Positions 1 to 37,631 of a DNA stretch of 37,631 nt are shown here, piece by piece (position 1 is the first letter of the stretch; the number at the start of each line of letters is the position of its first letter). The DNA is taken from positions 1-37,631 of the forward strand of contig CALXVV010000003.1 in NCBI GenBank assembly GCA_944392205.1. Reading direction: 5' to 3'. A program made the position numbers and the translations under genes. Under the pieces are notes generated by a model. The model did not search any database and was not told the origin of the DNA. It saw only the letters and a list, made by a program, of their open reading frames with translations. This DNA comes from an uncultured Alphaproteobacteria bacterium (lineage in GTDB: Bacteria; Pseudomonadota; Alphaproteobacteria; RF32; CAG-239).

Positions 1-2324
1 TCGATGTCGGTATCGCTGAAAGTATTTTCAACCGGCTGGAAAGTCATCGCTAAGGCAAGTGATTTTTTGCCCTCCGGAAGGCTTTCTCCCTCATAGACAT
101 CAAAGATACGAACGTCTGTAATATGTGCTCTGTCGGCGTTCTTAGCTGCCGCAATAACATCAGCCGCCTTAACTGCCTTGTCAACAATAAAGGCCATATC
201 CTTGTCCAGAGGCTGGAAAGCCGAAAGCTCCAGCTTCTTGCGAGCTTTATCATTGCTGGCGCGCGGCAAAGGAATATTGTCCAAGATAACCTCAAAGGCA
301 ACCACACGCTGCTTGATACCGAATTTCTTCAAAACCGAAGGATGCAGCTCACCAAAATAAGCAATCACATTTTTGCCCAAGCGCAAGGCGCCGCTGCGCC
401 CCGGATGATAATAAGCCGGCGCATCGGTTGAAATTTGAGCATTTTCAAAAGGCCCATTGGCAGCGGCAATGGCGGCTAAAGCATCCGCCTTGGCATCAAA
501 AACATCATAAGCACGTTCTTCTTTGCACCAATGCTTTTTAGACGTCATACCAGAGCGAATACCGCTAGCAACCAAGTTTTGCTCTCCCGGCTTGCGGCCA
601 TAAAATACCGGCCCACATTCAAAGATAGACACATCAGAATATCCGCGGGCAATGTTGTTTTTGAGCCCGAGCAAGAGGTTTGGCAATATAGACGGCCTCA
701 TAATATCAAGCTCGGTGGTAATCGGATTATAGAGAGCAACTTTTTCCCTGCCCCCCAGAAAGGCCTCTGCCGTCTTAGAGTCGGTAAAGCTCCAAGTAAC
801 CGTCTCCAACAAACCGCGAGAAGCCAGCTCGTGCTTAACCGTGACAGCACGACGCTGCGCCGGTGTCAGAACTTGTTTGGGAAACTTATCATGAGGCAAA
901 GTCTCAGCCGGAATGGCATCCAACCCAATCATGCGCACAACTTCTTCCACCAAGTCATGCTCGCCCTCAATATCTCCGCGCCAAGTCGGAGAAACGGCTT
1001 TAATGCGGGAGCCTTCATCACTGACTTCAAAACCAAGCTTGGTCAAGATTTCAACGATTTTTTCCTTTGAAACCTCAAGCCCGACAAAATCTTTCATTCT
1101 CTCGGGACGAATATAAGCCACTCTCTTCTCATAATTCTCACCGCCGGCAACAACCTGCTCAGAGGCCTCACCGCCACAAATCTCAAGAATTAGCTGTGTA
1201 GCATAATCAGAACCCAAGATATTAGACATTGGGTCTACCCAACGCTCATAACGATAACGTGAGTCTGAATCGATTTGGAACTTGCGCCCGGTTCTGGCAA
1301 TGCATTCAGGCGTAAACAAAGCACATTCCAAGAACACATTTTTGGTCTCATCACTGCAGCCTTTTTCGGCACCACCCATGATACCGCCCAGGCACTGCAC
1401 GCCCTCATCATCGCAAATCCCCAAAGATTGCGTGTCAAGAGCATATTCTTTGTCCTCTAATGAGACAAATTTTTCACCCTCTTTGGCCATCCGCACACAA
1501 ATATCACCTTTGAGCTTGTCGGCATCAAAAACGTGCAACGGCCGCGCCATATCATAGTTAATATAGTTAGTGATATCAACAAGCGGAGAGATAGAGCGCA
1601 AGCCAATAGCGACCAAGCGGTCCTTCATCCACTTAGGAGTTTCTGCCTTGTTGTTAACATTGCGAATATAGCGCCCAACATAAGTCGGGCAAGCTTTCAA
1701 ATCTTCAATTATTACATTAATGGGAGACTTGAACGTGCTGTTTTGTTTGGATATTTTCAGGGGCTTCAGAGTGCCAAGTCCGGCTGCTGCCAAATCTCTG
1801 GCAATACCATACACACCCAAACACTCAGCTCTGTTTGGCGTAATGGAAATATCAAAAACCGGGTCAACATTCAAAACCTCTGCCGCACTAACCCCAATTG
1901 GAGTATCTGCAGGCAGGCTGATGATGCCGGAGTGGTCCTCGCCGACACCAAGCTCTTTTTCAGAGCACATCATACCAAAGCTTTCAACCCCGCGGATTTT
2001 GCCGACCTGTATTTTTTCGCCAAAAGCAGGGATCAAGGTTCCGACCGGCGCCAAAATACCAACCATCCCGAGGCTGACATTAGGTGCACCGCATACAATC
2101 TGCAGCACTTCTTTTCCGTCATTAACTTTCAAAACATGCAAATGGTCAGAGTCCGGATGGTTTTGCAAATCTTCAACCTTTGCTGTAACAAAGCCCGCTA
2201 AGTTGCTGGCAGGATTTAAAACTTCCTCAACTTCAAGCCCGATTTTGGTTAATGTCTCGGCAATCTCCTCAACCGAGGCCGTGGTATCCAAATGCTCTTT
2301 CAACCAAGATAATGTAAATTTCAT
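1..2324 (-). CDS. pheT: Phenylalanine--tRNA ligase beta subunit (3' end outside window)
   Basis: Beta chain of the alpha2beta2 cytoplasmic enzyme that charges tRNA-Phe; it carries the tRNA-binding and editing modules. The frame opens with MKFTLSWLKEHLDTTASVEE, the usual PheT start, and stays open to the window edge. A tRNA-binding (EMAP/OB-like) region follows at roughly residues 40-150, then B3/B4 and B5 regions. The last visible residues, FQPVENTFSDTDI, belong to the C-terminal ferredoxin-fold anticodon-binding domain. About 774 codons are visible against about 800 in the family, so only a short C-terminal tail is missing. Its ATG overlaps the pheS stop by 4 nt (ATGA), implying translational coupling. 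Identity is secure; the terminus cannot be seen. Confidence 0.95.
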   Translation of the reverse strand, partial: MKFTLSWLKEHLDTTASVEEIAETLTKIGLEVEEVLNPASNLAGFVTAKVEDLQNHPDSDHLHVLKVNDGKEVLQIVCGAPNVSLGMVGILAPVGTLIPAFGEKIQVGKIRGVESFGMMCSEKELGVGEDHSGIISLPADTPIGVSAAEVLNVDPVFDISITPNRAECLGVYGIARDLAAAGLGTLKPLKISKQNSTFKSPINVIIEDLKACPTYVGRYIRNVNNKAETPKWMKDRLVAIGLRSISPLVDITNYINYDMARPLHVFDADKLKGDICVRMAKEGEKFVSLEDKEYALDTQSLGICDDEGVQCLGGIMGGAEKGCSDETKNVFLECALFTPECIARTGRKFQIDSDSRYRYERWVDPMSNILGSDYATQLILEICGGEASEQVVAGGENYEKRVAYIRPERMKDFVGLEVSKEKIVEILTKLGFEVSDEGSRIKAVSPTWRGDIEGEHDLVEEVVRMIGLDAIPAETLPHDKFPKQVLTPAQRRAVTVKHELASRGLLETVTWSFTDSKTAEAFLGGREKVALYNPITTELDIMRPSILPNLLLGLKNNIARGYSDVSIFECGPVFYGRKPGEQNLVASGIRSGMTSKKHWCKEERAYDVFDAKADALAAIAAANGPFENAQISTDAPAYYHPGRSGALRLGKNVIAYFGELHPSVLKKFGIKQRVVAFEVILDNIPLPRASNDKARKKLELSAFQPLDKDMAFIVDKAVKAADVIAAAKNADRAHITDVRIFDVYEGESLPEGKKSLALAMTFQPVENTFSDTDI

Positions 2325-3424
2325 CGTGCAGCTCCTCCGTTATTGCTCAATCCTCCGGTCATAGACGCCTCATCCAAAGGCACAAAGCCATAATGCTTCA
2401 ACCACCGAACATCAGATTCAAAGAATGTCCGCAAATCAGGAATACCATATTTCAGCATTGCCAAACGGTCCATTCCCACACCAAAGGCAAAGCCTTGATA
2501 TTCATCAGGGTCAATTCCCCCTGCCCGCAAAACATTCGGATGCACCATACCGCAGCCCAAAATTTCAAGCCAGTCATCACCGGCACCGATTTTGAGCTCG
2601 GTCTTTGTCTTTTTGCAGCCGATATCCATCTCGGCCGAGGGCTCGGTAAACGGAAAATAAGAAGGCCGATACCTAACCGGAATATCATCAAGCTCGAAGA
2701 AAGCTTTTACAAAGTCATAAAGACATCCCTTAAGATGCGCCATGGTAATATTTTTATCAATCACCAAACCCTCAACCTGGTGGAACATTGGGGTATGAGT
2801 GGCATCATAATCAGAACGATAAGTTCTGCCCGGAGCAATAATGCGGATAGGCGGTCTTTTGGCTTCCATGGTGCGAATTTGCACGGAAGATGTCTGGGTT
2901 CTGACCACATAGCTGTCATCAAAATTATCGCTTTCCGGGTTAGGGATATAGAAAGTATCCTGCATTTGCCGTGCCGGATGGTTTGCCGGAGTGTTTAAGG
3001 CATTAAAGTTGTGGAACTGGTCCTCAATATCGGGGCCTTCAGCCACCTCAAAGCCCATCTCGCCAAAGATGGCAATAACTTCCTCATAGATTTTAGAAAC
3101 AGGGTGAATTCTGCCCTGATTTTCCGGACGAATAGGCAAAGTAACGTCTATTGTTTCTCTGGCCAGTTTGGCATTAAGCTCCGCTTCGGCCAAAGATTGC
3201 CTGCGCGCATCTAAAGCGTTTTCAATTTCGCTTTTTAGGATATTCAGGCCCTTGCCCATTTCTTTCTTTTCTTCAACCGAAAGAGTTGCCAAGCCCTTCA
3301 TCAGCTCGGTAACGGAGCCTTTTTTGCCGAGCACGTTAACTCTGATATCCTCCAGAGCTTTCAAATCTTGAGCAGCGGCAATTTGCGCCAAAGTCGTTGA
3401 TTTAAGATTTTCAATATTTTCCAT
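2321..3424 (-). CDS. pheS: Phenylalanine--tRNA ligase alpha subunit
   Basis: Catalytic subunit of phenylalanyl-tRNA synthetase. The N-terminal coiled-coil region (about residues 1-90, with LGKKGSVTELMK) is followed by the class II aminoacylation core: HPARQMQDTFYI, RTQTSSVQIRTM and GRTYRSDYDATHTPMFHQVEG (motif 2 region), then GFAFGVGMDRLAMLKYGIPDLR near the C-terminus (motif 3). The 367-residue length is slightly long for the family. I prefer the ATG at 3424: it has a GGTGG element 5 nt upstream and gives the family-like start MENIENLKS. An in-frame ATG at 3436 has no ribosome-binding site. It forms a coupled pair with pheT through a 4-nt overlap and lies downstream of rplT, separated by a hairpin and a candidate promoter. 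Confidence 0.95.
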   Translation of the reverse strand: MENIENLKSTTLAQIAAAQDLKALEDIRVNVLGKKGSVTELMKGLATLSVEEKKEMGKGLNILKSEIENALDARRQSLAEAELNAKLARETIDVTLPIRPENQGRIHPVSKIYEEVIAIFGEMGFEVAEGPDIEDQFHNFNALNTPANHPARQMQDTFYIPNPESDNFDDSYVVRTQTSSVQIRTMEAKRPPIRIIAPGRTYRSDYDATHTPMFHQVEGLVIDKNITMAHLKGCLYDFVKAFFELDDIPVRYRPSYFPFTEPSAEMDIGCKKTKTELKIGAGDDWLEILGCGMVHPNVLRAGGIDPDEYQGFAFGVGMDRLAMLKYGIPDLRTFFESDVRWLKHYGFVPLDEASMTGGLSNNGGAAR

Positions 3425-3444
3425 TTTTTCCACCATGATTTTAA

Positions 3445-3474
3445 AATATAAGAGAGTCTGACCTGATTGCTCAA
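3445..3474 (-). promoter_or_regulatory. Candidate sigma70-type promoter for pheST
   Basis: On the minus strand, TTGAGC (3469-3474) and TATATT (3445-3450) are separated by 18 bp. Transcription would start near 3438, just upstream of the preferred pheS start at 3424 and too close to use the ATG at 3436. The element is embedded in the hairpin at 3451-3485. Pattern match only. Confidence 0.35.
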
Positions 3475-3485
3475 GCAGACTCTCT
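3451..3485 (-). terminator. Hairpin between rplT and pheS
   Basis: A perfect 10-bp inverted repeat (AGAGAGTCTG at 3451-3460, CAGACTCTCT at 3476-3485) with a 15-nt loop lies 25 nt after the rplT stop. The minus-strand RNA continues TATATTTT, a mediocre U tract, so it may act as a partial terminator or attenuator. I saw no Phe-rich leader peptide. Confidence 0.5.
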
Positions 3486-3509
3486 AAATTTTAATTTAAT
3501 TTCCAGCAA

Positions 3510-3869
3510 TTATTTGCTTAAAGAAGCCTTGACCTGGTCAACCAGTTTAGCGAAGGTTTCGGGCTCTTTAACAGCGATATCGGCCAACACTTTACGATCA
3601 AGCTCAATACCAGCTTTGGCGAGCCCGTTCATAAATCGAGAATAGGTCATATCGTGCAAGCGGGTAGCAGCGTTGATACGTTGGATCCACAAAGCACGGA
3701 AATTTCTTTTTTTAGCTCTTCTGTCGCGGTAAGCATATTGCAAAGCCTTTTCGACTTTTTCAACAGCAACTCTAAAGACATTATTATTGCGTCCTCTGTA
3801 GCCTTTAGCCATAGAGATAATTTTTTTATGACGCGCGTGAGCGGTAACACCTCTTTTAATACGTGACAT
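3510..3869 (-). CDS. rplT: 50S ribosomal protein L20
   Basis: Large-subunit protein that binds 23S rRNA early in assembly. The 119-residue product shows the L20 signature throughout: [34 protein letters not shown], then [21 protein letters not shown] and [19 protein letters not shown]. The length is that of the family. An AGGGGAAG ribosome-binding site precedes the ATG. It follows rpmI by 12 nt in the conserved rpmI-rplT order. In many bacteria L20 represses its own operon through the mRNA leader; the structured leader upstream of rpmI is a possible site for that here. Confidence 0.98.
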
Positions 3870-3881
3870 CTCTGCTTCCCC

Positions 3882-4079
3882 TTACAAATACGGTAAAAAT
3901 TTCTTAACGAGTTTAACATCGACATCAGCCAACAGCACGGTGCCGCGAGCCTGTCTTTTCATTTTAGTACCCTTGTTGAAAAGCAAGTGTCTTTTGAAGG
4001 CAAAATTTCTTTTCAATTTGCCGGTGCCGGTAACGCTGAAGCGTTTTTTAGCGGCACTTTTAGTTTTTAATTTAGGCAT
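3882..4079 (-). CDS. rpmI: 50S ribosomal protein L35
   Basis: Small basic large-subunit protein of 65 residues, the exact family length: [24 protein letters not shown], then [20 protein letters not shown] and a C-terminus at KKFLPYL. A longer open frame extends to 4208, but the ATG at 4079 has an AAGGG ribosome-binding site and the canonical MPKLKTKS start; the upstream extension is the mRNA leader. It is co-transcribed with rplT. The usual upstream partner infC is not here; a non-coding stretch and an oppositely oriented gene occupy that place. Confidence 0.97.
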
Positions 4080-4403
4080 TTTAATCCCTTTCAAAAAATG
4101 ATTACGATGGATTTTCAACGAGTCGGCAGGCATGCCAGTTAGCCCGCGCCACTCGGTTCGGAGGAGTTTATACAACCAAAGTTCGGATATTGCAAGCATT
4201 TTCTTCAAGACTGATCAAGATTTCCTTCCTCTTCTTTTATAATTTAATTTGAACATGACAAAAAAATATGATACAATAAAGCTGTATTTAGACGATATGT
4301 TTATTATTCTGTTAAGTTTCCGGTTGTATGTTTTTTCATGTTACCGTTTTAGACTTTCAGAATATTTGAAATATAGAACATTTACTTACTTAAATATACG
4401 ACT
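4080..4403. other. Intergenic region between rpmI and the repeat-protein gene
   Basis: This 324-bp stretch holds the rpmI leader on the minus side and AT-rich DNA upstream of the plus-strand repeat gene. A weak plus-strand promoter can be drawn (TTGAAA at 4366-4371, 18 bp, TTAAAT at 4390-4395). It would place the transcript start almost at the ATG at 4404, so that mRNA could be nearly leaderless. No convincing gene or RNA is visible. Confidence 0.4.
4117..4158 (-). promoter_or_regulatory. Structured 5' leader hairpin upstream of rpmI
   Basis: The 5' untranslated region of rpmI contains an imperfect long hairpin: AACGAGT (4117-4123) pairs with ACTCGGTT (4151-4158, one bulge), and inside it CGGCAGGC faces GCCCGCGCC. 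Its position matches that of r-protein autoregulatory leaders for the L35-L20 operon in other bacteria. The fold was drawn by eye and resemblance to a known L20 site was not tested. Confidence 0.3.
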
Positions 4404-4877
4404 ATGAAAACTTACTACAACGGTTACGACCAAGATGGTTACGATGACCGCGGCTTTGACCGGGCCGGAATTCACAGAAACGGCACTCGCTTTGATGAGA
4501 ACGGGTTCGACTGCCGCGGAATTCATAAAAATAACACCCGCTTTGATGAGAGCGGTTATGACTGTGATGGTTATGACCGCGACGGTTATGGGCGGGACGG
4601 TTTTAACTTTAACGACGTCGACCGGGAGGGCTATGACCGGGACGGTTTTAACTTTTACAACGTCGACCGAGAGGGTTATGACCGTCGTGGTTTCACCTAT
4701 GGAGGTGTCCATAGAAATGGAACCCTTTTTGATGACGAAGGGTTCGACCGCTTTGGGTTCGACTGCTCTGGGTTCGATCGCCATGGTTTCAACCAAAGGG
4801 GCATTCATCGTAACGAAACCCGTTACGACGAAAAAGGTCTTACCCAAGAAGGATATAAATATTCGAGACTGCGGTAA
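4404..4877 (+). CDS. Tandem G-(Y/F)-D repeat protein, function unknown
   Basis: The 157-residue protein is almost wholly built from short repeats. The basic pentad is G-(Y/F)-D-x-(D/R/E), as in GYDQD GYDDR GFDRA and GYDCD GYDRD GYGRD. Four 12-residue units of the form G-(I/V)-H-(R/K)-N-x-T-x-(F/Y)-D-(E/D)-x interrupt it (GIHRNGTRFDEN, GIHKNNTRFDES, GVHRNGTLFDDE, GIHRNETRYDEK). Two units GFNFNDVDRE/GFNFYNVDRE lie in a near-exact 45-bp DNA duplication. There is no signal peptide, membrane segment or recognisable enzyme domain. The composition (Asp, Gly, Arg, Tyr/Phe) could suit a calcium-binding or scaffold-like repeat, but that is a guess. No Shine-Dalgarno sequence is visible. A strong terminator follows, which supports a real monocistronic gene. 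Other frames here give only low-complexity products. Confidence 0.75.
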   Translation: MKTYYNGYDQDGYDDRGFDRAGIHRNGTRFDENGFDCRGIHKNNTRFDESGYDCDGYDRDGYGRDGFNFNDVDREGYDRDGFNFYNVDREGYDRRGFTYGGVHRNGTLFDDEGFDRFGFDCSGFDRHGFNQRGIHRNETRYDEKGLTQEGYKYSRLR

Positions 4878-4898
4878 TAACCTGGAACAGACACTAGA

Positions 4899-4929
4899 CA
4901 GCAGCGCTTAAAAAGCGCTGCTGTTTTTT
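4899..4929 (+). terminator. Rho-independent terminator of the repeat-protein gene
   Basis: A perfect 11-bp stem (CAGCAGCGCTT at 4899-4909, AAGCGCTGCTG at 4913-4923) with a 3-nt loop is followed by six T. It sits 21 nt after the stop codon. Confidence 0.9.
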
Positions 4930-4960
4930 ATTGCGCAAACACATCGACATAAAAAATCTT

Positions 4961-5680
4961 TTAATAAAAATTCTTACTAACCCTTCCTCTTCCACCGGCT
5001 TCTTCTATTATTCCATCTTTGAGCTCCACCACTCGGTCCATCTGCTGTGCCAACTCCATGTTGTGAGTGGCGACCAAAGCAGATAATCCGGTTTCTTTGA
5101 CAATGGCAATAAGCTCGGCGAAGACGCTTTCTGCCGTTTTTGGGTCCAAATTTCCGGTTGGTTCGTCAGCCAGCAGAAGTTTTGGCGTATTGGCAAGCGC
5201 CCTGGCAATGGCCACCCTCTGCTGCTCTCCGCCCGAAAGCTCGGCCGGACGATGTTTGAGCCTTTTACCAAGCCCCAAACGTTTCAAAAGCTTTTCGGCC
5301 TTTTCACGTGCTGCTTTGGGGTTCACGCCGGCGATCAAAAGCGGCATCATCACATTTTCCACCGCGTCAAAATCCGGCAACAGATTATGGTATTGATAAA
5401 CAAACCCCAAATAATCACGCCGCAAAGAAGTACGCATGGCATCACTCAGTTTAGAGCACTTGAGGCCGTCAAGATAAATCTCCCCTTTGCTTGGTTGCTC
5501 CAAAAGCCCGGCAATCTGCAACAAAGTAGATTTTCCGGCACCCGATGGACCAATAAGGGCCACCACCTCGCCTTTTGCAATATCGAGTTCAATTCCGCGC
5601 AAGACCTCAAGAGTTTGCCCACCCTGCTTAAAGGAGCGCCTGAGGTTTTTAAGTTCCAAAGTCGGTGTTTGTTTATTCAT
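4961..5680 (-). CDS. lolD: Lipoprotein-releasing ABC transporter, ATPase LolD
   Basis: ATPase that powers release of lipoproteins from the inner membrane to the periplasmic carrier LolA. The 239-residue ABC domain shows Walker A GPSGAGKST (residues 44-52), a Q-loop (VYQYHNLLPDF, about 94-104), the ABC signature LSGGEQQR (148-155), Walker B LLLADEP (168-174) and the switch His in VATHNMELA. LLPDFDAVENVMMPLLIAG is typical of LolD/MacB-type ATPases. The start, with a GGAGG site, overlaps the end of the permease gene by 8 nt, so the two are translationally coupled. The MacB-type export family is the main alternative, but the adjacent LolC/E-like permease favours Lol. Confidence 0.92.
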   Translation of the reverse strand: MNKQTPTLELKNLRRSFKQGGQTLEVLRGIELDIAKGEVVALIGPSGAGKSTLLQIAGLLEQPSKGEIYLDGLKCSKLSDAMRTSLRRDYLGFVYQYHNLLPDFDAVENVMMPLLIAGVNPKAAREKAEKLLKRLGLGKRLKHRPAELSGGEQQRVAIARALANTPKLLLADEPTGNLDPKTAESVFAELIAIVKETGLSALVATHNMELAQQMDRVVELKDGIIEEAGGRGRVSKNFY

Positions 5681-6923
5681 AGCGCAAAGCCTCCACAGGA
5701 TCCATCTTTGCGGCCCGATAAGCCGGATAAAGCGTCGCCAAGAAAGAAAGCAACAAGGAAATAACCACCACCGTCAAAACCTCCATATTATCAACCTTGG
5801 CCGGCAGTTTTGAGAGAAAATAGATTTCGGCCGAGAACAAATCGCGCCCCATCAAGGCTTGCAGACCTTGGCGTATTGCCTCAATATTGTGGCAGAACAA
5901 CAGCCCCAAAACCAAACCCAAAGCAGTGCCGACCACGCCGATAAACGCTCCGTCCATAAAGAAAATGCGCATAATCATTCCCTTGGTGGCACCCATTGTG
6001 CGCAAAACGGCCACATCGCGCCCCTTGTCTTTCACCAGCATGATTAAACCGGTGATGATATTAAACGCCGCCACCAAAATAATGAGTGTGAGGATGATAA
6101 ACATCACATTGCGCTCAACATCAATGGCGTTAAAGAAGGCGGCATTTGTCTGTTTCCAGTCATAAACATAGGCTCCGTCGCCGCTGACACTACGCTCAAT
6201 TCCTCTGCGTACGGGAGCAAGCAGACTTTCATCATCTATTGTCACATCAATATGGGTAACGGCGCCTTTGAGACCAAAATAAATTTGCGCGGTCTCAAGC
6301 GGCATAAAGATAAAGTTTGAATCATACTCATACATCCCGGCCTCAAACGTGCCAATCACCTGATAGGACTTCATCCGCGGCACTGTTCCAAAAGCCGTCA
6401 CCTTGCCGTTTGGCGAGATTAAGGTAACCTTATCCCCCGGCACCACGCCCATTTTGGTAGCGAGCCTGATACCCATCACCACATTATCGCCCTTAAAATC
6501 TTCCATATTAACTTTTTTAAAAGCCTCTTTCAAAATCGGTTTTTTGAGAATATCTTGCGCCTCGATACCCCTGATCATAGCGCCTTCGGCAGATTTGCCG
6601 GCAGAAACCAAGAGCTGATTTTCAATCATCGGAATAACCAAGGTCACATGCTCGATTTCAGCCAAATCTTTGACAGCTTCTTTATAATTGTTAAACGGAT
6701 ACCCCAATGGCGACATAATGCCGATATGGCCGTTGATACCCAAAATTCGGCTCAAAAGCTCGTGCCTAAAACCGTTCATCACCGACATCACGATGATAGG
6801 GGTTGCCACCCCCAAGGCAATTCCGGTAAAAGCAAAACCGGTAATCACCGAGATAAACCCTTCTTTTCTTTTGGCCCGCAGATAGCGCTTGGCCACCAAT
6901 CTTTCAAATTTTGAAAACAGCAT
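5673..6923 (-). CDS. lolC: Lipoprotein-releasing ABC transporter permease (LolC/LolE type)
   Basis: Inner-membrane permease of the Lol system. The 416-residue protein begins FERLVAKRYLRAKRKEGFISVITGFAFTGIALGVATPIIVMSVMNGFRHEL, the classic LolC/E start with the first membrane segment. A large periplasmic domain spans about residues 50-265, and three C-terminal membrane segments follow (VMFIILTLIILVAAFNIITGLIMLV, the region after MDGAFIGVVGTALGLVLGLLF, and VLTVVVISLLLSFLATLYPAYRAAKMDPVEALRYE, the FtsX-type ending). GGAGAA precedes the ATG. Many alphaproteobacteria have a single LolC/E-like permease, presumably a homodimer; only one is visible here, so lolC versus lolE is a naming choice. Confidence 0.92.
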   Translation of the reverse strand: MLFSKFERLVAKRYLRAKRKEGFISVITGFAFTGIALGVATPIIVMSVMNGFRHELLSRILGINGHIGIMSPLGYPFNNYKEAVKDLAEIEHVTLVIPMIENQLLVSAGKSAEGAMIRGIEAQDILKKPILKEAFKKVNMEDFKGDNVVMGIRLATKMGVVPGDKVTLISPNGKVTAFGTVPRMKSYQVIGTFEAGMYEYDSNFIFMPLETAQIYFGLKGAVTHIDVTIDDESLLAPVRRGIERSVSGDGAYVYDWKQTNAAFFNAIDVERNVMFIILTLIILVAAFNIITGLIMLVKDKGRDVAVLRTMGATKGMIMRIFFMDGAFIGVVGTALGLVLGLLFCHNIEAIRQGLQALMGRDLFSAEIYFLSKLPAKVDNMEVLTVVVISLLLSFLATLYPAYRAAKMDPVEALRYE

Positions 6924-7046
6924 GCAAATTCTCCGTATACATCTGCATTTATATAGATTTTAAGCGCACTTGACAACACACATAGAGGTTATACACAACC
7001 CTACCGAAGCCGGCAGTGGCATTACTTAGCTATGAGTCGCAAGACT

Positions 7047-7076
7047 AAAAAGCCGCTCCTCACAAAGCGGCTTTTT
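7047..7076 (-). terminator. Terminator of the flagellin gene
   Basis: An 11-bp stem (AAAAAGCCGCT at 7047-7057 with AGCGGCTTTTT at 7066-7076) and an 8-nt loop lie 22 nt beyond the flagellin stop. It is symmetric and could terminate on either strand, but only the minus-strand flagellin gene feeds it. Confidence 0.85.
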
Positions 7077-7098
7077 ACGGCTTGCTGGCGCAAGTGCC

Positions 7099-8922
7099 TT
7101 AGAACAATTTTAAGATTGATTGGCTAGCTTGGCTTGCAAGTGAGAGGGAATTAATGGCTAATTGTTGGCGGGTTTGGAGAGCCAGCATATTGGCTGATTC
7201 CTCGTTCATGTCCGCCAGCGTTAACTTATCCGCCCCCTCGGTCAAGACATTGACCAAGCTCTCGGTGAAATCCTGGCGGGTAGTGATGATGTTATAATTA
7301 TTCCCCAGTTCTGAGGAATAATTGCGGATAGAGTTTATGGCTGACGAAAGCTCCTCTATGGATTTATTTATATCTCCTTGGGTCTGCCACTCCAGAGTTG
7401 TGAGCCCCAAGGCCTGTGTCCCCATATCTTTGCCCTGCACCGCAAGAGCTGATTCTCCATCCTCGTTGAATTTAACGCTCAATTTGTCTGTTTGTAGCAA
7501 ATTTATCCCTTTATAAGAGGCATCTTTGATTAGTGCGTCATATTGATGTAAAATTTCTTGGTATTCACTGCTATCTTCAGCCTCTTGCTCGGGAATATTT
7601 ATCTGAGGCGGCTCCGGAGCCCAACCGTTCCAATTTATTTTTGATGTTGTTGCACTAAAATTATTCAGGGCAGTCAAATCGCCAATGGATACGTTTTTAC
7701 CAACAGAATAATCTTCCTCCGTTACCAGTGCCTTTTCTTGTGTATTGTCTTTCAAATCCAATATGCTTCCGGCCTTAAAAGTGATTGTGGCATCACTGCT
7801 CAACGTGGTGAAAAAAGATTGTCCAAATTGGCTTATTATCTGAGCAGAGCTATCTATGATTACCTCTGATCTGGTGGCTCGTATGAAGTATTGATTTGCC
7901 TGAGAATATATCTTTCCCTCTACTTCCAACGTGGCGTCTGATATATTCATGCCAAAATCATCAGCCGTGAGATGAATGATTGATGATTTGCCTATTATGG
8001 CATTGCCCTTACTTATGCTTAAACTAGACAATTTTAAAGTACCACTCTGAATATCCAGCGTATTGGCTCCGGCGCAAGCAATATCTTTTGCGACTATATT
8101 TGCTTGGCTTATAATATCTGAGCCTGTATAGCCATAAATCCCGTGCATATTGTTACCTTGTGAGGAAAGATTGATATTCCCTGATAATTCAAGTTTGTTG
8201 TACGCAATGATATTGGCACAAAGTTGGGTATTGCTTTCATCAACCTCAAAGTTTACATCTATGTTGCTGATTTTAGCTTCATCAAAAGCGTTAACACCAT
8301 ATAGGTTACCGCTTTGATTCCTTTTTATATTAATTCCAAGATCTGATAAAACAGTTCCCTTTCTGAGACAAATCGCGCTATTTGACATGTTCAGGTGAGA
8401 GAACTTTTCTGCTCCTGTATAGCCTGTGAAATATTCTGTTCCGACTAATTTTTGCCCATTCGTCAAATCAATATTTTCATTCTCAAAATAATTGATTGTT
8501 CCATAGACGCAGATGGTTTCTTTGCCGGCAGCAACTGCATCCTTGAGCTCTTGTGCGGTGCTGACAACCGCACCGTTCTCACCCACCATATTCTGAAGTT
8601 GTTCTTTGCTGGGAATCGCTTGCTCTAAAGCCTGGTTAGCAACAGCTTTGGCTTGCTCCAAAAATTCGGTAGCACTTTCCAAGGCCGTAGTAGCGGCTTT
8701 TATCGTGCTCACAGCCTGGCCCATACTGTCTAACAAAGCATTCAAATCATCAGCACGATCATTTAGGGAAAGTGCTGTATAGTAAGAACTTGGGTTATCT
8801 ATGGCGGAATTAACTTTATTACCGGTAGAGAGTTTATTTTGGGTAGAGGAGACCTGCCCGCTGATATTTTGCAGGCTCAACAAATTCGACCGCATACTCG
8901 CAGTTAAACTTATTCCGTTCAT
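7099..8922 (-). CDS. Flagellin with a beta-helix-like central insert
   Basis: Subunit of the flagellar filament. The N-terminal D0/D1 region (residues 1 to about 105) has SLQNISGQVSSTQNKLSTGNKVNSAIDNPSSYYTALSLNDRA, where LSTG and the N-P-x-x-Y pattern are typical. The C-terminal D1/D0 (about 452-607) has YDALIKDASYKGINLL, DFTESLVNVLTEGADKLTLADMNEESANMLALQTRQQLAINSLSLASQ and ends ILKLF. At 607 residues it is far longer than minimal flagellins. The extra region (about 110-435) begins TAQELKDAVAAGKETICVYGTI and continues as Asn/Ser/Ile-rich strands, resembling a pectate-lyase-like right-handed beta-helix. AGAGGA precedes the ATG. It lies just downstream of the double-FlaF gene. Flagellin identity is firm; the insert fold is inference. 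Confidence 0.93.
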   Translation of the reverse strand: MNGISLTASMRSNLLSLQNISGQVSSTQNKLSTGNKVNSAIDNPSSYYTALSLNDRADDLNALLDSMGQAVSTIKAATTALESATEFLEQAKAVANQALEQAIPSKEQLQNMVGENGAVVSTAQELKDAVAAGKETICVYGTINYFENENIDLTNGQKLVGTEYFTGYTGAEKFSHLNMSNSAICLRKGTVLSDLGINIKRNQSGNLYGVNAFDEAKISNIDVNFEVDESNTQLCANIIAYNKLELSGNINLSSQGNNMHGIYGYTGSDIISQANIVAKDIACAGANTLDIQSGTLKLSSLSISKGNAIIGKSSIIHLTADDFGMNISDATLEVEGKIYSQANQYFIRATRSEVIIDSSAQIISQFGQSFFTTLSSDATITFKAGSILDLKDNTQEKALVTEEDYSVGKNVSIGDLTALNNFSATTSKINWNGWAPEPPQINIPEQEAEDSSEYQEILHQYDALIKDASYKGINLLQTDKLSVKFNEDGESALAVQGKDMGTQALGLTTLEWQTQGDINKSIEELSSAINSIRNYSSELGNNYNIITTRQDFTESLVNVLTEGADKLTLADMNEESANMLALQTRQQLAINSLSLASQASQSILKLF

Positions 8923-8945
8923 AAGTCCTCTACATTTTTCTATTT

Positions 8946-8976
8946 AGTATACCAATTCTAATTATATATTTTTGAA
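8946..8976 (-). promoter_or_regulatory. Candidate flagellin promoter
   Basis: On the minus strand TATACT (8946-8951) is a good -10 element about 25 nt upstream of the flagellin ATG. The best -35 is weak (TTCAAA, 8971-8976, 19-bp spacing). I saw no convincing sigma54 or sigma28 element. Confidence 0.3.
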
Positions 8977-9014
8977 ATACCGGTTGCCAGAACAACAGAG
9001 GACTTTTCCACACA

Positions 9015-9046
9015 AAAAAGCTCCGTTTTTGCAAACGGAGCTTTTT
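9015..9046 (-). terminator. Terminator between the double-FlaF gene and flagellin
   Basis: A perfect 14-bp stem (9015-9028 with 9033-9046, core GCTCCGTTT/AAACGGAGC) and a 4-nt loop, with T runs on both sides. It lies 16 nt beyond the stop of the FlaF-like gene and separates it transcriptionally from the flagellin gene. Confidence 0.88.
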
Positions 9047-9061
9047 CAAAATACCTAAACC

Positions 9062-9733
9062 TTAGGCGACATTCTGGCAGGTGATAAGCCCTTCAGAAAT
9101 CTGCAAATTGGTATTAATCATGCTGTCAATAATCTTGTCATTAACATTATTGATATCTCTACCAATCTCCAAGGTCTTGGAAGAAACATAATCAGCCAGT
9201 TTAATCAGGTTAGATTTTGTTTCCTCCGGCAATTGAGTGTTCTTGGCCTTAGCCAAAGTCTTGATATAAACCCACAACTGCAGATTATTATCAAGAGCGG
9301 TAATCAGTTCCTCAGAATTGTTATTTTCACGAGCTGAAGAAAGATCAACCGCGCACTTCAGAAGAGAAAAAGCCTCCTCCTTGGCCAAAGAGTTTTTAAC
9401 AACGGCAAGCAAACCTTCAGAAATCTGCATATTGATATTTGCCAGACAATCAAAGTCAGACTTTGCCATTGAAACCCCCTTAGAAAGGGTCATTCTCTCA
9501 ACAAATTTAGAGAGTTTAAATAAATTATCCTTAATTTCCTGTGGAAGCAAATTCTTTGCGCTTTTCAGCGATGCTTCTATCTCTACCCACAACTTAAGAT
9601 TTTCATCAAGAGTCAGCAATTTCAGATGTTCATCATCGCTGCTGGCGGCTTTGGAAAGAGCCTGGGCAAAACCCATCATAATCTTGGCCTGTTCCTCTGC
9701 TTCTCTGATTTGCTCATTAGTGGTGTTATTCAT
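9062..9733 (-). CDS. Tandem-duplicated FlaF-like flagellin regulator
   Basis: FlaF is an alphaproteobacterial cytoplasmic protein of about 115-130 residues needed for flagellin synthesis and secretion. This 223-residue protein holds two copies. Copy 1 (about residues 12-118) has LTLDENLKLWVEIEASLKSAKNLLPQEIKDNLFKLSKFVERMTL and ends LANINMQISEGLLAV. Copy 2 (about 119-222) has ITALDNNLQLWVYIKTLAKAKNTQLPEETKSNLIKLADYVSSKTLEI and ends MINTNLQISEGLITC. Shared landmarks are L-D-x-N-L-x-L-W, L-P-x-E-x-K-x-N-L-x-K-L and N-x-Q-I-S-E-G-L. An AAGGAAG site precedes the ATG. Its place beside a flagellin gene fits the role. No flbT is visible nearby. FlaF similarity was recognised by eye. Confidence 0.75.
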   Translation of the reverse strand: MNNTTNEQIREAEEQAKIMMGFAQALSKAASSDDEHLKLLTLDENLKLWVEIEASLKSAKNLLPQEIKDNLFKLSKFVERMTLSKGVSMAKSDFDCLANINMQISEGLLAVVKNSLAKEEAFSLLKCAVDLSSARENNNSEELITALDNNLQLWVYIKTLAKAKNTQLPEETKSNLIKLADYVSSKTLEIGRDINNVNDKIIDSMINTNLQISEGLITCQNVA

Positions 9734-9753
9734 TTACGCTTCCTTATAAAAAA

Positions 9754-9783
9754 TTAATACGATTCCAATATAACAAGTTTCAA
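9754..9783 (-). promoter_or_regulatory. Candidate promoter of the double-FlaF gene
   Basis: On the minus strand TTGAAA (9778-9783) and TATTAA (9754-9759) are spaced by 18 bp, about 20 nt upstream of the start codon. A GAATC sequence (GANTC, the CcrM methylation motif) lies in the spacer, but single GANTC sites are common by chance. Confidence 0.35.
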
Positions 9784-9824
9784 GCTTATTTAAATAGCAA
9801 AAAAGATTTCATCCACTTAAAAAA

Positions 9825-9866
9825 TCTGCTCCGGAGATTGGGGAAAAGCCCGGAGCAGACTTTTTT
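9825..9866 (-). terminator. Terminator downstream of flgH
   Basis: A 10-bp perfect stem (TCTGCTCCGG at 9825-9834, CCGGAGCAGA at 9850-9859) with a 15-nt loop and T-rich flanks on both strands. It lies about 100 nt after flgH and would end the flgFGAH transcript. Confidence 0.75.
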
Positions 9867-9962
9867 AGGGAAAAACAGTTCCTTACTGGAGCTGTACAAT
9901 TTAAGAAAAAATTGGGGAGACTTTTTCTTAAATGGGTTCACATAATAATAGGAAACTCTTTC

Positions 9963-10724
9963 CTAGAACGGTGCGACGATATCCAAAATCTGGCGCCCAT
10001 AACGAGGCTGTTGAACATCGGTAATGACACCCTCTCCGCCGTAAGAAACTCTGAGTTCGGCGATTTTACTCGATTCGATGGTATTATCAGAGGTAATATC
10101 GGCCCTTCTGATGATACCGCGCACGGTGAGCTTTCTAAGCTCGTAGCTGACACGGATCTCTTGCGTTCCCTCAATCACCAAATTTCCGTTCGGCAATACC
10201 TGAGTAACCACCGCCGCCATGGTTAAATCGATTTTTTCCTGACGGTCAATTTTACCATCGCCTGAAATCTCGCGGTTAGAATTGATATCAACCAAGTTAT
10301 CTTTATCAACCGCACCGGGGAAAACCTTATTCAAGTAGCTTTCATAGCCAAAGAATGAGCCAACGCCGATGGAATCTTTGTTATCATCACGATTCTGCTC
10401 CATCTCATTTTCCATCAAAGCCGTATCTTGGGCAGAAACCTTAACCGTGATGATATCTCCGACTTTTGATGCTCTCTGGTCCTTAAAGAACCCGCTGGCA
10501 CCTGGCTTCCACAAAGAGTTAGCCGCCGGCTTGGCATTGTTTACTTGCGGCATTGGTAGTGAAACTGGCTCATAATTCTTAGCCTCTACCGGATTAACAA
10601 TCGGTGTCATGGGCGGTTCCTCCCCCACTCTCTGCAAACGAGACCACATTCCGCATCCAGACAAAGATGTTGCCATCAAAAGGACAACCACTCCTCGTCT
10701 GATATTTTTTGTTTTTTCTAACAT
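9963..10724 (-). CDS. flgH: Flagellar L-ring lipoprotein FlgH
   Basis: Outer-membrane ring protein of the flagellar basal body. The 253-residue precursor has a lipoprotein signal with lipobox LSGC (Cys24). The conserved core follows: SLWKPGASGFFKDQRASKVGDIITVKV, then VVTQVLPNGNLVIEGTQEIRVSYELRKLTVRGIIRRADITSDNTIESSKIAELRVSYGGEGVITDVQQPRYGRQILDIVAPF, the hallmark FlgH C-terminus. Length is normal. A GGGGAGC site lies upstream. It is the last gene of the flgF-flgG-flgA-flgH set and is followed by a terminator; flgI is not adjacent. Confidence 0.96.
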   Translation of the reverse strand: MLEKTKNIRRGVVVLLMATSLSGCGMWSRLQRVGEEPPMTPIVNPVEAKNYEPVSLPMPQVNNAKPAANSLWKPGASGFFKDQRASKVGDIITVKVSAQDTALMENEMEQNRDDNKDSIGVGSFFGYESYLNKVFPGAVDKDNLVDINSNREISGDGKIDRQEKIDLTMAAVVTQVLPNGNLVIEGTQEIRVSYELRKLTVRGIIRRADITSDNTIESSKIAELRVSYGGEGVITDVQQPRYGRQILDIVAPF

Positions 10725-10745
10725 GTTAATAGCTCCCCAACTATT

Positions 10746-11441
10746 TTATTGAACTTCCACTGTCTCGGCATCAACCACCCGAGCCCTAAACTTTTTACCG
10801 CTCTTGGTATTTTCCACCTTTATAAGCTCTCCCTTAGCTCCATCTTCTTGAGCAATAGCTTGTGCGGTAATTTGCAATCCTTTGGAGCGGTATATTGATG
10901 TTACCAACGCTCCTTTTTTCATGATAATTTTTGGTCCGATATCTCTCTCATTTATCAAGCGCCCCGGTTTCAAAGTTCTTTTGGCCTCCATCCCGACCAA
11001 TTTTTCCTTAGCTGTTATATCGGCATCTTTTATACGATTAAGCCGCATAGGCACCAACTCGAGCTTGTCTTCGGTGATTTCCTCACCTTTGGCAATTTCT
11101 TCTACCGGAACAAAGGCCTCGCCCAAAACATAAAATTTCCCTGTTAAGTTTGTGGAGGAATAATGTTTCCCATCGGCAAAAATTTCCGCATTGGCAGAAA
11201 AAGTTCCCTGCTCGTCATTAATCTTCATCTGTGAAATCATAATCTTGGCCTGTTCCGCATCCTCAATAACAAAGACCGTCTGACCGCCGAAAAATTCCAT
11301 TTCCAGCTTTTCATCGTGCCCTTGTTCAACAAACTCTTTTTGCAAAGCAGCCATAAACTCGGCATCATTAAGCAACACCGTTGCTTTTGCGGGCAAAGCC
11401 AATAAGCAAATTCCGATTATGATCCCCCAAAATTTAGACAT
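10746..11441 (-). CDS. flgA: Flagellar P-ring assembly chaperone FlgA
   Basis: Periplasmic protein that assists P-ring (FlgI) assembly. The 231-residue product has a signal peptide (MSKFWGIIIGICLLALPAKA) and a C-terminal SAF-type domain (about residues 105-231) with GEAFVPVEEIAKGEEITEDKLELVPMRLNRI, the AKRTLKPGRLINERDIGPKIIMKKGALVTSIY stretch typical of FlgA, and a final KVENTKSGKKFRARVVDAETVEVQ. Size fits. The start is 12 nt after the flgG stop, so it is likely co-translated. The flgF-flgG-flgA-flgH order is the common alphaproteobacterial arrangement. Confidence 0.94.
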   Translation of the reverse strand: MSKFWGIIIGICLLALPAKATVLLNDAEFMAALQKEFVEQGHDEKLEMEFFGGQTVFVIEDAEQAKIMISQMKINDEQGTFSANAEIFADGKHYSSTNLTGKFYVLGEAFVPVEEIAKGEEITEDKLELVPMRLNRIKDADITAKEKLVGMEAKRTLKPGRLINERDIGPKIIMKKGALVTSIYRSKGLQITAQAIAQEDGAKGELIKVENTKSGKKFRARVVDAETVEVQ

Positions 11442-11452
11442 CCGTCAAAACC

Positions 11453-12241
11453 CTACTTCAACTGATTAATAGTGTTCAACATTTGGTCTGCGGTAGAGAT
11501 AATTTTCGAGTTCATCTCATAAGCACGCTGCGCTGAAACCAACTCAGTAATTTCCGTTACTGCATTGACGTTAGAGGTAGAAAGATACCCCTGCAAAACC
11601 GAGCCAAAACCCTCAGCATCCGGATTATCCAAAATCGGCGCACCGGAAGCCTCCGTTTCCAAAAAGAGGTTATTACCCATAGCTTCCAAACCAGCCTCAT
11701 TGACAAAGGTGGCAAGCTCCAACTGTCCGACGTTTACCTCATCGGTTTCACCGTCTTGTTTAACCCAAACCTCTCCGGAATTGTTAACATAAACCTCTGT
11801 TGCATCATCGGGAATGGTAATTTCGGGCTGCACGATATAGCCATCATGGGTAACAATCACACCATCGCCGTTGCGTTGGAAGGCGCCATCACGCGTATAA
11901 GCAATTCCCTTACCCTCCGGCAATTCGACCTGAAAATATCCGCGCCCTCTGATAGCCAAATCCAAATCATTATTGGTATTGGTCAATCCACCACCTTCGG
12001 TAATACGATAAACCGCCGCTGTCCTAACACCCAAACCAAGCTGAATACCTGAAGGAACAATTGTATTATCAGCGGTTGAGGCAGCACCCGGACGAATAAT
12101 GTTTTGGTACAACAAATCATTAAATTCGGCTCTGCGTTTGGTATAAGCGGTTGTGTTCATGTTGGCGATGTTGTTGGCAATCACATCAACATTGGTCTGC
12201 TGCGCGAGCATTCCGGTTGCACCAATATGTAAAGATCTCAT
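11453..12241 (-). CDS. flgG: Flagellar distal rod protein FlgG
   Basis: Distal rod subunit of the basal body. The 262-residue protein starts MRSLHIGATGMLAQQTNVDVIANNIANMNTTAYTKRRAEFNDLLYQ (rod N-terminal motif with the conserved ANNIANxNT) and ends GYLSTSNVNAVTEITELVSAQRAYEMNSKIISTADQMLNTINQLK, the canonical rod/hook C-terminal helix. The middle (AIRGRGYFQVELPEGKGIAYTRDGAFQRNGDGVIVTHDGYIVQPEI) is FlgG-specific. Length is the family norm. A GGGGGAA site precedes the ATG. Confidence 0.97.
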   Translation of the reverse strand: MRSLHIGATGMLAQQTNVDVIANNIANMNTTAYTKRRAEFNDLLYQNIIRPGAASTADNTIVPSGIQLGLGVRTAAVYRITEGGGLTNTNNDLDLAIRGRGYFQVELPEGKGIAYTRDGAFQRNGDGVIVTHDGYIVQPEITIPDDATEVYVNNSGEVWVKQDGETDEVNVGQLELATFVNEAGLEAMGNNLFLETEASGAPILDNPDAEGFGSVLQGYLSTSNVNAVTEITELVSAQRAYEMNSKIISTADQMLNTINQLK

Positions 12242-12262
12242 AATTTTATTCCCCCTAAAAAA

Positions 12263-13006
12263 TTATGCCAATTGCGCATAGGTTGATATTGTGTTAGACA
12301 GACGATCATGCTCGTTATCAATCATCTGCTGAACATATTCATAAGAACGTTGAACTTTAATAAGCTTAGTCATTTCCTCAATTGGGTTGACATTGGATTT
12401 CTCGACCACACCTTGAGCAACTCTGACATTGTTGTTGCCAACCGTCATGGCATTGCCCTCGGTATTTTCAAACATCGTACCCGCAACCTTAAGAAGTTTT
12501 TGGTTATCGGCAAAAGTTACCAGTTTAAGACGCCCGATAACCCCGTTTTCGGTCATAACATCTCCACTCTCGGTGATAGAAATTTCTTTCTCTCCGGGAG
12601 CAAAGAAAAATGGCTCATTATTTTCAGATAAGACGATGGCGCCGTCATTAGTAACTAATTTTCCGTCGGCATCCAAAGAGAACTGGCCTTTGCGGGTATA
12701 CATCTCTCCGGCACCGGTCTCCAAACAGAAAAACGCATCGCCCTGAATTGCTAAATCAAAAGTATTGCCGGTTTCTTCAAAAGCCCCCTCGGCAAAATTC
12801 TGAAAACTGCCATAATCTTCGGTAAAATAAAGCGGCGTGCGGCCAATCCCCACAGCCTCAGGTGTTTCCACCAAAAAAGAAGTAAACAATGCATCATCTT
12901 GCTTAAAACCAGAGGTATTCATATTGGCCATATTGTTAGAAACGATATCCATTTGTTTCCACAAGGCCATCTGGCGAGACAACGCGATATAATTTATATT
13001 ATCCAT
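12263..13006 (-). CDS. flgF: Flagellar proximal rod protein FlgF
   Basis: Proximal rod subunit. The preferred product (247 aa) begins MDNINYIALSRQMALWKQMDIVSNNMANMNTSGFKQDDALF (rod N-terminal motif) and ends VAQGVVEKSNVNPIEEMTKLIKVQRSYEYVQQMIDNEHDRLSNTISTYAQLA. The middle has GNTFDLAIQGDAFFCLETGAGEMYTRKGQFSLDADGKLVTNDG, as in FlgF/FlgG. I chose the ATG at 13006 because a GGGGA site lies just upstream; an in-frame ATG at 13024 has none. It is first in the rod operon, 21 nt before flgG. The unusual N-terminus compared with FlgG distinguishes it as FlgF. Confidence 0.93.
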   Translation of the reverse strand: MDNINYIALSRQMALWKQMDIVSNNMANMNTSGFKQDDALFTSFLVETPEAVGIGRTPLYFTEDYGSFQNFAEGAFEETGNTFDLAIQGDAFFCLETGAGEMYTRKGQFSLDADGKLVTNDGAIVLSENNEPFFFAPGEKEISITESGDVMTENGVIGRLKLVTFADNQKLLKVAGTMFENTEGNAMTVGNNNVRVAQGVVEKSNVNPIEEMTKLIKVQRSYEYVQQMIDNEHDRLSNTISTYAQLA

Positions 13007-13090
13007 TCTATTTTCCCCAATCATTTTGGATAATTAAAACTTGTTGCCATATGATATGCAAAAGTCGTGCCAATTTTATAAACCGCACAA

Positions 13091-13123
13091 AAAAAAAGGT
13101 GATAACCATATGGTTACCACCTT
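13091..13123 (-). terminator. Terminator of the unknown gene at 13140-13712
   Basis: A 13-bp stem (13096-13108 with 13111-13123, one G-U pair) with a very tight loop is followed on the minus strand by a run of T, 16 nt beyond the stop codon. Confidence 0.85.
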
Positions 13124-13139
13124 CTAATCAGAATAGCTT

Positions 13140-13712
13140 TTATGCCTCCACAAAAGCGGAAAATTGGGGGTTATATGCGACAAAGGCCTTATAAAGCCGA
13201 GCATCAAAATCATGCCCGACCCACAAGGTCTCCCAACACTGCCGCACACTTCTCTTTTCCACCTTGCGCCGCAGACACTTGAAAGAGTACGCCTTGTCCA
13301 ACAACAGAGACTTTCCGCAGAAGATTCTGATATCTTCCTCGCTCATGGCCTTGAAAGAAAGTTTCTGCACGCCCCAGCGTTGCATATTGGCAGCCCAACT
13401 CTTCCAAACCTCGCCTTCCCATTTGGGCGATAGCAAATCAATAAACTGGCCGGCAAGCACCAGAATTTCCCTTGCCGTCATGTTGGCCTGCAAAGGCAGT
13501 TGACATACTTGCCGCAAGAGCTCTCGCGCTTCTTGTTTGGTAAAACGTTTGTAGCAATGAATTGCTCCCAATCGAAACGCCTCAATCAAACCGGCAGCAT
13601 TAAGAGTCATCACCTCCACCGGTCCCGCAGTTTTAAGCAATGAAATTTTCACCACTTCTTCTTGCCCGAAAGCTTTGTTAGCTTGTTCAAGGGGCTGTCT
13701 AAAATTTTTCAT
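13140..13712 (-). CDS. Conserved-looking hypothetical protein
   Basis: I do not recognise this 190-residue protein. It has no signal peptide or membrane segment and looks like a soluble, mostly helical, basic protein. It is rich in Trp and Cys in the middle and end (PKWEGEVWKSWAANMQRWGVQK, CLRRKVEKRSVRQCWETLWVGHDFDARLYKAF). It lies downstream of era, where recO is often found in alphaproteobacteria, but the sequence lacks RecO hallmarks. No good ribosome-binding site precedes the ATG, so the start is uncertain. A strong terminator follows. The reading frame is coherent and codon use resembles neighbours, so it is probably real. Confidence 0.65.
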   Translation of the reverse strand: MKNFRQPLEQANKAFGQEEVVKISLLKTAGPVEVMTLNAAGLIEAFRLGAIHCYKRFTKQEARELLRQVCQLPLQANMTAREILVLAGQFIDLLSPKWEGEVWKSWAANMQRWGVQKLSFKAMSEEDIRIFCGKSLLLDKAYSFKCLRRKVEKRSVRQCWETLWVGHDFDARLYKAFVAYNPQFSAFVEA

Positions 13713-13812
13713 AATTTAATATAGATTTAGAGAACCAATAAGAAATAAATCTTATTTATTCCCTAGCATTAAAAAATATTAATGTCAATCAAGCTGAAAC
13801 ACCAAAAGAATT

Positions 13813-14715
13813 TTAGGCATTAAAATCCAAATTCCAGGTAGTATAGCGTGCGGCATCTTCCTGCCAATTTTCTCTGACTTTTACAAACAAGAAGAGATGC
13901 ACTCTTTCTTCCAAAAGATCTTCTATTTCTTTTCTGGCCGCCTGCCCGATGCGTTTAATCATCTGCCCACCATGCCCCAAGACAATAATCTTTTGATTAT
14001 CTTTCTCAACATAAATAGTAATTTCCGCACGAATAGAACCGTCTTCCCGCCGTTCCCAGAGCTCAGGCTCCACCGTCAAAGCATAAGGAAGCTCCTGGCG
14101 CAAAAAAAGAAACAACTTTTCTCTCACGATTTCCGCCGCCAACAATTTTAGCGGCATGTCAGAAATCTGGTCCTCCGGATAATACCACGGGCTCTCCGGC
14201 AAATGCTCCGCCAGATATTTATAAAAATCATCCGTACACTGCCCATTCAAGGCCGAAATAAAGAATGTTTCTTTGAATTTTCCCTCTTGGTTTATAGCCT
14301 GGCTTAGGCCAAGTAGTTTTTCTTTTGCCACCAAATCTATTTTATTTAAAACTAAAACCGCCTCTATTTTGCGTTTATTGAGCTTGGCAATAATACTTCT
14401 GGTTTCATCATCAAAACCGCGCTTAGCATCCACCACCAAGACAACAATATCAGCATCCAAAGCACCTTCCCAAGCAGAGCCGACCATTGCCCTGTCAAGC
14501 CTCCGTTTAGGCTTAAAAATACCGGGCGTATCCACAAAGATGATTTGCGTGTTATCATAAATACCAATCCCCTTCACCAAAGTCCTGGTCGTCTGAACCT
14601 TAGGCGAAACGATTGAAACCTTTGAGCCCACAAAATTATTGGTAATGGTAGATTTTCCGGCGTTCGGCGCCCCGATAAGCGCCACAAATCCACACCTGGT
14701 GGCAGTCTCGCTCAT
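13813..14715 (-). CDS. era: GTPase Era
   Basis: Essential GTPase that binds 16S rRNA and acts in 30S assembly. The 300-residue protein has G1 GAPNAGKS (15-22), a switch region with SPKVQTTRT, G3 DTPG (62-65) and G4 NKID (124-127). The C-terminal KH domain (about residues 205-290) contains KIIVLGHGGQMIKRIGQAARKEIEDLLEERVHLFLFVKVRENW, the Era signature. Length is typical. Its start overlaps the rnc stop by 4 nt (ATGA), a coupling seen widely for rnc-era. It ends the conserved block running down from rpoZ. Confidence 0.97.
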   Translation of the reverse strand: MSETATRCGFVALIGAPNAGKSTITNNFVGSKVSIVSPKVQTTRTLVKGIGIYDNTQIIFVDTPGIFKPKRRLDRAMVGSAWEGALDADIVVLVVDAKRGFDDETRSIIAKLNKRKIEAVLVLNKIDLVAKEKLLGLSQAINQEGKFKETFFISALNGQCTDDFYKYLAEHLPESPWYYPEDQISDMPLKLLAAEIVREKLFLFLRQELPYALTVEPELWERREDGSIRAEITIYVEKDNQKIIVLGHGGQMIKRIGQAARKEIEDLLEERVHLFLFVKVRENWQEDAARYTTWNLDFNA

Positions 14716-15362
14716 TTGGATATCCGCTCCAACATTTTAGCGGCGGCATCGAATTCTGCCAATTTTTTGTTATGTCCATGCCCCAAGACATCTGCCGCAC
14801 CTTCAACCTTAAGGCGCACGGTAAACCTTGGTGCATGCTCCGGCCCATCACGCCCGATAATTTCATATTGAGGCACCCCAAGGCCTTTGACATGGGCAAC
14901 TTCCTGCAAAGTTGTTTTGGCATCTTTAGGCGGCGCCACACGCTTATCAATCAAATCTTTCCAATGCAAGTTCACAAAATTAATGGCAGCATCAACACCA
15001 CCGTCAATATAAATGGCACCGATAACCGCCTCGCACACATCACAAAGCACACTTTCGTTTTCTCTGATATCCTCATCGGCCACAATCATAAACTTGCCAA
15101 GATTAAGAATTCTTGCCACTTCGGCCACAGTTTCCTTGCAAACAAGGGCCGTAAACCTCTGCGATAGATTTCCCTCCGGCTCGGATGGAAATATCTTGTA
15201 AAGCAAAGATGCCACCGAAACCCCCAAAACTCTATCGCCCAAAAATTCCAAACGCTCATAGTTTTTGGCCACATGAGAATTAACTGAGGAATGCGTCAGA
15301 GCAATCTTCAAAAGATTTTTATCCCTAAACGAGTGTTGGAGTGTATTTTCAAGCTCTTCCAT
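14712..15362 (-). CDS. rnc: Ribonuclease III
   Basis: Double-strand-specific endoribonuclease for rRNA and mRNA processing. The 216-residue protein carries the RNase III signature ERLEFLGDRVLG (residues 36-47) and the second acidic catalytic cluster CDVCEAVIGAIYIDGG (about 107-122). The C-terminal double-stranded-RNA-binding domain (about 145-216) has TTLQEVAHVKGLGVPQYEIIGRDGPEHAPRFTVRLKVEG and a Lys/Ala-rich final helix. AAGGGAAAA precedes the ATG. It is coupled to era and lies 11 nt after lepB. Confidence 0.96.
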   Translation of the reverse strand: MEELENTLQHSFRDKNLLKIALTHSSVNSHVAKNYERLEFLGDRVLGVSVASLLYKIFPSEPEGNLSQRFTALVCKETVAEVARILNLGKFMIVADEDIRENESVLCDVCEAVIGAIYIDGGVDAAINFVNLHWKDLIDKRVAPPKDAKTTLQEVAHVKGLGVPQYEIIGRDGPEHAPRFTVRLKVEGAADVLGHGHNKKLAEFDAAAKMLERISK

Positions 15363-15373
15363 AAGCTTTTCCC

Positions 15374-16102
15374 TTAGTGGATACTGTTAAACAAGCGAGA
15401 CCAACGAATTTTCTTAGGCCATGTCCAGGGTTTATACCAAGGTTCCTCACTATTATGAGAAAAGAACAAGAAACGAGCCTTGCCGACTAAGTTTTCCTCC
15501 GGCACAAATCCGACATTAACACGGCTGTCATCAGAACGGTCGCGATTATCGCCCATCATAAAATAAGTCCCCTGCGGCACCTTTACCTCGCTGAACTCAT
15601 CATTATCCTCGTTATCAGAAATTTCCAAGATACGATGTTTAACGCCACCGGGCAAAGTCTCAATATATTGGCGATAACGTTCGGCATTTCCCATCTCATT
15701 GCGCATAACAAAATCTTCTATTTGTTCGCGTTCAACCTTTTGCCCATTAATAAAAAGGCGCCCATTTTCCAGTTTGATTGTATCACCGGGCAATCCAATC
15801 ACCCTCTTAATAAAGTCCGTTCGATTATCTCTGGGATACTTAAAGACAACAACATCTCCGCGTTTGGGAGCATCTTTCCAAATACGCCCCTCAAACAAAG
15901 GAATACTCCACGGCAGAGAATGCTTAGAATAGCCATAGGTATACTTAGAAACAAATAAATAATCCCCGACATATAGGGTCGGATACATAGACCCTGATGG
16001 AATTTTAAATGGTTCAAACCACAAAGTCCTGATAACGATAGCAATCAAAATAGCATAGACTATCGTTTTTATGGTATCGCCCAAGCTTTCTTCTTTATCC
16101 AT
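15374..16102 (-). CDS. lepB: Signal peptidase I
   Basis: Inner-membrane serine protease that removes signal peptides from exported proteins. The 242-residue protein has one N-terminal membrane segment (IKTIVYAILIAIVIRTLWF). The nucleophile Ser38 lies in SGSMYPTL and the general base Lys99 in FIKRVIGLPGD. The conserved box GTYFMMGDNRDRSDDSR is present, followed by GFVPEENLVGKARFLFFS. The single N-terminal anchor and size are those of many alphaproteobacterial enzymes. It lies between acpS and rnc in the conserved order. Confidence 0.97.
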   Translation of the reverse strand: MDKEESLGDTIKTIVYAILIAIVIRTLWFEPFKIPSGSMYPTLYVGDYLFVSKYTYGYSKHSLPWSIPLFEGRIWKDAPKRGDVVVFKYPRDNRTDFIKRVIGLPGDTIKLENGRLFINGQKVEREQIEDFVMRNEMGNAERYRQYIETLPGGVKHRILEISDNEDNDEFSEVKVPQGTYFMMGDNRDRSDDSRVNVGFVPEENLVGKARFLFFSHNSEEPWYKPWTWPKKIRWSRLFNSIH

Positions 16103-16153
16103 TAATTTTCTCTTTTCAACAACTTACAAATTTATGCCATCATATACGTTTTT

Positions 16154-16567
16154 TTATTTGAGGCAACCTATTTTTTCAATCACCACCACAGCCTGCGCCA
16201 TCGGATAATCATCAGAAAGAGATAGCCAAGTGGCAAACTCTTCTCCACCGCTCAAGCTCTGAGCTCTCTCCAAAGCCTTATTGTAAAGATTAAGCAGCGG
16301 CCGACCGTTTTTGTCATGACTGACCTCAATATCGCACCAGGCAATTCCTGCGGCGACCCCGGTTCCCAGAGCCTTTGAAGCAGCTTCTTTAGCCGCAAAA
16401 ATCTTTGCCATTTTAGCCGGGCATCCAAAACTTTCGCCGGCAGCAGCAAGAATATCTCTTTGTTCCGCTTTGGTAAAAAGTTTCTCTAAAAACCTCTTGC
16501 CATAGCGTTCGGACGTCCTTTCAATACGCCCGATGTTCACAACATCTGTTCCGATTCCCACAATCAT
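16154..16567 (-). CDS. acpS: Holo-[acyl-carrier-protein] synthase
   Basis: Transfers 4'-phosphopantetheine from CoA to acyl carrier protein. The product starts MIVGIGTDVVNIGRIE, with the Mg-binding Asp, and has KIFAAKEAASKALGTG with the second metal-binding Glu, as in all AcpS enzymes. SHDKNGRPLLNLYNKA and the final beta strand AQAVVVIEKIG follow. The 137-residue length is normal. I chose the ATG at 16567; an in-frame GTG two codons upstream is too close to the AAGG ribosome-binding site. Confidence 0.95.
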   Translation of the reverse strand: MIVGIGTDVVNIGRIERTSERYGKRFLEKLFTKAEQRDILAAAGESFGCPAKMAKIFAAKEAASKALGTGVAAGIAWCDIEVSHDKNGRPLLNLYNKALERAQSLSGGEEFATWLSLSDDYPMAQAVVVIEKIGCLK

Positions 16568-16582
16568 AAGCACAAACCTTTT

Positions 16583-17137
16583 TTATTTTTTCTGGTGCCG
16601 GCGGCTGATATTTTCAAGCGCGCTTTTCACCAGATAATAGCTGACAAACCAAGCAACAATGTAATAAGGGATACACCCCACCATCATTGGCCATAGGATA
16701 GGCCATATATCTTGAAAAAACAAGCTAAAATCGAAAGTCATCAACGCATGCATTCCCTTTTCAAAAAAGCGCAAAAAATCGACCTGGGTTGATGAGGCAT
16801 ATTCAGCGCCCAACATTTTGCGTCCCGTATAAAGAACGGATATCCAAATAAAAGGGAATGTCCAAGGATTTCCGGCCGCCGTCCCCAAAGCACTGGCCAA
16901 GATATTTCCGCGCAAAAGAAACGCGGTTATGGCCGCCAAGACAAAATGAAAGCCAACAAACGGCGTAAAGGAAATTGCCACTCCGCAAGCGATCCCGGCC
17001 GCAATAGATTGTGGAGTTCCTTTCAACCGATGCAGACGCATCATCAGATACTGAGAGTAACGTTTCCAACCACCCTGTGGCCAAATACTATTGCGCAATT
17101 TTTCCCAGACAGAAAGTTTCTTTCGCCGTCTAAACAT
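16583..17137 (-). CDS. DUF2062 family membrane protein
   Basis: Predicted inner-membrane protein of unknown function. The DUF2062 core is visible: GTPQSIAAGIACGVAISFTPFVGFHFVLAAITAFLLRGNILASALGTAAGNPWTFPFIWISVLYTGRKML, i.e. the family pattern of a G-x-x-x-G helix, P-x-x-G-x-H, R-G-N and N-P-x-T. A further C-terminal hydrophobic segment (IWPILWPMMVGCIPYYIVAWFVSYYLV) gives about three or four membrane passes. I chose the ATG at 17137 (184 aa) because GGGAGG lies just upstream; an open extension to 17179 has no such site. It occupies the place where pyrE sits between rel and acpS in some relatives. Confidence 0.85.
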   Translation of the reverse strand: MFRRRKKLSVWEKLRNSIWPQGGWKRYSQYLMMRLHRLKGTPQSIAAGIACGVAISFTPFVGFHFVLAAITAFLLRGNILASALGTAAGNPWTFPFIWISVLYTGRKMLGAEYASSTQVDFLRFFEKGMHALMTFDFSLFFQDIWPILWPMMVGCIPYYIVAWFVSYYLVKSALENISRRHQKK

Positions 17138-17223
17138 AAAGTTGCCTCCCTCAACTCGTGTATTTGAGGTATATAACATTAGAAATACGGAAAATAAAGC
17201 CCAAGTCTCAAAATACTCAGAAC

Positions 17224-19362
17224 TTATTGCATTGACCGAGAAACATAAGATACAACTTTTGAGGCCTTAAGCGCCGCGATAATATCGGTCAGATGCTTCA
17301 AATCCTTTACCTCGACATCAACCAAAAGTTCAAAATAGCTAACGGTTCGGTTGACGATGTTAAGGTTACAAATATTTCCGTTGTTGCGGGCAATAAGATT
17401 AGAGAGCTCGCCAAGAGACCCAGGTTCGTTAGAAAGCATCAATTTCAAACGTCCGACATGGGGTGTATCATCAGCAGCATCTCCCCAAGAAATATCCAAC
17501 CAACGCTCAGGCTCATTGGCAAATTTCTCCAAAAGTTTGCAATCGATGGTATGAACAGCCACCCCCTTACCGGTTGTAACAATTCCGACAATTCTGTCAC
17601 CGGGCAACGGATGGCAGCAACCGGCAAAATGCACGGCCATTCCGGGAATAAGCCCTTTAATTTTAAGCGGCTCCCCCTTAGATTTATCTTTTTTGGGTGT
17701 TTTTGAGATAAAGGACTTAACCACCTTGCCGATTTTAGATTGCTTATAGCCGGGATAAACGGCTTTCATAACATCCCAGGCAGTAACAAGCCCCTCACCG
17801 ACTTTAGCATAAATATCATCTATCGATTCGGCTTCAAAATTGGGCAACACATTAACAATGGCTTTTTCATTAAACTCCAAATTTTCACCCTTGAAAGTGC
17901 GTTCCAAAAGTTGCTGTCCCAAAGTGATGAATTGATCGCGTTTATGAGCCCTAACATAACGCCTGATGGCGGCTTTTGCCTTACCGGTCACAACAAAGCG
18001 ATCCCATTCGGGAGATGGATGTTGAGCCTTAGAAGTCAAAATCTCGACCTGATCACCATTTTGCAAAACCGTACGCAACGGACGAATTTCACCGTTAATC
18101 TTGGCCCCCACACAGGTATCTCCAACAGACGAGTGCACGGCATAAGCAAAATCAACCGGTGTGGAATTTACCGGCAGTCCGATTAAATCACCCTTGGGTG
18201 TAAAACAAAATACCTGATCATTATACATCTCGAGCTTGGTATTTTCCAAAAACTCCTCTGGGTTAGAGGCTTGTTCCAAAATTTCCAACAACTCTCTAAT
18301 CCAACGGAAGTTTTTACCAACAACTTTCTCACCCTGTTTATAAGCCCAGTGGGCGGCCACACCTTTTTCATTAACCTCATGCATTTCATGAGTTCTAATC
18401 TGAATTTCAATACGCGTATTTTCAGGCCCGATAACTCCAGTGTGAATAGACCGATAACCGTTGGGTTTAGGAGTAGAAATATAATCCTTAAAACGCCTCG
18501 GCACCATATGATATTTGCTATGGACAACACCCAAAGCCTGATAACAAGTAGCCACGTCATCAACAATAATTCTAAACGCCATAATATCGGAAAGTTGCTC
18601 AAATGAAGCATTCTTTTGTTGCATTTTGCGCCAAATTGAATAGGGAGATTTTTCTCTGCCCGAAACCTCGGCCTTAATTCCGTTTTCCTCCATGTCTTTT
18701 TGGAGTTGGGCAATAATTTTCGGAACCAAGTTACTTCCCTGCTCTCTTAAGAAATTAAGACGAGCCTGAATAGATTCATAAGCTTCTTTGTGCAGTTCCT
18801 TAAAAGCAATTTCCTCTAGTTCGGTCTTAACCTCCTGCATACCGATACGCTCGGCCAAAGGTGCATAAATATCCAAAGTTTCCTTGGCTATTCTGGCTCT
18901 TTTTTCCGGAGCACAAAAATGCAATGTCCGCATATTATGCAGTCTATCGGCAAGTTTAATCAGCAAAACACGGATATCTTCAGACATTGCCAGCAACAAT
19001 TTTCTAAAATTTTCCGCTTGCTTGTTGTTGGCTGATTTCTGCTCAATCATTGCCAATTTGGTAAGACCATCGACAATTTGAGCAACCTGATCTCCGAATA
19101 ATTTTCTGATTTCTTCGATAGATGTATCCGTATCCTCAACCGTATCATGCAAAAGTCCGGCAATAATAGAGGTTGAATCAAGCTTAAATTTAGTCAGGAT
19201 ACCGGCCACCTCAACCGGATGAGAATAGTAGGGATCACCTGATGTACGGAGCTGAGCTCCGTGTTTCTTCATTGCAAACACATAGGCCCTGTTTAAAGCA
19301 TCTTCATCTGCATTAGGGTCATAAGATTTCACCAAATCAACTAATTCATACTGTCTGAGCAT
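17224..19362 (-). CDS. rel: Bifunctional (p)ppGpp synthetase/hydrolase (RSH)
   Basis: Makes and degrades the alarmone (p)ppGpp in the stringent response. The 712-residue protein has the full long-RSH layout. The hydrolase HD domain (about 25-180) contains HPVEVAGIL and LLHDTVEDTD. The synthetase domain (about 225-350) contains the RFKD motif, typical of bifunctional enzymes rather than RelA, and KPNGYRSIHTGV. A TGS domain (about 385-445) and a zinc-finger-like CCHPLPGD region follow. A C-terminal ACT domain (about 635-710) starts LKLMLSNEPGSLGELSNLIARNNGN. Both active sites look intact. It follows rpoZ, the classic rpoZ-spoT/rel arrangement, and is presumably the main RSH of the organism. Confidence 0.96.
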   Translation of the reverse strand: MLRQYELVDLVKSYDPNADEDALNRAYVFAMKKHGAQLRTSGDPYYSHPVEVAGILTKFKLDSTSIIAGLLHDTVEDTDTSIEEIRKLFGDQVAQIVDGLTKLAMIEQKSANNKQAENFRKLLLAMSEDIRVLLIKLADRLHNMRTLHFCAPEKRARIAKETLDIYAPLAERIGMQEVKTELEEIAFKELHKEAYESIQARLNFLREQGSNLVPKIIAQLQKDMEENGIKAEVSGREKSPYSIWRKMQQKNASFEQLSDIMAFRIIVDDVATCYQALGVVHSKYHMVPRRFKDYISTPKPNGYRSIHTGVIGPENTRIEIQIRTHEMHEVNEKGVAAHWAYKQGEKVVGKNFRWIRELLEILEQASNPEEFLENTKLEMYNDQVFCFTPKGDLIGLPVNSTPVDFAYAVHSSVGDTCVGAKINGEIRPLRTVLQNGDQVEILTSKAQHPSPEWDRFVVTGKAKAAIRRYVRAHKRDQFITLGQQLLERTFKGENLEFNEKAIVNVLPNFEAESIDDIYAKVGEGLVTAWDVMKAVYPGYKQSKIGKVVKSFISKTPKKDKSKGEPLKIKGLIPGMAVHFAGCCHPLPGDRIVGIVTTGKGVAVHTIDCKLLEKFANEPERWLDISWGDAADDTPHVGRLKLMLSNEPGSLGELSNLIARNNGNICNLNIVNRTVSYFELLVDVEVKDLKHLTDIIAALKASKVVSYVSRSMQ

Positions 19363-19456
19363 TTTCTAAAGCCGCCAAATAAAAAAAACGAAATTATTAT
19401 CAATATAGCACCAAATTATTTAATTTAGTTTAAAGACGGTTCAAAGTAATTGCAAC

Positions 19457-19487
19457 AAAAAAACGAGTCGCTCACGCGACCCGTTTT
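19457..19487 (-). terminator. Terminator-like hairpin between rpoZ and rel
   Basis: AAAACG-GTCG pairs with CGAC-CGTTTT (one mismatch) around a CTCACG loop, followed on the minus strand by seven T, about 27 nt after the rpoZ stop. It could reduce read-through into rel. Confidence 0.75.
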
Positions 19488-19513
19488 ATTTTTTATGGAT
19501 AGTCTTTTACAGA

Positions 19514-19999
19514 CTATTCATCATCGCTGAAATCTTCACCGGCATCAAAATTATCATCACCGGCCAAATCATCATCGCCGAGCTCCCCATCCAAATCGAC
19601 ATCGCTGTCAGCATCGGCATCCAAATCCAAAGCATCATCATCACCGCCGTGAATTTGCATATTGTCGTCCATTTCAGCCTGCGGCAACAAACCGGTAAAC
19701 TGCTCATCCAAATCAGAGAGTTCTTTCTCAGCAGCCATAATCTCGAGCTCTTCCTCTTCAGGTTCTTCAACCTCAACATATTTCTGCAAGCCCATAACCA
19801 GTGAGCGTTGAAGTTCCTCAATGCTGACAGTTTCCGCTGCAATTTCGCGCAAAGCAACCACGGAGTTTTTGTCATTATCCCTAGCAACGGTCAATGGCGC
19901 CCCGGCCTCGATATCCTTAGCTCTTTGAGCGGCCACCATTAACAATTCATAACGGTTAGGAATTTTATCAATACAATCTTCTACAGTAACGCGAGCCAT
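19514..19999 (-). CDS. rpoZ: RNA polymerase omega subunit with long acidic tail
   Basis: Small RNA polymerase subunit that aids beta-prime folding. The first about 70 residues are canonical: [55 protein letters not shown]. The protein then runs to 161 residues, longer than the common 70-130. It has an extremely acidic tail ([17 protein letters not shown] and later an Asp/Glu/Gly-rich stretch ending [13 protein letters not shown]). Acidic omega tails occur in alphaproteobacteria, but this one is long. AAGGTGA precedes the ATG. It is upstream of rel, consistent with a link to the stringent response. Confidence 0.95.
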
Positions 20000-20114
20000 T
20001 TTAAATCACCTTTTACCTAGAGTTAAAACATTTTGCCAATTGGTATACACCAGCTCAAATAAAAAAAGCAACAAAAAAATAAAAAAAATATTATGAATCA
20101 AGATGTTATTATTT

Positions 20115-21359
20115 TTAATTTTCGATTCGCAAGGAGTTTCCCGCCAGCTTAAAATTATATTTTTTCCATTTTTGCTCCAACAACGGACGATTTTTCTGAA
20201 CCTCGACCACATCAGCAAGCGGGGCATTATAAGCAGAAACAATGGCTTGCATGGTTGCATAGCGAAAAGCCTGAGACTTTGGACTCAGTTTATTGATTTC
20301 ATCATCATAGAGGCCCAACTTATAAGCACGAATAGCCTGCATCAAAGAAGAACTGATTCGCGACAAACGATAGGCCTTCACGGTCTTATCACAAGTATAG
20401 GCCCACTCATTGAGCGTAAACCCCTCGCCGGCCACTTTTCGAGCCAATTCTAACTCTTGGCCCATAAGACGAGCCTTTTGCACCAACCTTGCACAAGGAT
20501 TAACACCTTCACGCAAACCGGCGACAATGGCCGGATTTTTATCAAATTCATAACTCCACAACATAGAAGATATTCGGCTCAACTGATAGCGATTATCCCC
20601 TGTCTGATACCAATCTTCCACCGCATCAATCGTGCGGGCAAACGCTTGAATATCCGCCGATGTCAGCAAAGAATCAGGTGTAGGTTTAATGGTACGTAGC
20701 TGGCTGCGCCCGGGCTTTTGAGGAAGAGCGTTGGGCATAAAGTCCTCAGGCGGCACCAATTTCTTGAGCGCGGCAAAGAATTTAGGATCATAGACCACTT
20801 TGGGATGATAAGGGGTCATCTGCGGACGCTCGATTTTTCTGGCATTTTCCGGCCACATTTCAGGCATAAGGATATAGTACAAAAACGGAGACAAAAACTC
20901 AATATCTTCTATATCTTTCAGCTGTGGTGCGATTCGCTTGGGGAACTGATGTTTTGTTTCCTTGATTCCGGGCATATTCAAAACTTTTTCCGACATATTT
21001 GGAATTTCAAACAGCATCGGTCCGATGTAGGGATACATTTCCTTAGGCAAAGCCTTCAGAATTTCCAAGGTATACTCCTCTTCTTCCCACTTAAGGCGCT
21101 TTTCATTAATCCCATAGGTCGCCGCACGCGCATAAAAATCAGGGTCAAATTCGCCGGTCAGCTCCCAAAAGCTATGATATTTTTTATCATAATATCGGTT
21201 TTCACGATTAAAAATCTCCTCCAACTCCGTCAGCGGCGGCAAAGTATCTTCCTCAAGATTAATCTCAAAATCCTGCTTATAGTCGGCCATAGCGGCATTG
21301 GCAGATTTTCCGCCCCCAAGCGCGCAAAAGAATAAAACAGCCATAAGAAGTTTATACAT
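20115..21359 (-). CDS. Exported protein of unknown function
   Basis: A 414-residue protein with a clear signal peptide (MYKLLMAVLFFCALGGGKSANA, likely cleavage after ANA). I recognise no domain. The N-terminal half is acidic and rich in Pro, Tyr and Glu (NLEEDTLPPLTELEEIFNRENRYYDKKYHSFWELTGEFDPDFYARAATYG). The C-terminal half (about 230-405) looks helical, with a repeated SRISS motif (QLSRISSMLW, YRLSRISSSLM) and two Cys. It starts immediately after the stop of the DUF4139 gene (TAAATG), with no clear ribosome-binding site of its own, so it is probably translated by coupling and may act with that protein in the periplasm. No function is proposed. Confidence 0.8.
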   Translation of the reverse strand: MYKLLMAVLFFCALGGGKSANAAMADYKQDFEINLEEDTLPPLTELEEIFNRENRYYDKKYHSFWELTGEFDPDFYARAATYGINEKRLKWEEEEYTLEILKALPKEMYPYIGPMLFEIPNMSEKVLNMPGIKETKHQFPKRIAPQLKDIEDIEFLSPFLYYILMPEMWPENARKIERPQMTPYHPKVVYDPKFFAALKKLVPPEDFMPNALPQKPGRSQLRTIKPTPDSLLTSADIQAFARTIDAVEDWYQTGDNRYQLSRISSMLWSYEFDKNPAIVAGLREGVNPCARLVQKARLMGQELELARKVAGEGFTLNEWAYTCDKTVKAYRLSRISSSLMQAIRAYKLGLYDDEINKLSPKSQAFRYATMQAIVSAYNAPLADVVEVQKNRPLLEQKWKKYNFKLAGNSLRIEN

Positions 21360-22763
21360 TTAGTCCCGAGCCACCCGTAAAGTATAAGTTAAGACCAAAG
21401 AGCCGTTTGCCGGAATCTCAAGCTCCCAAACAAATTTGCCAACCTCCTCGGAAGCATGCGGCAAACTTTCTTTTACCAAAGAAACATCTCCATAAGTTTG
21501 CTGTATAAATTCCAACTTGGCAACCTTATTCTTGGTATTATGGACGGTAATTTCAAAATCCTTTTCCGTCACCTTATCAGCAATTTTCCTTAAAGCCGCA
21601 AGTTTTCCATCAGCAAAAATATCACTGACCTTACCCGCTTCAAGCTCAGTTTTTTCGCCTTTGGCAAGTTGCGGAAAGCTGGTGCCGCCCGCAAACTGCA
21701 AATTGCCTTTATCGTCTTTTTCAAAAAAGCGGATATCTCCCTGAGGCAAATTGCTTTGCTGCTCATTAACCAAAACATAATAAAGTGACGATTTCAGATT
21801 TTTAAAATTCTCTCCGGCCCCGCCATAGACGGCATTCAAAGAAGAATTGAGCCGATAAAGAGATTGATATTTAAAAGCAGAACGAACAAATTGAACCTGC
21901 TTACTTTGTTTATCCCTGATATCGGTTTTAAAAGGCAAAGTATAGATGTAATACTCCCCTAAGTTTTCGGGAGACAGGTTACCGCCGATTGCCACACTCT
22001 CTGCGGCATCATAAGAATTTTTAGCAGCCATCATCAGCATTCTAGGTTGGACTTGAGGAGTGCTGGGAACACTAAGCTCCCCAGAAAAGACCTGGACTTC
22101 AACATTTTTATAATCAATTCCAGATTGATTACTAAGAGTAATAAATCCCTCAATATCCATGTTGTCATCTGCTGCAATTTCTGCCACATAATCAGCTTTC
22201 CAACTCATTCCAGAGGTCAGATAAGAGAGCTCAAGCGGTATATTTTGAGGATTTTCATTTTGTATTTTTGCACTCAAAGTGGGTTTAAGGCGCAAATCTT
22301 GCGGCAATTTTTCAAAAACGACGCGGCCGGGGAAATTAGCCTCAATCCCATAATCAAACTGAAGCAACGGCGAACCATAAGCGGCATTAAGCAACAAAGC
22401 CGAAGCAAAAATATTTTCACCGGTAGCCGGATTACTCATCACCGTTTTCACCTTTTGGCCAACATACTTGTCTAAAAGAGAGCTATAGTCTAGGACATCA
22501 TATTCATAGTTTGTTTCCAAAACATTTATACCCTTGCCCTCAATCATGGCCGTTGCCGGTTGCATTTGCTTAGCCACGCCCTCAAAAGCCACATCGACAA
22601 GGCCAACAGGCAAGTTAACATTGCGCACATCGCGCACAAGGGCAAGGTTTTGATTATAAATTGTCAAAGATATATTTTGGGAAGGCAAATTAACTTCCTG
22701 AGCCCCCAATGAGGTTGCCAAAGTTGTTGCAAATAGCAAAGTCAAGACGGCCAAACGCTGCAT
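21360..22763 (-). CDS. Exported DUF4139 domain-containing protein
   Basis: The 467-residue product has a signal peptide (MQRLAVLTLLFATTLATSLGA) and resembles DUF4139 proteins. Supporting features are ISLTIYNQNLALVRDVRNVNLPVGLVDVAFEGVAKQMQPATA at the N-terminus, then LELSYLTSGMSWKADYVAEI, ITLSNQSGIDYKNVEVQVFSGE, and an immunoglobulin-like C-terminus (EITVHNTKNKVAKLEFIQQTYGD, ending ANGSLVLTYTLRV). The family is mostly uncharacterised, beta-rich and presumably periplasmic. The ATG at 22763 has a GGGAGG site; the open extension to 22790 does not. It forms a two-gene unit with the downstream exported protein. Confidence 0.85.
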   Translation of the reverse strand: MQRLAVLTLLFATTLATSLGAQEVNLPSQNISLTIYNQNLALVRDVRNVNLPVGLVDVAFEGVAKQMQPATAMIEGKGINVLETNYEYDVLDYSSLLDKYVGQKVKTVMSNPATGENIFASALLLNAAYGSPLLQFDYGIEANFPGRVVFEKLPQDLRLKPTLSAKIQNENPQNIPLELSYLTSGMSWKADYVAEIAADDNMDIEGFITLSNQSGIDYKNVEVQVFSGELSVPSTPQVQPRMLMMAAKNSYDAAESVAIGGNLSPENLGEYYIYTLPFKTDIRDKQSKQVQFVRSAFKYQSLYRLNSSLNAVYGGAGENFKNLKSSLYYVLVNEQQSNLPQGDIRFFEKDDKGNLQFAGGTSFPQLAKGEKTELEAGKVSDIFADGKLAALRKIADKVTEKDFEITVHNTKNKVAKLEFIQQTYGDVSLVKESLPHASEEVGKFVWELEIPANGSLVLTYTLRVARD

Positions 22764-22915
22764 AAATTCCTCCCTTGATTGATAGACCATATAAGATATA
22801 TAACCTAAAAAAAGCTAAAAAAGAAGAAATAAAATAAAAATAATCTGGACTCGCGAAAAATATTAGCCTAATATCAGGACATACAAGATAAAATTTTACT
22901 CAAAGGAGAAAAAAC

Positions 22916-23476
22916 ATGGCCTGGACAGATGAAATGGTCGAGCAGTTAAAAAAGATGTGGCAAGAAGGCCTCACCACTGGTGAGATCGGCAAACGTCTCA
23001 ATGTTTCAAAGAACTCCATTGTTGGTAAGGTTCACCGTTTGGGCTTGTCAGGTCGCCCCTCTCCCATCAAGAAAAAAGAGGATAATGAGCCACAAAAGGC
23101 CACTGCAGAAAAGAAACCTGAAAAAGTAGCAGAAAAGAAAGTTGCTCCAGCCCCAGCTCCGGCAAAAACTGCAGCGACTTCGGAACCTGCGCCAACTCCG
23201 GCTCCCAAACCGGCACCAGAGAAGGTCGTCAAAGAGAAAAAAGAAGAAGTTGAGCTGCCGGAAGAAGAACTCAGAGCCCCCTTGGCCAAACAAGAAAGAG
23301 TATTTAAGCCCGGGCATTTGTTCTCTTTAACAGACTTGGATAATCACACTTGTCGCTGGCCGATAGGCGATCCTAAAGATGAGAATTTTCACTTCTGTGG
23401 CAAAAAAGTAAGAATTGGCCAGACTTATTGCGATGAACATTCCGCAATAGCCTACGTCAAACCCGGAAAGAAATAA
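22916..23476 (+). CDS. gcrA: Cell cycle regulator GcrA
   Basis: GcrA binds sigma70-RNA polymerase and stimulates promoters containing CcrM-methylated GANTC sites, controlling cell-cycle genes in alphaproteobacteria. The 186-residue protein has the diagnostic N-terminal helix-turn-helix (MAWTDEMVEQLKKMWQEGLTTGEIGKRLNVSKNSIVGKVHRLGLSGRPSPI). A long Lys/Pro/Ala/Glu-rich linker (about 57-125) follows. The C-terminal sigma-interacting domain has CRWPIGDPKDENFHFCGKKVRIGQTYCDEH. AAAGGAG precedes the ATG. A GACTC (GANTC) lies at 22848-22852 upstream, suggestive but common by chance. This gene is a strong taxonomic marker for the window. Confidence 0.96.
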   Translation: MAWTDEMVEQLKKMWQEGLTTGEIGKRLNVSKNSIVGKVHRLGLSGRPSPIKKKEDNEPQKATAEKKPEKVAEKKVAPAPAPAKTAATSEPAPTPAPKPAPEKVVKEKKEEVELPEEELRAPLAKQERVFKPGHLFSLTDLDNHTCRWPIGDPKDENFHFCGKKVRIGQTYCDEHSAIAYVKPGKK

Positions 23477-23504
23477 TATTTTGGCAAGTTAGTAGCAAGA
23501 AATA

Positions 23505-23532
23505 AGCCCGATGTTTATATCGGGCTATTTTT
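23505..23532 (+). terminator. Terminator of gcrA
   Basis: AGCCCGAT (23505-23512) pairs with ATCGGGCT (23519-23526) over a 6-nt loop, followed by ATTTTT. It lies between convergent gcrA and the invertase gene and may serve both. Confidence 0.8.
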
Positions 23533-23533
23533 A

Positions 23534-24127
23534 TTAGTAAAAATTTCTCTGTATATAGCGGTGAACCGTCAACCACGAGCAACCAAAACTTCTGGCGATT
23601 TCAGCCTTCTTCACATTTTTTTCCACTAGGAGTTTGAGCTGCTCATGGTTTTCCAGAAGTATCTGATAAGAGGTGCCATAAGGCCGTCCGAGATGCCTTC
23701 CCTCGTCTTTAAGACGCTGGAGGGAATTTTTAGTTCGTTCAGAAATAAGCTGTCGTTCAATTTCGCTAGCCAACCCAAAGGCAAAAGCCAACACTTTAGA
23801 TTGAATATCAGCCCCCAGGCGATAATTTTCTTTCAAGGTCCAAATTTGGCAATCTTTTTCCAGGCATTTTTGCAAGATTCCCATGACTTCGAGCAAATTT
23901 CGCCCTAATCTAGACAACTCTGTGGCGATCAATATATCATTTTTCTGCAGTTTTCGCAGTACTTTTCCCAATTGCCTTTTGTGCAAAGGTTTTCTAGAGG
24001 AAATAACTTCCTCGATCCACTTATCGATACAAAATCCTTTGTTTTTAGAAAACACCTCAATTTCGTGATGTTGATTAGCAGTGTTCTGGTGGTCGGTACT
24101 GACTCTAACGTATCCATAAATCATCAT
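23534..24127 (-). CDS. Serine recombinase, DNA-invertase type
   Basis: Site-specific recombinase of the resolvase/invertase family, 197 residues, the size of simple invertases such as Hin or the Bacteroides Mpi. The catalytic domain has Ser10 in YGYVRVST. Arg73 and Arg76 lie in ELSRLGRN, matching the active-site arginines of gamma-delta resolvase. The dimerisation helix contains EIERQLISERTKNSLQRLKDEGRHLGRPYGT. A C-terminal helix-turn-helix follows (KKAEIARSFGCSWLTVHRYIQRNFY). It therefore looks active. AAGGA precedes two adjacent ATGs (24127 and 24124). Its start lies beside a pair of perfect 22-bp inverted repeats bounding a promoter segment, so it is probably the invertase acting on that segment. 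That link is inferred from position. Confidence 0.92.
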   Translation of the reverse strand: MMIYGYVRVSTDHQNTANQHHEIEVFSKNKGFCIDKWIEEVISSRKPLHKRQLGKVLRKLQKNDILIATELSRLGRNLLEVMGILQKCLEKDCQIWTLKENYRLGADIQSKVLAFAFGLASEIERQLISERTKNSLQRLKDEGRHLGRPYGTSYQILLENHEQLKLLVEKNVKKAEIARSFGCSWLTVHRYIQRNFY

Positions 24128-24128
24128 A

Positions 24129-24167
24129 AGTCCTTATAAATATTTTGTTAAACAATAAACAAGGACT
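24129..24167 (-). promoter_or_regulatory. Hairpin covering the invertase ribosome-binding site
   Basis: In the minus-strand mRNA, AGTCCTT (complement of 24161-24167) can pair with AAGGACT (complement of 24129-24135), which contains the AAGGA Shine-Dalgarno of the invertase; an inner TTGTT/AACAA pairing would reinforce it. This could keep translation low in long transcripts starting inside the invertible segment. Fold drawn by eye. Confidence 0.4.
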
Positions 24168-24205
24168 AATAAAGAAGAAAAAACGACCATTAACAATAAA
24201 CGATG

Positions 24206-24359
24206 TTCAAAAATCACCGTTTTTGTACCAATGCTGCCACTATAAACTAAAAGTTTTTTTCGTCAACAGCAAAATGATTAAAGGTGTAAATAAATATAGC
24301 GTTAGAAAGAAAATGTGTATCTTTGTGTATCGTTATCTACAAAAACGGTGATTTTTGAA
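24206..24359. repeat. Invertible promoter element (inverton) with 22-bp inverted repeats
   Basis: Left repeat 24206-24227 and right repeat 24338-24359 are perfect 22-bp reverse complements bounding 110 bp. Each repeat has arms TTCAAAAA and TTTTTGTA (near-palindromic, one mismatch) around the asymmetric core TCACCG, the architecture of a serine-recombinase crossover site with a non-palindromic central AC. Inverted orientation of two such sites gives inversion. The enclosed DNA has no gene but carries one promoter-like element. It sits between a serine recombinase and a paralogue that heads a glycan operon. A simple terminator is unlikely given the 110-bp loop. Inversion itself has not been observed. 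Confidence 0.85.
24239..24266 (-). promoter_or_regulatory. Sigma70-like promoter inside the invertible segment
   Basis: On the minus strand TTGACG (24261-24266) and TATAGT (24239-24244) are separated by 16 bp. It is the best promoter match I found between the two recombinase genes. As sequenced it reads toward the invertase, with a leader of about 105 nt. Inverted, it would read into the plus-strand operon, with a leader of about 40 nt before the ATG at 24375. No comparable plus-strand promoter is visible in the segment. Confidence 0.65.
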
Positions 24360-24374
24360 GATATGAGATAAGCT

Positions 24375-24965
24375 ATGTTTATTGGTTATATAAAAAATAG
24401 CGAAGACAAGGCGGAACAATTACGAGAACACAAGGAGATTCAAGATTTTGCTCAAAAAGCTGGGCTTGACCTCAGCTGTGTTTACTCGGATTCCTCCTTT
24501 GCCAATATCAAAGAAGTCATTTTACCCACCTGCCAAGGTCTTATTATTTGCAGCATAAGCAGCTTAGGAGCCTCTCTATCAGAGATAAAAGAAAATTTAT
24601 TTTTTTGCCGCCAGAAAGATTTTGATATTTTCTCCATTGAAGACGGCTACAAACTTAATTCTGAGATATTAACCCCTGATTTTTTCAAGGGCATAGACTT
24701 AGCCATCAATATTCGCAGTGATCTCATATCCCAAAACACAAAGAAGATATTGCAACGCCGCAAGAACGAGGGTGTCAAGCTTGGCCGTCCCTTGGGCTCA
24801 AGAGTAAAGGAGCGCCTTGAGGGCAAAGAGACAGAGATCAGACGTCTTTTATCGCAAAAGGTCTCCAAAGCAGAGATTGCTCGTCGTTTTAATGTAACCC
24901 GCGTGACGGTATTCAACTTCATCAAGAAGCGCGGTCTTGAAAATGAAGAGCTCGCCCATGCCTAA
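24375..24965 (+). CDS. Degenerate serine recombinase paralogue, probable regulator
   Basis: The 196-residue protein aligns with the neighbouring invertase along its length, but its active site is eroded. GYVRVST is GYIKNSE (Ser9 kept, Arg8 replaced by Lys7). SRLGRN is SSLGAS, so both active-site arginines are lost (Ser63, Ala66). The helix-E pattern ERQLISERTK has become RSDLISQNTK. The hinge LQRRKNEGVKLGRPLGS and the C-terminal helix-turn-helix (KAEIARRFNVTRVTVFNFIKKRG) are preserved. It is therefore probably a DNA-binding protein that cannot recombine. It starts 15 bp after the right inverted repeat and is the first gene of the glycan operon, 42 nt before the next gene. It may modulate inversion or operon transcription; role inferred. 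Confidence 0.85.
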   Translation: MFIGYIKNSEDKAEQLREHKEIQDFAQKAGLDLSCVYSDSSFANIKEVILPTCQGLIICSISSLGASLSEIKENLFFCRQKDFDIFSIEDGYKLNSEILTPDFFKGIDLAINIRSDLISQNTKKILQRRKNEGVKLGRPLGSRVKERLEGKETEIRRLLSQKVSKAEIARRFNVTRVTVFNFIKKRGLENEELAHA

Positions 24966-25007
24966 GATTTCAGACCATACTATCAACTTACTAAAAGGAT
25001 TTTTTCA

Positions 25008-25973
25008 ATGAAAACAATAGTAGTAACAGGAGGAACGGGTTTTTTAGGTTCCAATTTATGTATCCGCCTAATAAATGAGGGCAATCGCATCATATGTGTT
25101 GATAACAACTACACCGGACGTATGCAAAACGTGGCTGAGATTATAAATAATCCGAATTTTCGTTTTATTAAGCACGATATCTGTGAACCTTTAGATGTTA
25201 ATGATGAAAAAATAGACCAGATTTACAATATGGCCTGCCCGGCATCTCCTCCGGCCTATCAGGGAAATTATTCAATAAAGACGACCAAGACTTGCGTATT
25301 TGGTGCAATTAATATGCTTGAATTGGCCAAGAAGCATAGTGCCACCATCTTGCAAACTTCCACCTCTGAAGTTTACGGAGAACCGCTTGTTCACCCGCAA
25401 GTAGAAACTTATCGCGGCAATGTCAATCCCATCGGAATTCGTGCTTGCTATGATGAAGGCAAGCGTTGTGCTGAAAGTTTATTTTTTGACTATCATCGTC
25501 ATGAAGGAGTTGATATTAAGGTTATCCGTATTTTCAACACCTATGGCCCCAAGATGGATCCCAACGATGGCCGTGTAGTTTCCAACTTCATTTGCCAAGC
25601 ATTAAGTGGACAAGATATCACCATTTATGGCGACGGCTCACAAACGCGCTCATTTTGCTATGTTGATGACTTAATTGAGGCCATGATTCGTATGATGAAT
25701 TCAGAAAAAGGCTTCACTGGTCCGGTCAACACAGGCAATCCCGGAGAGTTTACCATCAAAGAATTAGCAGAGAAGGTTACCGCTAAGATTGGAGGAAGCT
25801 CAAAGATTGTCTATAAAGATTTGCCCAAAGACGACCCCACCCAAAGGCGTCCGGATATTACCTTAGCAAGAACTAAACTTGGCTGGGAACCAAAGGTTAA
25901 GTTAGATGAAGGCCTAGACAAAACAATAGAATATTTCAAGACCCAAATAAATTTATTTAAGAAAGCGGAGTAG
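25008..25973 (+). CDS. uxs: UDP-glucuronate decarboxylase (UDP-xylose synthase)
   Basis: NAD-dependent short-chain dehydrogenase-type enzyme converting UDP-glucuronate to UDP-xylose. The 321-residue protein has [10 protein letters not shown] (residues 8-17) for NAD binding. UXS-specific features are [13 protein letters not shown], the TSTSEVYG strand (117-124) and the catalytic pair Tyr148/Lys152 in [11 protein letters not shown], then [22 protein letters not shown] and [21 protein letters not shown] precedes the ATG. The next gene, starting 3 nt after the stop, makes its substrate, so the two form a pathway pair. dTDP-glucose dehydratase is the main alternative but lacks these motifs. Confidence 0.93.
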
Positions 25974-25976
25974 AAA

Positions 25977-27344
25977 ATGAAAGTAGGAATTATCGGAACC
26001 GGTTATGTAGGCTTGCCAACCGGCGTAGGCTTGGCAGAATTAGGCAATCAGGTAACCTGTATTGACCGCGAACCGAGCAAAATAGACGCGCTAAAGGCTG
26101 GCAAGATAACATTGTATGAAGACGGACTGGAAGATCTGTTTCACAAGAATGTAGAAGCGGGACGCCTGCATTTTACCACCTCGATGAAGGAAGGCGTTAC
26201 GGATGCTGACTTGGTTATCATTGCGGTTGGCACTCCGCCCCACCCAATAACCAAAGAAGCAGATATGAAGTATATTCATGCGGCAGCAACCGAACTGGCA
26301 GATTACCTAACCGGCTACACGGTGATTGCCACCAAATCAACTGTTCCGGTCGGAACCGGCGATGATGTAGAGGCTTTAATTTCCAAGAAAAATCCGTTTG
26401 CCAACTTTGATGTTGTATCATTGCCCGAGTTTCTGCGCGAAGGTTTTGCGGTGCACGACTTTTTCCACCCCGATAGAATTGTTGTCGGCGCCAATACCGA
26501 AAAAGCCAAGAACGTAATCAAAGAGCTTTATAAACCATTTGCAAACAAGACCAACATGCTGTTTGTCAAACGCCGTTCATCTGAGACCATAAAATACGCC
26601 TCCAATGCCTTTTTGGCCATTAAGATTCATTATATTAATGAGATGGCCAATTTCTGCGAAAAGACGGGAGCCGATATTTATGAGGTTGCCCAAGGCATGG
26701 GGCTAGACAGCCGCATCGGTCCAAAATTTTTGAATCCCGGTCCTGGCTACGGCGGAAGTTGTTTTCCCAAAGATACGATGGCAATGTCCTATATGGCGCG
26801 CCAAAATGGTGTTGAGATGACTTTGATCAATGCGGCCATTGTTGGTAATAGCAATCGTAAAAAACAAATGGCCGAGCGGATATTAAACGCGGTTAAAGAT
26901 ATCGAAAAACCCAAGATTGCGGTTTTAGGTCTGGCATTTAAGGATGGTACTGATGACTGCCGAGAAAGCCCGGCGATGGAAATTGTCGGTGAATTAATCA
27001 GCAGAGGTGCCGACATTACGGCCTATGACCCCAAGGCTATGGGCACGGCCTGCAGACTGGTAGGCAACAAGATAGGCTATGCCGACAATATGTACCAAGC
27101 CCTGCAAGGAGCTGATGTCCTGGCGATATTGACCGAATGGAACGAGTTTAGAGACCTCGACCTAGGCAAAGCCGCCGGGTTCATGCGTCACAAAAAGATT
27201 GTTGACTGCCGCAACTTGCTGGACGGAGAGAAGGCAAGACACGCGGGCTTTGACTACCAAGGAATTGGTCGGCCTGAGGTAAAAAGCCAAGAATCCACAA
27301 TCAACAATATCCTAAAAATTAGGGATCAATATCGTAATCGATAA
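25977..27344 (+). CDS. ugd: UDP-glucose 6-dehydrogenase
   Basis: Oxidises UDP-glucose to UDP-glucuronate with two NAD. The 455-residue protein has the Rossmann motif GIIGTGYVGLPTGVGLAELG at its start, AVGTPPHP and KSTVPVGTGD, then the central helix ETIKYASNAFLAIKIHYINEMANFCE. The catalytic Cys262 lies in GPGYGGSCFPKD. The C-terminal UDP-binding domain includes VLGLAFKDGTDDCRESPA and ADVLAILTEWNEFR. Everything needed for activity is present. It follows uxs with a 3-nt gap and feeds it UDP-glucuronate. Confidence 0.95.
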   Translation: MKVGIIGTGYVGLPTGVGLAELGNQVTCIDREPSKIDALKAGKITLYEDGLEDLFHKNVEAGRLHFTTSMKEGVTDADLVIIAVGTPPHPITKEADMKYIHAAATELADYLTGYTVIATKSTVPVGTGDDVEALISKKNPFANFDVVSLPEFLREGFAVHDFFHPDRIVVGANTEKAKNVIKELYKPFANKTNMLFVKRRSSETIKYASNAFLAIKIHYINEMANFCEKTGADIYEVAQGMGLDSRIGPKFLNPGPGYGGSCFPKDTMAMSYMARQNGVEMTLINAAIVGNSNRKKQMAERILNAVKDIEKPKIAVLGLAFKDGTDDCRESPAMEIVGELISRGADITAYDPKAMGTACRLVGNKIGYADNMYQALQGADVLAILTEWNEFRDLDLGKAAGFMRHKKIVDCRNLLDGEKARHAGFDYQGIGRPEVKSQESTINNILKIRDQYRNR

Positions 27345-27361
27345 GAATAAAGGGGCAGTTT

Positions 27362-28330
27362 ATGATTCTCGTCATGGGCGGAGCCGGCTACATAGGCTCA
27401 CATACAGTAAAGCACTTGCTGGATAATGGCTACCAGGTAGTTGTTGCCGATAATCTGATTTATGGCCACCGAGAGGCGGTTGATGAGCGTGCGATTTTTG
27501 AACACGCAGACTTGCTGGATACTTATTCTTTGCAACAAGTGTTTAACAAGCACAAGATTGACGCAGTTATCCATTTTGCGGCTTTTGCCTATGTTGGAGA
27601 AAGCGTCGGCGAGCCGCAAAAATATTACTATAACAATGTTGTCGGCACAATAAATTTGCTTAATGCAATGCTAGCACATGGGGTCAAGGATATTGTGTTC
27701 TCCAGCACTTGCGCAACTTATGGTGAGCCGCAATATACCCCGATAGATGAGCAACACCCGCAAAATCCGATTAATCCTTATGGCCGCACCAAATTGATGA
27801 TTGAGCAAATTTTTGCCGATTACGAGCGGGCTTATGGTTTACGCCATATTGCCCTGCGGTATTTTAATGCCGCCGGATGTTCGGCAGATGGGAGTATTGG
27901 TGAAAGCCATACGCCGGAAACGCATTTGATACCACTGGTTTTGAAAGCCATAAGCGGCGAAAGAAAATCAATCAGTGTTTTTGGCACAGATTATGACACG
28001 CCGGACGGAACCTGTATCCGCGACTATATACATGTAGAAGATTTGGCTTTGGCACACCGCTTGGCGGTTGAAAAGCTGAGTGACTACAGCGGTTGTATAA
28101 ATCTTGGCACCGGAATTGGTACGAGTGTAAAAGAAATCATAGCTGCCGCCGAAGAGGTCAGCGGCAAGAAATGTCCGGTCGAATATGGCGCTCGCCGTGC
28201 GGGAGATCCAGCTCGTTTGTTTGCCGACAATCATAAAGCCAAAGAGATTTTAGGCTGGAAGCCAAAATATACCAACATCAAAGACATCATCCAAACCGCA
28301 TGGAATTGGGAAATCAACCGGAGATTTTAA
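27362..28330 (+). CDS. galE: UDP-glucose 4-epimerase
   Basis: Interconverts UDP-glucose and UDP-galactose. The 322-residue protein has GGAGYIGSHTVKHLLDNGYQVVVADNL (NAD binding), HFAAFAYVGESV, FSSTCATYGEP and the catalytic Tyr140/Lys144 in NPYGRTKLMIEQI. ALRYFNAAGC and GTCIRDYIHVEDLALAH are GalE-specific. The length is typical. It supplies UDP-galactose (or an amino-sugar counterpart) for the glycosyltransferases downstream. 17 nt separate it from ugd. It is the last gene with host-like base composition before the AT-rich stretch. Confidence 0.93.
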   Translation: MILVMGGAGYIGSHTVKHLLDNGYQVVVADNLIYGHREAVDERAIFEHADLLDTYSLQQVFNKHKIDAVIHFAAFAYVGESVGEPQKYYYNNVVGTINLLNAMLAHGVKDIVFSSTCATYGEPQYTPIDEQHPQNPINPYGRTKLMIEQIFADYERAYGLRHIALRYFNAAGCSADGSIGESHTPETHLIPLVLKAISGERKSISVFGTDYDTPDGTCIRDYIHVEDLALAHRLAVEKLSDYSGCINLGTGIGTSVKEIIAAAEEVSGKKCPVEYGARRAGDPARLFADNHKAKEILGWKPKYTNIKDIIQTAWNWEINRRF

Positions 28331-28334
28331 AAAA

Positions 28335-29435
28335 ATGGTAACAGAGCTATACCCTACATTTAAGAAAAATAATATTGCTGTCGTTTTTTCAATTACAGAC
28401 AATTATGTACCTATTTTTGGAACCTGTTTACAATCATTAATAAACAATAGTAGCCCACGCAATAACTACGATATTTATGTTTTTTCCGAAAATATTTCAG
28501 AAAACAATCAAATGCGATTAAAATTGATGTGTTCTCAAAAAAATTTTTCACTAAGATTTATAGATATAAAGCCATATCTGTCAAAATATCCTAGAAGCGA
28601 TTTTTATTTATCTGAACATATAACCATAGCCACTTACTATCGTTTCTTTATTCCTTCTGTATTTAAAAATTTTGATAAAGTTATTTATTCTGATAGCGAT
28701 GTTATTTATGAAAATGATGTTGCTCTTTTATATAAACAAAACATAAGAAATTACATTATTGGAGCGGCTTTGTCTGGCTGGCAGTATGCCATGAATGACA
28801 AATTTAAGCATTATGCGCTTGATATATTAAAAATGACAGATGCAACCCAATATATTCAGGGGGGAATTCTTTTATGCAATATTAAGAGAATGATAGCATA
28901 TGATTTTACAAATAAATGTATAAAAGCTCTGAAAAGAATAAAGACACCAAAAACATGGGATCAATGTATAATTAACAGTGTTTGCAACGGACAAATATAT
29001 TTTTTAGATCGGAAATGGAATGTGGAGTGGCATTATCCATTTTGTCATCCCAATTATGAACAAAAAGTTTCTCAAAGAATATATGATGATTATTTAGAAG
29101 CCAGAGCCAAACCTAACATTGTACACTATGCATCAGCAATAAAACCGTGGAATGCTCCTGAAAGAGATTTAGCATCAAATTTTTGGAAATATGCAAGAGT
29201 TTCGCCTTTTTATGAAGAAATATTGGAGATTTTGCTAGCCTCCAAAATGCCGAAAGATCCAGACTTAAAACAAATTAAAGAGATTGCAAATTTGGGAAAA
29301 TTAAAAATCAATTATTTGAGATATAAACTTCTTTCATTTCTTACAATTGGTAAAAAACGCAGAAAATATTGTGAAAAGAAAAAATCGACTAAAACGCGTA
29401 TCAAAAATATCAAAAAATTTTTAAGGACTCTTTAG
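28335..29435 (+). CDS. Glycosyltransferase family 8 protein
   Basis: Predicted retaining sugar transferase. The 366-residue protein has the GT8 fold signature: IAVVFSITDNYVPIFGTCLQSLINNSS at the N-terminus, ITIATYYRFFIPSVFKNFDKVIYSDSDVIYENDVALLY with the metal-binding DSD, YIQGGILLCNIKRM, KTWDQCIINSVCNGQIYFLDRKWNVEW and a final IVHYASAIKPWNAP (the GT8 H-x-x-G/S-x-x-K-P-W region). The C-terminal tail is Lys-rich. GGAG lies about 11 nt before the ATG. Base composition is visibly more AT-rich than galE. It is paralogous to the first half of the next gene. Acceptor and donor unknown. Confidence 0.9.
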   Translation: MVTELYPTFKKNNIAVVFSITDNYVPIFGTCLQSLINNSSPRNNYDIYVFSENISENNQMRLKLMCSQKNFSLRFIDIKPYLSKYPRSDFYLSEHITIATYYRFFIPSVFKNFDKVIYSDSDVIYENDVALLYKQNIRNYIIGAALSGWQYAMNDKFKHYALDILKMTDATQYIQGGILLCNIKRMIAYDFTNKCIKALKRIKTPKTWDQCIINSVCNGQIYFLDRKWNVEWHYPFCHPNYEQKVSQRIYDDYLEARAKPNIVHYASAIKPWNAPERDLASNFWKYARVSPFYEEILEILLASKMPKDPDLKQIKEIANLGKLKINYLRYKLLSFLTIGKKRRKYCEKKKSTKTRIKNIKKFLRTL

Positions 29436-31517
29436 ATGGCTAAATCTTTGTTACCAGCTTTTTCGAACAATAATATTCCAATTGCATTTGCTGTAACAAA
29501 TAACTATGTGCAGTATTTTGGAGTATGTTTATGGTCTATAATATCCAATAGTTCATCCAAAAATCGGTATGATATTGTTGTATTAGAAAGCGATATTTCG
29601 TTTGAAAATAAGGAACGTTTGAAGAAAATTTTGCCCCCAAATTTTTCCATTAGATATATTGATATGAACCAATACATGGCTAATCTTGACAAAAGCCAAT
29701 TTTATATCTCTGGGCACATTACATTAGCAACATATTATCGTTTTTTTATTCCCCAGATTTTTAACAATTATGAAAAAATAATTTATCTAGACTCTGACTT
29801 AGTCGTAACACACGATATTGCCGATTTGTTTTCAACAAATATCAAAAATTATGTCCTTGCGGCGGCCACAGATACAGCAATGTGTGCATTTTTAAAAGCA
29901 CGCAATAATTATCTAGAGTACGCTAAGAATGTAATGCGATTACCTTCCCCGTACTATTGTTTCAATGCTGGCGTCTTAGTTTGCAATATTTCTAAAATGA
30001 ATCAAGTAAATTTTACAAATAAGTGCATTGAACGTTTAAATGAAATAAAAAAAACTTGGTCTTGGGATCAAGACATTCTTAACTCATTGTATGCAAAGGA
30101 TTATCTTCTATTAGATCAGTCATGGAATGTTCAATGGCATACAAGCTTTGACAAACATTTATTAGAATGTCTGCCCCCAACATTACGAACGACCTATCAT
30201 GACGCTTGTCAACATCCTAAAATCATACACTACACATCAAGTTTAAAAGCATGGAACAGTAAAGATAAATATTTAGCCCAATATTTTTGGAAATATGCAA
30301 GAACTTCTATATTTTATGAGGAAATATTATATAGTAACATTGATACGCCAAGCGTACCTTCTGGATTTAAATCAGATACAAAAAGAACCTGCTCCAATAA
30401 ACTTAAAAAAACTTTATGTTCAAGATTGAAACAATCCATTTTATCTTTAGTTAACTTGTTAAACTTCTATATTTATCACAAGGAAAATCTAAATGATATA
30501 TCCGTTATAAAGTGTTTTGGAATCCCTATTTATAAAAAAGACAAGTATACAACTTTCGTATTTGGTATCAAAATATATAAAAACTACAAACAAGAACTTA
30601 ACTTATTAAAAAAACAAAATAAGCAATTAAAATTTTCTTTTGAAGAATTCCAAGAAGACACAAAAAATTATATAGAAGAGCTGAAATCTCGTATTGTAAA
30701 ACGCCCCTTGGAGCAAAGAAGTTTAATTAATATTTTCTGTACATACCATTACCAAGACGGATATCCTCTGTTTCAATCAGATATTTACATTCCCATTCAA
30801 ACCGGTGCCGCAAATTCTGATGTGGATTTTGGAATTCTGAAAGATAATGATGGAGATAATATTTCCGAAAAGAATGACTTTTTTGCGGAATTAACTGCCA
30901 CGTATTGGGTCTGGAAGAATTGGCTGACGACTCATCCAAATGTTGAATATATAGGAGCTGCACATCACTACAATCATTTGGATTTGCCACGTATACACCC
31001 ACTACAACGCCAAGGAGTTTCAATTTATAAATTAGGTCTAGATAAATTTGTCAAAGAATTTTCTGTATATGATTTAGAGCATATAGACCTTGAGCCATAT
31101 GATATTATTCTACCAAAAAAAATAAAATATGGGCAGATTAATCAGACCTTATTCAGCCAATATTGTGAATGCCACCCTCAAGAACAATATATAGAATTTG
31201 AAAAAATAGTTGAAAAACATCATCCTAAATGTAAACCGCTTCTGCCCAAACTACGAAATTTAACAGAATTCTATTTGGGAAATTCTTACGTTATGAGAAG
31301 AAACTTATTTGATGACTATTGTCAGTGGTTATTTCCCATGCTATTTGAACTAGAGAACCAGACAAACTGTTTTGAAAAATATAATAATTATGTTTCTAAA
31401 AAGCGCAGAATTCCACCGTTTTTATCAGAAAGGTTCATTAATCTTTGGTTAATGGAAAAACAAATGGACACAAAACTTAAAATAGGAGAACGCACATGGA
31501 TGAGCATAATCTTATAA
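29436..31517 (+). CDS. Two-domain glycosyltransferase: GT8 fused to DUF4422
   Basis: A 693-residue protein. Residues 1 to about 300 form a GT8 domain closely resembling the previous gene product: IPIAFAVTNNYVQYFGVCLWSIISNSS, IIYLDSDLVVTHDIADLF with the DSD motif, WDQDILNSLYAKDYLLLDQSWNVQW and IIHYTSSLKAWNS. A linker with a coiled-coil-like stretch (about 385-415) follows. A C-terminal DUF4422 domain spans about 425-690, with IFCTYHYQDGYPLFQSDIYIPIQTGAA, DNDGDNISEKNDFFAELTATYWVWKNW and IGAAHHYNHL. DUF4422 proteins are found in capsule and LPS loci and are thought to be glycosyltransferases. The start abuts the stop of the previous gene; the end overlaps the next gene by 22 nt. Probably adds two sugars in sequence (inference). 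Confidence 0.88.
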   Translation: MAKSLLPAFSNNNIPIAFAVTNNYVQYFGVCLWSIISNSSSKNRYDIVVLESDISFENKERLKKILPPNFSIRYIDMNQYMANLDKSQFYISGHITLATYYRFFIPQIFNNYEKIIYLDSDLVVTHDIADLFSTNIKNYVLAAATDTAMCAFLKARNNYLEYAKNVMRLPSPYYCFNAGVLVCNISKMNQVNFTNKCIERLNEIKKTWSWDQDILNSLYAKDYLLLDQSWNVQWHTSFDKHLLECLPPTLRTTYHDACQHPKIIHYTSSLKAWNSKDKYLAQYFWKYARTSIFYEEILYSNIDTPSVPSGFKSDTKRTCSNKLKKTLCSRLKQSILSLVNLLNFYIYHKENLNDISVIKCFGIPIYKKDKYTTFVFGIKIYKNYKQELNLLKKQNKQLKFSFEEFQEDTKNYIEELKSRIVKRPLEQRSLINIFCTYHYQDGYPLFQSDIYIPIQTGAANSDVDFGILKDNDGDNISEKNDFFAELTATYWVWKNWLTTHPNVEYIGAAHHYNHLDLPRIHPLQRQGVSIYKLGLDKFVKEFSVYDLEHIDLEPYDIILPKKIKYGQINQTLFSQYCECHPQEQYIEFEKIVEKHHPKCKPLLPKLRNLTEFYLGNSYVMRRNLFDDYCQWLFPMLFELENQTNCFEKYNNYVSKKRRIPPFLSERFINLWLMEKQMDTKLKIGERTWMSIIL

Positions 31518-32536
31518 AATCCAGCTACAAAATATTAGCTATCATTCCAGCTCGCTCTGGTTCTAAAAGTGTTCCTAATAAAAACATCCGATTAATAAAT
31601 AAAAAACCGATGCTAGCATACTCAATAGAACATGCTCGAGCATCTAAATATATTAATAGAATCATTTTAAGTACTGATTCAAAAGAGTATGCTGAAATTG
31701 GAAAAAAATATGGAGCAGAGATTCCTTTTATTCGTCCATCTCAATACGCTACAGACACAGCCTTAGATATAGATGTTTTTTACCACGCACTAAACTACCT
31801 TCAAGAAAAAGAAAATTATATCGCAGATATAGTAGTCCATTTACGCCCTACATATCCTTGGAGACATGTAGAAGATATTGATAATATGATTGAAATTATG
31901 CTTAGGGATTTTACCATAGATTCCGTACGTAGTATAGCCCCTTCAAAAGAAAACCCCTTTAAAATGTGGACAATGTCTGATGATGGAAAGTTACACCCAA
32001 TATCCAACACCATACCTGAGTGTTATAATTCTCCCAGACAGTCATTACCCCAAACATACTACCAAAACGCCTGCATTGATATAATCAGAGGATCCACGAT
32101 ATTAGAAAAAAAATCTATGACAGGAAAGAATATACACGGATATCTAATGTCAAATAATCTAGATATAGATACAGAAGATGATTTAGCTCTTACGGCGCAG
32201 CTTATTAATACAGTATCTGGCCATCAAACGTTTTGTATAGATATTGACGGTGTTATAGCTATTACGCCTGACACAAGTGATTACAATAAAAGTAGCCCTA
32301 ATTTTGATAATATACAAAAAATTAACAAGCTGTACAGATATGGAAATAAGATAATACTATTTACTGCTCGTGGCAGCGCCACAGGAAAAGACTGGTTTTC
32401 ACTTACCCAACAACAGATGAAAGATTGGGGGGTTATGTATCATGAACTAAAAATGGGAAAACCCGCTGCTAATTTCTATTTAGATGACCACGCACTAACA
32501 TTAAACAACTTCATACAAATTTTTAACTACATTTAA
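31496..32536 (+). CDS. CMP-nonulosonate synthetase fused to a HAD phosphatase
   Basis: Residues 1 to about 238 are a cytidylyltransferase of the NeuA type: ILAIIPARSGSKSVPNKNIRLINKKPMLAYSIEHA (nucleotide-binding loop), then LRPTYPWRHVEDIDNMIEIM, QTYYQNACIDIIR and NLDIDTEDDLALTAQLI. Residues about 244-346 are a HAD-like domain with all four motifs: Asp249/Asp251 in FCIDIDGVI, Thr290 in LFTARG, Lys322 in GKPAANFYLDD and the acidic pair 330-331. A plausible role is activation of a nonulosonic acid with CTP, with the HAD half removing a phosphate from the precursor. AGGAG precedes the ATG, and the gene overlaps the previous one by 22 nt. It is followed by the NeuB-like synthase. Exact sugar unknown. 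Confidence 0.87.
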   Translation: MDEHNLIKSSYKILAIIPARSGSKSVPNKNIRLINKKPMLAYSIEHARASKYINRIILSTDSKEYAEIGKKYGAEIPFIRPSQYATDTALDIDVFYHALNYLQEKENYIADIVVHLRPTYPWRHVEDIDNMIEIMLRDFTIDSVRSIAPSKENPFKMWTMSDDGKLHPISNTIPECYNSPRQSLPQTYYQNACIDIIRGSTILEKKSMTGKNIHGYLMSNNLDIDTEDDLALTAQLINTVSGHQTFCIDIDGVIAITPDTSDYNKSSPNFDNIQKINKLYRYGNKIILFTARGSATGKDWFSLTQQQMKDWGVMYHELKMGKPAANFYLDDHALTLNNFIQIFNYI

Positions 32537-32549
32537 GAGGAGAAAAAAT

Positions 32550-34034
32550 ATGAGTATTTTTGACGATTTAATTATTTTTGAAATGGCAAATTCGCACCAA
32601 GGAAATGTGGAGCACGGTATAAAGATAATCAAAGCAATGGGAAAAATTGCAAAAAAATATAATGCAAAGTGCGCAGTAAAATTGCAATACAGAGATCTTG
32701 ATACATTTATTCATCCACAGTTTGTGAACAAAAAAGATGTTCCCCATGTTGAACGCTTCCTAAGCACCAGATTAAATAGTAAACAATTCAACATACTTGT
32801 AGAAACCATTCGGGACGAAGGAATGATTGCGATGAGCACTCCCTTTGATGAAAAATCTGTAGATTTGTGCCTATCCCAAAATCTAGATATCATCAAAGTT
32901 GCTTCTTGTAGCGCTCTAGATTGGCCTTTATTGGAAAAAATATCAAAGACACAAAAACCAATAATTATTTCTACCGGAGGGTTATCAATAAAAGACATAG
33001 ATAAAATATACAGTTTCTTTAACCACCGAAAATGTGAATTTGCTTTAATGCATTGTGTAGCGATTTATCCAGCTCCTGAAAATCTACTTCAACTAGATAT
33101 TCTAAGAAAAATGCAAAAAAGATATCCTAACGTTGTAATTGGATATTCAGGTCATGAGGCTCCGACTAATACAATTATCCCCTCAATGGCAATTGCGGAA
33201 GGCGCAAAAATAATGGAACGTCACGTAGGGTTGCCCACTGATACTATCAAGTTAAATGCCTATTCTATGTCCCCTGAACAAGCTGATGCATGGGTAAAAA
33301 CAATCATATCCGCCCGCGAAATATGTACATTTAACAAAGACAGGAATGTAACACCTTCAGAAATCAATTCTCTTCATTCATTAATGAGAGGCGTGTATGC
33401 ACAAAGAGACATTAAAGAAGGAGAAGTAATTTCGGAAAAAGATGTTTTCTTTGCAATGCCAGTACAAGATGGACAAATTACAAGCGGAGAATTTAAATCT
33501 GGACAGAAAGCCAGCCACGAATACAAAGCATTCTCTCCTATCAAAGAAACTATTGAAAAGGATGAAATCCAATTACTTAGAGAAAGTCTACATGAAGCCA
33601 AGGGTATGTTAAATGAAGCAGGACTAATCTTCGGAGAAGAATTTACCGTAGAAATATCACATCACTATGGCATACCTAATTTCAGAACAACAGGATGTAT
33701 TATCGTTAATATTATGAATAGAGAATACTGTAAAAAACTAATTATCGTACTTCCTAACCAAAACCACCCAATACACTATCATTTGAAAAAAGAAGAAACA
33801 TTCCAAGTGCTTTATGGCGATTTAGAACTAACACTTAATGATGTAAAAACGACAATGCATATTGGCGAAGTTGCAACGGTGAAAAGGGGTGATCGGCATG
33901 GATTTTCTTCTAAAAATGGCGCTATATTTGAAGAAATATCAACGACTCATTATAGAGATGATTCCTTTTATGAAGACGAAACTATTGCTAAACAAGATCC
34001 CATGCAACGTAAATCTTTTCTAGAAGGATGGTGA
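32550..34034 (+). CDS. NeuB-like nonulosonate synthase with SAF and cupin domains
   Basis: The N-terminal NeuB barrel (about residues 1-270) would condense phosphoenolpyruvate with an amino-hexose. It shows FEMANSHQGNVEHGIKII, KLQYRDLDTFIHPQ, STPFDEKSVDLC, IIKVASCSALDWPLLEKI, IISTGGLSIKDID and GYSGHE...AKIMERHVGL. A SAF/antifreeze-like domain (about 285-345) has SLMRGVYAQRDIKEGEVISEKDVFFAMPV. The last about 120 residues form a cupin (HPIHYHLKKEETFQVLYGDLELTL, ending in RGDRHGFSSKNGAIFEEISTTHY) that could bind a metal or sugar. At 494 residues it is much longer than plain NeuB (about 345). It is paired with the CMP-sugar synthetase 13 nt upstream. No NeuC-type epimerase is present here, so precursor and product (sialic, legionaminic, pseudaminic or other) cannot be told. 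Confidence 0.88.
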   Translation: MSIFDDLIIFEMANSHQGNVEHGIKIIKAMGKIAKKYNAKCAVKLQYRDLDTFIHPQFVNKKDVPHVERFLSTRLNSKQFNILVETIRDEGMIAMSTPFDEKSVDLCLSQNLDIIKVASCSALDWPLLEKISKTQKPIIISTGGLSIKDIDKIYSFFNHRKCEFALMHCVAIYPAPENLLQLDILRKMQKRYPNVVIGYSGHEAPTNTIIPSMAIAEGAKIMERHVGLPTDTIKLNAYSMSPEQADAWVKTIISAREICTFNKDRNVTPSEINSLHSLMRGVYAQRDIKEGEVISEKDVFFAMPVQDGQITSGEFKSGQKASHEYKAFSPIKETIEKDEIQLLRESLHEAKGMLNEAGLIFGEEFTVEISHHYGIPNFRTTGCIIVNIMNREYCKKLIIVLPNQNHPIHYHLKKEETFQVLYGDLELTLNDVKTTMHIGEVATVKRGDRHGFSSKNGAIFEEISTTHYRDDSFYEDETIAKQDPMQRKSFLEGW

Positions 34035-34075
34035 TATTCTTTAAAGAGGTCAGAAGATTTCTCAAAGGAAAATAG

Positions 34076-35092
34076 ATGGCAAAAATATCAATCATCATAC
34101 CTTTTTATAATGCGCAAAACTACATGAAAAGGTGTTTAGATGCTATTTTGGCGCAAACATTTACTGATTTTGAAGTTATTTGTGTCGACGATGGCTCTAA
34201 AGACAATACCTATCAAATCTTGCAGGATTACGCTAAAAAAGATAAACGAATCAATGCCTACACTCAAGAAAACGGCGGCCCCTCGGCCGCCAGAAAAACG
34301 GCGCTCGTCCATGCAACCGGAAAATATTTGATGTTTTGCGATTCTGATGATTGGTATGAGCCTAATATGTGCCAAACCATGTTTGATGCAATTGAACAAA
34401 ACGATGTAGACATTGTGTGCTGCAATGCCAGGGTAATTGACGAGCAAGACAATCTCCAAAGAGTAGATGCATCGGATTATTACGCAAACAAAAAGATAGG
34501 CATATTCCCCATTGTAAATGCTATCATACAAAAGACAAATGTGCTCTTATGGAACAAAATTTGGAAAAAATCGCTGATAGAGCAATATCAAATAGACTTT
34601 CCTCCTTGCCGAGAATATGATGATGATTGCTTTTATCTGCAATACATGTCCGTAGCTCAAAAAATTATGTATATCAATGACAAATTATACAATTATTTTC
34701 GCAGACAAGATTCTGTATTTGGAAAAGTTGCCACAAAACAAGATGTTTCCTTTCTCGACAAGCTATATGTGGCAAGATATTACTTTGATTTTCTACTACA
34801 GAATAAAATTTTATCCCAAAATAAAATTACCTTTCTTCACTACCTAGTACAAATTCATAATTTTGGCAAAGATAGATGGAACCAGAACAACTGGAAGCAA
34901 GCTAAGACTCTTTTTCAGCAACTTTTTCCAAACAACCCAGATTTTGCCAATTTTATCTTCCCGCTACAAAAAAAGATATGTCATTTTATCAAGTATTACC
35001 AAATAAAAAGTATAAAAGACGACAATATTTATCAAAAATCGACTTATTCTATTGGAATTTTTCGGTTCACAAGGAAAAAATTATGCAAATAA
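34076..35092 (+). CDS. Glycosyltransferase family 2 protein
   Basis: Predicted inverting sugar transferase with a GT-A fold. The 338-residue protein starts ISIIIPFYNAQNYMKRCLDAILAQTFTDFEVICVDDGSKDNT (GT2 hallmark), followed by QENGGPSAARKTALVHATGKYLMFCDSDDWYEPNM with the metal-binding DSD. REYDDDCFYLQYMSVAQKIMYINDKLYNYFRR resembles the GT2 domain of capsule and O-antigen loci. It has no membrane segments. AAAGGAAA precedes the ATG. It is the last gene of the operon; a terminator begins 18 nt after its stop. Sugar and acceptor unknown. Confidence 0.9.
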   Translation: MAKISIIIPFYNAQNYMKRCLDAILAQTFTDFEVICVDDGSKDNTYQILQDYAKKDKRINAYTQENGGPSAARKTALVHATGKYLMFCDSDDWYEPNMCQTMFDAIEQNDVDIVCCNARVIDEQDNLQRVDASDYYANKKIGIFPIVNAIIQKTNVLLWNKIWKKSLIEQYQIDFPPCREYDDDCFYLQYMSVAQKIMYINDKLYNYFRRQDSVFGKVATKQDVSFLDKLYVARYYFDFLLQNKILSQNKITFLHYLVQIHNFGKDRWNQNNWKQAKTLFQQLFPNNPDFANFIFPLQKKICHFIKYYQIKSIKDDNIYQKSTYSIGIFRFTRKKLCK

Positions 35093-35106
35093 CCTCTGCA
35101 AAAAAC

Positions 35107-35135
35107 AAAAGCCTCGGAAAATCCGAGGCTCTTTT
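35107..35135 (+). terminator. Terminator of the glycan operon (also faces the tRNA)
   Basis: A perfect 9-bp stem (AGCCTCGGA at 35110-35118, TCCGAGGCT at 35122-35130) with a 3-nt loop; CTTTT follows on the plus strand and TTTTGTTTTT on the minus strand, so it can end both the operon and the minus-strand tRNA transcript. Confidence 0.88.
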
Positions 35136-35140
35136 GTAAT

Positions 35141-35214
35141 TGGAGCGGGTAACGGGAATCGAACCCGTATCCTAAGCTTGGGAAGCTCACGTTCTACCAC
35201 TGAACTATACCCGC
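35141..35214 (-). tRNA. tRNA-Gly (anticodon CCC)
   Basis: Read on the minus strand, 74 nt fold as a tRNA: acceptor stem GCGGGTA/TACCCGC, a D arm with GTTCAGTGGTAGAAC, an anticodon arm TGAGC-TTCCCAA-GCTTA giving anticodon CCC, the T arm with GGGTTCGATTCCC, and an encoded CCA end (35141-35143). It lies just past the end of the glycan operon, on the opposite strand. Confidence 0.95.
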
Positions 35215-35565
35215 ACGGCACCTCATTTGATAAAACAAAAAAAACATCTTGGCAAGTAAAAAAATCGGCTTATGAAGAATGAAGTGTCAACATCCCCCCT
35301 AAAACGATAAGAGAAAAATTCATAATCCACCTATCATTTTTGTTTTTGTATACCAGCCACATATTAAATATAAGTTAAGCAAAAACAAAAGCTTTGATTT
35401 ATAAACTTAAGGATTTTTTTGCTGGTATTTTAAAAAAGAACGTGATATAAAACGCGTGAATAGATTCTAAAGCCCCGCGCGGGCATCTTCTAACCGGCCG
35501 GCAGATTAGGCATAAAACCGTCTATCTGAGGGCCTTTTTATATTAACGAAACTTAAGGATATAAT
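35215..35565. other. Intergenic region between tRNA-Gly and nifJ
   Basis: This 351-bp AT-rich stretch holds the tRNA upstream side and the nifJ leader. The short word AAACTTAAGGAT occurs twice (35403-35414 and 35549-35560, the second including the nifJ ribosome-binding site). ATACCAGC (35349-35356) has an inverted copy near 35421-35428. A perfect palindrome CCCGCGCGGG lies at 35474-35483 and a terminator-like hairpin at 35496-35539. No convincing gene is visible. Confidence 0.5.
35496..35539 (+). promoter_or_regulatory. Terminator-like hairpin in the nifJ leader
   Basis: GGCCGGCAGAT (35496-35506) pairs with ATCTGAGGGCC (35524-35534): 5 bp plus 4 bp around a 2x2 internal loop. Five T follow, ending only 26 nt before the nifJ ATG. 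As the T tract lies upstream of the gene, this could be an attenuator or the end of a short upstream transcript. Confidence 0.4.
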
Positions 35566-37631
35566 ATGTCAGAAGTTAAAATGAAAATGATGGATGGTAA
35601 CGAAGCGGCCGCTTCTGTTGCCCACCGCATGAATGAAGTCTGCGTTATTTACCCGATTACCCCGTCTTCTCCGATGGGCGAATGGGCTGACGCATGGTCT
35701 GCAGCCAAACAAAAAAACCTCTGGGGCGTTGTGCCTGAGGTTCAGGAAATGCAATCAGAAGCCGGTGCTGCCGGTGCCTGCCACGGTTCAATCCAGGCTG
35801 GTTCCCTAACCACCACCTTTACGGCTTCTCAAGGTTTGCTCTTGATGATTCCTAACATGTATAAAATCGCCGGTGAATTATCACCGTTTGTTATGCATGT
35901 TGCTGCTCGTTCTTTGGCTTACCATGCTTTGTCTATTTTTGGTGACCACTCTGACGTTATGTCCTGCCGCCAAACCGGTTTTGCAATGTTGTGCTCCAAC
36001 TCCGTACAAGAGGCGCATGACTTTGCCGCCATTGCTCAAACTTCAACTTTGCGTTCACGCGTTCCGTTTATGCACTTCTTTGATGGTTTCCGCACCTCTC
36101 ACGAGATTAAGAAAATCAAATTGCTCTCTGATGATGACCTGCGCGCCATGTTGGAAGGCGTAGATTATCAGTTCAACGCCAAACACGCTCTACGTCCTGA
36201 GGCTCCGGTTATTCGCGGTACCGCTCAAAACCCGGATGTATTCTTCCAAGGTCGCGAAGCTGCCAACCCCTACTACAACAAGGTTGAAGGCATTGTTCAA
36301 GAAGAGATGGATAAATTTGCCAAAATCACCGGTCGTCAGTACAAGACCGTTGAATATGTAGGCCCTGCTGATGCTGAGCAAGTTATTGTTATCATGGGTT
36401 CTGGCGCCGAAACAGTTGATGAGACCATCACCTACCTCAACAACAACGGCTACAAAGTTGGCTTGATGAAAGTTCGTCTGTACCGTCCGTTCCCAAGCAA
36501 ATCTTTTGCAAAAGCCCTTCCGGCTTCTGTTAAAGTTGTCAATGTTTTGGACCGCACCAAAGAGTCTGGTTCTATTGGCGAGCCTTTGTACTTGGATGTT
36601 GTTGCAACCTTGACCCAAGCTTTTGCCAATGGCGAAATCGCCTCTATGCCACGCATTTATGGCGGCCGTTATGGCTTGTCCTCAAAAGAGTTCACCCCCG
36701 GAATGGTTCGTGCCGTATATGACAACGGTGCTTCTGCCAAACCGATTAACGGTTTCTCTGTTGGTATCAACGATGATGTTAACCACACTTCTCTGCCCTA
36801 CAGTGATGATATTGACACTGAAGGCAAAGATGTTGTCCGCGCCGTATTTTATGGCTTGGGTGCAGACGGAACGGTTGGCGCCAACAAGAACTCCATTAAG
36901 ATTATTGCTGAAGATGCCGGAAAATATGGCCAAGGCTACTTTGTATATGACTCTCGCAAATCTGGTTCTATGACCACATCTCACCTGCGTTTTTCAGACA
37001 ACCCGATTAAAGCGGCTTACCTGATTAACAAGGCCGACTTTGTGGCTTGCCACCAATTCCCGTTCATGGCAAAAGTTGATATTTTGAAGATTGCCAAACC
37101 GGGAGCCACTTTCCTGTTGAACGCACCTTACAGCGCAGAAGAAGTATGGGATCACCTGCCGATAGAAGTTCAACAAGAAATTATTGAAAAGAAATTGAAC
37201 TTCTACACCATCAACGCCGTAGAGGTTGCTCGTGAGACCGGCATGGGTCAGCGCATCAACACCATCATGCAGGCATGCTTCTTTGCCATTTCCAACATTC
37301 TGCCTAAAGATGAAGCTATTGAGCAGATTAAGAATGCCATCAAGAAGACCTACAGCAAGAAGGGTGATGCCATTGTTCAAAAGAACTTTGCCGCTGTTGA
37401 CGCCTCTTTGGCTCACATGCACAAGGTAGAATACCCGTCAGAAGTAACTTCTAAATTCCATCGTTCATTGCCCGTACCGGCAGATGCTCCGGAATTTGTA
37501 AGAAAAGTAACCGGAGAAATCATTGCCAACCGTGGTGATGAGCTCCCCGTTAGCGCCTTTGAGCAGGTTGTTGACGGCACCTGGCCGACAGGCACCACTC
37601 CATATAAGAAACGTTGCATTGCCACCGACAT
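35566..37631 (+). CDS. nifJ: Pyruvate:ferredoxin (flavodoxin) oxidoreductase, 5' part
   Basis: Oxidises pyruvate to acetyl-CoA and CO2 with reduced ferredoxin, a hallmark of anaerobic metabolism. The frame starts MSEVKMKMMDGNEAAASVAHRMNEVCVIYPITPSSPMGEWADAW and continues with PEVQEMQSEAGAAGACHGSIQAGSLTTTFTASQGLLLMIPNMYKIAGEL (pyruvate-binding and thiamine-diphosphate interface region). MPRIYGGRYGLSSKEFTPGMVRAVYDN and VRAVFYGLGADGTVGANKNSIKIIAEDAGKYGQGYFVYDSRKSGS mark the later domains. 688 codons are visible of about 1,180. The window ends at PYKKRCIATD, just before the expected 2[4Fe-4S] ferredoxin domain. AAGGAT precedes the ATG. A homodimeric all-in-one PFOR is implied by the fused domains. 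Confidence 0.96.
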   Translation, partial: MSEVKMKMMDGNEAAASVAHRMNEVCVIYPITPSSPMGEWADAWSAAKQKNLWGVVPEVQEMQSEAGAAGACHGSIQAGSLTTTFTASQGLLLMIPNMYKIAGELSPFVMHVAARSLAYHALSIFGDHSDVMSCRQTGFAMLCSNSVQEAHDFAAIAQTSTLRSRVPFMHFFDGFRTSHEIKKIKLLSDDDLRAMLEGVDYQFNAKHALRPEAPVIRGTAQNPDVFFQGREAANPYYNKVEGIVQEEMDKFAKITGRQYKTVEYVGPADAEQVIVIMGSGAETVDETITYLNNNGYKVGLMKVRLYRPFPSKSFAKALPASVKVVNVLDRTKESGSIGEPLYLDVVATLTQAFANGEIASMPRIYGGRYGLSSKEFTPGMVRAVYDNGASAKPINGFSVGINDDVNHTSLPYSDDIDTEGKDVVRAVFYGLGADGTVGANKNSIKIIAEDAGKYGQGYFVYDSRKSGSMTTSHLRFSDNPIKAAYLINKADFVACHQFPFMAKVDILKIAKPGATFLLNAPYSAEEVWDHLPIEVQQEIIEKKLNFYTINAVEVARETGMGQRINTIMQACFFAISNILPKDEAIEQIKNAIKKTYSKKGDAIVQKNFAAVDASLAHMHKVEYPSEVTSKFHRSLPVPADAPEFVRKVTGEIIANRGDELPVSAFEQVVDGTWPTGTTPYKKRCIATD

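Follow-up and report, generated by a model that had tools for sequence, protein, structure and literature searches.

The window, by which we mean the whole stretch of 37,631 nucleotides analysed, comes from an uncultured alphaproteobacterium and contains two perfect inverted repeats (22/22 bp) at 24206-24227 (forward strand) and 24338-24359 (reverse strand). They enclose a spacer of 110 bp (24228-24337), which we presume to be an invertible segment. The left arm reads TTCAAAAATCACCGTTTTTGTA and the right arm is its exact reverse complement; extended to 24203-24227 and 24338-24362, the arms match at 24 of 25 positions. No other inverted repeat in the 37.6-kb window reaches 18/20 with a gap of 60-260 bp, and comparable repeats were found neither in 20 Markov shuffles of the whole window nor in 1000 shuffles of the intergenic region. 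An identical 18-bp dyad of the type CAAAAA-TCACCG-TTTTTG lies in each arm (24208-24225 and 24340-24357), and these are the two occurrences of the type in the window. The dyad centre is asymmetric, the general layout of a small serine-recombinase crossover site, and both arms are presumed to be such sites.

The site family CAWAAANNNCSKTTTWTG has three copies in the 1.38-Mb genome: the two arms, which form its one intact pair, and, on contig 9, a single relic site. The paired pattern AAANCACCGTTT-N100..130-AAACGGTGNTTT was found in 4 of the 152 genomes of the family, all from the window's genus (control matches, 0). Viral contigs contained exact matches to the site, always as lone copies without a partner, and the intergenic DNA matched no phage.

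On the reverse strand beside the left arm lies the gene of P0001 (23534-24127; 197 aa), an intact serine invertase with a Pfam Resolvase match (5e-30). Its score against the NCBIfam Mpi model PRK13413 (3.6e-77, 258.6 bits) is slightly under the curated cut-off of 272, and we therefore term it Mpi-like rather than Mpi. P0001 retains the catalytic residues R8, S10, R45, R68, R71, E124 and R125, which include the catalytic serine and the resolvase-domain arginines expected of an active small serine recombinase. Homologues at E-values of 1e-45 or better are present in 109 of the 152 family genomes. P0001 and the protein described next, P0002, give the only Pfam resolvase matches in the genome. P0001 is the presumed catalyst of inversion.

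P0002 (24375-24965, forward strand; 196 aa) starts 15 bp past the right arm, and its gene leads the glycan operon. It is a paralogue of P0001 (32% identity; 1.2e-30 against PRK13413) with a helix-turn-helix (HTH) part, and the best structural matches of its predicted model (mean pLDDT 83) are serine recombinases. P0002 keeps Ser10 and has lost R8, the Arg45 region, R68 and R71 (both arginines of SRLGR) and E124; it does not have the residues of an active small serine recombinase, and Ser10 too is missing from most of its orthologues. Pairs that include the window's own P0002 had saturated synonymous sites, and dN/dS values for its orthologue group, where computable, were 0.07-0.16, which argues that the group is maintained under purifying selection. 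A locus search with the P0002 sequence alone returned no related loci and a search with an alignment query returned 17; no P0002 relative was found on viral contigs. The original prediction had placed two perfect 22-bp inverted repeats, 110 bp apart, in the gap that separates a serine recombinase gene from the start of a glycan operon. The repeats are indeed there, at full identity and absent from shuffles, and the genes on either side are as stated. The prediction did not notice, however, that the leading gene of the operon encodes a second serine-recombinase-like protein, which is catalytically dead.

The sugar genes themselves begin at 25008 and extend to 35092 on the forward strand. Pfam matches in this stretch comprise an NAD-dependent epimerase/dehydratase, a member of the UDP-glucose/GDP-mannose dehydrogenase family, a second epimerase, GT8, GT8-DUF4422, a cytidylyltransferase, NeuB and GT2. 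This combination of sugar-nucleotide, glycosyltransferase, cytidylyltransferase and NeuB-like genes suggests that the operon product is a surface glycan with a nonulosonic acid. Because the genes are closely spaced on the same strand, they are probably co-transcribed.

A candidate promoter, TTGACG-N16-TATAGT, lies inside the spacer (24239-24266, reverse strand) and is directed at P0001 as assembled. Taken alone, a single consensus match is weak evidence, as the region contains two such matches against 1.8 expected. The pattern TTGNNN-N16-TANNNT is, in turn, present at the equivalent position in 15/15 aligned segments from relatives and the paralogue, versus 10% of shuffled segments; these segments are related, so the figure speaks for conservation and not for 15 independent events. 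By its predicted direction the promoter would leave the glycan operon OFF in the assembled orientation and drive the invertase gene instead. P0001 would bind both arms, cut at the arm centres and reverse the 110-bp spacer, and the promoter, once flipped, would drive P0002 together with the nonulosonic-acid-type glycan genes (ON).

Counterparts of the spacer in related genomes occur in both orientations. Segments of G014 and G020 share 125 of 131 positions (95%) only as reverse complements, with a forward alignment score at shuffle level, while both flanks align directly; the inversion was confirmed on records L110 and L111. Compared with the segments of G015, G019 and G021, too, that of G020 is inverted. 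In the window's genus, G032 has two paralogous invertons in opposite orientations between co-linear flanks; compared with the invertons of G033 and G034, one of the two is reversed. The homologous segment on contig 9 of the window's own genome (see below) also runs opposite to that of the window. The arms are degenerate (14/18) in several relatives, which counts against the inverton reading. G024 (L048), whose orientation is ambiguous, was left out of the orientation evidence. Records L116 and L118, considered as a strain pair, are 99.98% identical over 5.8 kb and share one orientation, so that they are uninformative on inversion; L116 (CALUPF010000024.1) is filed under a Gastranaerophilales MAG and L118 is a contig of an alphaproteobacterial MAG, and L116 is probably mis-binned.

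One could also read the arms as a pair of operators around a fixed divergent promoter that never inverts, occupied by a dimeric DNA-binding protein such as P0001, P0002 or some other regulator. The arms do lie beside the start regions of a divergent gene pair in which both members encode HTH proteins, and in all intact invertase-adjacent pairs with a callable direction the promoter faces the invertase. This single orientation means that the evidence for flipping in the invertase-adjacent arrangement comes from contig breaks in G026 and G032. Contigs of these two genomes end inside the arms, both on the invertase side and on the dead-gene side. Contigs C6/C9 and C10/C11 of G032 share exactly 127 identical bases that end at an arm core, as expected of assembly-graph branching, and an identical 114-bp stretch (segment plus arm) is joined to two different flanks. 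Arms so short should not break an assembly that has a single junction; hence we infer that these ends are signs of populations of mixed orientation, although the many similar cassettes of G032 (see below) could also cause some of the breaks. Together with counterparts that are flipped between and within genomes, with exchange at the arms, the breaks make a non-inverting operator pair unlikely.

Overall, we consider it highly probable that 24206-24359 is an invertible promoter flipped by the adjacent Mpi-like P0001, OFF as assembled and ON in the other orientation. For the window copy, present on one contig in one orientation, inversion, its catalysis by P0001 and transcription that follows orientation are deduced from sequence comparison. 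The original prediction of a promoter inverton controlling a glycan operon thus gains support from the position-conserved promoter, the flipped relatives and the adjacent intact Mpi-like invertase. It had proposed looking for the flipped segment in related genomes, where flipped counterparts were found (G014 versus G020, G032 versus G033 and G034), and its remark that it was aware of no such inverton described in this lineage agrees with our searches, which found no description of such switches in Alphaproteobacteria in the open-access literature.

A second question is whether the switch, inherited from active ancestors, is now frozen in this species. The relic on contig 9 of the window's own genome (G000; 3168-3686; L055) seems to have met this fate: it consists of a truncated P0002-like dead-recombinase gene and one remaining arm. 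Its homologous segment and promoter are in the opposite orientation to those of the window and face the dead-recombinase gene, and a GDP-mannose-dehydratase gene and other sugar genes lie on the same strand as that gene. The relic is probably a locked-ON remnant of the same switch. The existence of the relic, the single intact pair in the genome and the one orientation in the assembly would all fit a frozen switch. Unlike the relic, however, the window locus has arms that are perfect over 22 bp and an intact invertase, and we regard freezing as very unlikely. The preferred reading remains a working promoter inverton.

G032 contains 16 further dispersed cassettes of 165 bp with the same arm core as the window, AAACCACCGTTT, and identical spacing. 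They are located on contigs 1-13 (L193-L216; e.g. L194:1988-2152, L207:2007-2171 and L212:1977-2141) and, in the 11 cases where the gene is readable, are followed at about 50 bp by a gene for a secreted cysteine-rich protein. By promoter direction most cassettes are OFF and two are ON (L212 and L207, the latter assigned by eye). Near-identical units with inverted ends, dispersed in this way, would on their own resemble a repeat element, and the arms of the window might by extension be terminal repeats of a small mobile element rather than of an inverton. Yet the readable units precede one gene family at about 50 bp, their interiors are found both ways round relative to conserved flanks, and the window's genome has one intact unit; a mobile element is scarcely credible as an explanation. 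The G032 cassettes look like a genome-wide phase-variable set of surface proteins in the window's genus.

The dead invertase leader is the unusual part of the switch. We found no description of such leaders in the open-access literature. A tree built from 78 sequences has a single branch (support 100/100) between the 44 dead and the 34 active copies. Copies had been labelled by their catalytic residues; what the tree adds is that the losses of these residues cluster together. Dead copies are without the Arg45 region. Inverted repeats of at least 16/18 lie upstream of 16 of 41 dead genes versus 6 of 335 control genes. The end of a dead gene frequently runs a few bases into the following gene, and the downstream neighbours of dead genes are chiefly glycan genes, with some exceptions. 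Between dead and active proteins the HTH part is about 27-39% identical and the catalytic part about 22-24%. The HTH of a dead protein is no closer to that of its partner invertase than to those of others, and since the likeness is not partner-specific, binding of the dead protein to the same arms as its partner is unsupported. Invertons without a dead gene also occur, so the dead gene is dispensable for inversion.

With less confidence than for the switch itself, we infer that P0002, made only when the promoter is ON, binds DNA and regulates either the operon or the switching. A broader and more tentative idea, which we hold to be possible rather than probable, is that the dead paralogues are dedicated recombinase-derived regulators. 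Their synthesis would be limited to the state in which the promoter faces the operon, and as catalytically silent DNA-binding dimers they would lock the ON state by blocking or poisoning the invertase or, alternatively, coordinate which surface locus is expressed; the invertase would be made only in OFF. If true, a dead paralogue made when ON and an invertase made only when OFF would form a two-sided memory switch. Two further observations concern gene content. Proteins of about 330 aa are encoded directly after a dead recombinase at L087:5380-6375, L088:6809-7816 and L152:639-1634; they resemble three members of the downstream set that match many HTH families, apparently with a repeated resolvase-type HTH. 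At L040:4862-7161 (G074 contig 17) an intact invertase gene has an inverted-repeat segment and a dead paralogue on either side.

In the capsule loci of Bacteroides fragilis, the first gene encodes an UpxY-type antiterminator. The window operon differs from loci with such leaders in that its leader is a dead invertase paralogue. UpxY has been linked to exopolysaccharide (PMC11892184). B. fragilis Mpi acts on invertible capsule promoters (Coyne et al. 2003, as described in PMC4747536), and the present system resembles it in having a serine invertase from the same model family and in promoter inversion before surface-polysaccharide loci. The dispersed G032 sites further suggest that in relatives of the window, as with Mpi, sites are apparently served in trans. 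The differences are an alphaproteobacterial host, a score for P0001 under the Mpi model cut-off, and a switch that adjoins its invertase and is the one intact copy in its genome. The Salmonella Hin/hix flagellar switch also combines a serine invertase, dyad-symmetric sites (in hix with a 2-bp central overlap) and a promoter on the flipping segment; Hin, however, is encoded inside a segment of ~1 kb and uses a Fis-bound enhancer (PMC2427008, PMC4817059), whereas the window segment is 110 bp long with the invertase gene outside it. Outside Bacteroidota, the gut bacterium Akkermansia muciniphila likewise has an invertible element beside a capsule locus, present in both orientations and linked to capsule state (PMC13343947). 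Its repeat motif is different (CGGATT..AATCCG), and no recombinase is named in that paper.

Mpi-type promoter inversion is already known, and what appears to be new here is the lineage and the dead invertase leader. With this locus, promoter inversion in the Mpi-like manner would reach an uncultured family of alphaproteobacteria whose genomes are small. The locus also brings to light catalytically dead invertases as a family whose members usually stand first in glycan operons, often after an inverton. How a recombinase comes to regulate switches of its own kind is a testable question, for which the relatives offer natural material: flipped segments, a putatively locked relic and, in one genome, 16 dispersed cassettes. 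Elsewhere in the wider system, at L099:3188-10255 (G103 contig 5), two intact invertases flank DNA methyltransferase-like and helicase-like genes, with inverted repeats upstream of the invertases; the arrangement may represent an invertible promoter at a locus that resembles a restriction or defence system.

Follow-up and report, generated by a model that had tools for sequence, protein, structure and literature searches.

Serine invertases are among the best-studied enzymes of phase variation, and the Mpi-family serine invertases of Bacteroides flip the promoters of polysaccharide operons. In resolvases, some subunits are bound at accessory sites, where they play a structural role. UpxY is a NusG-like antiterminator. 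As described in PMC7315117, UpxZ represses non-adjacent capsule loci via UpxY, and the genes for these proteins start the capsule operons of Bacteroides.

The locus considered here lies in a stretch of 37,631 nucleotides (hereafter designated the window), which makes up the entire contig C3 of an uncultured alphaproteobacterium's draft genome (1.38 Mb; completeness, 93%). It encodes an intact Mpi-like invertase and, divergently from it, an apparently degenerate homologue (hereafter designated psi).

Organization of the locus

The following features were assigned.

24375–24965, plus strand: psi, a probably dead Mpi-family serine recombinase homologue (196 aa), gene 1 of the glycan operon
23534–24127, minus strand: intact Mpi-like DNA invertase, the divergent partner of psi (Pfam Resolvase, NCBIfam, catalytic residues)
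24206–24227, plus strand: left inverted repeat, a putative invertase site (22/22 match to the right arm)
24338–24359, minus strand: right inverted repeat, ending 15 bp 5' of the psi start codon
24228–24337, no strand assigned: putative invertible spacer of 110 bp with the promoter (alignment to the paralogous locus on contig C9)
24239–24266, minus strand: sigma-70-like promoter TTGACG-N16-TATAGT, facing the invertase and away from psi (OFF for the glycan operon)
25008–35092, plus strand: glycan operon 3' of psi (eight genes with glycan-related Pfam domains)

The first-pass annotation of this DNA had put psi at the head of a glycan operon, which agrees with the gene order: no more than 50 bp separate psi from the next gene, and the eight genes encode, according to Pfam, an epimerase, a UDP-sugar dehydrogenase, another epimerase, GT8, GT8-DUF4422, CTP_transf_3, NeuB, and GT2 proteins. 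It had also held that psi is produced only in the ON state, and the placement would indeed let just one promoter orientation transcribe psi. The promoter itself matches the consensus at 10 of 12 positions, a call that is weak on its own because two sites were found and shuffled sequences yield a mean of 2.0. Elsewhere in the window, GcrA is encoded upstream (Pfam), which, together with related metagenome-assembled genomes of Alphaproteobacteria, one of them from sheep colon, places the genome among the gut-associated members of this class. A 414-aa open reading frame (20118–21359, minus strand) that matches nothing in Pfam at E 1e-4 adjoins the gene for a DUF4139 protein.

Loss of catalytic residues and retention of the fold

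Psi shares 32% identity with its divergent neighbor. The Pfam Resolvase scores are 22 bits for psi (cut-off, 23.3) and 105 bits for the neighbor, and HTH_7 of psi is above its cut-off. The best NCBIfam family for both proteins is the Mpi-family serine recombinase (NF009949), with 106.8 bits for psi and 258.6 bits for the neighbor, the former far below and the latter just under the cut-off of 272. In the numbering of the intact neighbor, psi carries the substitutions R7 to K (YVRVS to YIKNS), R50 to S, R72 to S and R75 to A (SRLGR to SSLGA), E121 to N, E123 to R, R124 to S, and R130 to N. Thus, the losses reported at first pass, those of both active-site arginines (SRLGRN to SSLGAS), the YxRxS arginine, and the ER motif of helix E, all appear as changes in the alignment with the neighbor, and the hinge (LGRP.G) and helix-turn-helix (HTH) said to be kept are retained. 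An eight-residue loop deletion immediately N-terminal to R50 had been overlooked, and nothing had been said of S9, the nucleophile position, which is still Ser in the window psi and mostly Asn across the psi family. Of R7, S9, R50, R72, and R75, whose catalytic roles and resolvase numbering we take as given, the window psi retains S9 alone and the neighbor all five. These comparisons support the view that psi would be dead as an enzyme.

The AlphaFold2 model of psi, built with 12 relatives (pLDDT, 86.7; pTM, 0.59, which makes the domain placement less sure), retains the recombinase fold and the HTH and contains a long helix at residues 101–131. In a Foldseek search with this model, the best solved structures were those of serine recombinases (2r0q, 5cy1, 2gm4, and 1gdt; Sin recombinase at E 6e-7). 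The predicted structure thus presents psi as a homologue with the serine recombinase fold and a C-terminal resolvase-type HTH.

Orientation of the promoter segment

Inversion is indicated by alignments between loci. Thus, at the orthologous loci L169 and L170, the segments are identical at 157 of 165 positions after reverse complementation and at 108 of 186 as they stand, and two loci of one genome, L067 and L074, gave 118/151 reversed versus 96/164 unreversed. The window spacer was also aligned with the segment upstream of a second psi gene in the same genome, giving a local score of 42 after inversion but of 14 in the assembled orientation; 500 shuffles reached 19 at most.

L078:3171–3686, on contig C9 of the window genome: the second psi gene, ending before the HTH and preceded by one repeat and by a promoter directed at it

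This copy precedes CTP_transf-like, GDP-mannose dehydratase, and RmlD genes. One repeat site is present at the C9 locus, and a second site with up to three mismatches was not found there; because of this single site, the locus looks like a former inverton locked ON. Its promoter (TTGACG...TATATT) faces the second psi, whereas the window equivalent points to the invertase, so that the window was most likely assembled in the OFF state. The window therefore shows the features of a phase-variable promoter inverton, namely, the repeats and the two orientations, the latter seen between loci (L169 and L170, the window and C9). A home-made promoter matrix applied to 30 segments called 11 of them toward and another 11 away, left 8 undecided, and was set aside; since it conflicts with the sequence orientation of L067 and L074, the claims on orientation rest on the alignments.

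Psi as a family of proteins

Relatives were drawn from the genus (35 genomes), the family (152), a sample of the class (385), and a second family, f74 (12), and a sample of the phylum comprised 398 genomes. In the genus and family searches, the higher-scoring loci were fetched, and the family-wide counts, being those of fetched loci, are lower bounds. Among the fetched loci, all five invariant residues are retained in 58 of 58 full-length intact relatives, and the 57 full-length dead ones keep none (34), one (20), two (2), or three (1) and always have the shortened loop (the eight-residue deletion beside the catalytic arginine), a split that is partly by definition because the loop column and R72 served to assign proteins to the sets. 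Intermediates between the two classes are nearly absent, the exception being L213 of family f74, in which three arginines are kept and Cys occupies the nucleophile position. Four mixed rows (L161, L162, L183, and L193) were counted as psi. The Arg of SSRKP varies among the intact proteins, unlike the invariant R50. In helix E, the region of E123, which is presumably a subunit interface, the replacement of E123 by Arg is found in 40 of the 48 psi proteins outside family f74 and is absent in the nine from f74.

A quick tree needed two changes, with a 35-row clade (family f1 and one f91 row; SH-aLRT, 93) and an f74 clade of 5 (SH-aLRT, 99), yet a single psi clade was not rejected (p-AU, 0.41), which suggests one or two origins of psi. 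Psi frames remain open in family f1 (nine genus codes), in f74, and, in one case, in f91. At E 1e-32, the 398 genomes of the phylum sample yielded nothing psi-like beyond the window genome, the one other match having an invertase-like score, and a scan of other phyla for one subfamily gave 10 loci, all titled Alphaproteobacteria or proteobacterium.

Selection was estimated from psi pairs with at least 60% identity (n = 68, 40 listed). In the 26 pairs with dS < 1 among those 40 of 68, dN/dS was 0.069–0.202, with low values for the HTH as well as for the catalytic-fold domain, and similar to that of the listed invertases; the window psi itself is in none of these pairs. A stop lies inside psi in two relatives (L171 and L175). 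The substitution rates indicate that the psi genes of relatives are under purifying selection. Sequence decay in relatives, which the first-pass annotation had named as grounds for dismissing a role of psi, was looked for; the dN/dS values argue against it, and the two stops, like the loss of the HTH from the C9 copy, speak for it. Between L074 and L061, L063, or L065, the N-terminal dN of psi is about 0.16–0.18 and the HTH dN about 0.8; with close N-terminal domains and distant HTH domains, the HTH looks swapped between psi genes. In L071 and L072, the C-terminus of psi is longer and includes a second HTH.

Genomic position of psi genes

An upstream repeat pair (pair score of at least 13 and a gap of 60–170 bp, upstream of the gene) was found for 20 of 53 psi genes versus 4 of 439 other genes of these loci used as controls (Fisher p, 8e-18), with seven further psi genes having too little upstream DNA and L171 left out by length; weaker, orthologous-looking sites at L071, L174, and L181 do not reach this threshold. 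Neighbors were counted for 62 of 63 rows (L099, a contig-truncated intact invertase, was dropped, and L171 was omitted by length): an invertase gene or fragment lies within 1.5 kb of 25 psi genes, always at 153–328 bp, and a co-directional gene starts within 120 bp downstream of 45. The pairing with an intact recombinase around inverted repeats, for which a survey had been proposed at first pass, therefore recurs. Among the first downstream genes tested, 15 of 19 have glycan-related Pfam domains (counting as such the PEP-mutase/cytidylyltransferase gene of L179), and the other four are tandem-HTH genes (L061 and L064), a gene with a weak phosphotransferase match (L173), and one without a match (L176), which is followed by NeuB. 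The cargo differs while psi stays, including GT2, RmlA-type, RgpF, PEP mutase, epimerase, DegT, and NeuB genes. Judged from these positions, the putatively dead recombinases are a recurring family, mostly heading varied glycan operons and often just behind inverted repeats.

Psi is also present without a local invertase or repeats, as in L066/L070 and the L068 group. At L068, L073, L076, L077, L079, L080, L083, and L098, there is no adjacent invertase and no co-directional downstream gene was found (contig ends truncate L080 and L098), and several of these psi genes close a cluster that contains glycan genes, lying at its 3' end. Genome G025, listed as 100% complete, has one psi and other serine recombinases, with no psi-profile match at E 1e-8 beyond that psi.

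At L179, a single invertase lies between two psi-headed operons of opposite direction, and separate inverted repeats precede each of them. Tandem-HTH proteins (Pfam) are encoded after psi or deeper in psi-headed operons at L061:5380–6375, L064:8809–9816, and L064:12900–13982, and a similar-looking protein is encoded at L063:639–1634.

Relationship of psi to the inverted repeats

The first-pass annotation had supposed that psi could bind the same 22-bp sites as the invertase. In a Mantel comparison of 16 of the 17 psi–invertase–repeat sets (L179- was left out), the repeat distance followed the HTH distance of the invertase (r = 0.77, p = 0.0002; r = 0.72 without L172), whereas its correlation with the HTH distance of psi was 0.26 (p = 0.013), 0.15 without L172 (p = 0.069), and 0.10 as a partial correlation given the invertase. 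The N-terminal domains of psi and invertase co-vary modestly (r = 0.29–0.39). Moreover, L071 and L072 have a psi HTH distance of 0.00, yet their repeats (TTCACAAATCACCGT and ATTTAATGTCCGTT) differ and their invertases belong to different classes; the same holds for L061 and L062, in which the psi HTH is identical and the repeats and invertases are not. Conversely, class-1 invertases pair with very different psi HTHs in the window, L062, L071, and L181. These results speak against binding to the shared sites, since the repeats follow the invertase HTH and not that of psi, although weak or accessory binding of psi at the repeats might still occur.

No cis operator of psi came to light, as no shared site above shuffles was found in the 330 bp upstream for the pairs L071/L072, L061/L062, and L061/L069. 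A palindrome 8–9 nt before the start of some class-1 invertases was also weighed as the operator of psi, but invertases with no psi neighbor (L110, L089, and L088) have it too, and it was dismissed for that reason. This palindrome (of the type CTTATAAATAGTT...AACTATTTATAAG) lies 8–13 nt 5' of the start codon of the L062, L069, L110, L089, and L173 invertases, and positions 24128–24170 of the window hold an imperfect version; it may perhaps form an RNA hairpin that damps translation of the invertase.

Discussion

The reading that we favor, with somewhat better than an even chance of being right, is that transcription of the glycan operon depends on an Mpi-type promoter inverton and that gene 1 is a duplicated dead recombinase kept as a regulator. 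The invertase would flip the promoter toward psi, which would then be co-produced with the glycan enzymes in the ON state, dimerize via the recombinase fold, and use its HTH to act on DNA outside the inversion sites. By analogy with UpxY/UpxZ, the targets of psi would most likely be glycan or surface loci elsewhere, reached in trans, the ON locus thereby signaling its state. Given the divergent layout, one promoter would feed the invertase in the OFF state and psi in the ON state; psi would then be present mainly once transcription from this promoter no longer reaches the invertase. Since evolution has kept psi in relatives, its probable role is that of a regulator produced only with the switch on. 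A regulator is favored because the HTH is under selection yet does not follow the repeats, and also because of the second HTH (L071 and L072), the tandem-HTH neighbors, and the psi genes without a local invertase or repeats; a DNA-binding role for psi is thus the favored one. Against a regulator alone, the E123 to R change and the N-terminal co-variation would also fit protein contact.

Such contact is the core of an alternative that we regard as possible, if somewhat unlikely, in which ON-state psi joins the invertase in mixed dimers or tetramers, or occupies an accessory site, so that inversion is reduced or biased and the ON state stabilized. The narrow spacing between psi and its intact partner invertases, the charge swap in helix E of 40 of the 48 psi proteins at what is presumably a subunit interface, and the correlated N-terminal distances of psi and partner agree with such a brake, but the psi HTH does not track the repeats, the charge swap is missing in the nine f74 proteins, several loci keep psi without a local invertase or repeats, and no close invertase homologue was found in G025. 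That psi homodimers block the invertase on the 22-bp repeats, as first proposed, appears very unlikely: shared ancestry and the retained hinge and HTH would suit it, as would L067 and L074 of genome G023, where the psi HTH is by eye closer to the class-1 invertase type, but the Mantel and partial correlations, the pairs with the same psi HTH beside different repeats and invertases (L071/L072 and L061/L062), and the very different psi HTHs accompanying class-1 invertases point the other way. Even less credible, indeed scarcely plausible, is that psi is a functionless, decaying duplicate travelling with the switch. The stops in L171 and L175 and the HTH-less second copy in the window genome would be expected of a relic, but it is largely refuted by the low dN/dS in both domains among the pairs listed and by frames that stay open across nine f1 genus codes, f74, and once in f91; the case for decay fails on these dN/dS values.

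The favored regulator and the brake may be combined in a more speculative picture, which we consider unlikely, in which the switch would regulate itself with a dead copy of its enzyme: mixed oligomers of invertase and psi, the latter produced in the ON state alone, formed via the helix-E swap would hold the coat ON, the HTH would tie psi to other glycan loci, and the arrangement would have arisen once or twice in Alphaproteobacteria and recur across genera. If psi reports or stabilizes the ON state, it would add feedback to switches usually viewed as memoryless coin flips, and it may show how several glycan loci of one genome can be coordinated without UpxY/UpxZ. Loci that share a psi HTH but differ in their repeats offer natural controls for binding and inversion assays.

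The first-pass annotation knew of no well-described case of such a role. The literature on inactive recombinase paralogues in phase variation likewise yielded none, including PMC11868660, in a search reaching few subscription journals and preprints. As far as these searches reach, the locus combines a known type of inverton with a conserved dead-enzyme partner that is undescribed. The Mpi family (NF009949) is the best family for both psi and its neighbor, and psi differs from it in its score (107 versus 272 bits), the loss of catalytic residues, and its alphaproteobacterial lineage. With the gamma-delta, Tn3, and Sin resolvases and Hin, psi shares the fold (Foldseek); however, one active protein does both jobs there, and a separate dead gene product is present here. 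Like UpxY/UpxZ, psi is encoded by the first gene of a capsule-type operon. Unlike them, it is a recombinase-fold HTH protein of an unrelated family, its profile matches (Pfam, NCBIfam, and PHROGs) being to recombinase, HTH/DNA-binding, or unknown-function families and not to UpxY or UpxZ, and cross-regulation by psi is an analogy. Collectively, UpxY/UpxZ may be regarded as the closest functional analogue of psi, sharing its position and perhaps its logic.
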